A program made the translations under genes and the position numbers. From Pseudanabaena biceps PCC 7429 (GTDB lineage Bacteria; Cyanobacteriota; Cyanobacteriia; Pseudanabaenales; Pseudanabaenaceae), in assembly GCF_000332215.1 (NCBI RefSeq), contig NZ_ALWB01000022.1:1-36941 (forward strand): a stretch of 36,941 nt of DNA, in the 5' to 3' direction. Below the pieces are notes generated by a model. The model saw only the letters and a program-made list of their open reading frames with translations, did not search any database and was not told the DNA's origin. This document shows positions 1 through 36,941 of this stretch, piece after piece. Each line of letters starts with the position of its first letter. Position 1 is the first letter of the stretch.

Positions 1-23
1 CTGGCGGCGCTTCGCGCCGCCAG
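1..23. repeat. Perfect GC-rich hairpin at the window edge
   Basis: Two 10-base arms (CTGGCGGCGC and its complement) surround a TTC loop. The centre GC-TTC-GC matches the other hairpins of this window. It may be part of a larger element cut by the window start. No function can be assigned. Confidence 0.7.
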
Positions 24-48
24 TCGATTCTTGGGGGTTGATTTGTTC

Positions 49-153
49 TACAGCAATTATCGATCAAACGAACCACTAGGAAATTTTTAAAAGCGTTGCT
101 TCGCAACGTTTTTAAAAATTTCCTAGGTTTGGGTTTGAGCGCAAAGCGCTATA
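49..153. mobile_element. F3 MITE-like element, copy 1
   Basis: This 105-base stretch starts TACAGCAATT and ends AGCGCTATA. Its middle is a long AT-rich hairpin (arms AGGAAATTTTTAAAAGCGTTGC, approximately, with a TTC loop). The same element in the opposite orientation lies at 15574-15678. Parsed as TA-CAGC...GCTA-TA it has short inverted ends and a TA duplication, as in MITEs mobilised by IS630/Tc1-mariner transposases. The superfamily assignment is an inference; the element has no gene. Confidence 0.7.
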
Positions 154-187
154 AGTCAAGTAACTGTAGCTATGTTGCTATGGATGC

Positions 188-1684
188 TTAACCCCTAAAT
201 ACATTCTGTCTTGAAGCTAATCTGGCTTTACCAGAGGCAGCCCATTCTTGAAGAACTTGAATCTCCTGTTGTGCAGTCTGGGCTAAAGGGACGATCTGAC
301 TAGCTGCTTCCAGAACATCATCGGTTGTAAAGTCACGATTTTGACTAAACCCAATATGCATCGCTTCGATGATCCCCTGTTCGATTTCTGCTCCTGAGAA
401 ATCTGGGGTTTCATAGGCAAGGCGATCAATATCATAGGCGCGCGTGTTGTGGGGGCGGTACTTGCTTAAATGTACGGCAAAAATCTGCGATCGCTCCTCT
501 TGACTGGGCAACCCCACAAAAAAAACCTCATCAAATCGCCCTTTACGCAGTAGTTCGGGGGGCAAAGTGCGAATATTATTTGCGGTAGCAACCACAAATA
601 CTGGGGAAGTCTTCTCTGCCATCCATGTTAGGAAAGTTCCAAAAACGCGATTAGTCGTTCCCGAATCGCCTCTACCATCGGTTCCAGCAAAGGCTTTATC
701 TATTTCATCGATCCATAGCACGCAGGGAGAGAGGGCTTCGGCTAGTTGAATCATTTGACGAGTACGGGATTCGCTCTCACCTACTAGCCCCGCAAAGAGC
801 CGACCGACATCAAGGCGCAATAGGGGCAAATGCCAATGATGGGAAATTGCTTTGGCGGTGAGGGATTTGCCCGTACCTTGAATACCTGCCAGCAGTAACC
901 CTCTTGGATGAGGTAAGCCATACTTACGGGCGCGATCGCTAAATGCACCACCGCGACGTAATAGCCATTCCTTGAGATTATCTAAACCACCAATATCGCT
1001 AATTTCAGTTGTGGATGGATAAAATTCTAAAATTTGGGTTTGGCGAATGCTTTGCCGTTTTTCCTCAAGAATTAAATCTACATCCTCAGGGCGTAAGCAA
1101 TTATTTTCAGCGATCGCTTTTGCCAATACGCGCCTAATCCGCTCTAGGGAAAGTCCTTGTCCAGCACGCACCAGATCGTCAATTGCCTGTTTTGACAAAT
1201 CTACGCCATTGCTCGGATTTGTCGAACGCGCAATTTGTTCGATCTCTATTCTTAATTCTTGAGGATTAGGAAGTGGAAATTCTAAAATCGCAAAAAATTC
1301 ACTGAGGCTATCAGGAATATTAAGCTGTGAGGCAATCACAACTATATTTTGGGCTTCACTTTTGAGCCTACGAGCGAGGTTTTTGAGTTTGCGCGCGATC
1401 GCCACATCATCCAGAAAGCGATCGAAATCCCGTAATACAAATACGGCTCCTTTAGGAATCTTATCAACAAACTCTAAAGCCTGAAGGGGATTGCGTTTGC
1501 CCATTCCTGCGTCATTGGGATTAGACTGGTATCCATCGACAAAATCCCAGACAAATACACTTCGTCCTAAGGATTTTGCCACATTGGTAATTACTCCCTC
1601 AACTCGCTCTTCTTCTGCTGAAGGGATATAAATCAAGGGATAGCGGGCGCGGAGAGTCAGATTTAATTCAGATTCAAAATTCAT
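188..1684 (-). CDS. ycf46: Ycf46-type AAA+ ATPase
   Basis: This 498-residue protein belongs to the AAA+ ATPases conserved in cyanobacteria and in some algal plastid genomes as Ycf46. Residues 1-210 form the less conserved N-terminal region with a degenerate first ATPase-like fold (VFVLRDFDRF near 81-90). The active AAA module covers about 225-450. It has Walker A GIQGTGKS (267-274, Lys273), Walker B VLWIDE (322-327), a sensor-1 Asn in ATANN (367-370) and arginine-finger residues in LLRKGRFDE. AAA proteins of this kind remodel or unfold client proteins using ATP. The Ycf46 role is not firmly established; links to CO2 use and photosynthesis regulation have been proposed. It has no membrane segment. 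It lies downstream of the DUF1003 gene on the same strand, about 106 bases away. The family call is firm. Confidence 0.92.
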   Translation of the reverse strand: MNFESELNLTLRARYPLIYIPSAEEERVEGVITNVAKSLGRSVFVWDFVDGYQSNPNDAGMGKRNPLQALEFVDKIPKGAVFVLRDFDRFLDDVAIARKLKNLARRLKSEAQNIVVIASQLNIPDSLSEFFAILEFPLPNPQELRIEIEQIARSTNPSNGVDLSKQAIDDLVRAGQGLSLERIRRVLAKAIAENNCLRPEDVDLILEEKRQSIRQTQILEFYPSTTEISDIGGLDNLKEWLLRRGGAFSDRARKYGLPHPRGLLLAGIQGTGKSLTAKAISHHWHLPLLRLDVGRLFAGLVGESESRTRQMIQLAEALSPCVLWIDEIDKAFAGTDGRGDSGTTNRVFGTFLTWMAEKTSPVFVVATANNIRTLPPELLRKGRFDEVFFVGLPSQEERSQIFAVHLSKYRPHNTRAYDIDRLAYETPDFSGAEIEQGIIEAMHIGFSQNRDFTTDDVLEAASQIVPLAQTAQQEIQVLQEWAASGKARLASRQNVFRG

Positions 1685-1790
1685 GAATAATTTGGCAATA
1701 CTTTTAATAAAACTATTAATTTCTATTGTCTATCATGCTTGACAATTCCCACTCTGTAGTAGGGGATTTTATAAACTCTGAGCTAGCTTT

Positions 1791-2294
1791 TTAATTATGC
1801 TGAACTTCTTCGTTACTAGATGGAGAGGGAGAAGAAAGTAGGGGATGATTAGCATTAATCTCACGGCCGAGCATCTCTTCTAAACGTTGAATTGATTGGT
1901 TCTGGAGATTCAGCATACGAGTAAGTTCGGCGATTTCTTTATCCTTCAAACTATCAATTTTCCTATGTAGAGACTCTATTTCTTGCTCAGCTTTGAGATC
2001 AATATCAAGATCTTGCTTTGCTTTATCGCGATCGACTTCAGATTGACGGTTCTGACTCATGAGGATAAATGGTGTGGCATAAGCGGCTTGAAAGCTCAAA
2101 GCCAGATTTAGGAGAATAAAAGGATATTCATCCCAATGTTTAATCCAACTAATAATATTGAGAACAATCCATACGCCCAACAAAAAGCTCTGAATAAGAA
2201 TAAATCTCCACGAGCCAACTGTTGCGGTAACAATATCAGCAATCATTTCACCTCTTGAAGATTGCGACGGTCTAGATTTAGGTGACTTTCCCAT
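1791..2294 (-). CDS. DUF1003 family membrane protein
   Basis: The sequence carries the DUF1003 signature: a short basic N-terminus, then two membrane segments (WRFILIQSFLLGVWIVLNII and a second ending FILLNLALSFQAAYATPFILMS), then a charged coiled-coil rich tail with heptad-like Leu/Ile spacing. Function is unknown; the protein should sit in the cytoplasmic membrane with the tail in the cytoplasm. The frame opens at 2342, but the first 16 residues (MYLRQPLYRIYRT...) are unlike the family and I prefer the internal Met at 2294, beginning MGKSPKSR. Neither start has a clear ribosome binding site. The protein is then 167 residues, in the usual family range. Confidence 0.8.
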   Translation of the reverse strand: MGKSPKSRPSQSSRGEMIADIVTATVGSWRFILIQSFLLGVWIVLNIISWIKHWDEYPFILLNLALSFQAAYATPFILMSQNRQSEVDRDKAKQDLDIDLKAEQEIESLHRKIDSLKDKEIAELTRMLNLQNQSIQRLEEMLGREINANHPLLSSPSPSSNEEVQHN

Positions 2295-2342
2295 CGATTT
2301 AATAGTCCTATATATCCTATATAAAGGTTGTCTGAGATACAT

Positions 2343-2796
2343 ACAGGCAAGAAGATCGAAACATAAAAGCCTGAGAAATTTTATAGCAATTGGCTCCTCT
2401 TGTGGTCTGCAAACGAGGACAATATCGGCAAATACAGCAGTAGTTAAAGAATAAAATCAAACCTCTTACCGTTCGTGCAGCTTGGGTCAAGGGCTTTGCC
2501 AGTTTATTTACTCTTAGCTACTCATAGGAAGATTATAGGGTAGATTACGGCTTACCCTTCACCACAATAAGATTGCTTGGGCAGATGAGTCAGGGCAAGA
2601 ACCACCGCTACGCATCTTTGGGACTTATTGTAAAAAAGAGCTACCGTAAAATAATTTTTTTAAATCGTTTTTAGGTAATTCCTAACTTGTTCAAAAAGAT
2701 CTAGACTGTTTTCTAGATTAGCAACTAGATTAGAATGTAGTACTAAAGCTGGCATAGGCGTTGCTTTCCATCGTCCATATCAGAGCATAGATCAAG
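2343..2796. other. Intergenic region upstream of speA
   Basis: This 454-base gap lies between two divergent genes and should hold both promoters. A direct repeat CTAGATTAG occurs at 2713-2721 and 2725-2733 (12-base period), about 80 bases before the speA start. A run of A/T at 2642-2665 follows. I looked for tRNA, RNase P RNA and riboswitch signatures and recognised none. Confidence 0.4.
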
Positions 2797-2814
2797 GTGT
2801 ATAGGGTTTATAAA

Positions 2815-4740
2815 ATGTTGCAAGAGATTCAATTACCTGTTGTTGCAGATACGAAAAAATGGACTATTCAAGATAGCGAGACACTATATCGTATTAATGG
2901 TTGGGGGGAACCTTACTTCAGTATTAACGAAGCAGGGCATGTGACGGTTTCCCCTAAAGGAGATCGCGGCGGTTGTATTGACCTATTTGAATTGGTAAAC
3001 GATCTGAAACAACGGGGATTGCGGTTACCCATATTGTTAAGGTTTTCAGATATCTTAGCCGATCGCATCGAGCGGCTCAACTCCACCTTTGCTAAGGCGA
3101 TCGCCCGCTATAACTACAATGGCGTTTATCGCGGGGTTTTTCCCGTCAAGGTAAATCAACAGAGACAGTTAGTTGAGGAAATTGCCAAGTTTGGAAAACC
3201 CTTTCAATTTGGATTGGAGGCTGGTTCTAAACCAGAACTCCTGATCGCTCTTTCGACATTGCGTACCCCAGGTTCTCTTTTGATCTGTAACGGCTATAAG
3301 GACGCTGAATATATTGAGACCGCAATCCTAGCGCGGAAATTAGGACAGGATACGATCATTGTGATCGAACAGCTTGAAGAAGTGGAAATGATCATTCGCG
3401 CTGCAACTAAGTTGGGAGTTACTCCCGCTGTCGGTGTAAGGGCAAAGCTCCATGCTAAGGGCGTTGGACATTGGGAAGACTCTACGGGCGATCGCGCGAA
3501 ATTTGGCTTGAGCATGTGGGAAATTCTGGAAACCGTCGAGCAGTTGGAATCGGCTAATATGCTGGATTCGCTCAGACTGTTACATTTTCACATCGGTTCG
3601 CAGATTAGCAATATCAGTACGATTAAGGATGCTCTGCGCGAAGCAGGACAAATCTACGTGCAGCTTGCGGCTTTGGGTGCGCCCATGGGCAACCTCGATG
3701 TCGGTGGCGGCTTGGGCGTTGATTATGATGGTTCCAAAACTAATTTCTACGCTTCTAAAAATTACAGTATGCAGAACTATGCCTACGATATCGTGGCAGC
3801 AATTAAGGATGCCTGTGCGGAGAAAGGCGTACCCGTACCCACCCTCACCAGTGAGAGCGGTCGGGCGATCGCATCCCATCAATCGGTTTTGGTCTTTGAC
3901 GTGGTCGGCATTAGTGGCATCCCCAACCAAGCGATCGAACCACTGAAGGAAGAGGAACATTTAATCGTTCGCAATCTCTTTGAAGCATTGGAAAATATCA
4001 ATGAAAATAACTATCAAGAGATTTATCACGATGCGGTTCAATTTAACCAAGAAGCGATCAGTCTATTTTCCTTTGGCTATCTTACTCTCAAGCAACGCGC
4101 TAGAGTCGAGCGCTTGTTTTGGGAATGTTGCGATCGCATCCTCAAGGTAACCCGTAAACTCAATTACGTACCCGACGATCTTGAAGATCTCGAGCGAGCA
4201 ATGGCTCTTACCTACTATTGCAATTTCTCGGTATTCCAGTCTGCTCCCGATAGTTGGGCGATCGATCAACTATTCCCAATTATGCCGATCCATCGCCTCA
4301 ATGAAGAGCCTATTTGTCGCGGTACGATCGCCGATCTTACCTGCGACAGCGATGGCAAGATTGATCGCTTTATCGATTTGCGCGATGTCAAGTCCACCTT
4401 AGAACTGCATTCCTTCATTCATGAGGAGCCATACTATCTAGCGCTATTCCTTGGCGGAGCCTATCAAGAAATCCTCGGCGATCTGCATAATCTCTTTGGG
4501 GATACCGATGCGGTGCATATTCATGCCACGCCCACAGGTTACAAAGTCGAACATGTCATCAAGGGCGATTCGATGACTGAAGTTTTAGAATATGTGCAGT
4601 ACAACCGCGATGCCATGTTGGAGAATATTCGGCAAGAGACCGAGCGAGCACTCCAAGAGAAGCAGATTACCCTTGATGAAGCCAGACTATTTCTGCAAAA
4701 GTACGAACATTGCTTGAACGGTTACACTTACCTCAGTTAA
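2815..4740 (+). CDS. speA: Biosynthetic arginine decarboxylase
   Basis: SpeA converts arginine to agmatine and CO2 with pyridoxal phosphate, the first step of the agmatine route to polyamines. It has the alanine-racemase-fold barrel followed by a beta-sandwich. The PLP lysine lies in GVFPVKVNQQ, HFHIGSQ binds cofactor phosphate, SESGRAI is the conserved Glu/Arg loop, and TCDSDGKID is the C-terminal active-site motif. At 641 residues from the ATG at 2815 it matches the family length. The frame also opens at a GTG at 2797; I prefer 2815 because AGGG at 2803-2806 lies at proper ribosome-binding distance. It stands alone on its strand and a strong hairpin follows the stop after 4 bases. The stop TAA is directly followed by TACC, like an F2 insertion end. 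Confidence 0.96.
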   Translation: MLQEIQLPVVADTKKWTIQDSETLYRINGWGEPYFSINEAGHVTVSPKGDRGGCIDLFELVNDLKQRGLRLPILLRFSDILADRIERLNSTFAKAIARYNYNGVYRGVFPVKVNQQRQLVEEIAKFGKPFQFGLEAGSKPELLIALSTLRTPGSLLICNGYKDAEYIETAILARKLGQDTIIVIEQLEEVEMIIRAATKLGVTPAVGVRAKLHAKGVGHWEDSTGDRAKFGLSMWEILETVEQLESANMLDSLRLLHFHIGSQISNISTIKDALREAGQIYVQLAALGAPMGNLDVGGGLGVDYDGSKTNFYASKNYSMQNYAYDIVAAIKDACAEKGVPVPTLTSESGRAIASHQSVLVFDVVGISGIPNQAIEPLKEEEHLIVRNLFEALENINENNYQEIYHDAVQFNQEAISLFSFGYLTLKQRARVERLFWECCDRILKVTRKLNYVPDDLEDLERAMALTYYCNFSVFQSAPDSWAIDQLFPIMPIHRLNEEPICRGTIADLTCDSDGKIDRFIDLRDVKSTLELHSFIHEEPYYLALFLGGAYQEILGDLHNLFGDTDAVHIHATPTGYKVEHVIKGDSMTEVLEYVQYNRDAMLENIRQETERALQEKQITLDEARLFLQKYEHCLNGYTYLS

Positions 4741-4744
4741 TACC

Positions 4745-4795
4745 AAAAACAGAGAGTGTGCCGCCCGCTAAGCGGGCGGCACACTCTCTGTTTTT
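4745..4795 (+). terminator. Perfect 24-bp hairpin after speA
   Basis: Arms AAAAACAGAGAGTGTGCCGC... and their exact complement are 24 bases each with a TAA loop. The 3' arm ends in five T, so it fits a factor-independent terminator for speA. The core GCCCGC-TAA-GCGGGC is the same as in the F1 elements with a GTACCG-type core at 8.3, 18.2 and 18.6 kb, so it is probably a repeat recruited as terminator. Confidence 0.75.
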
Positions 4796-4826
4796 ATGAA
4801 CAATGAATGCACTCATCTTTAGGGTA

Positions 4827-4901
4827 TTAAAAAGCTGTGGCATACGCGCAGCGTGCGCTACAGCTTTTTGGGTTTTACATTTAATTGCGACTGGCTACTT
4901 A
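4827..4901. mobile_element. F1 element, left end missing
   Basis: It keeps the core hairpin (GGCATAC-GC-GCA-GC-GTGCGC), the inner flank GGGTTTTACATTTAATT and the right end GGCTACTTA. The left end TAAGTAG is absent; the copy starts near TTAAAAAGCTG. Confidence 0.7.
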
Positions 4902-4943
4902 CTAATTTATTGAAGTGTGGGCTCACTTCAGTGAATTGGGACA
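4902..4943. repeat. Right-end fragment of an F2 element
   Basis: The stretch contains the small hairpin TGAAGTG...CACTTCA followed by GTGAATTGGGACA. It matches the right half of the F2 copy at 6233-6333. It directly follows the truncated F1 copy, which suggests an F1 insertion into F2 with later loss. Confidence 0.6.
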
Positions 4944-4977
4944 ATATGGAAAATGCATCAAATGCATCTTCCATATT
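4943..4977 (-). terminator. Hairpin at the end of the small HTH-like gene
   Basis: Arms AATATGGAAAATGCAT and ATGCATCTTCCATATT (one mismatch) enclose a CAA loop. The hairpin overlaps the stop codon of the minus-strand gene ending at 4976 and could end its transcript; there is no clear T run. Confidence 0.45.
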
Positions 4978-5353
4978 AAGGATCGCGCAGTGTCCCGATC
5001 GCCTGATTGAGCGATCGCAATTCTTGCAAAATTTCTTGCAATAGGCGATTAGTCTCATTTTGAGCGGGTTCTTGCACTTGGATCGTCACCTGCTTCATTT
5101 TTAGGACATCACGAGCAAACCTCGATACTTCTGTTGGATGAAACAACAAAGGATCGCGATCGCTGTTACGCAATTCTGGATTTAGTTTTTGCGGATCGTA
5201 GGGCAAGTTTAACAACCCTTGCTCGGGATCGGTATTAGCATAGCGATACACCGAAGCCCGCGATCGCCCCAAAGCTTTTTGAATCGATTCCACATCCATC
5301 AACTCATAGACGCGATCGGATTTAAGGTCAGACGACGAAAAGGGTAAGCTCAT
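4976..5353 (-). CDS. Small conserved-type protein with HTH-like N-terminus
   Basis: I do not recognise a named family for this 125-residue protein. Residues 18-36 (MDVESIQKALGRSRASVYR) look like the first helices of an excisionase/MerR or resolvase-type helix-turn-helix, with the SRASVYRY stretch as recognition helix. A proline-rich middle (NLPYDPQKLNPE) and FHPTEVSRFARDVLK follow. The C-terminus (about 98-120, ETNRLLQEILQELRSLN) is a short coiled coil, so it may be a dimer. A DNA-binding role is inferred from shape only. The Met at 5353 is the first start of the frame. It is on the same strand as the Hpt gene but 260 bases and a hairpin away, so it is probably transcribed separately. Confidence 0.6.
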   Translation of the reverse strand: MSLPFSSSDLKSDRVYELMDVESIQKALGRSRASVYRYANTDPEQGLLNLPYDPQKLNPELRNSDRDPLLFHPTEVSRFARDVLKMKQVTIQVQEPAQNETNRLLQEILQELRSLNQAIGTLRDP

Positions 5354-5533
5354 AGCATTAATAGATAACTCAATCCGTAGCTAGGCAAAATTAAAGATAA
5401 AACTTCAAAACCCTTAACGCACAATGCACATGCGTCACAGTTTTTGACTTTAGTTTTACGAACAGCCACTTAGCTATTATAGTCTTATTTTGAGTCTATC
5501 ATTCTCACAAATAGAGAGGCTGCCAAACCTTAT

Positions 5534-5588
5534 GGGCAAATCAAAATCCTAAAGATGAGTGGCTCATCTTTAGGATTTTGATTTGCCC
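5534..5588. repeat. Perfect 26-bp hairpin between hpt and the HTH-like gene
   Basis: The arms GGGCAAATCAAAATCCTAAA... are 26 bases each and perfectly complementary, with a TGG loop. It lies 28 bases downstream of the Hpt gene stop on the minus strand and may act as its terminator. It is one of few hairpins here without the GC-NNN-GC centre. Confidence 0.65.
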
Positions 5589-5616
5589 TAGCTATCTCTT
5601 ACGTTGCTACACCACT

Positions 5617-5973
5617 TTATGAGGACAGGGAGGCAGATTTTTCATCGATAAATTGCTCGACAACTTTTATTTTTTCCAGCATTTCATCAATTATTGCTAA
5701 AACTGCCCCTTGGTCTTCGCCTAATTTTTCGAGCTGGATTGCCAAACTCTGGATTTGTAAAGCTCCAACATTGCCACTAGCTCCCTTAATATGATGAGCT
5801 GCGCCCATTACTTTAGGCAAATCATCATTAGCGATCGCCTTGCGAATACTTTCTATTCGTTGAGATATATCTTCAATATAAACCCTCAAAACATCAATTT
5901 CAAACTCAATATCCCCCTCGGAGATTTGGTGCAGATGTGCTAAGTCAATGGGAGGAATTGGTTGCTGATTCAT
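5617..5973 (-). CDS. Stand-alone histidine phosphotransfer (Hpt) protein
   Basis: This is a small all-helical phosphorelay shuttle. The phospho-acceptor motif HHIKGAS is plain; in the H-x-I-K-G pattern the first His is the acceptor (residue 72 when counted from the longest start at 6009). The Gly-rich turn SGNVGA and the Leu/Gln-rich helix after it are typical. The frame opens at 6009, but I prefer the Met at 5973 (MNQQPIPP) because the first 12 residues are unlike Hpt domains. The protein is cytoplasmic and would pass phosphate between hybrid-kinase receivers and final response regulators. Two hybrid kinases and two response regulators lie in this window, but none is adjacent, so partners are unknown. 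Confidence 0.88.
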   Translation of the reverse strand: MNQQPIPPIDLAHLHQISEGDIEFEIDVLRVYIEDISQRIESIRKAIANDDLPKVMGAAHHIKGASGNVGALQIQSLAIQLEKLGEDQGAVLAIIDEMLEKIKVVEQFIDEKSASLSS

Positions 5974-6232
5974 ATTGCTCAAAACTATACAGCACTTGAC
6001 TAAGCTCATTTAAGCTTATATCTAGCTAAACTACCATAGTATACAAGCTTAAAATTTAGAATTTACAAGAATTACATTCTATTTAAAGTCGATTTAAAGT
6101 TAATTTAAAATCAATGACTAGCGAACAACAGTTAATCAGATTTTGCACATCCTGCTATGGGGGATTTTCTATAAAAAATACCGTTCTGATAATAAGAAAT
6201 ATGTGCTTTTCTCCCTAGGCTATATCCTCTAA

Positions 6233-6333
6233 TACCAATTCCCAAAATGGCGTTGCCATTTTGGGAATCTCAAAACCTTACTGGGTTTATTTTTTCATTC
6301 ACTGAAATGTTGGCTCACTTCAGTGAATTGATA
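6233..6333. mobile_element. F2 element, complete copy
   Basis: It starts TACCAATTCCC and ends AATTGATA, with two hairpins: CCCAAAATGGC-GTT-GCCATTTTGGG at the left and TGAAATG...CACTTCA at the right. TAA precedes it (6230-6232) and TAA follows it (6334-6336), consistent with a 3-bp target duplication. The following TAA is also the first triplet of the next F1 copy. Confidence 0.75.
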
Positions 6334-6437
6334 TAAGTAGCTGGGCATAACTAAAACCCAGAATCAAAACCTGTAGGGCACGCTGCGCGTGCCCTACAGG
6401 TTTTGGGGTTTTATATTTAATTGCACCTAGCTACTTA
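6334..6437. mobile_element. F1 element, complete copy
   Basis: The ends are TAAGTAGCTGGGCATAACTA and the imperfect inverse TTAATTGCACCTAGCTACTTA. The core hairpin is CTGTAGGGCAC / GTGCCCTACAG around GC-TGC-GC. It abuts the F2 copy directly. Confidence 0.85.
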
Positions 6438-6586
6438 ACTTTAAAAATGGCGATCGCAATATCGATGCTAGAATAGGCGATAAATGTAAAGATTTGCAAA
6501 GCAATCGATTCAAACAAACCCACTAATCCAACTTTATAAGCAACTAAGCATAAAAAGACTAAAAACCTGAACGCCCATATCTTCCG
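6431..6586 (-). pseudogene. Open hydrophobic reading frame between two F1 copies, possible membrane-protein remnant
   Basis: Read on the minus strand this gives about 50 codons without a stop, ending ...SSIDIAIAIFKVK. It is strongly hydrophobic (FRFLVFLCLVAYKVGLVGLF, then LQIFTFIAY) like one or two membrane helices. No ATG, GTG or TTG opens it near its 5' end; the same frame has a Met at 6610 but a TAG at 6587-6589 separates them. About 98 bases (6438-6535) lie between two F1 copies and are not repeat sequence. Its stop TAG lies inside the end of the downstream F1 copy. It may be the remains of a small gene cut by F1 insertions, or chance. Confidence 0.3.
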
Positions 6587-6640
6587 CTAAGCGGCAGGCA
6601 TAGGATTCATTTTTAATCTGAATCTATGCCTAGCTACTTA
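6536..6640. mobile_element. F1 element, diverged copy
   Basis: The left end TAAGCAACTAAGCATAAAA and right end TATGCCTAGCTACTTA match F1. The core hairpin has decayed to CCGC-TAA-GCGG, which keeps the usual centre. Confidence 0.6.
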
Positions 6641-6650
6641 TCAACTTTAA

Positions 6651-6762
6651 TAAGTAGCTAAGTAGCTGGGCATAATTAAAACCCAAAATCAAAACCTTTA
6701 GCGTACGCTGCGCGTGTGCTAAAGATTTTGGGGTTTTATATTTAATTGCACCTAGCTACTTA
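6651..6762. mobile_element. F1 element with doubled left end
   Basis: TAAGTAGCT occurs twice in tandem before GGGCATAATTAAAA. The core is CTTTAGCGTAC-GCTGCGC-GTGTGCTAAAG and the right end is TTGCACCTAGCTACTTA. The core stem differs from its neighbours by paired changes (CTTTAG with CTAAAG). Confidence 0.8.
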
Positions 6763-6852
6763 GGCGTAATTACAGATCCAAACCTGTAAAGTTACGCCCC
6801 GCAGGGGCGTAACTTTACAGGTTTCCGTAATTTATTTTGCACAAGTACTTAT
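6755..6852. mobile_element. F1-like element sharing an end with the previous copy
   Basis: From GCTACTTAGGCGTAATTAC to TTTATTTTGCACAAGTACTTA. Its core is a perfect hairpin, AACCTGTAAAGTTACGCCCC / GGGGCGTAACTTTACAGGTT around GCA, at 6781-6823. The ends are only partly F1-like. Confidence 0.5.
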
Positions 6853-6946
6853 AACGAGGTCGGCATAGACTGGGCAAAGCACCACCTAGCCTTGACCAAA
6901 TAAATTCCCATAAATCCAAATTTTAACAAGACGAGTCAAATCGACC

Positions 6947-8128
6947 ATGCGTATCATTTTAATGACAGGAAAAGGCGGAGTTGGTAAAACCTCCGTCGCA
7001 GCAGCCACGGGACTACGCTGTGCCGAATTAGGTTATAAAACATTAGTTTTGAGTACCGATCCTGCTCACTCTCTCGCCGATAGCTTTATGGTCGAGTTGG
7101 GACATGATCCTAAAGAAGTCCGCCCCAACCTGTGGGGAGCAGAACTAGATGCCTTACGGGAATTGGAAGGAAACTGGGGTGCGGTCAAACGTTATATCAG
7201 CGAAGTTTTACAGGCAAGAGGATTGGAAGGAGTTCAAGCGGAAGAATTAGCAATTCTGCCTGGAATGGATGAAATTTTTGGACTAGTCAGGGTCAAACGT
7301 CATTATGATGAGAAAGAATACGATGTCCTAGTAATTGACTCTGCACCCACGGGGACAGCTCTCCGCCTTCTTTCATTACCTGAAGTTGCAGGCTGGTACA
7401 TGCGAAAATTTTACAAGCCATTACAGGGTATGGCTCAAGTACTCAGTCCCGTATTTGAACCGATTTTCAAACGAGTCACAGGCTTCTCGCTTCCAAATAA
7501 AGAAGTCATGGATGCGCCCTATGAATTTTATGAAGAACTGGAAGCGCTAGAGAAAATTCTCACGGACAACACCACCACTACGGTTAGACTCGTGACGAAT
7601 CCTGAGAAGATGGTGATTAATGAATCCTTAAGAGCCCATTCCTATCTCAGTCTCTACAATGTTGCTACCGATATGGTGATTGCCAATCGCATTATCCCTG
7701 AAGAAGTCCAAGATCCATTTTTTAAAGCTTGGAAAGACAATCAAAAACAATATTGTGAGCAAATCCACCGCGATTTCCATCCCTTGCCAATTAAGCAGAT
7801 CCCTCTCTATGCCGAAGAGATGTGTGGAATCGCAGCCTTAGAACGGCTAAAAGAGACTCTCTATGGCAATGAAGACCCTTCGCAGGTTTACTACAAGGAA
7901 AATACAATGCGGGTGGTAGAGGAAAACAAACAGTATCGTTTAGAACTGTATTTGCCAGGAGTGCCTAAGGAAAAGATTGAACTAACCAAAACGGGTGATG
8001 AGCTAAATATTCGCATTGGCAATCATCGCCGCAATCTAGTCCTACCACAGGCTCTATCCGTTCTACAAACCGCTGGGGCAAAAATGGAAGACGACTATCT
8101 AAAAATCAGATTTTCAACTCCCGTATAG
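6947..8128 (+). CDS. arsA: ArsA/Get3-family ATPase with C-terminal HSP20-like domain
   Basis: The N-terminus has the deviant P-loop GKGGVGKT (8-15), [12 protein letters not shown] (switch I) and [13 protein letters not shown] (switch II), as in ArsA/TRC40 ATPases. Residues about 315-393 ([18 protein letters not shown]... to DDYLKIRF) match the small HSP20-like domain found on cyanobacterial and other ArsA-like proteins. It is a single half-size ATPase, unlike the double E. coli ArsA. I see no CxxC zinc motif of eukaryotic Get3. No arsenite pump or ars operon lies nearby, so a role in arsenite export is unsupported; a chaperone or membrane-protein targeting role is possible. It is cytoplasmic and stands alone. 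The Met at 6947 begins directly with the P-loop strand. Confidence 0.9.
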
Positions 8129-8194
8129 GCTACAATTCCCTTCCCAGCCCAGAAATAGTGGTGCGGGGCTAAGCCTCGCAACGAAAAAGTTATT

Positions 8195-8253
8195 TAGGAT
8201 ATAACCCCCAACGTGGCGGCGCGAAGCGCTGCCACGTTGGGGGTTATATCCTA
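8195..8253. repeat. Long perfect hairpin downstream of arsA
   Basis: The outer arms TAGGATATAACCCCCAACGT... (23 bases, 8195-8217 and 8231-8253) are fully complementary. The inner part is GCGC-GAA-GCGC. It could end the arsA transcript. Its last bases, CCTA, run into the next F1 element. Confidence 0.75.
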
Positions 8254-8340
8254 AGTAGTTCAGCATAATTAAAACCTAGACGAGCGTACCGCCCGCTACG
8301 TGGGCGGTACGCTCGTCTAGGTTTTAAGTTTACTTTATCT
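8252..8340. mobile_element. F1 element with GTACCG-type core
   Basis: The left end is TAAGTAGTTCAGCATAATTAAAA. The core is GACGAGCGTACCGCCCGC / GTGGGCGGTACGCTCGTC. The right end has decayed to AAGTTTACTTTATCT. Confidence 0.75.
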
Positions 8341-8367
8341 ATCTTTTTGATTGCTATAGTGAGCACA

Positions 8368-8733
8368 TCACTTTTCTAATAGCTCCCGTACAGTATCAAG
8401 CAAATCCTCTGGCGCAAAAGGCTTTGCTAAGTAAGCATTCGCCCCCTGTCGCAAGCCCCAATAGCGATCAGCTTTTGTTGTTTTAGCAGAACAAATAATG
8501 ATATTGATATTCCAAGTTGCGGGATTATCTCGCAATCTCCGACAAAGCTCGTAACCATTCATTTTGGGCATAATCACATCCATAATTACCAGATCGGGAT
8601 GCAGCAATTCCGTTTGTGCGATCGCTTCAACGCCATTGCTTGCAATCGCAATCTCAAATTGATTGTTTCTTAGCAAGTTGGCAATCATCTCTAGCTGCAT
8701 CTGGCTATCTTCTACAACTAAAATCTTCGACAT
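8368..8733 (-). CDS. Single-domain response regulator (CheY/PilH-like)
   Basis: The 121 residues form one receiver domain. The acidic pair is Glu8-Asp9, the phospho-acceptor is Asp52 (VIMDVIMP), the conserved Ser is in CSAKT (82) and the Lys is Lys104 (LAKPFAP). It most resembles the PilH/PatA-associated regulators of cyanobacteria, which act in type IV pilus motility, but no pil or che gene is close, so the role is open. There is no output domain; it would work by protein binding or as a phosphate sink. It is divergent from the NarL-type regulator at 9093, with a candidate operator between them (8823-8846). Confidence 0.92.
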   Translation of the reverse strand: MSKILVVEDSQMQLEMIANLLRNNQFEIAIASNGVEAIAQTELLHPDLVIMDVIMPKMNGYELCRRLRDNPATWNINIIICSAKTTKADRYWGLRQGANAYLAKPFAPEDLLDTVRELLEK

Positions 8734-8822
8734 AGAATTAACCCTCTCGTTTCTATGGGCTAATTCTAAGATTGTGTAATAGATTCCACATGAAGCGTAA
8801 GTCCTGAATTTATCTAGTACTT

Positions 8823-8846
8823 TAGTCCTATGGTCATTTAGGACTA
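8823..8846. promoter_or_regulatory. Inverted repeat TAGTCCTA-N8-TAGGACTA between two regulators
   Basis: Perfect 8-base arms lie in the divergent region of the receiver gene (start 8733) and the NarL-type gene (start 9093). A related AGTCCTGA occurs at 8800-8807. NarL-family regulators bind short inverted heptamers, so autoregulation is possible; this is inferred. Confidence 0.4.
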
Positions 8847-8893
8847 TGGCTACTTGATTGCCAATTCAGAAACGGTTAATCTGGAGAGCATCG

Positions 8894-8997
8894 TAAGTAG
8901 TTCGGCATAATTAAAAAACAAAACCAGCGAGCGTACCTCCCGCTACGTGGGCGTTACGCTCGTCAAGGTTTTAAGTTTACTTATGCTTAGCTACTTA
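8894..8997. mobile_element. F1 element with GTACCG-type core, full ends
   Basis: It runs from TAAGTAGTTCGGCATAATTA to TTACTTATGCTTAGCTACTTA. The core GCGAGCGTACCTCCCGC / GTGGGCGTTACGCTCGT has several mismatches. Its right part is the uninterrupted reference for the nested insertion at 25.3 kb. Confidence 0.8.
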
Positions 8998-9092
8998 ATA
9001 TGTTGATCCTCGCCAATGTATGCCCATGCAAGACAATGGTAATCCTTTGGAAAACGAACTAGCGATCGCCTAAACCTAGATGGTCAAATCCT

Positions 9093-9740
9093 ATGAAAAT
9101 CCGCGTTTTACTTGTAGACGATCATCCCTTTATTCGTCGCGCCCTCACCATCTCCCTTGGTGATGAAGTTTCCTTGGAGATTGTAGGTGAAGCGGAAAAT
9201 GGTAAATTGGCGATCGAGCAGGTGGAAAGGCTTAAGCCTGATGTTGTGCTCATGGATGTGCAAATGCCTGTTATGGATGGCGTAGAGGCAACAAGACAAA
9301 TATGTGATCGCGCTCCTGACAGCAAAATTCTCATATTAACGATCGACGATACAGAAGAATATATTTCTCAAGCCTTAAAGTATGGTGCATCAGGCTATAT
9401 CTTAAAAAATACGCCACCTGAAGAATTAGCATTTGCGATTCAGGCGGTATATCGTGGTTATATGCATCTAGACTTAACGTTAGGGAGAAAGGCGATCGCA
9501 CGGATTCCTGAGGTTGCCGAAGTTTCCACAGGTGACTGGTATAAGCTCACGCCTAGGGAACAGCAGATAGTACAGTTAATTGCCACGGGGGCAAATAACG
9601 AGGAAATTGCAAATCAGCTTTATATCTCAACCCGAACAGTGAAAAATCATATTACCAATATTCTTAGCCAACTAAATTTGCGGAATCGGACTCAGATCGC
9701 CATTTTAGCAACTTCCATCCAAGCCCTCGCCAAAGTTTAA
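9093..9740 (+). CDS. NarL/LuxR-family response regulator
   Basis: This 215-residue two-domain transcription factor has an N-terminal receiver (1-125) with DD at 9-10, phospho-acceptor Asp55 (VLMDVQMP), Thr in LTIDD and Lys in ILKNTPPEE. The LuxR-type HTH covers about 148-210: LTPREQQIVQLIATG, then NEEIANQLYISTRTVKNHITNI as the DNA-binding helices. It should bind DNA when phosphorylated. It converges with the large hybrid kinase ending at 9851, and the lone receiver gene is divergent on its other side, so these three could form a phosphorelay; this is inferred from position. A hairpin at 9756-9808 separates it from the kinase. Confidence 0.93.
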   Translation: MKIRVLLVDDHPFIRRALTISLGDEVSLEIVGEAENGKLAIEQVERLKPDVVLMDVQMPVMDGVEATRQICDRAPDSKILILTIDDTEEYISQALKYGASGYILKNTPPEELAFAIQAVYRGYMHLDLTLGRKAIARIPEVAEVSTGDWYKLTPREQQIVQLIATGANNEEIANQLYISTRTVKNHITNILSQLNLRNRTQIAILATSIQALAKV

Positions 9741-9755
9741 AAATCATCAAAAGCC

Positions 9756-9808
9756 AAAACCAGAGAGCGTACCGCAATTGTAACGGGCAGTACGCTCTTC
9801 TCGTTTTT
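9756..9808 (+). terminator. Hairpin with T run after the NarL-type gene
   Basis: AAAACCAGAGAGCGTACCG pairs imperfectly with CAGTACGCTCTTCTCGTTTTT. The flanks AAAAC/GTTTTT and the GAGCGTAC core place it with the F1 GTACCG-type hairpins. It ends in five T, so it could terminate both convergent genes. Confidence 0.6.
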
Positions 9809-9850
9809 ATAGCAACGTAAATACCATGTCAGTGTTGCTTTTGGCAAAGT

Positions 9851-12800
9851 CTAGGAATTTTGAATTAAGGAAAACATCTCCCTTATCTTTTGCAACAAAT
9901 ATCTAGTATTGCCTGTTTTGGAATTACGACCAATTTGCTCTAAATCGTAGGATATTGCCGCAATGGATAAGAAACCTAAATTACTCGAGGCCCCTTTAAT
10001 CGAGTGGGAGAGTTTGCTAATCTCATCATAATTATTTTCAGCGATCGCTAATTCGAGTTGCGCTAAACTTTTAGAGGTAGACTGAAAATAGGTTTGTAGG
10101 AGTTCGTTTTTAAATTCTTCACTCCCATCAGCAATACTGTCAATATATGTCCAGTCAATCAGGGGCAAGGATTCGTAGGTATTGACAGGCTCTTCAAGGG
10201 GAGCGGTTCCATTAATAGGGGACTGACTATCGCGATCGCTAACTCCCTCAGGAGCAATCACACTATGGGCAAGAATCTTCGCTTCCCATTCAGCGAGTTT
10301 ATGAGCAAGATCCTCCTTGCGAATTGGCTTACTTAGATAATCATTCATACCAGAGGCAAGACAGCGATCGCGATCTTCCTTCATCGCATTGGCAGTCATC
10401 GCCACAATCGCAATCTTGGATTTTGTCGAATCCAATTGCCGAATCGCTTTCGTCGTCTCATAGCCATCCATTTCAGGCATTTGGCAATCCATCAAAATGA
10501 TGTCATAGTGAATGCATTCTAACAAGGCAAGAACTTCTTTACCATTGCCTGCCACATCTGCATCATAGCCAAAACTACGTAACTGATGTAAAGCAACTTT
10601 TTGATTGATTAAACTATCTTCGGCGATCAGGATTTTTAGCTTAGAAGTTCTGGTAATTGGACGATCTGCCGTCCTTAAAGCACCTGTTACAGGGTTTTGA
10701 TAATGGGGATTAGTAGAGATGACTTGCATCAAAACATCAAGCAATCGAGATTGTTTGATCGGCTTAACAAGGTAAAACTCAAATCCCAATTCTTTGACTC
10801 GATTGATGCCTCCACCCTGATTTAAAGAGGTAAGCATAATCAATTTTGTGTCTTTCAAGTTCGGATCGGCTTTAATCTGGCTACCCAAACTTTCGCCATC
10901 AAGATCGGGCATCTGCATGTCCAAAATCGCCAATTGATAGCGATCGCCTTCAGCAATTGCGGCTTGCAAAATAGAGATGACGTGAGATGCATTTTTGACA
11001 GCATCAACGCGCATTTGCCAAGCTGTCAACTGATAGGTCAAGATCTTACAATTAGTCTCACTGTCATCGACAATTAACACCCGTACGTCCTTAAGGTCAA
11101 CTTCACGACGAGGCTCTAACTGTTTAATTTCGGCTGAAGATTGCTTCACAAACGAGATCTGGAACCAAAATTGCGAACCTTTACCTTCTTCGCTATCAAT
11201 CCCAATTTCCCCACCCATCAGATCGACAATCTGTTTGCAAATTGCCAAGCCTAAGCCCGTACCGCCATATTTACGCGTAGTGGAAGCATCAACTTGAGTA
11301 AAGGGCTGAAATAGCTTTTTCTGAGACTCAAGGGATATGCCAATACCAGTATCTATTACTCGGAACTCAATCTTAGCAATGGATTCCGTTTCTTCCTTGA
11401 GAGAGACCTTAATAATAACTTCGCCCTGCAAGGTGAATTTAATCGCATTACTTACTAAATTTGTAAGGATTTGCCTGAGACGCGCCACATCGCCACATAG
11501 GTATGTGGGTACATTTTGATGGATTAAAGCGGCAAGCTCTAGTTTCTTTTCCTGAGCCAACATAGCCAGCAAATCAGTTACTTCTTCAACGCAGGTATTA
11601 AGATCGAAGCTAATCTCTTCTAATTCCATCTCATTAGCTTCAAGCTTTGAGAAATCAAGAATCTCATTGATTAATGTCAGTAGATTTTCACCGCTAATCC
11701 TCACCGTTTCGACAAAATCTCTCTGTAGGGGCGAAAGCTTTGTATCGGCAAGCAAACCCGTCATCCCGAGTACGGCATTCATCGGCGTACGAATTTCATG
11801 GCTCATGGTTGCAAGAAAAGCACTTTTCATCTTTGTGGCGATTTCGGCCTGATGACGAGCTTCTTTTAACTCAACATTTTGCAGATAAAGTTGCTCTCGG
11901 CGCAATGTTTCCTGTTCCAATAAAGTTGCCTGATACAGAGCAATGCCTACTTGGTTGCCAAGCTCAGTGACAAAATCCACCTCAAAATTACGCCAATGCC
12001 GAGGCTCGCTACATTGATGGGTTATTAACAATCCCCATAGCTTTTCCTTTTCAAGAATTGGTACTACTAAATTAGCCTGCACTTGAAACTGCGCCATCAA
12101 TTCCTTATAACAGTCAGTCATATCTGAAGATGAGATATTATCATTAACTACTTTTCTACCTTGACGATAGTTTTCCCATAGTCCTTGTCGAAAGCAAGTA
12201 TCTTTAACATCCGTATTTGAAGTAGGAATCCAAGGTGGCTCTACGGATTCAACGACAACCTTGCCTTCCCATTCACCGTCAAAACGATACACCAGAACGC
12301 GATCAGCTTTTAGAAATCTTCTTACCTCCTCAACAGTTGTCCTTAAAATATCTTTGATATTGAGGGATTGACGAATTCTCAAAGTAATTTGGGAAAAGAC
12401 TAACGATCGCCAGTTTTGCAAGCGGACTTCTTCCTCTACTTGGCGGCGATCGCTAATATCAGTTCCCGTGGCAATAATGTACTCGACTTCGTTTTCGGGA
12501 CTGCGTAAAGCAGTTGTCGACCAAGAAATGCACCGTCGATTACCATCTTTCGTCCGCCAGAAATTTTCATAGGTACATGGCGAATTCTGACTGGAATGAC
12601 TTTTAAAAGAGCTATAAACCAATTCTCGATCTTCATCAGATAGAAACAGATTCCCAAAATTTTGATTGCGAACTTCCTCGAAGTAGTAGCCAGTTATACT
12701 TTCGCATTGGCGATTGAATTTAATAATTTTGCCTTCTGCATCTAATACAATTACCAAGGCATCAACTGTATCTAGAACCGCGATCGAAAAGTCTCGTTCG

Positions 12801-14062
12801 TGCTTAATATCGCTCTCTAGAATGCGACGCGCATTCATTTCTTTATAAATGTTGTAGACAAAATAAAGTAATAGTCCTAGCACTCCCAGCCTAGAAATAA
12901 AAGTGAGCAAGGAAAAATTTGTGGCGTTAGCAATTAAGTTTTGTGTTTCATCTTTTAATCGCTTTGATATATCTTCTCTCTCAGAAGCAATCAGTTTTTC
13001 TAACTTTATTTCATCTAGCTCTGGATCGTTGCTATTATGTTGCCCTGATATTTGCTCTTGAGAGACTTCTGTCCCCGCAATCCGAAATAGAAACACCACT
13101 TGATGGGAAGCTTTCAATTCTTTACGAATATAGTTCGCCACATCCAGAATTATTTTTTTATGAGCTTCTCTATCTTGCGAACTATTGTGCGAACTATTGA
13201 TGCTAGTCGAGCGCCCTTCATTACCACCTGCAATTATTTTCTCTATTGACTGAAGGTCTTCCGCTAATTCTTTTGCCAAGGATTCGTATTTTTTATGGTT
13301 TTCTGGATTGTTTCGCAAGAAATATTCCTTTTGGGCAACTTTAAAGTCGCGCATCCGATCGAGCGGTATTTCAATCGACGCTAATTCCTTCTCTTGTTGA
13401 ATATATTTAAGATTAGATTCTTGCAAGCCCCGCAGATTTAGAAAGGCAATTACCCCTGTCCCAACCGCCAAAGAAGCCGCAATTCCAATCCAAGCTGCAA
13501 ACTTTTTTAGGGGATTTTTGGCATTTACGACCGTAGGTTGTTTTGCCATTGGCAAGCGACCAATTCCTGCAAAGCTTCGCCTAGTTTCGATGATATATCG
13601 CACCTGATTGGCAAGAGCTTTGAGCGCCGTGATTTGATCCTTGCTGAGTTCTCTGGGCTTGGTATCTATAATGCACAAAGTTCCCAGAGTATATCCATCT
13701 ACAGTTTTAATCGGAACTCCTGCATAAAACCGAATATCTGGAGGATCGGTTACTAGAGGGTTATCGGCAAATCGTTCGTCTTTTAAGGTGTCAGGAACGA
13801 TAAAAATATCATCTTGAAGAATAGCATGGGCACAAAAAGCTAATCTTCTTGGAGTCTCAGTAGCCGCAAGCCCTACTTTTGATTTGAACCACTGCCGTTC
13901 TTTGTCAATCAAACTAACTAAAGCGATCGGTACTTGACAAATTTGAGAGGCTAGCTGCGTAATATCATCAAAGCCTTGCTCAGGCTCTGTATCTAAGATT
14001 TTGCACTGATAAAGAGCGGCAACTCTTTCTAGTTCATTTGGTGGCTCTTGAGCAGGAATCAT
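9851..14062 (-). CDS. Large hybrid sensor kinase GAF-TM-TM-PAS-GAF-HisKA-HATPase-REC-REC-Hpt
   Basis: The 1403 residues order as follows. A first GAF (about 10-165, FCAHAI motif). A membrane segment (189-209). A helical sensor region (210-383) and a second membrane segment (384-406). PAS (425-545). A second GAF (555-715). HisKA with His755 (SHEIRTP). HATPase (855-972; N box SNAIKF, G boxes DTGIG and GTGLGLA). Two receivers with Asp1048 and Asp1192. A C-terminal Hpt with His1353 (HSIKGAS). It therefore carries a complete phosphorelay in one chain, able to pass phosphate to a separate regulator. The second GAF is of the phytochrome/cyanobacteriochrome type, with Cys651-Tyr652 where chromophore-binding proteins have Cys-His. 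The signal is unknown. The first GAF lies before the first membrane segment, so it should be cytoplasmic. The NarL-type gene converges on it. Confidence 0.93.
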
Positions 14063-14350
14063 TTAAGTTTGAATTTAGAGTTTGCAGCAATGGCTTCTAT
14101 AGTTAATTCATCTATAGGTTTAGATGCTTTCGTTAATTCCCGTGTACTAATGCTTCACTTTAATTAATTCTAATATAGCAATTGGCACAACAGTTTAAGA
14201 CTGGCTAGCTAGCAAACAAACGCAATGCTTGACCATGCATCTCCTTTCCTTTTAGGACTACCCCGTTTATTTCATGTTTTCGTCTTATTACGCCCCGTCA
14301 TAATTTGAAGATGTGTGGCGATCGCTTTCTAAATCAGCATTTTTTCACAA
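14063..14350. other. Intergenic region between the kinase and bioB, kinase side
   Basis: This part of the 515-base gap should hold the kinase promoter. I see AT-rich sequence, TATAGCAATTGG at about 14176 and one HIP1-like site, and nothing else that I can name. The bioB side holds the F1 copy and the two tandem repeats listed next. Confidence 0.4.
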
Positions 14351-14432
14351 TATAAAAACCTAAAACCTGTGGCGCACGCGCAGCGTGCGCCACAGGTTTT
14401 AGCTCTGGATTTTAATTGTGCTGAGGTACTTA
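14351..14432. mobile_element. F1 element, left end missing
   Basis: The core is a perfect hairpin, CTAAAACCTGTGGCGCACGC-GCA- plus complement (14360-14402). The right end is TTAATTGTGCTGAGGTACTTA. The left TAAGTAG end is absent. Confidence 0.75.
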
Positions 14433-14433
14433 C

Positions 14434-14471
14434 CTTTTTAAAATAGCTTTTTAAAATAGCTTTCTAAAGTA
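14434..14471. repeat. 13-bp tandem repeat CTTTTTAAAATAG
   Basis: Two exact copies (14434-14446, 14447-14459) and a diverged third (CTTTCTAAAGTA) directly precede the 24-bp repeat. Confidence 0.75.
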
Positions 14472-14542
14472 CTTTTCGCCGCACCTTGCGCGACACTTTT
14501 CGCCGTATCTTGCACTGCACTTTTCGCAGTACAATGGGGCTG
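14471..14542. promoter_or_regulatory. Three 24-bp direct repeats upstream of bioB
   Basis: ACTTTTCGCCGCA, ACTTTTCGCCGTA and ACTTTTCGCAGTA begin at 14471, 14495 and 14519, an exact 24-base period (about two helix turns plus), with a TTGCGC/TTGCAC between them. TATATT at 14553-14558 is a possible -10 box. The arrangement suits repeated binding sites for a regulator of biotin synthesis; no protein can be named. Confidence 0.55.
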
Positions 14543-14577
14543 TCGCGATCCTCTATATTGTAAGCATAAATATTCCC

Positions 14578-15516
14578 TTGATTTCCCTTGAATCCGTTAC
14601 CAAGCTTTACCACCAGCCTTTGTTGTCTCTAGTATTTGAGGCGCAATCAGTCCATCGCCAATATCACCAAACCGATACTGTCCAATTATGTACGCTATCA
14701 AACATTAAGTCAGGGCGATGTCCCGAAGATTGCAAGTATTGCCCTCAAAGCGCTCGTTATCCTACAGAGGTAGAAACCTATCCGCTCCTCCCCTTAGATG
14801 AGGTGATCGATCAAGCTCGCGAAGCAAAGAAACATGGTGCAACCCGCTTCTGTATGGGAGCCGCATGGCGCAATGCTCCCGATGGAGAAGAGTTCGATCG
14901 CGTAATCCAAATGGTGGAAGCGGTCGCAGGCATGGGAATGGAAGCTTGCGTAACGATGGGGATGTTGCGTCCCGAACAGGCTCATCGCTTAGCCAAAGCA
15001 GGGCTAACGGCCTATAACCACAATCTTGATACTTCTGAAAGTTTCTATCCCGAAATTATTACGACTCGCACCTATCGCGATCGGCTCGAAACCATTCAGT
15101 ATGTAGCTGAGGCGGGGATTCAAGTTTGTTGTGGCGGTATTGTCGGCATGGGCGAGACCGATCGCGATCGCATTGATCTTTTGTATACCTTAGCCAATCT
15201 CACCCCTCAACCAGAGTCAGTCCCTATTAACGCTCTATCGGCGGTCAAGGGAACTCCCTTTGGCGATCTCGAAGCGATCGATCCGCTTGTCATCGTCAGA
15301 ATGGTGGCAACGGCAAGGGTATTAATGCCTAAAGCGATCGTGCGCCTTTCCGCAGGACGCGATCGCTTGAGTACCTCCGATCAAGCTCTCTGCTTCCTCG
15401 CAGGCGCTAATTCTATCTTCTCTAGTGAGAAACTTCTGACTACCGCCAATCCAGATTGGCAAGAAGATAGCATTATGTTTGAGAAGCTCGGTGTCAAGCC
15501 CAAAGATCTTGTATAA
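14578..15516 (+). CDS. bioB: Biotin synthase (radical SAM)
   Basis: BioB inserts sulfur into dethiobiotin to make biotin, the last step of the pathway. The radical-SAM cluster motif is CPEDCKYC (Cys48, Cys52, Cys55) preceded by LSNIKSG. NHNLDTS, GGIVGMGE and RLSAGRDRLS are the conserved substrate and cluster motifs. At 312 residues it is near the family length. No ATG or GTG lies in the open frame before the conserved N-terminus. The TTG at 14578 gives ISLESVTKLYHQPLLSLVFEAQ, which lines up with known BioB N-termini. There is no good ribosome binding site. No other bio gene is adjacent. The stop TAA at 15514-15516 lies at the left end of a repeat element. Confidence 0.95.
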   Translation: MISLESVTKLYHQPLLSLVFEAQSVHRQYHQTDTVQLCTLSNIKSGRCPEDCKYCPQSARYPTEVETYPLLPLDEVIDQAREAKKHGATRFCMGAAWRNAPDGEEFDRVIQMVEAVAGMGMEACVTMGMLRPEQAHRLAKAGLTAYNHNLDTSESFYPEIITTRTYRDRLETIQYVAEAGIQVCCGGIVGMGETDRDRIDLLYTLANLTPQPESVPINALSAVKGTPFGDLEAIDPLVIVRMVATARVLMPKAIVRLSAGRDRLSTSDQALCFLAGANSIFSSEKLLTTANPDWQEDSIMFEKLGVKPKDLV

Positions 15517-15716
15517 CAGCTCAAAATGGCTACGCCATTTTGAGCTTTGAAAACCCTTACTAGGTTTGGCTTTTACAGCGCTTTGCGCTCACACCCAAAC
15601 CAAGGAAATTTTTGAAAGCGTTGCTTCGCAACGCTTTCAAAAATTTCCTTGTGGTTCGTTTGATCGATAATTGCTGTAATTCACAAAAGTGTTGTCACAC
15701 TTTCGTGAACTGGTAT
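15513..15716. mobile_element. F2 element interrupted by an F3 element
   Basis: The F2 left hairpin GCTCAAAATGGC-TAC-GCCATTTTGAGC starts at the bioB stop codon. The spacer AAAACCCTTACTAGGTTTGG follows, then the F3 insertion (15574-15678), then the F2 right hairpin ATTCACAAAAGTG...CACTTTCGTGAA and TGGTA, followed by TAA. The spacer matches the F2 copies at 25.4 and 29.4 kb. Confidence 0.8.
15574..15678. mobile_element. F3 MITE-like element, copy 2, inside F2
   Basis: It runs TACAGCGCTTTGCG to AATTGCTGTA, the reverse complement arrangement of the copy at 49-153. Compared with the uninterrupted F2 at 25.4 kb (GTTTTTAATTCAC), the junctions read TTT-TA-CAGC and GCTG-TA-ATTCAC, a TA target duplication. 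The inner hairpin is AAATTTTTGAAAGCGTTGC-TTC- plus its complement. Confidence 0.8.
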
Positions 15717-15720
15717 AAAT

Positions 15721-15753
15721 AGGGATGGGCGGCGCTTTGCGCCGCCCATCCCT
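15721..15753 (-). terminator. Hairpin after ppk1
   Basis: AGGGATGGGCGGCGC-TTT-GCGCCGCCCATCCCT, 15-base perfect arms. It lies about 20 bases past the ppk1 stop on the minus strand and may terminate ppk1. Confidence 0.65.
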
Positions 15754-15771
15754 TTATCTTAAGATGCGTTA

Positions 15772-18009
15772 TCAGGCAAATTCAGGTCTACCCTGTGACA
15801 TAAAATGTTTTTGAGAACTCATCTCAGGTTCTCCATCCTTAGGAACTCGCTGGGTATAGGTTCCATCAGAACTGAGATCCCAAGCTTGGCGATTATCGGC
15901 GAGGATAATTTCGAGAATTTGTTTCAACTCTTTAATCAAAGATGTATTTTCAATGGGGGTAATTACTTCTACACGAGCATCAAGATTGCGCGGCATCCAG
16001 TCTGCACTACCGATATATACCTGCTCGTCACCACCATTACTAAAATAGAAAATCCGCGAATGCTCAAGGAAACGCCCAATCACGCTAATTACGCGAATGC
16101 GATCGCTCAAGCCCTTAACCTTGGGACGAATGCAGCAGATACCACGAATGATCAGATCGATATTCACACCTACCTGAGAAGCCTCATAGAGAGCCATGAT
16201 AATTTCAGGATCGACCAGTGAATTCATCTTCGCGATAATGTAGGAAGGATAGCCCTGCTTTTGATGCTCAATTTCACGATGAATCAGTTGGAGAAACCTC
16301 TCCCGCATGTTTACAGGGGCAACTAATAGCTTGCGATAGTCCCTTTGACGGGAATATCCTGTCAAATAGTTAAACAAATCTGTTAAATCAGCTCCTAACT
16401 CATTACAGCAGCTAAAAATGCCTAGATCGCTATAAAATCTAGCGGTTTTGGGGTTATAGTTACCCGTACCAATATGAACGTAGCGTACAAGACGATCGCC
16501 TTCCTGACGCACCACCAAAGCCGTCTTAGTATGGGTTTTGAGATTCTTCAGCCCATAGACAACATGTACTCCCGCATTCTCCAGCTTTCTCGCCCAGAGA
16601 ATATTATTTGCCTCATCAAATCTTGCCTTTAACTCCACCAATACCGCTACCTGTTTGCCATTTTCCGCCGCACGAATTAGGGCATGGACAATGGGAGAAT
16701 CCCCAGAGGTACGATAGAGAGTTTGCTTGATGGCAAGGACATTAGGATCGTTCGCAGCATCTTCAATAAATCGCTGTACCGTCGTTGTAAAGGACTGATA
16801 GGGATGATGAACGAGAAAGTCTCCCTCCTGAATGATTTCAAAAATATTTTTCTCATCATCTTCCCTTTCCTTTAATCGAGGATGCGTCACCGATTTCCAA
16901 GGTTTGTCCTGATGCTCAGGTAACGGCAAAAAAGCGATCGCCATCAATGCCCCTAAGCCGATCAATCCTGGAATATCATAAACGTCCGCTTCGGTAATAC
17001 CCAGTTGAGAAATTAATTCCTTGCGAATTTCGGGTGGAATATCATCGGCAATCTCCATGCGGACAACTGGACCAAACTTTTGCTTGCGTAGTTCTTCCTG
17101 TAGCGCCGAAATCAAATCATCCGCTTCTTCTTCTTCAATATCCAGTTCTGCATCGCGGGTAATCCGAAATGGATAGTAACTCAAAATCTCCATTCCCAGA
17201 AATAGCGATTCGAGATTATGGGCAATTACCTGCTCTAAGGGAACAAAAGTATGATCGTCGGTCTCAGGAATTTTCACAAACCGAGGCAATACATTGGGAA
17301 CCTTAACCCGTGCAAAATTCTTCTCACCAGTCTCGCGATCGCGAACAATGACAACCAAGTTCAAGCTAAGATTAGAAATATAGGGAAATGGATGGGCAGG
17401 ATCGACCGCCAAGGGCGTGAGAACGGGAAATAATTTTTCCTGAAAATAGGTTTTGAGATAGCGTTGATGCTTTTTATCAATATCCTTGTAATCTAACAGC
17501 TTCACCCCATGTCGATGTAATTCTGGACGCAGCACGTTCTCAAAAAACTCATGTTGCATGGAGATCAAAGGCACAAGAGCCTGTCGGATTGCCTGTAATT
17601 GAGCTTCTAGATTGAGTCCATCATCGGTAATAACATCCATCTGCTCCGCAAACTTTTTCTTCACCCTTGCGACTCTAACCATAAAGAACTCATCAAGGTT
17701 AGTACTAAAAATCGCGAAGAATTTAGCTCGTTCAAGTAATGGAGTGCGAGAATCAATCCCCTCACTCAAAACTCTCTTATTAAAAGCAATCCAGCTTAAC
17801 TCTCGATTAAAAAGGTACACGGGTTTCTCAGATACTTTTTTACTTTTTTTCTCGGTTAATACTACTCCTGTCGAAACTGGGCTAACGACCTCTACGGTAT
17901 CTTTTAAATTCTCTTCTGAAGGATCTAACAGTGCAATTGCAGGCTCAATGACATCAACTTCTGGCACATTTGCATTTTTCTGAATTAGATCTTTTTTTAC
18001 TCTAGTCAT
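15772..18009 (-). CDS. ppk1: Polyphosphate kinase 1
   Basis: PPK1 reversibly makes polyphosphate from ATP. The 745 residues show the N domain (FNRELSWIAFNKRVL), the head domain and the two phospholipase-D-like catalytic domains. KTHTKTALVV holds His493, which matches the autophosphorylated His of E. coli PPK (His435). VHIGTGNYNP and FLEHSRIFYF (second active-site His) follow, then SADWMPRNLDARVEV. ATP-binding residues lie in HHPYQSF and LYRTSGDSP. About 60 residues at the N-terminus (to KKVSEKPVY) extend beyond the usual start and look flexible. The protein is probably peripheral to the membrane or cytoplasmic. It has no exopolyphosphatase or pho gene beside it. The start Met at 18009 is the first in frame. 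Confidence 0.97.
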   Translation of the reverse strand: MTRVKKDLIQKNANVPEVDVIEPAIALLDPSEENLKDTVEVVSPVSTGVVLTEKKSKKVSEKPVYLFNRELSWIAFNKRVLSEGIDSRTPLLERAKFFAIFSTNLDEFFMVRVARVKKKFAEQMDVITDDGLNLEAQLQAIRQALVPLISMQHEFFENVLRPELHRHGVKLLDYKDIDKKHQRYLKTYFQEKLFPVLTPLAVDPAHPFPYISNLSLNLVVIVRDRETGEKNFARVKVPNVLPRFVKIPETDDHTFVPLEQVIAHNLESLFLGMEILSYYPFRITRDAELDIEEEEADDLISALQEELRKQKFGPVVRMEIADDIPPEIRKELISQLGITEADVYDIPGLIGLGALMAIAFLPLPEHQDKPWKSVTHPRLKEREDDEKNIFEIIQEGDFLVHHPYQSFTTTVQRFIEDAANDPNVLAIKQTLYRTSGDSPIVHALIRAAENGKQVAVLVELKARFDEANNILWARKLENAGVHVVYGLKNLKTHTKTALVVRQEGDRLVRYVHIGTGNYNPKTARFYSDLGIFSCCNELGADLTDLFNYLTGYSRQRDYRKLLVAPVNMRERFLQLIHREIEHQKQGYPSYIIAKMNSLVDPEIIMALYEASQVGVNIDLIIRGICCIRPKVKGLSDRIRVISVIGRFLEHSRIFYFSNGGDEQVYIGSADWMPRNLDARVEVITPIENTSLIKELKQILEIILADNRQAWDLSSDGTYTQRVPKDGEPEMSSQKHFMSQGRPEFA

Positions 18010-18106
18010 AGGTACAAAGCTATTATTTTTTCAAATTGTTAGCGAATTCATATCAGTTGTTGACAAAACATATAAGGGACTTGCTATTAATTAAAGTACC
18101 TGTGGT

Positions 18107-18146
18107 TTCGCCTACACTCAGCCAGCGTTAGCTGAGTGTAGGCGAA
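18107..18146. repeat. Hairpin upstream of ppk1
   Basis: TTCGCCTACACTCAGC pairs perfectly with GCTGAGTGTAGGCGAA around an 8-base loop (CAGCGTTA). It lies in the 701-base gap between ppk1 and the peroxidase gene, which otherwise consists mostly of three F1 copies and further hairpins. Confidence 0.65.
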
Positions 18147-18201
18147 GCTATGTAACGTGGCGAAACATTTCTTATCCGCAAGTGCCTAGGTAGCTAAGGA
18201 A

Positions 18202-18291
18202 TAAGTAAATTTAAAACCTAGAAGAGCGTACCGTCCGCGTAGCGGGCGGTACGCTCTCTGGTTTTGGGTTTTAATTATGCTGAACTACTTA
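18202..18291. mobile_element. F1 element with GTACCG-type core
   Basis: ATAAGTAAATTTAAAACCTAG, then AAGAGCGTACCGTCCGC-GTA-GCGGGCGGTACGCTCTC, then TTAATTATGCTGAACTACTTA. It shares inner flanks with the copy at 18611-18700. Confidence 0.75.
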
Positions 18292-18307
18292 GCATTACTA
18301 TTTCACT

Positions 18308-18411
18308 TAAGTAAGTGAGCTTAATTAAATATAAAACCCTAAAATCTGTGGAGCAGGCGCAGCGTGCACCTCAGGTTTTAGATCTAGATTTTAATTATGC
18401 TGAGGTACTTA
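18308..18411. mobile_element. F1 element with GCGC-type core
   Basis: TAAGTAAGTGAGCTTAATTAA to TTAATTATGCTGAGGTACTTA. The core CTGTGGAGCAGGC-GCA-GCGTGCACCTCAG is partly mispaired, unlike most other copies. Confidence 0.75.
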
Positions 18412-18423
18412 TGAGAAAAATAG

Positions 18424-18476
18424 GGCTTCGACCTTGCTCAGCCAAGGTATCCCGATGGCTGAGCAAGATCGAAGCC
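18424..18476. repeat. Hairpin with 21-base arms
   Basis: GGCTTCGACCTTGCTCAGCCA and TGGCTGAGCAAGATCGAAGCC pair with one mismatch, with an 11-base loop. It follows the F1 copy directly. Confidence 0.6.
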
Positions 18477-18580
18477 TCTCTCAACAGATCGCCACCAAAC
18501 AACTAACATAAATTATTAATAACTAGACTACAGAAGTATTGAGTCTTGATGTGTGAGCTTAAACACCTCTAAAAGTAAAG

Positions 18581-18605
18581 GGCAGGTTAAATAGTCTGCC
18601 TTTTT
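18581..18605 (+). terminator. Short hairpin with T run
   Basis: GGCAG, a 10-base loop, CTGCC and TTTTT look like a factor-independent terminator on the plus strand. No coding region precedes it, so a small RNA or a decayed gene between 18480 and 18580 is possible; I cannot support either. Confidence 0.4.
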
Positions 18606-18610
18606 AGGCA

Positions 18611-18700
18611 TAAGTAAACTTAAAACCTAGAAGAGCATACCGTCCGCTTAGCGGGCGGTATGCTCTCTGGTTTTGTTTTTTAATTACGCCGAACTACTTA
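18611..18700. mobile_element. F1 element with GTACCG-type core
   Basis: TAAGTAAACTTAAAACCTAG, AAGAGCATACCGTCCGC-TTA-GCGGGCGGTATGCTCTC, and TTAATTACGCCGAACTACTTA. The change CGTAC to CATAC is matched on the other arm (GTATG). It ends 10 bases after the peroxidase gene. Confidence 0.8.
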
Positions 18701-18710
18701 CAACTAAGAA

Positions 18711-19184
18711 CTAACCTAAAATAGCTTCGATATCTTTACGCAAACCTGCATCTTCAGGAGCAACATTGGAGGGGTAGTACTTTACAACATTGCCATTTTT
18801 ATCGACAAGAAACTTGTTGAAGTTCCATTGCACTTGGTTACCTGTCGTATCCGTAAGATATTTATAAATATCCACCATGTTAGCACCCTTAACAGCTACC
18901 TTACTGAACATGTCAAAGGTTACGTCATAGTTGAGAGAGCAGAATCCTTTGATTTCTGCTTCCGAGCCTGGCTCCTGAGCCCCAAAGTCATTGCTAGGGA
19001 ATCCTAGAATCTCGAAGCCGCGATCTTTGTATTCACGGTAAAGCGCTTCTAACCCCTTGTATTGCTTGGTGTAGCCACACTTAGAGGCAACGTTAACTAC
19101 TAAAGCAACTTTACCTTTGTACTGGGCAAGATCAACTGGCTGACCATCAATGTTAGTAATTTTGAAATCGTAGAGGGTAGACAT
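18711..19184 (-). CDS. Glutathione-peroxidase family protein (Cys type)
   Basis: The 157 residues have the thioredoxin-fold signature NVASKCGYT with the peroxidatic Cys36 in place of selenocysteine, Gln70 in GFPSNDFGAQEPG, and Trp120-Asn121-Phe in VQWNFNKFLVD, which make the catalytic tetrad. Cys82 (GFCSLNYDVTF) may be the resolving Cys, in which case thioredoxin rather than glutathione is the reductant, as is common for bacterial and plant members. It reduces hydrogen peroxide and lipid hydroperoxides. It has no signal peptide and should be cytoplasmic. It stands alone between repeat elements. The family is certain; the reductant is an inference. Confidence 0.95.
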   Translation of the reverse strand: MSTLYDFKITNIDGQPVDLAQYKGKVALVVNVASKCGYTKQYKGLEALYREYKDRGFEILGFPSNDFGAQEPGSEAEIKGFCSLNYDVTFDMFSKVAVKGANMVDIYKYLTDTTGNQVQWNFNKFLVDKNGNVVKYYPSNVAPEDAGLRKDIEAILG

Positions 19185-19253
19185 ATTTCAGTTTGACTAG
19201 GGTTAATTTGAGAATCGTTTTCGCAGTTTTTTGAGGTTACTAGTTACTATAGT

Positions 19254-19357
19254 TAAGTAAGTGGGCTTAATTAACTATAGAACCCTAAAACCTGCGGCGC
19301 ACGCGCAGCGTGCGCCGCAGGTTTTAGATCTGGATTTTAATTATGCCCAGCTACTTA
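19254..19357. mobile_element. F1 element with GCGC-type core
   Basis: TAAGTAAGTGGGCTTAATTAA to TTTAATTATGCCCAGCTACTTA. The core CTGCGGCGCACGC-GCA-GCGTGCGCCGCAG is perfect. It lies between the divergent peroxidase and P-loop genes. Confidence 0.85.
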
Positions 19358-19402
19358 GTAAAAACTAATTTCGTAACTATTTAGCTTTTTGTTGCAATCT
19401 TC

Positions 19403-19903
19403 ATGGCAAGTGTAATTATTCTGATTGGTGTACCTGCAAGTGGGAAATCTAGCCTTGCTGAAAAAATGATGCGTGCTTCTAATCAGAATAACCAGATCCA
19501 GACTAAGTTAATTAGCCCCGATCGCATTCGCGCTTCACTTTACGGCTCAGCCGCGACCCAAGGAGATTGGGCAGAGATTTGGGAGCAAATACAACAAGAA
19601 TTTACAAATGCCGCGAAGTCGCAACAATCTGTAATATATGATGCCACAAACTATAAACGCGAATATCGGAAAAACATTATTTACCTAGCTAAGGAAAATG
19701 GGTTTAAGCCTATTACTGGAATTTGGCTCAATGTACCCCTCTGGATCTGCCTATCCCGCAATGAGACGCGCGATCGCGTTGTTCCCGATGATATCGTGGT
19801 GGACATGTATCGCACCCTATCCTATACGCCACCGACCCTGAGCGAAGGTTTCGATCGCATCCTGTTTCGCGATGAAAAGCTGGACAATGAATGGATCGAT
19901 TAA
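19403..19903 (+). CDS. P-loop kinase of the polynucleotide-kinase-like AAA_33 type
   Basis: The 166-residue protein has Walker A GVPASGKS (9-16, Lys15), LISPDRIR (the SxDxxR motif of this fold), IYDATNYKREYR as the acceptor-binding DATN motif, and ETRDRVVPDD as the lid. These motifs are shared by T4 polynucleotide kinase-like and zeta-toxin-like kinases and by tRNA or small-molecule kinases. The substrate cannot be told from the sequence. It is cytoplasmic. It begins a three-gene run with the small basic protein (72 bases downstream) and tsaB, which hints at an RNA-linked role. Confidence 0.85.
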   Translation: MASVIILIGVPASGKSSLAEKMMRASNQNNQIQTKLISPDRIRASLYGSAATQGDWAEIWEQIQQEFTNAAKSQQSVIYDATNYKREYRKNIIYLAKENGFKPITGIWLNVPLWICLSRNETRDRVVPDDIVVDMYRTLSYTPPTLSEGFDRILFRDEKLDNEWID

Positions 19904-19975
19904 TTTGTCTTTGCCTATTTCTCGTTTTGTGTTAGCTTAAATAGACTCAATCTCTAAGGGGTACAACGGTTTAAA

Positions 19976-20191
19976 ATGGCTAAGCGCCGCAATCAGAAAA
20001 AAGAAAAAGCTCTTCGCAACCAAGCGTATGCGCGTAAGTTTCGCAAGCGCACCCCTATGGGTCGCTTTGGGCGTAGAAGACCAATGGGCAGCTATAACGA
20101 TCCTGAAGATTCTGAATCCAATGGAGCTGCGGACACGGGTGCAGCCGATACAGGTGCTGCGGACACTGGTGCTGGAATTGGTAAGTTCTAA
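19976..20191 (+). CDS. Small basic protein with AADTG repeats
   Basis: I do not recognise a characterised family. The first 38 residues are very rich in Lys and Arg (MAKRRNQKKEKALRNQAYAR..., then RFGRRRPMG), like RNA- or ribosome-binding tails. After an acidic stretch (NDPEDSESNG) three exact copies of AADTG follow (codons 51-65, bases 20126-20170), ending AGIGKF. The three repeats differ in third codon positions, so protein sequence is kept. AAGGGGTACA at about 19958 could serve as ribosome binding site, although it is somewhat far. It lies 39 bases before tsaB. A role in RNA or ribosome biology is a guess from charge. Confidence 0.7.
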   Translation: MAKRRNQKKEKALRNQAYARKFRKRTPMGRFGRRRPMGSYNDPEDSESNGAADTGAADTGAADTGAGIGKF

Positions 20192-20230
20192 GTTGAATTC
20201 TGGTGATTATATCCCAGTTTTCTCAAGATC

Positions 20231-20686
20231 ATGACCCCACATTTTGCCCTTGCCTTACACACAACCACCACAAAGTTAGAGCTTGCGATCGCGGAGATTA
20301 ACCCAAACGCTGATCGTGGTTCTCAAGTTTATATCACTCACAAACAGCAGTCATGGGAACTAGGCAGAGAATTATCTGTGCAGTTGCATGACTGCTTGAA
20401 TATGTTTGTGGGTGATATTTCATGGCATGATTTTGTTTTTTTAGCGATCGCCACTGGTATCGGCAGCTTTACTGGTACGAGAATTGGCATTGTGGTCGCC
20501 AGAACCCTTGGTGAACAGTTAAATATCCCTCTGTATGGAATTAACTGTGATGAGATTATAGCGAGATCGCAACAATCTCATCCCCCATTATCTTTAAGCG
20601 AAAGTTTATTAGCGATCGCCCAAGATCAGTGGCAATCGGGAATTTATCCGCAATGGCAAGATGCTTTGCCATTGTACGAACCCTAA
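20231..20686 (+). CDS. tsaB: TsaB-type tRNA t6A biosynthesis protein
   Basis: TsaB is the non-catalytic partner of TsaD in making threonylcarbamoyl-adenosine at position 37 of ANN-decoding tRNAs. It belongs to the ASKHA fold. ALALHTTTTKLELAI is the first phosphate loop-like strand, and IATGIGSFTGTRIGIVVARTLGEQLNIPLYGI is the hallmark region. At 151 residues it is shorter than E. coli TsaB (about 230) and lacks most of the second lobe. TsaB needs mainly its first lobe to bind TsaD, so it may still function; whether cyanobacterial TsaB is generally short I could not check. The ATG at 20231 follows the small basic gene closely. Confidence 0.85.
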   Translation: MTPHFALALHTTTTKLELAIAEINPNADRGSQVYITHKQQSWELGRELSVQLHDCLNMFVGDISWHDFVFLAIATGIGSFTGTRIGIVVARTLGEQLNIPLYGINCDEIIARSQQSHPPLSLSESLLAIAQDQWQSGIYPQWQDALPLYEP

Positions 20687-20721
20687 ATAACATCAGTTCG
20701 AGTTAAGCTGACAAGTTTTAA

Positions 20722-20809
20722 AAGCCCAAAAGTAAAAGCCTTGCTACGCAAGGCTTTTACTTTTGGGCTTTGAGAGAGGGTTTGCGTAGCAAACCCTCTC
20801 TCAAAGCCC
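20722..20809. repeat. Two overlapping, mutually exclusive hairpins after tsaB
   Basis: Hairpin 1 (20722-20770) has perfect 23-base arms around TAC. Hairpin 2 (20765-20809) has perfect 21-base arms around GTA. They share GGGCTT at 20765-20770, so both cannot form fully at once. They sit between convergent tsaB and the hybrid kinase and may serve as a two-way terminator. Confidence 0.7.
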
Positions 20810-20838
20810 GTTTCAAATTATCTCGAATTCACGTTTAA

Positions 20839-23817
20839 TTAATTATCAGCGATTAATAGAAATCGGATACGTTCCATGCCCTGTTCTGTTCGGAGCGCCT
20901 GCACCTGTGCTGCCAACTTCGTGTTAGCAATGATCACATTAGGCTGATTTAAGAGGGTATTGCTACGCAAATCATCTTGAGAAGACATTTTAGAAGGAAT
21001 GAAACCTTGATTTTGCAACATTTCCATTAATAAATCGATGGAATTACTGTCATCATCAACTATTAGGATTTTTTTCCCAATAGGAGGCTTGCCAGAGAGC
21101 AGAAGTTCTACTTCTTGCATTAAAACCGCAATATCTAGAGGTTTAGTCACAAAGCTATCGATACCCAAATGCCTACCTTGCTCTTTATCATCTAATACTG
21201 AGACGATAACAATGGGGATATCTAGGGTAGCAGGGTCGGATTTGAGGATTGCGGCGACATCGTAACCGCTAATCCCCTCCATCAGAATATCAAGGGTAAT
21301 CAGGTCAGGACGAATTTCACGGACTTTCGCGATCGCTTCTTGCCCATTGCCCGCTTCACGAACGGTATATCCTTTTGATTCTAGTTCCTGTCTCAGCAAA
21401 CTGCGAATACTTGCATCGTCATCAATTACCAAGATATTCTTAGAATTGGCATTACCATTCTCTGCATCAAGATGACTGTCAACAATCACTCTCTTCTTGA
21501 GTTGTTCGATCAGAACATCAAAATTAATTAAAGGGGTTGGCTCGCTTTTGGGACTAACGGGAATTGAGAAAGAAAAAGTACTACCTTTACCGATTTCGCT
21601 CTCTACCCAGATTTTACCACCGTGATGGGTAATAATGTCTTTAGAAATTGGCAGCCCTAAACCCGTACCTTGAGGCTTATCGGTAAGGGTATCACCGACT
21701 TGCTTGAATTTCTCAAAAACCTTAGGCTGATCGGATTCGGAAATGCCAACACCTTGATCGATAACGCTGACAATAATGGATTGATTTTCTTCCCTTACTT
21801 TACAGGTAATCACTCCTTGTTCAGTAAATTTTACGGCATTAGAAATGAGATTAATTACAACTTGGATGAGACGATCCTTATCACCATGAATCTCTGGGAG
21901 ATTCTCAGAAATCTCTCGTACTGGTTCTAAGCCCTTTTGCTCAAAGAGAGAGGAAGTTGCCGAAAAAGCGCGATCGATCACTTCTTCAATATTTAATGGC
22001 TCCATGTTCCATTGCATTTTCCCCGCTTCAATTTTGGCAACATCAAGAACCTCATTGATTAGTTTTGTCAGTCTCGTTCCTTCAGAAACTATGATTTCAA
22101 GATTTTCCGAAACTTGACGAATATTCCGATTGATCTTTTTATCTTCTGTCTGAATTAATGGAAAAATTGCTTCATCCAGCTTTTTCTGAATTAACTTGGC
22201 AAATCCTAAGACAGAAGTTAGGGGTGTTCGTAATTCGTGGGAGACGGTCGAGATAAAGTCGGTTTTCATGCGATCTACTTCCTTCTCAGAGGTAATATCG
22301 CGAATTAGAATTACCGTACCCAAATAGTGGGATTCAAGAGGATTTTCGGTCGATTTATTCGCTTCTGTAAAAATCGAAGTCGCTACTGCTTTGCCCACAC
22401 GACGATCGGGGAGTGCGAATTCTTCACTAAATACCTGTTGGGGGTTCTCTCTCGTGCTTTTAAGGAGATTGGCGATCGCTTGATCTTTAAATACTTCATA
22501 GTAATGATCGGATTTGGAGATCGTGCTACTGCTAACGCCGATCATACCTGCGATCGCAGGATTAAACTGCGTAATCCGATCTTCATTATTGACGACAAGC
22601 AATCCATCGACCATGTTATCGATAATCGCTTTAATCTCACTAGTGCGTTGTTCGACCTTTTGCTCCAACGTCCGACTATAGTCAGCTAATTGCTCCCCTG
22701 AAGCCTTGAGTTGTGAGGTCATTTGATTAAAGGCGATCGCCAAAATCCCGATCTCATCTTCGGTTAATACGGGGGCTTGCGAATTCAGATTACCGCGAGA
22801 AACTTGGTTGGCAGCATCGGCGATCGCTAAAATTGGTTGCGAAATTCGCCTTGCGATTAAATATACGGCAGTCAACAAAATACCTGCAGAACTCAATCCA
22901 ATTAACAAAATATCTCTGGCTAAGCGATCGGCTGGTTCAAACGCCTCTGACTGGGATATTTCCGATATTAAAGCCAGATTGAGGTTATCAATCCATACAA
23001 AGCTGCCCAATACAGGCACATTTTTATAATTTTGATACAAACCTTCCCCATTCTTACCCTTAGCTGCGGCATCAATCCCAGCGCTCTTAATATCCTGAGA
23101 GACACCCTTATCGGATTCTTCCCCTGAAAGCAAAATATTTTTGGAAGCTAGTCTTCCCACAATATAACTTACGCCACTCTCACCTAAACCTTCTTTTTTG
23201 CGAATAATATCTCTATCAACACCCTGAAGATCGAGGTCTACAGCGATTACCCCAATCAGATCGCCTGCTTTATTGGCTAGAGGTGCGGCAAAGGTCATTG
23301 CGGCTTTCCCTGAAATTGGCGAGATATAAAAGTTAGGCACAACGACCCGTGATTGATCTCGCGTCAAGTAGGTAGTGGTATTTCCCAAAGGCTGATATTT
23401 TCCTTCCTTTTTTGGGTCTGTGGAAACGATCGTAATCCCGTTGTTCGTGAGAATGGAAACTTGGCGAATGTTCGGCTTAACCAGCGATATATCCACCATA
23501 AATTTTCGGAGCGATTCGATGGCAGCTTTAAATTCTGGCGATTCGCGATCCTTTGTAAAAGCAATTTCTGAATTAGCCAAGAAATCTGGTAATTGGGTCA
23601 TTAAATTTACATCACGCCGCTGGTCGATAACCCATTGCGTAATCTGCGATTCCTTAAGCGATGTGGCAACAGCCAAACGGTCAAAAGCCGAACGCTTGAG
23701 GGCATCACGACTGCGAACATTCGCACTAAAAGCTACGAGCAATACAGTAAAAATCGACAATATTGAGAAATATCCCACAAGCTGAAGCAGCAAACGCTTT
23801 CTAAATAGGTTAAACAT
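20839..23817 (-). CDS. Hybrid sensor kinase dCache-HAMP-PAS-HisKA-HATPase-REC-degenerate REC
   Basis: The 992 residues run as follows. A membrane segment (about 11-31). An extracytoplasmic double Cache domain (35-300; NNGITIVSTD, FAAPLANKAGDLIGVIAVDL). A second membrane segment (302-322). HAMP (322-375). A short coiled coil. PAS (395-510). HisKA with His527 (SHELRTP). HATPase (645-755; NLISNAVKF, DQGVG, GTGLGLP). A receiver with acceptor Asp843 (TLDILMEG). A final receiver-like part from 916. The last part begins KKILIVDDD but has Asn965 (IIANTKLA) where the Asp should be and stops before the Lys-containing end. The Cache domain senses small ligands outside the membrane. Only 9 bases separate it from the upstream lipoprotein gene, so the lipoprotein probably delivers the ligand. 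No response regulator is adjacent. Confidence 0.94.
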   Translation of the reverse strand: MFNLFRKRLLLQLVGYFSILSIFTVLLVAFSANVRSRDALKRSAFDRLAVATSLKESQITQWVIDQRRDVNLMTQLPDFLANSEIAFTKDRESPEFKAAIESLRKFMVDISLVKPNIRQVSILTNNGITIVSTDPKKEGKYQPLGNTTTYLTRDQSRVVVPNFYISPISGKAAMTFAAPLANKAGDLIGVIAVDLDLQGVDRDIIRKKEGLGESGVSYIVGRLASKNILLSGEESDKGVSQDIKSAGIDAAAKGKNGEGLYQNYKNVPVLGSFVWIDNLNLALISEISQSEAFEPADRLARDILLIGLSSAGILLTAVYLIARRISQPILAIADAANQVSRGNLNSQAPVLTEDEIGILAIAFNQMTSQLKASGEQLADYSRTLEQKVEQRTSEIKAIIDNMVDGLLVVNNEDRITQFNPAIAGMIGVSSSTISKSDHYYEVFKDQAIANLLKSTRENPQQVFSEEFALPDRRVGKAVATSIFTEANKSTENPLESHYLGTVILIRDITSEKEVDRMKTDFISTVSHELRTPLTSVLGFAKLIQKKLDEAIFPLIQTEDKKINRNIRQVSENLEIIVSEGTRLTKLINEVLDVAKIEAGKMQWNMEPLNIEEVIDRAFSATSSLFEQKGLEPVREISENLPEIHGDKDRLIQVVINLISNAVKFTEQGVITCKVREENQSIIVSVIDQGVGISESDQPKVFEKFKQVGDTLTDKPQGTGLGLPISKDIITHHGGKIWVESEIGKGSTFSFSIPVSPKSEPTPLINFDVLIEQLKKRVIVDSHLDAENGNANSKNILVIDDDASIRSLLRQELESKGYTVREAGNGQEAIAKVREIRPDLITLDILMEGISGYDVAAILKSDPATLDIPIVIVSVLDDKEQGRHLGIDSFVTKPLDIAVLMQEVELLLSGKPPIGKKILIVDDDSNSIDLLMEMLQNQGFIPSKMSSQDDLRSNTLLNQPNVIIANTKLAAQVQALRTEQGMERIRFLLIADN

Positions 23818-23826
23818 TTTCGATCC

Positions 23827-25224
23827 TCACTTCCACTTAGCAAAAATATCTTTAATTTTCGCGATCGCGATGTTAGCTGCTTGCTCTGGGGTCGCATCAC
23901 CCAGAGCCACCGACTTGATCGCTTTCCCCCACACCTTTTCTTCCCCGCCCACATCTGCATAGGCAGGATTCTGGGCAGCATAAAATGAGACTGTATTTTG
24001 GAATTGTTTGGTTGCCGTGAGGATATGGGGATCTTGGGAGTCTTTATAATAGGGATCTTCCAATAATTTCGGCATAGTTGGGAAATATCGTCCGCCAGCC
24101 CCTTTCAAATATGTCAACAAATTACTCGGTTTGATAATGTGGGAGAGCAGACTCTTTGCCAGTGCTTGATTGTGAGAATCGGCAAAAATAACAGCCTGTT
24201 TCACCGCCACTAAATAGTTCAGAGGCTTACTAGTAGGAGCTAGGGGCCATTCTGTGGTGACTAATTTTTTGTTGTAGACTACAGGATCGAATTGTTGCGA
24301 AGCAGGAATCGATAGTCCTGGATTTGCGGTCATGAATGAATTCTTACTTAGGAATACCTGATTATTATCCGCATCAGTCCATTGCGTAGCTTTGGATGGA
24401 ACATACCCATCTTTATAGAATCCAGCATATTTTGTTAAGGCAGCAACAATACCTTGATAGTTTTGAGGACTATCAATTTGGAGTTGACCATTATCATCAA
24501 GTAAATCTACACCATAGGCTTCCAGAAATTGCTCAAACATAAAGATAGTGTCTGTGTTTGTGGCTTCAGGCGACATGGGTAAGCCAATACCATAAATATC
24601 TTTTTTCCCTTTGCTCCTCGCCCGATCTTGAGCAGTTTCCCAAAATTTCCAAAAGCCATCCCAATCTCTCGGAATATTGGTATCACTTAGTCCCATATCA
24701 ACAACTAGGTCGCGCCAATAATGCAATCCCGCTGCTAGTTGAGCAATGGGAATAGCGTGATAACTACGTTTATTGGTTGCGCCATTTTTGTAGGACACCG
24801 CTTTGAGAGCGATCGGACTAAATAAATCTTTGATCGGTTCGACAATATCAGTTACATCTAATAATTTGTTTTGCCAGGCCAGTTTGGGATATAGAGCAAA
24901 TTCGGCGGTGTTACTAAATAAGATGTCGGGGGGCTTGCCATTGTTTAGGGCATTTTCGGCATCACGGTTGATTGAGCCGTCATTATAATAAGTAATTTCC
25001 ACCTTGACATTATTGATTTTTTCCCACTCCGCTACAATTTGTGAGAGCGCCTCAGTCTCAGCAGGATAAAAGCTCTGAATCCACCAAACCCGAAACTTTT
25101 TTTTAAGCTCTTCTTCAGTTTTTCGATCAGATTTTATATAATTTAAAACTGCGGAATCACTACAGGCTGCCAGCCCCAGCCCTGCTAAAGATAGTGATAG
25201 TTGGTTAAACTGACGACGACGCAT
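23827..25224 (-). CDS. ABC-type substrate-binding lipoprotein (family 1)
   Basis: The 465-residue protein has a signal peptide with RRRQF (twin-arginine-like) and the lipobox LAAC (Cys21), so it is an exported lipoprotein on the outer face of the cytoplasmic membrane. The mature part follows the family 1 extracellular binding-protein plan: FRVWWIQSFYPAETEALSQI at the start, KPPDILFSNTAEF in lobe 1, DWDGFWKFWETAQ and the C-terminal NIAIAKIKDIFAKWK. Family 1 usually binds sugars, oligosaccharides or polyols. No permease or ATPase gene is near. It is the first gene of a pair with the dCache kinase, so its job may be sensing rather than uptake. The start Met at 25224 gives a correct signal peptide. 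Confidence 0.92.
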   Translation of the reverse strand: MRRRQFNQLSLSLAGLGLAACSDSAVLNYIKSDRKTEEELKKKFRVWWIQSFYPAETEALSQIVAEWEKINNVKVEITYYNDGSINRDAENALNNGKPPDILFSNTAEFALYPKLAWQNKLLDVTDIVEPIKDLFSPIALKAVSYKNGATNKRSYHAIPIAQLAAGLHYWRDLVVDMGLSDTNIPRDWDGFWKFWETAQDRARSKGKKDIYGIGLPMSPEATNTDTIFMFEQFLEAYGVDLLDDNGQLQIDSPQNYQGIVAALTKYAGFYKDGYVPSKATQWTDADNNQVFLSKNSFMTANPGLSIPASQQFDPVVYNKKLVTTEWPLAPTSKPLNYLVAVKQAVIFADSHNQALAKSLLSHIIKPSNLLTYLKGAGGRYFPTMPKLLEDPYYKDSQDPHILTATKQFQNTVSFYAAQNPAYADVGGEEKVWGKAIKSVALGDATPEQAANIAIAKIKDIFAKWK

Positions 25225-25278
25225 AGATTTTTAAGATTAAGAAATGAAGCACACTGCATAAAATCGATATAAATTCGA

Positions 25279-25486
25279 TAAGTAGTTCAGCATAATTAAA
25301 AGCCAAAATCACAGCCTGTAACGCCCGCATAGAGGACGGTACGCTCTTCTAGGTTTAAGTTTATACCAAGTTAAGAAATGGCTACGCCATTTCTTAACTT
25401 GGTATAAACTTACTAGGTTTAGTTTTTAATTCACAAAAGTGTTGTCACACTTTCGTGAATTGGTATTACTTATGCTTAGCTACTTA
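25279..25486. mobile_element. F1 element interrupted by an F2 element
   Basis: The left half TAAGTAGTTCAGCATAATTA to AGGTTTAAGTTTA and the right half TTACTTATGCTTAGCTACTTA match the uninterrupted F1 at 8894-8997 exactly at the break (AAGTTTACTTATGC). The F1 core (CGCCCGCATAGAGGACGGTAC) is degraded. The surrounding 331-base gap contains this composite and a hairpin, and no gene. Confidence 0.88.
25364..25465. mobile_element. F2 element inserted in F1 with TTA target duplication
   Basis: It runs TACCAAGTTAAG to GTGAATTGGTA (102 bases). TTA occurs on both sides (25361-25363 and 25466-25468) but once in the uninterrupted F1. The left part is a perfect hairpin (19-base arms, TAC loop), the right part another (ATTCACAAAAGTGT / ACACTTTCGTGAAT, nearly perfect). 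Confidence 0.88.
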
Positions 25487-25504
25487 GTAGTGCTCTATAG
25501 GCTC

Positions 25505-25532
25505 AGGTATGGGACAGAAAGCGCCCCATACC
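25505..25532 (-). terminator. Hairpin downstream of the HAD gene
   Basis: AGGTATGGG and CCCATACCT pair around an 11-base loop, about 24 bases after the HAD stop on the minus strand. There is no T run; a terminator role is possible. Confidence 0.4.
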
Positions 25533-25555
25533 TAAACACTAACCCATACTTATAG

Positions 25556-26263
25556 CTAAACTGCTAACTTACACAAGTCTGGTAACACTATGGTATCTGC
25601 GGTAAAAGGAACGGTCGATGGATATTGCAGTACCCTGCCTATAAATTTTACACCCGCAGCGATCGCTCCTTCGTAATCGGAGAGAGAATCACCTACCATT
25701 AACACGCGATCGCGATCGAAATTATACTTCTGCAAGATATTTTGAATAATATCTCCTTTTGAAGCTGGAGAACCATGTACGGACAAGAAATAATGGCTCA
25801 TATTTCGTCTCGCCACGATCCTCTGTAATTCCAGATCGGGAGTTCCCGAAGCGACAAATAAAGGGATAGATTGATAATTATTTTCTAAAAATTCATAGGC
25901 TCCCATTACATATTTTGCAGCGACAACGGCATCTTCAACGCATTGCGAGAATCGCTCGCCCAGATAATGCTCTTCTTCTTTAGTGAGAGTTTTACCTAGT
26001 AAAACTTCATGGTAGTAGCGAAACTTGACAAATCGCGATACCCCACCATGTAAAATATGATAGGCTCTCACCTGTTCGACAATGCGATCGCCATATTCAG
26101 CATACAAAGCTCCAAAAGCCTCAGTCTTCACGTCTACTGACTCAACAAGGACACCATCAAAATCAAAAACGATTGCATCGTATTGCGCCTGATTTGATAC
26201 CTGACTTGACACCTGATTTGATACTCGATCTACTGCTAGACCTAGTGGTGAATTTTCTTTCAC
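25556..26263 (-). CDS. HAD-superfamily hydrolase, phosphoglucomutase/phosphatase-like
   Basis: The 235 residues carry HAD motif I DFDGVLVES (Asp34 nucleophile, Asp36), motif II in FVASGTPD, the Lys in SKGD and motif III MVGDSLSDYEGA. The helical cap between motifs I and II (about 45-120) places it in the subfamily of phosphoglycolate phosphatase and beta-phosphoglucomutase. The substrate is unknown. The start is GTG at 26263, which overlaps the stop of the dehydrogenase by 4 bases (GTGA), so translation is coupled. The first 26 residues contain an odd VSNQVSSQVSNQ repeat, so translation might instead begin further in, but no good internal start exists. It probably acts in the same pathway as the dehydrogenase, which is an inference. 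Confidence 0.88.
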   Translation of the reverse strand: MKENSPLGLAVDRVSNQVSSQVSNQAQYDAIVFDFDGVLVESVDVKTEAFGALYAEYGDRIVEQVRAYHILHGGVSRFVKFRYYHEVLLGKTLTKEEEHYLGERFSQCVEDAVVAAKYVMGAYEFLENNYQSIPLFVASGTPDLELQRIVARRNMSHYFLSVHGSPASKGDIIQNILQKYNFDRDRVLMVGDSLSDYEGAIAAGVKFIGRVLQYPSTVPFTADTIVLPDLCKLAV

Positions 26264-27210
26264 GATCTATCTCCCTTGGCAAGCCCCAGATTAATCAGAC
26301 TGTTCAGTAGATTTTGAGCCGCTTCTTCCTCCATCTGTACGCGAGCTTCCTTCGCATAGGAACCCATGTGAGGTGTCAAAATCACCTGTGGCAAGGTACG
26401 GAGTAATCCATGATAGGGCTCCTCTTCAAAGACATCAAGGGCAGCTCCCGCCAGATGCCCTGACACTAGAGCCTCATACAAAGCCTGTTCGTCAACCAGC
26501 CCTCCTCTCGAAGTATTGATTAAAATGCTGCCAGGCTGCATTTTATTGATAAAATCCCGATCGACCAGATGATGGTTATCTTGGTTATAGGGAATATGGA
26601 TGGTAATTACCGTGGCACTGGGAATAAATTCATCCAAAGATGGTACGCAAACTGTATCGGCAAATAGGGAAGCATCACAAAAAATATCATGGGCAATTCT
26701 CTTTGCCCCAAAAGTTTTCAAGAGCTGTCCTACGCGATTACCAACTCTGCCATAGCCCAATATTCCGACAACCTGTGATGCAAGTAATCTACCCATTAGG
26801 GGCTTCCAGATTCCTTCGCGGAGGGCGCGATCGGCTTCTGACGTTCGCCTCAAAATGGAAAGGATCAGGCTAACAGTTAATTCCGCAACAGCAATAACGG
26901 GAGCAGAAGGAGTAATATGTACAGGAATTCCCAACTCTGCCGCAGTATTCAGATCGACACTATCCGTACCGATACCACAACGCGAGATTACCTTTAGAGA
27001 TTGAGTTGATTTTAAGACCTCCCGAGTCAGAGGCTCAACTCCTGCAATCATGCCAACCACATCATCACTAAGAAGTTCTAAGACCTCTGCTTCTTTAAGC
27101 TTCCGACCGTAGGGATTGAGAACGATCTCAAATCCTTGAGCTTGCAAATTCTGCAATATTTGGTTGCTTTTGACATCGAACGAAGATGTACTGATCAGTA
27201 ACTTTGGCAT
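26260..27210 (-). CDS. NAD-dependent D-2-hydroxyacid (phosphoglycerate-type) dehydrogenase
   Basis: The 316-residue protein has the two-domain fold of D-isomer hydroxyacid dehydrogenases. It shows ISRCGIGTDSVDL (substrate domain), the NAD-binding GILGYGRVG, the catalytic Arg in NTSRGGLVDE, the Glu in LDVFEEEPY and the His in LTPHMGSY. It is most like 3-phosphoglycerate dehydrogenases but without the C-terminal ASB and ACT domains, so it is probably not the main SerA of serine synthesis. It is first in a two-gene unit with the HAD hydrolase (4-base overlap). An oxidoreductase plus phosphatase pair acting on a phosphorylated hydroxyacid is plausible. Confidence 0.9.
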   Translation of the reverse strand: MPKLLISTSSFDVKSNQILQNLQAQGFEIVLNPYGRKLKEAEVLELLSDDVVGMIAGVEPLTREVLKSTQSLKVISRCGIGTDSVDLNTAAELGIPVHITPSAPVIAVAELTVSLILSILRRTSEADRALREGIWKPLMGRLLASQVVGILGYGRVGNRVGQLLKTFGAKRIAHDIFCDASLFADTVCVPSLDEFIPSATVITIHIPYNQDNHHLVDRDFINKMQPGSILINTSRGGLVDEQALYEALVSGHLAGAALDVFEEEPYHGLLRTLPQVILTPHMGSYAKEARVQMEEEAAQNLLNSLINLGLAKGDRS

Positions 27211-27447
27211 AGAGTTTTGGTATCTAGGTTTGTTTCTGGATTAGCTTTGCAATTATGGCGAAATATTCCTGTTAAGTCTACGTAACTATGGGTGATATCG
27301 CTATCGCCAAATGTATCAATATATAAAAAACACAAGATAGTTGCGATATTTTATGCCACAACCTTCTTGTTTTTTACGGTAAAAACCACATATTTAAATG
27401 TTTTTTACTTGAGACTAAATTTATTGGTAGTTATTTAAATTATATTT

Positions 27448-28470
27448 TCATGAAAATAGCCACAACCAAATCGGGATTGTGAATAATAAAAGAACTACCC
27501 CGAAAGCTAAGGTTGTCACGGTCAAATCGCGATCGAGATTATAAGCTTGAGCGATAACTAGAGTTGAGAAGGCTGGAGGCATTCCCATCTGGAGAACCAT
27601 TGCCATCCGAGGTTCGCCCGTAACACCAAAAAACATTAGTCCAGTACCAACAACTAATGGAGTAAGTAACATCTTAATGGACAGACAAGTTAGGGCTTGT
27701 TTAACATTGCGTAGAGTTTTGAGCTGGCTAAGCTGCATCCCAATCATGACCAGCGATAGGGTTACGGTTGTCCATGCGATCGCATTCATGCTAGATGTAA
27801 CTACCGTGGGCAAAGGTATAAAGCGCATTCCTAAGCCAATAGGTAAACTCCATAATGCAGGAGTTTTTGCCATAGAAATGAAGGGATTAGGTACCTGCTG
27901 ATTGCTGGACATACTTCCAAAACGGCTGGCGAGAGCGATCCCGACGGAATAAGCTGCGATCGTAGAGCCGATGAGATCGTAAAAAAGAGACCATGCAAAA
28001 TATTGAGGTCCCACTAAGGCAAGGCTGACAGGATATCCCATAAAGGCAGTATTACCCAAGGTCATGGCGAGTAAGAAACTGCCCTGCGTGGCTCCCGACC
28101 AAGCACTTTCCTCCGCTAAGGCTTTCCCCGAAGTTGGCGAATTATCAAAGTTCTTTTCCTGAGCAGTAATCCCCCTTGAAAGCTTTTTAAATCTTTCGTC
28201 ACTTAAACCTAAATCAATCCAAATCCAAGCTAAACCAGCCCCCACTAGAATCGCAACCCATGCGGTAGTTGGTGCAATCACAATCCATCCCGATAAATCC
28301 GTCTGGCGCAAGAATGAAATAATACTGATCGGCACAAATCCAAATAGAAGTAATTTACCCAGATAGGTGGTATAAATTTTGGGCAGGAGCCTCCCTAAAA
28401 CATAACCGAGAAGAGTCCAGCCAATTAACCTCACGTAGAGTATGAAGAGAGGATTTTCTAGCGCGAACAT
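27448..28470 (-). CDS. AEC-family (auxin efflux carrier type) transporter
   Basis: The 340-residue protein is mostly hydrophobic, with about ten membrane segments split five and five by a hydrophilic loop (about 92-125, RFKKLSRGITAQEKNFDN). GNTAFMGYPVSLALVGP in the first half and MQMGMPPAFSTLVIAQAYNLD (with QMGMPPA as the hallmark) in the second are typical of AEC permeases. Bacterial members move organic acids such as malate or malonate; the substrate here is unknown. It lies between the dehydrogenase unit and the SDR gene on the same strand, with gaps of 237 and about 117 bases, so it is probably its own transcription unit. Confidence 0.9.
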   Translation of the reverse strand: MFALENPLFILYVRLIGWTLLGYVLGRLLPKIYTTYLGKLLLFGFVPISIISFLRQTDLSGWIVIAPTTAWVAILVGAGLAWIWIDLGLSDERFKKLSRGITAQEKNFDNSPTSGKALAEESAWSGATQGSFLLAMTLGNTAFMGYPVSLALVGPQYFAWSLFYDLIGSTIAAYSVGIALASRFGSMSSNQQVPNPFISMAKTPALWSLPIGLGMRFIPLPTVVTSSMNAIAWTTVTLSLVMIGMQLSQLKTLRNVKQALTCLSIKMLLTPLVVGTGLMFFGVTGEPRMAMVLQMGMPPAFSTLVIAQAYNLDRDLTVTTLAFGVVLLLFTIPIWLWLFS

Positions 28471-28515
28471 AGATTTGAACCATTGGAACTAAGTGTAAAA
28501 ATTGAAATTGCAATA

Positions 28516-28590
28516 TTCAAAAGCTGTAGTGAATGCTGTGCATGGGCTACAGCTTTTGGGATTTTATATTTAATTACGTCTAGCTACTTA
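28516..28590. mobile_element. F1 element, left end missing, ending in the SDR stop codon
   Basis: The hairpin AAAAGCTGTAG...CTACAGCTTTT is followed by TTTAATTACGTCTAGCTACTTA. The final TTA (28588-28590) is the stop codon TAA of the minus-strand SDR gene. Confidence 0.75.
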
Positions 28591-29349
28591 TAGCTGTCCT
28601 CCATTGACATCAACGATCGCCCCTGTCATATAGCTAGATAGTTGAGATGCTAAAAAAAGAATTACATTTACCTGCTCTTCCATAGAGGCAATCCTCCCTA
28701 GGGGAATGGAGTCGATTAACTTCTGTTCGGCTTCGGGTGGTAGAGTTGCTGCTAACATTGGGGTATAGGTTTGGCTCGGACAAATGGCATTCACGTTAAT
28801 TTGAAAAGGTGCTAATTCGTAGGCAAGTTGTCGCGTAAAACCGATTACGCCAGCTTTTGAAGCCACATAATGAATGCCCGATATCTTACTTCTAAAATTA
28901 CCAGCAATGGAGGAGACATTAATAATTTTGCCATGACGTTGCTGTTTCATGATGGGAACTATATGTTTACAACATAAAAACTGGCTAGTGAGGTTCGTTG
29001 CCATAACTTTGTTCCAATCTTCAAGGGAAATATCTTCAATCTTGGCGACTTGGTTAATGGCGGCATTATTAATCAAGATGTCAATCCGTTGATATTTTTG
29101 CAATATCGTAGCGATCGCCTCTTTAACTTGGGTCTCATCTGAGACATCACAGGAAATTGACAAGGCTGACTGTCCCAATGCATTTAAGTTTGAGACGATC
29201 GCCGTTGCACCACTACGGGATATAAATACTGTATGCGCTCCATAACAAGCGATCGCTTCGGCTACAGCCAGTCCGATGCCACTACTTGCTCCCGTGATCA
29301 TTGCAACTTTCCCCTTAAAATCATGGGGAAATTCATGTGGTTTAGTCAT
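28588..29349 (-). CDS. Short-chain dehydrogenase/reductase (FabG-like)
   Basis: The 253 residues contain the classical SDR motifs: TGASSGIG (NAD(P)-binding), NNAAIN, NVSSIAG with the catalytic Ser, and YVASKAG with the Tyr and Lys. AICPSQTYTPM and the C-terminal IVDVNGGQL are typical. It resembles 3-oxoacyl-ACP reductases and sugar-alcohol dehydrogenases; the substrate is unknown. The sequence after the GxxxGxG region (FISRSGA) suits NADP. It is cytoplasmic. The stop TAA is the first triplet of an F1 element end (minus strand reads TAAGTAGCTAG), so the element sits exactly at the end of the gene. It is on the same strand as the cupin gene, but 300 bases of repeats lie between them. Confidence 0.93.
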   Translation of the reverse strand: MTKPHEFPHDFKGKVAMITGASSGIGLAVAEAIACYGAHTVFISRSGATAIVSNLNALGQSALSISCDVSDETQVKEAIATILQKYQRIDILINNAAINQVAKIEDISLEDWNKVMATNLTSQFLCCKHIVPIMKQQRHGKIINVSSIAGNFRSKISGIHYVASKAGVIGFTRQLAYELAPFQINVNAICPSQTYTPMLAATLPPEAEQKLIDSIPLGRIASMEEQVNVILFLASQLSSYMTGAIVDVNGGQL

Positions 29350-29381
29350 TTGATTTACTTATAAGTACAGCAATCAAGTTA

Positions 29382-29582
29382 TACCAAGTAAAGAAATGGC
29401 ATAGCCATTTCTTTACTTGAAAACCCTCACTAAATAGCTGGGCATAATTAAAACCCAGAATCACAACCTGTAGCGCATGCTGCGCGTGCGCTACAGGTTG
29501 TGGGGTTTTATATTTAATTGCGCAGCTACTTAGTTTTAGTTTTTAATTCACGAAAGTGTTGTCACACTTTCGTGAATTGGGA
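29382..29582. mobile_element. F2 element interrupted by an F1 element
   Basis: TACCAAGTAAAGAAATGGC-ATA-GCCATTTCTTTACTTG forms the left hairpin, then the spacer AAAACCCTCACTA, the F1 insertion, the spacer GTTTTAGTTTTT, and the right hairpin ATTCACGAAAGTGT / ACACTTTCGTGAAT to TTGGGA. TTA precedes it. It fills most of the 314-base gap between the SDR and cupin genes. Confidence 0.85.
29432..29532. mobile_element. F1 element inserted in F2
   Basis: AAATAGCTGGGCATAATTAAAA to TTTAATTGCGCAGCTACTTA, with core CTGTAGCGCATGC-TGC-GCGTGCGCTACAG. The host F2 spacer is continuous in the copies at 15.5 and 25.4 kb (ACTAGGTTT). A target duplication cannot be fixed at this junction. Confidence 0.85.
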
Positions 29583-29628
29583 TAATTGCTTGTTCCCCGC
29601 CACAGGCAATTCTAAAATGCCATAAGAC

Positions 29629-29663
29629 ACAAATGGGAGAGATCTTTGCTCTCTCCCATTTGT
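29629..29663 (-). terminator. Hairpin directly after the cupin gene
   Basis: ACAAATGGGAGAGA and TCTCTCCCATTTGT pair perfectly around a 7-base loop. The hairpin abuts the cupin stop codon (29664-29666) on the minus strand and is a likely terminator, without a strong T run. Confidence 0.55.
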
Positions 29664-30095
29664 CTAGTTATCAACAAAAATATGATTGACATCAGGCTTC
29701 CCGATCGCTAGGCGAATTGAAGGTTGATCGCCAACCACACGAATATTATGAATCACTTTTCGCGGTACAAAAATGATGTCATCCTTTTGGGCGCGATAGG
29801 TTCCTTGCCCATCAATATCCCACTCTAGCTCACCTTCCATGACTACCCACCATTCGTCCTCATTGGCGTGATAATGGGTTCGATTGCTTTCTCCCGGTTT
29901 TTGGCAAATCATTACGGCACTCATCATATCGGTATAAATGAGTCGTACCGACCAAGATGGTTCGCCCATTTCTTTTTTGATATCTTCAAGACGATTGAAG
30001 ATCCGATTGATGCTGTCATGGGTATTGGCTTTGGCAACACCATCATTTTTCATTACCGTAGCAAGGTTGCGATCCTGTTTAGCGATCGGGGTCAT
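29664..30095 (-). CDS. Cupin-domain protein
   Basis: The 143-residue protein has one cupin barrel. Cupin motif 1 is RTHYHANEDEWWVVMEGELE, with two His and a Glu as probable metal ligands, and motif 2 is DDIIFVPRKVIHNIRV with the third His. The first 50 residues (up to KKEMGEPSWSV) form a helical lead-in. Such small cupins are dioxygenases, isomerases or sugar/ligand-binding sensors; the reaction cannot be read from sequence. It is cytoplasmic. It is transcribed away from the FMN-binding gene with an F1 copy between them, so it has its own promoter. Confidence 0.88.
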   Translation of the reverse strand: MTPIAKQDRNLATVMKNDGVAKANTHDSINRIFNRLEDIKKEMGEPSWSVRLIYTDMMSAVMICQKPGESNRTHYHANEDEWWVVMEGELEWDIDGQGTYRAQKDDIIFVPRKVIHNIRVVGDQPSIRLAIGKPDVNHIFVDN

Positions 30096-30168
30096 AGCTG
30101 CATTACTCCATTAAGGTTTTTAATCAAGTCCCAACATCTGATCGAGTGATATACAAAACATATTTATA

Positions 30169-30272
30169 TAAGTACCTCAGCATAATTAAAATCCAGATCT
30201 AAAACCTGCGGTGCACGCTGCGCGTGCGCCGCAGGTTTTAGGGTTTTATATTTAATTAAGCCCACTTACTTA
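30169..30272. mobile_element. F1 element with GCGC-type core
   Basis: TAAGTACCTCAGCATAATTA to TTTAATTAAGCCCACTTACTTA with core CTGCGGTGCACGC-TGC-GCGTGCGCCGCAG. It lies upstream of the cupin gene. Confidence 0.85.
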
Positions 30273-30291
30273 ACTTATGCCGAACTACTTA
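30273..30291. repeat. Solo F1 end fused to a gene end
   Basis: ACTTATGCCGAACTACTTA is an F1 right end without the rest of the element. On the minus strand it encodes the last residues SSSA (approximately) and the stop TAA of the FMN-binding protein. Confidence 0.7.
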
Positions 30292-30862
30292 AAAGATCTT
30301 CTAATTCATGGATTCTTGCCAGCAACACATCCACCTCTGCTTGAGAATAGCGAATAGGAATATGTTGCGGACAATTCCAATCCCAACCTTCAATCTCAAA
30401 TACGATCGCGCGTTCTACTGTCGCTGCATAACTTGGATCTTTTACTTTCGAGAGAATTGTAGGATCGTTTTCGATAATGCGAGCGCGTCCGAGAATCTTG
30501 AGGCGGCGACGATGGCGATAATCCATCAAAAATAAAAAGGCTTTATCATTTTCCGAAAGATTCCCTACGGAAATATATTGAACGTTACCGCGAAAATCGG
30601 CAAACCCTAGAGTTCGCTCGTCAAGAATCTTTAAAAATCCTGCCTTACCACCACGAAACTGAATATAAGGATACCCATTGGCAGTGACCGTACCAAGGTA
30701 AAATCCCTCCATGCTAGCAATAAATTCCGCTAAGTCGGGAGTAACGGTATTATTATCCGCACCCTGATCGACAAAGCGTTGGTAATTCTCGCGAGAACCC
30801 ATTCTCTCTTGCATTGCTCGTACTGCTGGAGTAAAAGCGATCGTGCCAAATTGACGGGGCAT
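30275..30862 (-). CDS. Pyridoxamine 5'-phosphate oxidase-family (FMN-binding split-barrel) protein
   Basis: The 195 residues form one FMN-binding split barrel: FIASMEGFYLGTVTANGYPYIQFRGG (flavin-binding strands), RTLGFADFRGNVQYISVGNL and DYRHRRRLKILGRARI. It is in the general oxidoreductase-like group, not the true PdxH, whose PLP-binding motifs I do not see. A flavin- or F420-dependent reduction, or detoxification, is possible. It follows the GST gene by 28 bases, so they form one operon. The final tail LLSSSA-stop is encoded by an F1 element end (30275-30291), so the native C-terminus was probably changed. Confidence 0.87.
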   Translation of the reverse strand: MPRQFGTIAFTPAVRAMQERMGSRENYQRFVDQGADNNTVTPDLAEFIASMEGFYLGTVTANGYPYIQFRGGKAGFLKILDERTLGFADFRGNVQYISVGNLSENDKAFLFLMDYRHRRRLKILGRARIIENDPTILSKVKDPSYAATVERAIVFEIEGWDWNCPQHIPIRYSQAEVDVLLARIHELEDLLSSSA

Positions 30863-30890
30863 AATTTAACTCCTCTTTGGTCTTAGCTAC

Positions 30891-31496
30891 TTATTCATTT
30901 TTTGTCATTGGAATATAGCCTGAAAGCTTCTTAATCCTTTCCATCCAATTGAGGATGTTAGTATAGGGTTCGATATCGATTTTACCATCTTTAGCGAGCG
31001 AAAGATAAGGATAGATTGCGACATCGGCAACCGTAGGGCGATCGCATTCAAGCCAATATCTCTCAGTTAGATGCTGATCGATCTGCTGAAGAATGAAAAT
31101 TGACTTTTGGGTGGCTCGTTCGATATTAATATTCGTTCCTGCACCAAACAGATGGAACAGTCTTGCACTCTCAGGTCCTTGACGCACTTCACCTGCTGCC
31201 GTCGAGAGCCAGCGCATTACCCTTGCCATCAGCAAAGCCTCTGTTGGAAGCCATTGCTCGCCACCGTATTTACGCGCCAAATAAATGAGGATAGCCTGAG
31301 CATCCGCCAAATTTGTATCCCCATCCACCAGTAGAGGCACTTGCCCAAAGGGATTCTTTGCCAAATACTCAGTTGACTTTTGCTCGCCCTTCATGAGATC
31401 GACTCTAACCCATTCATAATCAAGGTTGAGCAGCGACAGCATCAAGCTTACTTTGTAACAGTTACCCGATATTTCGTGACCGTATAGCTTAATCAT
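30891..31496 (-). CDS. Glutathione S-transferase family protein
   Basis: The 201-residue protein has the thioredoxin-like N domain (1-80): IKLYGHEISGNCYKV with a catalytic Ser/Cys region at 10-13, NPFGQVPLLVDGD with the cis-Pro, and LADAQAILIYLA with the glutathione gamma-glutamyl site. The helical C domain contains RPTVADVAIYPYLSLA, the N-capping motif of GSTs. It should conjugate or reduce electrophiles with glutathione. It is first in an operon with the FMN-binding protein. A candidate operator lies in its promoter at 31561-31590. Its stop TAA belongs to an F1-type end (minus strand reads TAAGTAGCTAAGA). Confidence 0.92.
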   Translation of the reverse strand: MIKLYGHEISGNCYKVSLMLSLLNLDYEWVRVDLMKGEQKSTEYLAKNPFGQVPLLVDGDTNLADAQAILIYLARKYGGEQWLPTEALLMARVMRWLSTAAGEVRQGPESARLFHLFGAGTNINIERATQKSIFILQQIDQHLTERYWLECDRPTVADVAIYPYLSLAKDGKIDIEPYTNILNWMERIKKLSGYIPMTKNE

Positions 31497-31560
31497 AGTT
31501 TTTTTAATGGTGAGAAAGAACGAGGAAATATTTTTTATGCCGTTTATTCAGCACGAAATT

Positions 31561-31590
31561 ACTGTACCGAACGAACGGTATAATTATCAA
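31561..31590 (-). promoter_or_regulatory. Promoter with embedded operator for the GST operon
   Basis: On the minus strand TTGATA and TACAGT are spaced by 18 bases and form a plausible -35/-10 pair about 65 bases before the GST start. The inverted repeat TACCG-N6-CGGTA (31565-31580) lies between and over the -10 box. The ACCG...CGGT form is common for TetR-family operators; no such regulator gene is in the window. On the plus strand TATAAT at 31579-31584 could serve the divergent trhO. Confidence 0.5.
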
Positions 31591-31616
31591 TAGATACATT
31601 AAACTTTTTAGATAGA

Positions 31617-31682
31617 GGTGGCTAGGCGAAACTAAATATAAAAACCCAAAACCTGTAGTGCGCGCGCAGCGTGCACTACAGG
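31617..31682. mobile_element. F1 fragment, right end missing
   Basis: GTGGCTAGGCGAAACTAAA, then the core CTGTAGTGCGCGC-GCA-GCGTGCACTACAG. The right flank and the CTACTTA end are lost. Confidence 0.6.
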
Positions 31683-31756
31683 TGAAGAAGGCTTAGTCAA
31701 GCTTTCTATGGCAAATGTTGTATATTGGAATGATGCTTTAGTAAGTTTTTGAGTAA

Positions 31757-32551
31757 ATGAGTAGGATCAAGCAAATAAATCGTCTGCAAGCACAAATTAT
31801 CAATACCGCCCAAGATCGTGCCCAAGAAAATATGGAACTTTGCACAGAACTTTGCGTAGTGGCAGCTTTCTACCATTTCACAGACTTGCTAGATTATGAA
31901 TCGTTGCAGGCTCCCCTCAAACAGTTTTGCGATGATCGCCAATTAAAAGGCACAATCCTTTTGGCTAAGGAAGGAATCAACTCGACGATCGCAGGTAAGC
32001 GCGAAGCAATTGATGCTCTATTAGATTATCTGCGGAGCGATCCGCGCCTTCAAAATTTGGAGCATAAAGAATCTTATTGTCAGGGGGTTCCATTTCAACG
32101 CATGAAAGTTCGGCTCAAAAAAGAGATTGTAACTTTAGGCGTTCCCGATATCGATCCCAGACACCGAGTTGGGAAATACGTTGAGCCAAAGGATTGGAAT
32201 ACCTTAATTGCCGATCCTGAGGTGATTGTGATCGATACGCGCAATACCTACGAAGTTGAATTTGGAACATTCAAGGGCGCGATCGATCCGAATATAGAAG
32301 TCTTTGGACAATTCCCTAACTACGTCAAGGAGCAACTCGATCCTGAGAAACATCAAAAAGTTGCTATGTTCTGCACGGGAGGAATTCGTTGTGAAAAGGC
32401 TAGTGCTTATATGTTATCGCAGGGCTTTAGGGAGGTATATCACCTGAAGGGGGGCATTCTCAAATATATTGAAGAAGTTCCGCCAGAAGAAAGTGTTTGG
32501 GAAGGAGAATGTTTCGTCTTTGACGATCGTGTTAGCATTGATAAAATTTAG
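31757..32551 (+). CDS. trhO: tRNA uridine(34) hydroxylase, rhodanese type
   Basis: TrhO (YceA) uses O2 to hydroxylate U34 in a set of tRNAs on the way to the 5-methoxy/carboxymethoxy-uridine modification. The 264-residue protein has the family N domain ([17 protein letters not shown] to [12 protein letters not shown]), [13 protein letters not shown] and the rhodanese domain (about 145-245) with the catalytic loop [11 protein letters not shown] (Cys206). The first 25 residues are not typical of the family, so the Met at 31832 (MELCTELCV) is an alternative start; I keep 31757, which has GAG just upstream. Its stop codon overlaps that of the convergent hypothetical gene by 3 bases. Confidence 0.92.
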
Positions 32552-32952
32552 CATGGATTGACGATTAACTCGTCGGGAATGACGACCCAAACGCAGTACT
32601 TGTTAGCATCGGGTACAATCAAGATTGCCATGCCCAAGTCTAGATCTCTTCTGCATCCTGCAATGGCATCGGTGAGACTGTTATAGGCTTTATCGATGAC
32701 AAAGATTTTGCCCAAATACATAATTGCTTTTTCAGTGCCAGCGATTGTATTAATCATGATCGAGCGAACTTGGTTTAGGGAATTAAGAATCATGGCGTTA
32801 GTGTGATTGTTAGTAGGATTGTTAGTGAGATTGTTAATGCGGTAAAGGTATTTCTCTATGGTTATGAGTATCGCTTTAAAATTTTTTTGCTGTTGCGATC
32901 GCAAATCTTCGATCCTGTGATGTTGATATTGTAAAAATGCGATCGAAATCAC
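32548..32952 (-). CDS. Hypothetical protein, stop overlapping trhO
   Basis: I do not recognise a family for this 134-residue frame. It starts with GTG at 32952 with no clear ribosome binding site. The part from Met54 (32793, [20 protein letters not shown]) to the end ([12 protein letters not shown]) looks more protein-like, with helices and a final beta pattern. Residues 41-52 are an Asn/Thr-rich repeat ([12 protein letters not shown]), from tandem TTGTTAGT-like DNA. The start could therefore be 32793 and the first part be non-coding. It converges with trhO with overlapping stops, which argues that the frame is not random. Function unknown. Confidence 0.5.
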
Positions 32953-33024
32953 AAAAAAAACCGAATAAGATCGTTAATTTTTAGCCCATCAGGATTTATT
33001 GCCCTAGGCAATCACATTGAGCAA

Positions 33025-33128
33025 TAAGTAGCTGGGCATAATTAAAATCAAGATTTAAAACCTGTGGCGCACGCGCAGCGTGCGCCGCAGGTTTTAGGGT
33101 TTTATATTTAATTAAGCCCACTTACTTA
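33025..33128. mobile_element. F1 element with GCGC-type core
   Basis: TAAGTAGCTGGGCATAATTA to TTTAATTAAGCCCACTTACTTA with core CTGTGGCGCACGC-GCA-GCGTGCGCCGCAG (one G-T type mispair). It is nearly the same as the copies at 19254 and 30169. It takes up a third of the 334-base gap before the kinase gene. Confidence 0.85.
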
Positions 33129-33179
33129 TAGCAATCCTAAATGAGTTGAGAGAAGCCGAAGTCTTATTTGATTGCTATA
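33127..33179. repeat. Short TATAGCAAT inverted repeat
   Basis: TATAGCAAT (33127-33135) and ATTGCTATA (33171-33179) enclose 35 bases with no gene. It may be a further short element type; TATAGCAA-like ends also occur near 2384, 8350 and 14176. Confidence 0.4.
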
Positions 33180-33209
33180 GAGAGGTGACGCAAAGCGTCA
33201 CCTCTCTAT
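33177..33209. repeat. Perfect 15-bp hairpin
   Basis: ATAGAGAGGTGACGC-AAA-GCGTCACCTCTCTAT. It overlaps the previous inverted repeat by 3 bases. Confidence 0.65.
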
Positions 33210-33286
33210 TAAGTGTCATAATTCTAAATATTTTGCAAAAAATCCTGACAATTAACTTGCGAGGACGTTAAGGAAGTGCAAAAATA

Positions 33287-35650
33287 TTGAAGTTAGTATT
33301 GGCTGAAATGATTATGCTCGGTAAAACCCTGACTGGGCGCTATAAGATCGTTAAGATGCTTGGCGGAGGTGGCTTTAGCCAAACATTTATTGCAGAAGAT
33401 GGATATTTGCCCGATCGCCCAGCCTGTGTGATCAAGCAACTTAAACCTGCCTCATCACAAGCAGAAATTTTAAAAATATCTCGTGAACTATTTGATAAAG
33501 AGGCAAAGGTGCTTTATCGATTGGGTAAGCATGATTGCATTCCAAGTTTACTGGCTCACTTTGAAGAGGACGAAGAGTTTTTTCTCGCCCAAGAACTCAT
33601 TGAAGGCGATGTTTTAACCCAAGAGATTAAGCGCGGTCAATGTTTGGGCGAGCAATATACGATTGATTTTCTAACGGATATTCTTCCTACCCTTGATTTT
33701 GTTCATCAACAACAGGTGATTCATCGGGATCTTAAGCCTAGCAATCTGATTCGGCGTACCAGCGACAAGAAGATCGTCTTGATTGATTTTGGTGCAGTCA
33801 AAGAGGTCAGTACCCAGCCGATCAGCCAGTTAGGCAATACCAACACTTCGAGCTTAGTAATTGGCTCTCCTGGCTATATGCCGAACGAGCAGTATAGCGG
33901 CAAGACAATGTATGCCAGTGATATCTATGCGATCGGGATGATTGCTTTGCAAGCCCTGACGGGATTATCGCCCAATCAGATTCCTGAAGATCCGATAACA
34001 AGTGAGTTTTGTTGGCGCGATCTTGCCAAAGTTACCCCAACCTTGGCGGAAGTACTCGATAAAATGGTGCGTTTTGACTTTCGGCAGCGCTATCAATCAG
34101 CGAGTGAAGTTTTAGATGCGCTCCAACCCCTACTAACGCGATCGCTCGCTCACACGATTCTCAGTGTAGTGGCTCCATCGGTTGATGCACCTCCAAATCC
34201 TATTCCCGCAAATACGATCAAAAGTCCGATAGATAAACTTATCGATGATGTCTCCGATGATTTAGAAATGTGTGAAGACCCTGTCAGGGCAAAGAAGCTC
34301 GTATGCCTCGTTTGTACGGGTATTTTGGAAAACGATCTCAACCGTTTAAATAATTTTAGTTTTGGGGAATTACTTCAGGACATATATCAGCAATATCCAA
34401 CGATCGAATTGCTTAAAGAGAACTTAGTTAAGGCAGTTAAAACAATTGATGTACAAAAGCAGCGCCAATATTTGATCGTGGCGAAGATCGTTTTTAATGC
34501 TGCATCACAGATGTATCAAAAACCAGCAGTGGCGATCGCCGAGCCTGTCGCTTCCCCTCCATCCATTCTTCCATCTCCACCTAGTCGTCCAGAAGTTTAT
34601 TCAGTTAATCATCTAGTAATTAATGCAGATTCGGCGCAACTGATCGCTCCGATTGATAATTCTTTCAATAGTTTGGAACCAGCGACAATTGAATCAGCGA
34701 CAATTGAACCAGCAGCAGTTAATGTCACTTCCATGCAAATGAGTTCAGAATTGGGCATAGTTGGTCATGAAATAGCAGCGATCGATCCCTATGCCTATGA
34801 TGAATCGGATGTTTATGCATGGGTTGCCCATGACATTGATACCGATACCCAGCAAATGCGGCTCAAAAAGCTGTTATTTTATACCTACCAAGATGTGTGG
34901 GAGAGCGATCTCCGCCAGTTGAATAGCATAAATTGGACAAATTTACTAAGAGAACTAGTTTCCTTTGTGCCAACATTTGCCCAGTTGACCGCATTGATTC
35001 AAGGGGCAGTACAACGAGTTTCTAAGCCTACGGAATATTTAGCGATCGGGAATTTATTGCTGATCAAGTTAGAACCTCTTTATCCCGATCGTGCTGATGT
35101 TAATCATGGTTGTGCCTTACCGATAGAGACAACCAGCAATTCACCGCAAAAAGCAATTCACCCAGAATTGCCAACAGAATTACCAATGGATTTACAAAGT
35201 CCTCGCAAGATTCCCTTTAATCCCCAAATTGCTAGCGATCTGTTTGACCTACGGCTAGAACTGATGCGATTTACCAGTTCTATGCGAGCCAAGATTTTAC
35301 TTTTTTCCGTACTTTACTATCCCTTCGATCCCGATCGCGATAATTGGCAAGATTTACGCAGTCATGGACTAGATGGGTTGCTGCGACAATTTTTTTATGC
35401 CTATGCATCCTTTGATAGGGCGGAAAAATCAATCTGGCAAACGGCGCGATCGCTAAGCGAACCCAATGCTTACGATCAATCAGCTAGCTATATCCTGCAA
35501 GCCGTTAGCTCTCTCTACGATCTGCTTGAGGTTAAATCGATGCAACATCCTGCGGAAGGTCGTCAATCTCCCTCTGACGATACGGACTTTACCCAGCCTA
35601 GTTTGATCTTTCGCAGCAGTGACGATGATGACACTTGTCAGTTTATCTAG
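33287..35650 (+). CDS. Ser/Thr protein kinase with triplicated C-terminal helical unit
   Basis: The kinase domain covers about residues 12-285: GGGGFSQTF (Gly loop), Lys50 in VIKQLKP, VIHRDLKPSNL (Asp148), LIDFGAVKEV (Asp167), GSPGYMPNEQ (activation segment of the cyanobacterial type) and SDIYAIGMIA. No membrane segment follows. The rest holds three copies of a roughly 95-residue helical unit (317-410, 508-600, 651-745), joined by Pro/Ala-rich linkers (SPPSILPSPPSRP; a short TIESATIEP repeat at 468-475). The C-terminus is acidic. The substrate is unknown. TTG at 33287 has AGGAAG at 33271-33276 upstream; ATG at 33308 or 33314 could also be used. The pentapeptide-repeat gene follows after 98 bases. 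Confidence 0.92.
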   Translation: MKLVLAEMIMLGKTLTGRYKIVKMLGGGGFSQTFIAEDGYLPDRPACVIKQLKPASSQAEILKISRELFDKEAKVLYRLGKHDCIPSLLAHFEEDEEFFLAQELIEGDVLTQEIKRGQCLGEQYTIDFLTDILPTLDFVHQQQVIHRDLKPSNLIRRTSDKKIVLIDFGAVKEVSTQPISQLGNTNTSSLVIGSPGYMPNEQYSGKTMYASDIYAIGMIALQALTGLSPNQIPEDPITSEFCWRDLAKVTPTLAEVLDKMVRFDFRQRYQSASEVLDALQPLLTRSLAHTILSVVAPSVDAPPNPIPANTIKSPIDKLIDDVSDDLEMCEDPVRAKKLVCLVCTGILENDLNRLNNFSFGELLQDIYQQYPTIELLKENLVKAVKTIDVQKQRQYLIVAKIVFNAASQMYQKPAVAIAEPVASPPSILPSPPSRPEVYSVNHLVINADSAQLIAPIDNSFNSLEPATIESATIEPAAVNVTSMQMSSELGIVGHEIAAIDPYAYDESDVYAWVAHDIDTDTQQMRLKKLLFYTYQDVWESDLRQLNSINWTNLLRELVSFVPTFAQLTALIQGAVQRVSKPTEYLAIGNLLLIKLEPLYPDRADVNHGCALPIETTSNSPQKAIHPELPTELPMDLQSPRKIPFNPQIASDLFDLRLELMRFTSSMRAKILLFSVLYYPFDPDRDNWQDLRSHGLDGLLRQFFYAYASFDRAEKSIWQTARSLSEPNAYDQSASYILQAVSSLYDLLEVKSMQHPAEGRQSPSDDTDFTQPSLIFRSSDDDDTCQFI

Positions 35651-35653
35651 AGA

Positions 35654-35698
35654 TTATCTAGAGAATAGCGGCGCAAAGCACCGCCATTCTCTAGATAA
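35654..35698 (+). terminator. Hairpin after the Ser/Thr kinase gene
   Basis: TTATCTAGAGAAT pairs with ATTCTCTAGATAA around GCGG-CGC-AAAGC-type inner bases. The first 11 bases TTATCTAGAGA are an exact tandem copy of the gene's own end (35643-35653), as if the arm had been copied from it. It ends in AAAA on the plus strand, so a classical T-run terminator is not clear. Confidence 0.55.
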
Positions 35699-35748
35699 AA
35701 TGTAAGGGCATGGGTCAATTGCCACTACTTTAATAAGGATCGATCGGT

Positions 35749-36807
35749 ATGGATGCAGCACTCACTTCTCAAGATATCCTGCGACGTTATGCCCAAGGCG
35801 ATCGCGACTTTAGCGGATGCAATCTGAGTGGCATTAAACTTAGTGGGGCAAATCTCAGCCGCACGGATTGGCTTGATGTCAACTTATCCAAAGCCTATCT
35901 CAATAGTACTGTTTTAACCTTTGCTTGTTTAACTCGGGCAAATCTGCGCGGAGCTTTGATGGTAGGGGCAAATCTCTGTGGTGCAAATCTCAATCAAGCC
36001 AGCCTGAGTAACGTCAATTTGTCTAATGCCGATCTCCATGGTGCTAGCTTGCAAGGAACGACGTTATTTGGTGCAAACCTGAGCCTTGCTAACTTGATGG
36101 ATGCTAACTTAATCGATGCGGATATGCGGACGATTAACTTGGGTGGGGCAAATCTGGGTGGTGCTTGTATGCGTGGCGCAAATCTCAGACAAGAGCGAGC
36201 GGTTGGCGATCGGGATGAAATCGATGTTAGTAGAAAGAAACGGAGCATCGCCAGTTTGATCGGGGCAAACCTCTCTGGGGCAGACCTACGGGGAGCAAAT
36301 CTATCGGGAGCCGATCTGTATAAGGCGGATCTGCGCGGGGCAAACTTGCAAGAGGCAACCCTCAGTGGCGCGAACCTCAGCGAAGCCAAGTTAAATAATG
36401 CTTATCTGCAAGGTGTATTCCTAACTGAGGCAAATCTCAGCAGTGCTAGTCTTGTGGGCGCAGTTTTAAATAATGCCAAACTAGAACGCGCCATCTTAAT
36501 TGATGCCGACTTTAACGGGGTTACCCTCAATGGTGCAATTATGGCAGATATCAAAGCCAGCCGAGTACAGATGCAAGGAGCCGATCTCACGGATGCCAAA
36601 TTATCCCGTGCTGATCTCAGCCGCGCCAATCTGAAGGGAGCGATTATGGTCAGAGCAAATCTGATCGAAGCTTATCTCGCAAGGACAAATCTAGCAGATG
36701 CCGATCTGACAGATGCAATTCTCAACCGTGCCGAGTTGAGTAGTGCTAATCTCGTTGGCGCAATTCTCAAAGGCGCGACCCTTCCCGACGGTAAAGTTCA
36801 TAGATAG
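35749..36807 (+). CDS. Pentapeptide-repeat protein
   Basis: The 352 residues are almost all A(N/D)LxG/x pentapeptides (GANLS, GADLR, DANLI), which fold as a right-handed four-sided beta helix. A short helix-like N-terminus (1-18, SQDILRRYAQGDRD) precedes it. A charged stretch of about 20 residues (148-168, RQERAVGDRDEIDVS...) breaks the pattern into two blocks. No signal peptide or membrane segment is seen, so it is cytoplasmic. Such proteins act as protein-binding scaffolds or DNA mimics; cyanobacteria have many, and some of their Ser/Thr kinases carry such repeats in the same chain, so a link with the kinase upstream is reasonable. AAGGAT at 35734-35739 is the ribosome binding site. Confidence 0.95.
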   Translation: MDAALTSQDILRRYAQGDRDFSGCNLSGIKLSGANLSRTDWLDVNLSKAYLNSTVLTFACLTRANLRGALMVGANLCGANLNQASLSNVNLSNADLHGASLQGTTLFGANLSLANLMDANLIDADMRTINLGGANLGGACMRGANLRQERAVGDRDEIDVSRKKRSIASLIGANLSGADLRGANLSGADLYKADLRGANLQEATLSGANLSEAKLNNAYLQGVFLTEANLSSASLVGAVLNNAKLERAILIDADFNGVTLNGAIMADIKASRVQMQGADLTDAKLSRADLSRANLKGAIMVRANLIEAYLARTNLADADLTDAILNRAELSSANLVGAILKGATLPDGKVHR

Positions 36808-36865
36808 GAGAAGCTACTCGCAGGATCCAAAATATAAGAGAGCTAAAAGTTTGCTTTATATCTAA

Positions 36866-36906
36866 TACCAAGTTAAGAAATGGCTACGCCATTTCTTAAC
36901 TTGGTA
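36866..36906. mobile_element. Solo 41-bp F2 left hairpin flanked by TAA
   Basis: TACCAAGTTAAGAAATGGC-TAC- plus its complement, 19-base perfect arms. It is identical over 41 bases to 25364-25404. TAA lies on both sides (36863-36865 and 36907-36909), as if this half unit alone had inserted or been left behind. Confidence 0.75.
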
Positions 36907-36912
36907 TAAAAA

Positions 36913-36941
36913 CTGCGGCGCACGCTGCGCGTGCGCCGCAG
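36913..36941. repeat. GCGC-type core hairpin cut by the window end
   Basis: CTGCGGCGCACGC-TGC-GCGTGCGCCGCAG, the same core as in the F1 copies at 19254 and 30169. The F1 flanks are not present on the left. Confidence 0.65.

Follow-up and report, generated by a model that had tools for sequence, protein, structure and literature searches.

F2, a hairpin-bearing MITE family of Pseudanabaena biceps with 3-bp target duplications, a probable IS630-family helper and inverted host flank in its palindromes

The short repeated element F2 of Pseudanabaena biceps PCC 7429 is in all probability a MITE of the IS630 kind that was moved by a helper into TNA targets with duplication of three bases, and whose hairpins were edited afterwards by template switching. 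F2 would thus be a non-autonomous IS630 (Tc1/mariner-like DDE) MITE possessing only the terminal recognition sequence of its helper, TACCAAnTnAnnAAA at each end, a sequence that would fold into a hairpin at either end of the element; the helper transposase would excise F2 and insert it, with duplication of the three target bases, at TNA sites, for the most part TTA or TAA, and in the stretch analyzed here it would have landed in a pre-existing element of another family, F1. After insertion, template switching during replication would edit the hairpins: the new strand would snap back on the first arm, copy the tip and the host flank, and rejoin the element, at least sometimes at a short match. 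The outcome would be perfect palindromes with inverted host flank, and related switches would re-match arms and invert loops.

The window copy and the F2 family

The window (the whole stretch of 36,941 nucleotides) is one contig in full (G000:C22) of the P. biceps genome, G000, the closest relative of which is designated G004. At 25.3 kb the window reads AAGT-TTA-TACCAAGTTAAG...GTGAATTGGTA-TTA-CTTATGC, where the 102-bp non-autonomous F2 unit, recognized from its sequence and its family copies, occupies 25364-25465 and the two TTA copies of the 3-bp duplication occupy 25361-25363 and 25466-25468 (all features on the forward strand); the left TTA is supported by family-wide statistics and empty sites as well as by the sequence. 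A copy of F1 at about 8893-8998 reads AAGTTTACTTATGC without interruption. The first-pass annotation had placed an F2 element within an F1 element at this point, and its coordinates and letters proved correct to the base. The F1 element that holds F2 spans 25279-25486, from TAAGTAG to CTACTTA, its ends being drawn between TA and AGTAG on the left and between CTACT and TA on the right by comparison of 24 parsed copies. Within F2, the left hairpin (25364-25404) was identified in the palindrome census: its 41 bp (TACCAA...TTGGTA) are palindromic as far as the tip of the element, around a TAC loop. Next to it, positions 25405-25411 read TAAACTT, whereas most F2 copies compared have AAAACCC or similar there; TAAACTT is the F1 flank AAGTTTA (25357-25363) in reverse complement. 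The right hairpin (25430-25459; TTCACAAAAGTG-TTGTCA-CACTTTCGTGAA) is defined by sequence and by the stem-pairing analysis.

Of 30 F1 copies, 24 could be parsed; AAGTA is preceded by T in 23 of them and TACTT is followed by A in all 24, a pattern compatible with an ordinary TA duplication. The window therefore looks like the nesting of a 3-bp-duplication element in an apparent TA element. The site was compared with loci of 19 relatives, 13 of which gave no readable interval; neither F1 nor F2 is present in any of the six readable intervals, among them that of G004, which is 96% identical on the right flank. The whole F1+F2 composite is absent from G004, and the window site thus has no visible F1-only stage. 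The reverse nesting occurs at 29382-29582 of the window, where an F1-like element (TAAATAGCTGGGC...GCTACTTA) lies within an F2 copy; the two families were therefore probably active over overlapping periods.

Elsewhere in the genome 40 full-length places (the scored 40 of 638 first-look candidates) match the F2 query at 85-100% identity, and a loose F2 end motif occurs 309 + 300 times, versus 5 + 8 times for a reversed control, so the recurrence of F2 is not due to chance. Most F2-class elements (40 of 49) are 101 bp long, not 102; the window copy owes its different length to the TAAACTT after its left hairpin, a sequence reverse-complementary to the copy's own flank. Flanking 3-mers are equal at 26 of the 40 copies, which were chosen by likeness to the window copy (15.8 expected with shuffled partners, p = 0.00015), and at 36 of 49 oriented F2-class elements that were not so chosen (20.1 expected; 0 of 20,000 shuffles). 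The latter set comes from a sample of 1.23 Mb (22% of the genome), part of it chosen for end motifs and part taken from the first 20 kb of each contig from C35 to C74, and comprises what was left of 122 candidate elements when 25 that could not be oriented and 48 reverse readings had been set aside. Equal 3-mers are found at 15 of 22 elements in the motif-chosen regions and at 20 of 26 in the other regions, the window copy being the remaining one. The duplication is in general TNA, mostly TTA or TAA, with TCA on both sides of one copy; the 13 unequal pairs among the 49 include TAA on the left with TTA on the right five times, and TTA with TAA once.

Joined flanks of ten F2 sites were searched in the genus, and one further site (L005) was examined outside that set. 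Clean empty sites with a single TNA are found in G004 at L001 and L028, as well as at L005, and in G014 at L015, where G004 has an F2 remnant. At L003 the element is absent from 12 aligned relatives and present as a remnant in G004, poor alignment of a terminator hairpin hiding the TNA in most of them. A full F2 is present in G004 at L016 and L020. Both genomes carry a full F2 at L023 (G000:C19) and its counterpart L320 (G004:C504), in opposite orientations, which reflects either two independent insertions at one target or inversion of the element in place. The joined flanks of L004, L014 and L017 gave no clear occupancy, the L017 junction in G004 being unreadable. Together with the equal 3-mers at most copies, the empty sites bear out the annotation, in which F2 was described as a separate mobile unit bounded by TACCAA/TTGGTA and duplicating 3 bp; neither of the two outcomes that the annotation named as refuting it was observed. 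F2 is short, gene-less and multicopy, with terminal inverted repeats, a target duplication and empty sites; judged from sequence, it constitutes a MITE family that is new but of an established type.

Two of these sites have local features of their own. The junction of L001, as read in G004 (L235), places the F2 target within a small hairpin, in its loop (TTATCTAG-TTACTT-CTAGATAA), and the F2 copy at L003 sits at the foot of the terminator hairpin.

The candidate helper and the length of the target duplication

The discrete ends and the 3-bp duplication of F2 recur on IS630-family elements of relatives, and from this we infer that an IS630 transposase is the mover of F2. In G000 itself, an IS630-type fragment on contig C101 begins with TAA followed directly by TACCAAATCACAAAAG, and in an intact paralogue (L146) of the gene that it interrupts the sequence continues straight after the same TAA. 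This fragment, the only one found in G000 with F2 ends, is interrupted and is cut off at the contig end, longer copies being found in relatives; the assembly consists of 464 contigs and may have lost IS630 copies. The locus (L136/L147, 18.2-19.3 kb of C101) is layered, an ATPase-like gene (by eye) being broken by the IS630 fragment, which is itself broken by a DDE_Tnp_1 element. In the 1.23-Mb sample no full transposon was recognized where TACCAA ends are paired at a distance of 600-2,500 bp, and the longest open frames between those ends look by eye like ordinary host proteins. The truncated, interrupted helper fragment would thus leave current mobility of F2 in G000 unsupported.

Transposase matches, many of them weak, occur in 49 of 97 genomes (G000 included). 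A TACCAA end is present at 12 of 13 inspected IS630 loci, that of G000 included, and in 11 of those 12 either TTA or TAA stands before it. Both ends could be located at 16 of 23 IS630 loci, the other seven having no pair of intact ends, and the 3-bp flanks are equal in 11 of the 16 (L248 being counted as unequal, and one of the equal pairs being GCC); this count is weak alone, as a mere preference for TTA or TAA on both sides would match about half. Flanks of 3 bp, mostly TNA, are found on IS630 elements of the Pseudanabaena relatives and of G027, and 3-bp flanks also occur in Fischerella muscicola PCC 7414 (flagged by script) and, by eye, in FACHB-63 and Komarekiella. The element at L154 is 1,143 bp long with TAA on either side and contains two open frames. 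The candidate helper's protein scores 129.8 bits against the IS630 family transposase model NF033545 (cut-off 100) and 61 bits against PF13358 (cut-off 28.6). Seven of the 49 F2 copies start with TACCAAATCACAAAA, identical to the right end of the IS over 15 of 15 bases, and for the ATCACAAAA subfamily of F2 the agreement with a full IS630-family element covers 15 of 15 end bases; the sequence common to F2 and the IS is limited to about 15 terminal bases. By these terminal matches and 3-bp flanks, the most likely helper of F2 is a transposon of the IS630 family that has F2's ends and its 3-bp duplication. The annotation had proposed that both families, being too short to encode a transposase, depend on a helper elsewhere; for F2 the ends common with IS630-family transposons argue for this, whereas for F1 no helper was found, the one candidate examined, the DDE_3 gene at L145, having different ends by eye (ACAGCCTGTTGAGG).

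Because the F2 targets are TNA, a second family of transposases comes into consideration: IS1031-type elements, a group within IS5, duplicate TNA, and G000 contains 18 matches to DDE_Tnp_1 (PF01609). An IS5-family transposase might then move F2, the likeness to an IS630 end being coincidental. TACCAA ends were not seen around any of the 18 matches, although for several of them a contig end hides one side; DDE_Tnp_4 (PF13359) has no match in G000, and it is IS630-family elements that have both the F2 ends and the 3-bp duplication, so that movement by an IS5 transposase is very unlikely. TACCAA ends near L128 and L136, considered as ends of such an IS5 helper, proved to belong to an F2 copy close by and to the terminus of the IS630 fragment.

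Also very unlikely is that F2 is a single-strand element recognized by its hairpins, of the IS200/IS605 (TnpA_REP, REPIN) kind. Its two hairpins, lack of genes and high copy number and, at two sites, its position within or beside a hairpin are what such an element would display; IS200/IS605 elements, however, insert without target duplication, whereas the target bases of F2 are duplicated, and the F2 tips are terminal inverted repeats held in common with an IS630. REPINs resemble F2 as mini-elements with hairpins but differ from it in that they are moved by IS200/IS605-like RAYT proteins and their target is not duplicated.

The preferred helper, an IS630-family transposon, resembles ISY100/IS630 elements (ISY100 being the Tc1/mariner-like element of Synechocystis) in its DDE_3 transposase, its length of about 1.1 kb, its inverted terminal repeats and its cyanobacterial host. 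It differs in that the L154 element has two frames where ISY100/IS630 has a single gene, and in its duplication: ISY100 and IS630 are reported to duplicate TA (PMC2170065), whereas F2 and its IS630 relatives do not show the 2-bp TA of an IS630-derived MITE and have 3-bp flanks, mostly TNA. In a literature search at abstract level no account of a 3-bp IS630 duplication or of an F2 MITE was found, and as far as found the 3-bp duplication would depart from the TA norm published for the family. The norm itself suggests a different reading, namely that the true duplication is the 2-bp TA of an ordinary IS630, with one variable base carried at one end. TA is the duplication measured for IS630 and ISY100 in the same report (PMC2170065), both TTA and TAA contain TA, and TTA/TAA flanks alone cannot separate a 3-bp duplication from TA plus one extra base. 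The extra base, however, would need to swap ends between TTA and TAA sites, and TA is lacking from the equal flanks TCA/TCA (an F2 copy), TGA/TGA (a solo palindrome) and GCC/GCC (an IS630 relative in G061), each a single case; a 2-bp duplication is accordingly judged unlikely. The GCC case (L257) is a single copy of a more distantly related IS630 element, whose ends are TACCAATTTAAA and whose 3-bp duplication is not TNA. With a true 3-bp duplication, F2 and its IS630 subgroup would be a testable exception to the TA rule of the IS630 family, and a likely helper can be named for a cyanobacterial hairpin MITE. Other cyanobacterial MITEs are known from Anabaena sp. 90, where they are described as gene-less, multicopy sequences of 77-541 bp with several internal inverted repeats (PMC3542288); F2 is like them in lacking genes, in its copy number and in its internal inverted repeats, but they are classed as type II, with no similar-ended IS evident in that account, whereas F2 has an IS with the same ends.

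Inverted host flank and hairpin editing

Palindromes of F2 contain inverted host flank, the direction from host to element can be read at one locus, and loop inversion between orthologues is seen at two loci; the replication mechanism of this editing is what we infer. Every F2 copy has one hairpin per end. In 40 copies that are 101 bp long, Watson-Crick pairs fill 97.5% of the stem cells on the left and 93.8% on the right, versus 78% and 85% with shuffled partners, and several stem positions carry two or three pair types. In most copies pairing ends 3-4 bases before the tip, whereas in the window copy it reaches the tip. With few exceptions the six tip bases are paired either in full or over 3 bp at most: at 137 hairpin ends the pairing extends 2 bp (63 ends), 3 bp (31), 6 bp (34), 4-5 bp (3) or 0-1 bp (6), the 34 six-bp ends being 17 palindromes each counted from both sides.

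A genome-wide census, with one mismatch allowed, gave 23 complete palindromes of the left type, 8 of which extend 5-8 bp into inverted host flank, versus 1.5 expected (0 of 20,000 shuffles). Inverted flank, which the annotation had not noted, is present in all six palindromes that lie within F2 elements, namely those of the window, L316 (= L005), L317 (= L007), L309, L071 and L068; in the window copy, where TAAACTT faces AAGTTTA, pairing amounts to 8 bp altogether. Two right-type palindromes (L103, and L084 at 14.4 kb) also carry 6 bp. At L005 the empty site in G004 bears the same flank, GGGCTTA, identical over 80 bp; the host bases therefore came first, and the element changed later. For the window copy the uninterrupted F1 copy places AAGTTTA in F1, so that direct polarity is available at one locus, plus an F1 paralogue. 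At L309, L068 and L317 the host flank was already similar to the inner sequence and few bases changed, and at L007 and L071 the G004 flank is too divergent or has another insertion, making polarity unreadable.

The stems thus lengthen in a single step and take up neighboring sequence in inverted form, as in a template switch, with the direction given by L005, and the inverted flanks fit snap-back template switching after insertion, which would be the simplest account. Template switches are reported to homogenize arms, extend stems and invert loops (PMC8604942; PMC8794818). Alternatively the inverted flank could arise during transposition, for example through a hairpin intermediate at the transposon end, and not through later replication errors; its presence in all six palindromes within F2 elements is in keeping with that, but the bases in question are found some 40 bp in from the element end, past the second arm, when an end-hairpin would have left them at the junction, and Tc1/mariner cleavage is reported to proceed without a hairpin intermediate (PMC2170065). 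Moreover, the orthologous copies described next show loop inversion and matched arm changes, that is, editing without new insertion, and an origin during transposition is considered unlikely.

The left loops occur in both orientations, at comparable frequencies (TAC 16, GTA 14; AAC 5, GTT 4). At L020 the G000 copy reads AAGAAATGG-C-TAC-G-CCATTTCTT and its G004 orthologue, in the same orientation, reads AAAAAATGG-C-GTA-G-CCATTTTTT, the two arms having changed in concert and the loop being inverted. The G000/G004 pair at L016 shows an inverted loop plus other changes, and the solo palindrome at L084, common to both genomes, has an identical loop. In arm homogenization, stem extension and loop inversion the F2 hairpins are like the quasi-palindrome and template-switch mutations already described (PMC8604942; PMC8794818). 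They are unlike them in that a mobile element is involved, the copied sequence varies from site to site and can be traced to the host flank. Each F2 copy lies in a different host sequence, and template-switch events can be read, with their direction, from genome comparison alone.

Solo palindromes were considered as independent movers. One of these, a 41-bp palindrome (TACCAA...TTGGTA) at 36866-36906 of the window, near the contig end, has TAA on both sides. Equal 3-bp flanks are found at 6 of the 17 palindromes without a recognized F2 body (the automatic label 'F2 remnant' at L074 being judged false by eye), one of them TGA/TGA; for all 23 palindromes the 6 equal pairs, versus 5.3 expected, are not above chance. 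In the relatives, the G004 site of L082 has the palindrome with a different right junction, that of L104 has other sequence, only the right flank of L108 was found, L072 gave no match, and L117 has a related palindrome among other inserts in G004 and none in G021. Independent movement of the solo palindromes is regarded as conjectural. A broader proposal, that a cyanobacterial IS630 subgroup went from a 2-bp to a 3-bp (TNA) stagger in strand transfer, that its MITEs are flank-copying devices whose end hairpins become host-sequence-bearing perfect palindromes through template switching, and that some 41-bp palindromes move alone and would be among the smallest DNA transposons, is regarded as doubtful when taken as a whole.

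Loop variation is also seen outside F2. In the terminator beside the F2 copy at L003, and at the corresponding loci of relatives (L209-L221), the loop varies in form and orientation between species (GTTTCGC, GCTTCGC, GCGAAGC), which may be another sign of loop inversion.
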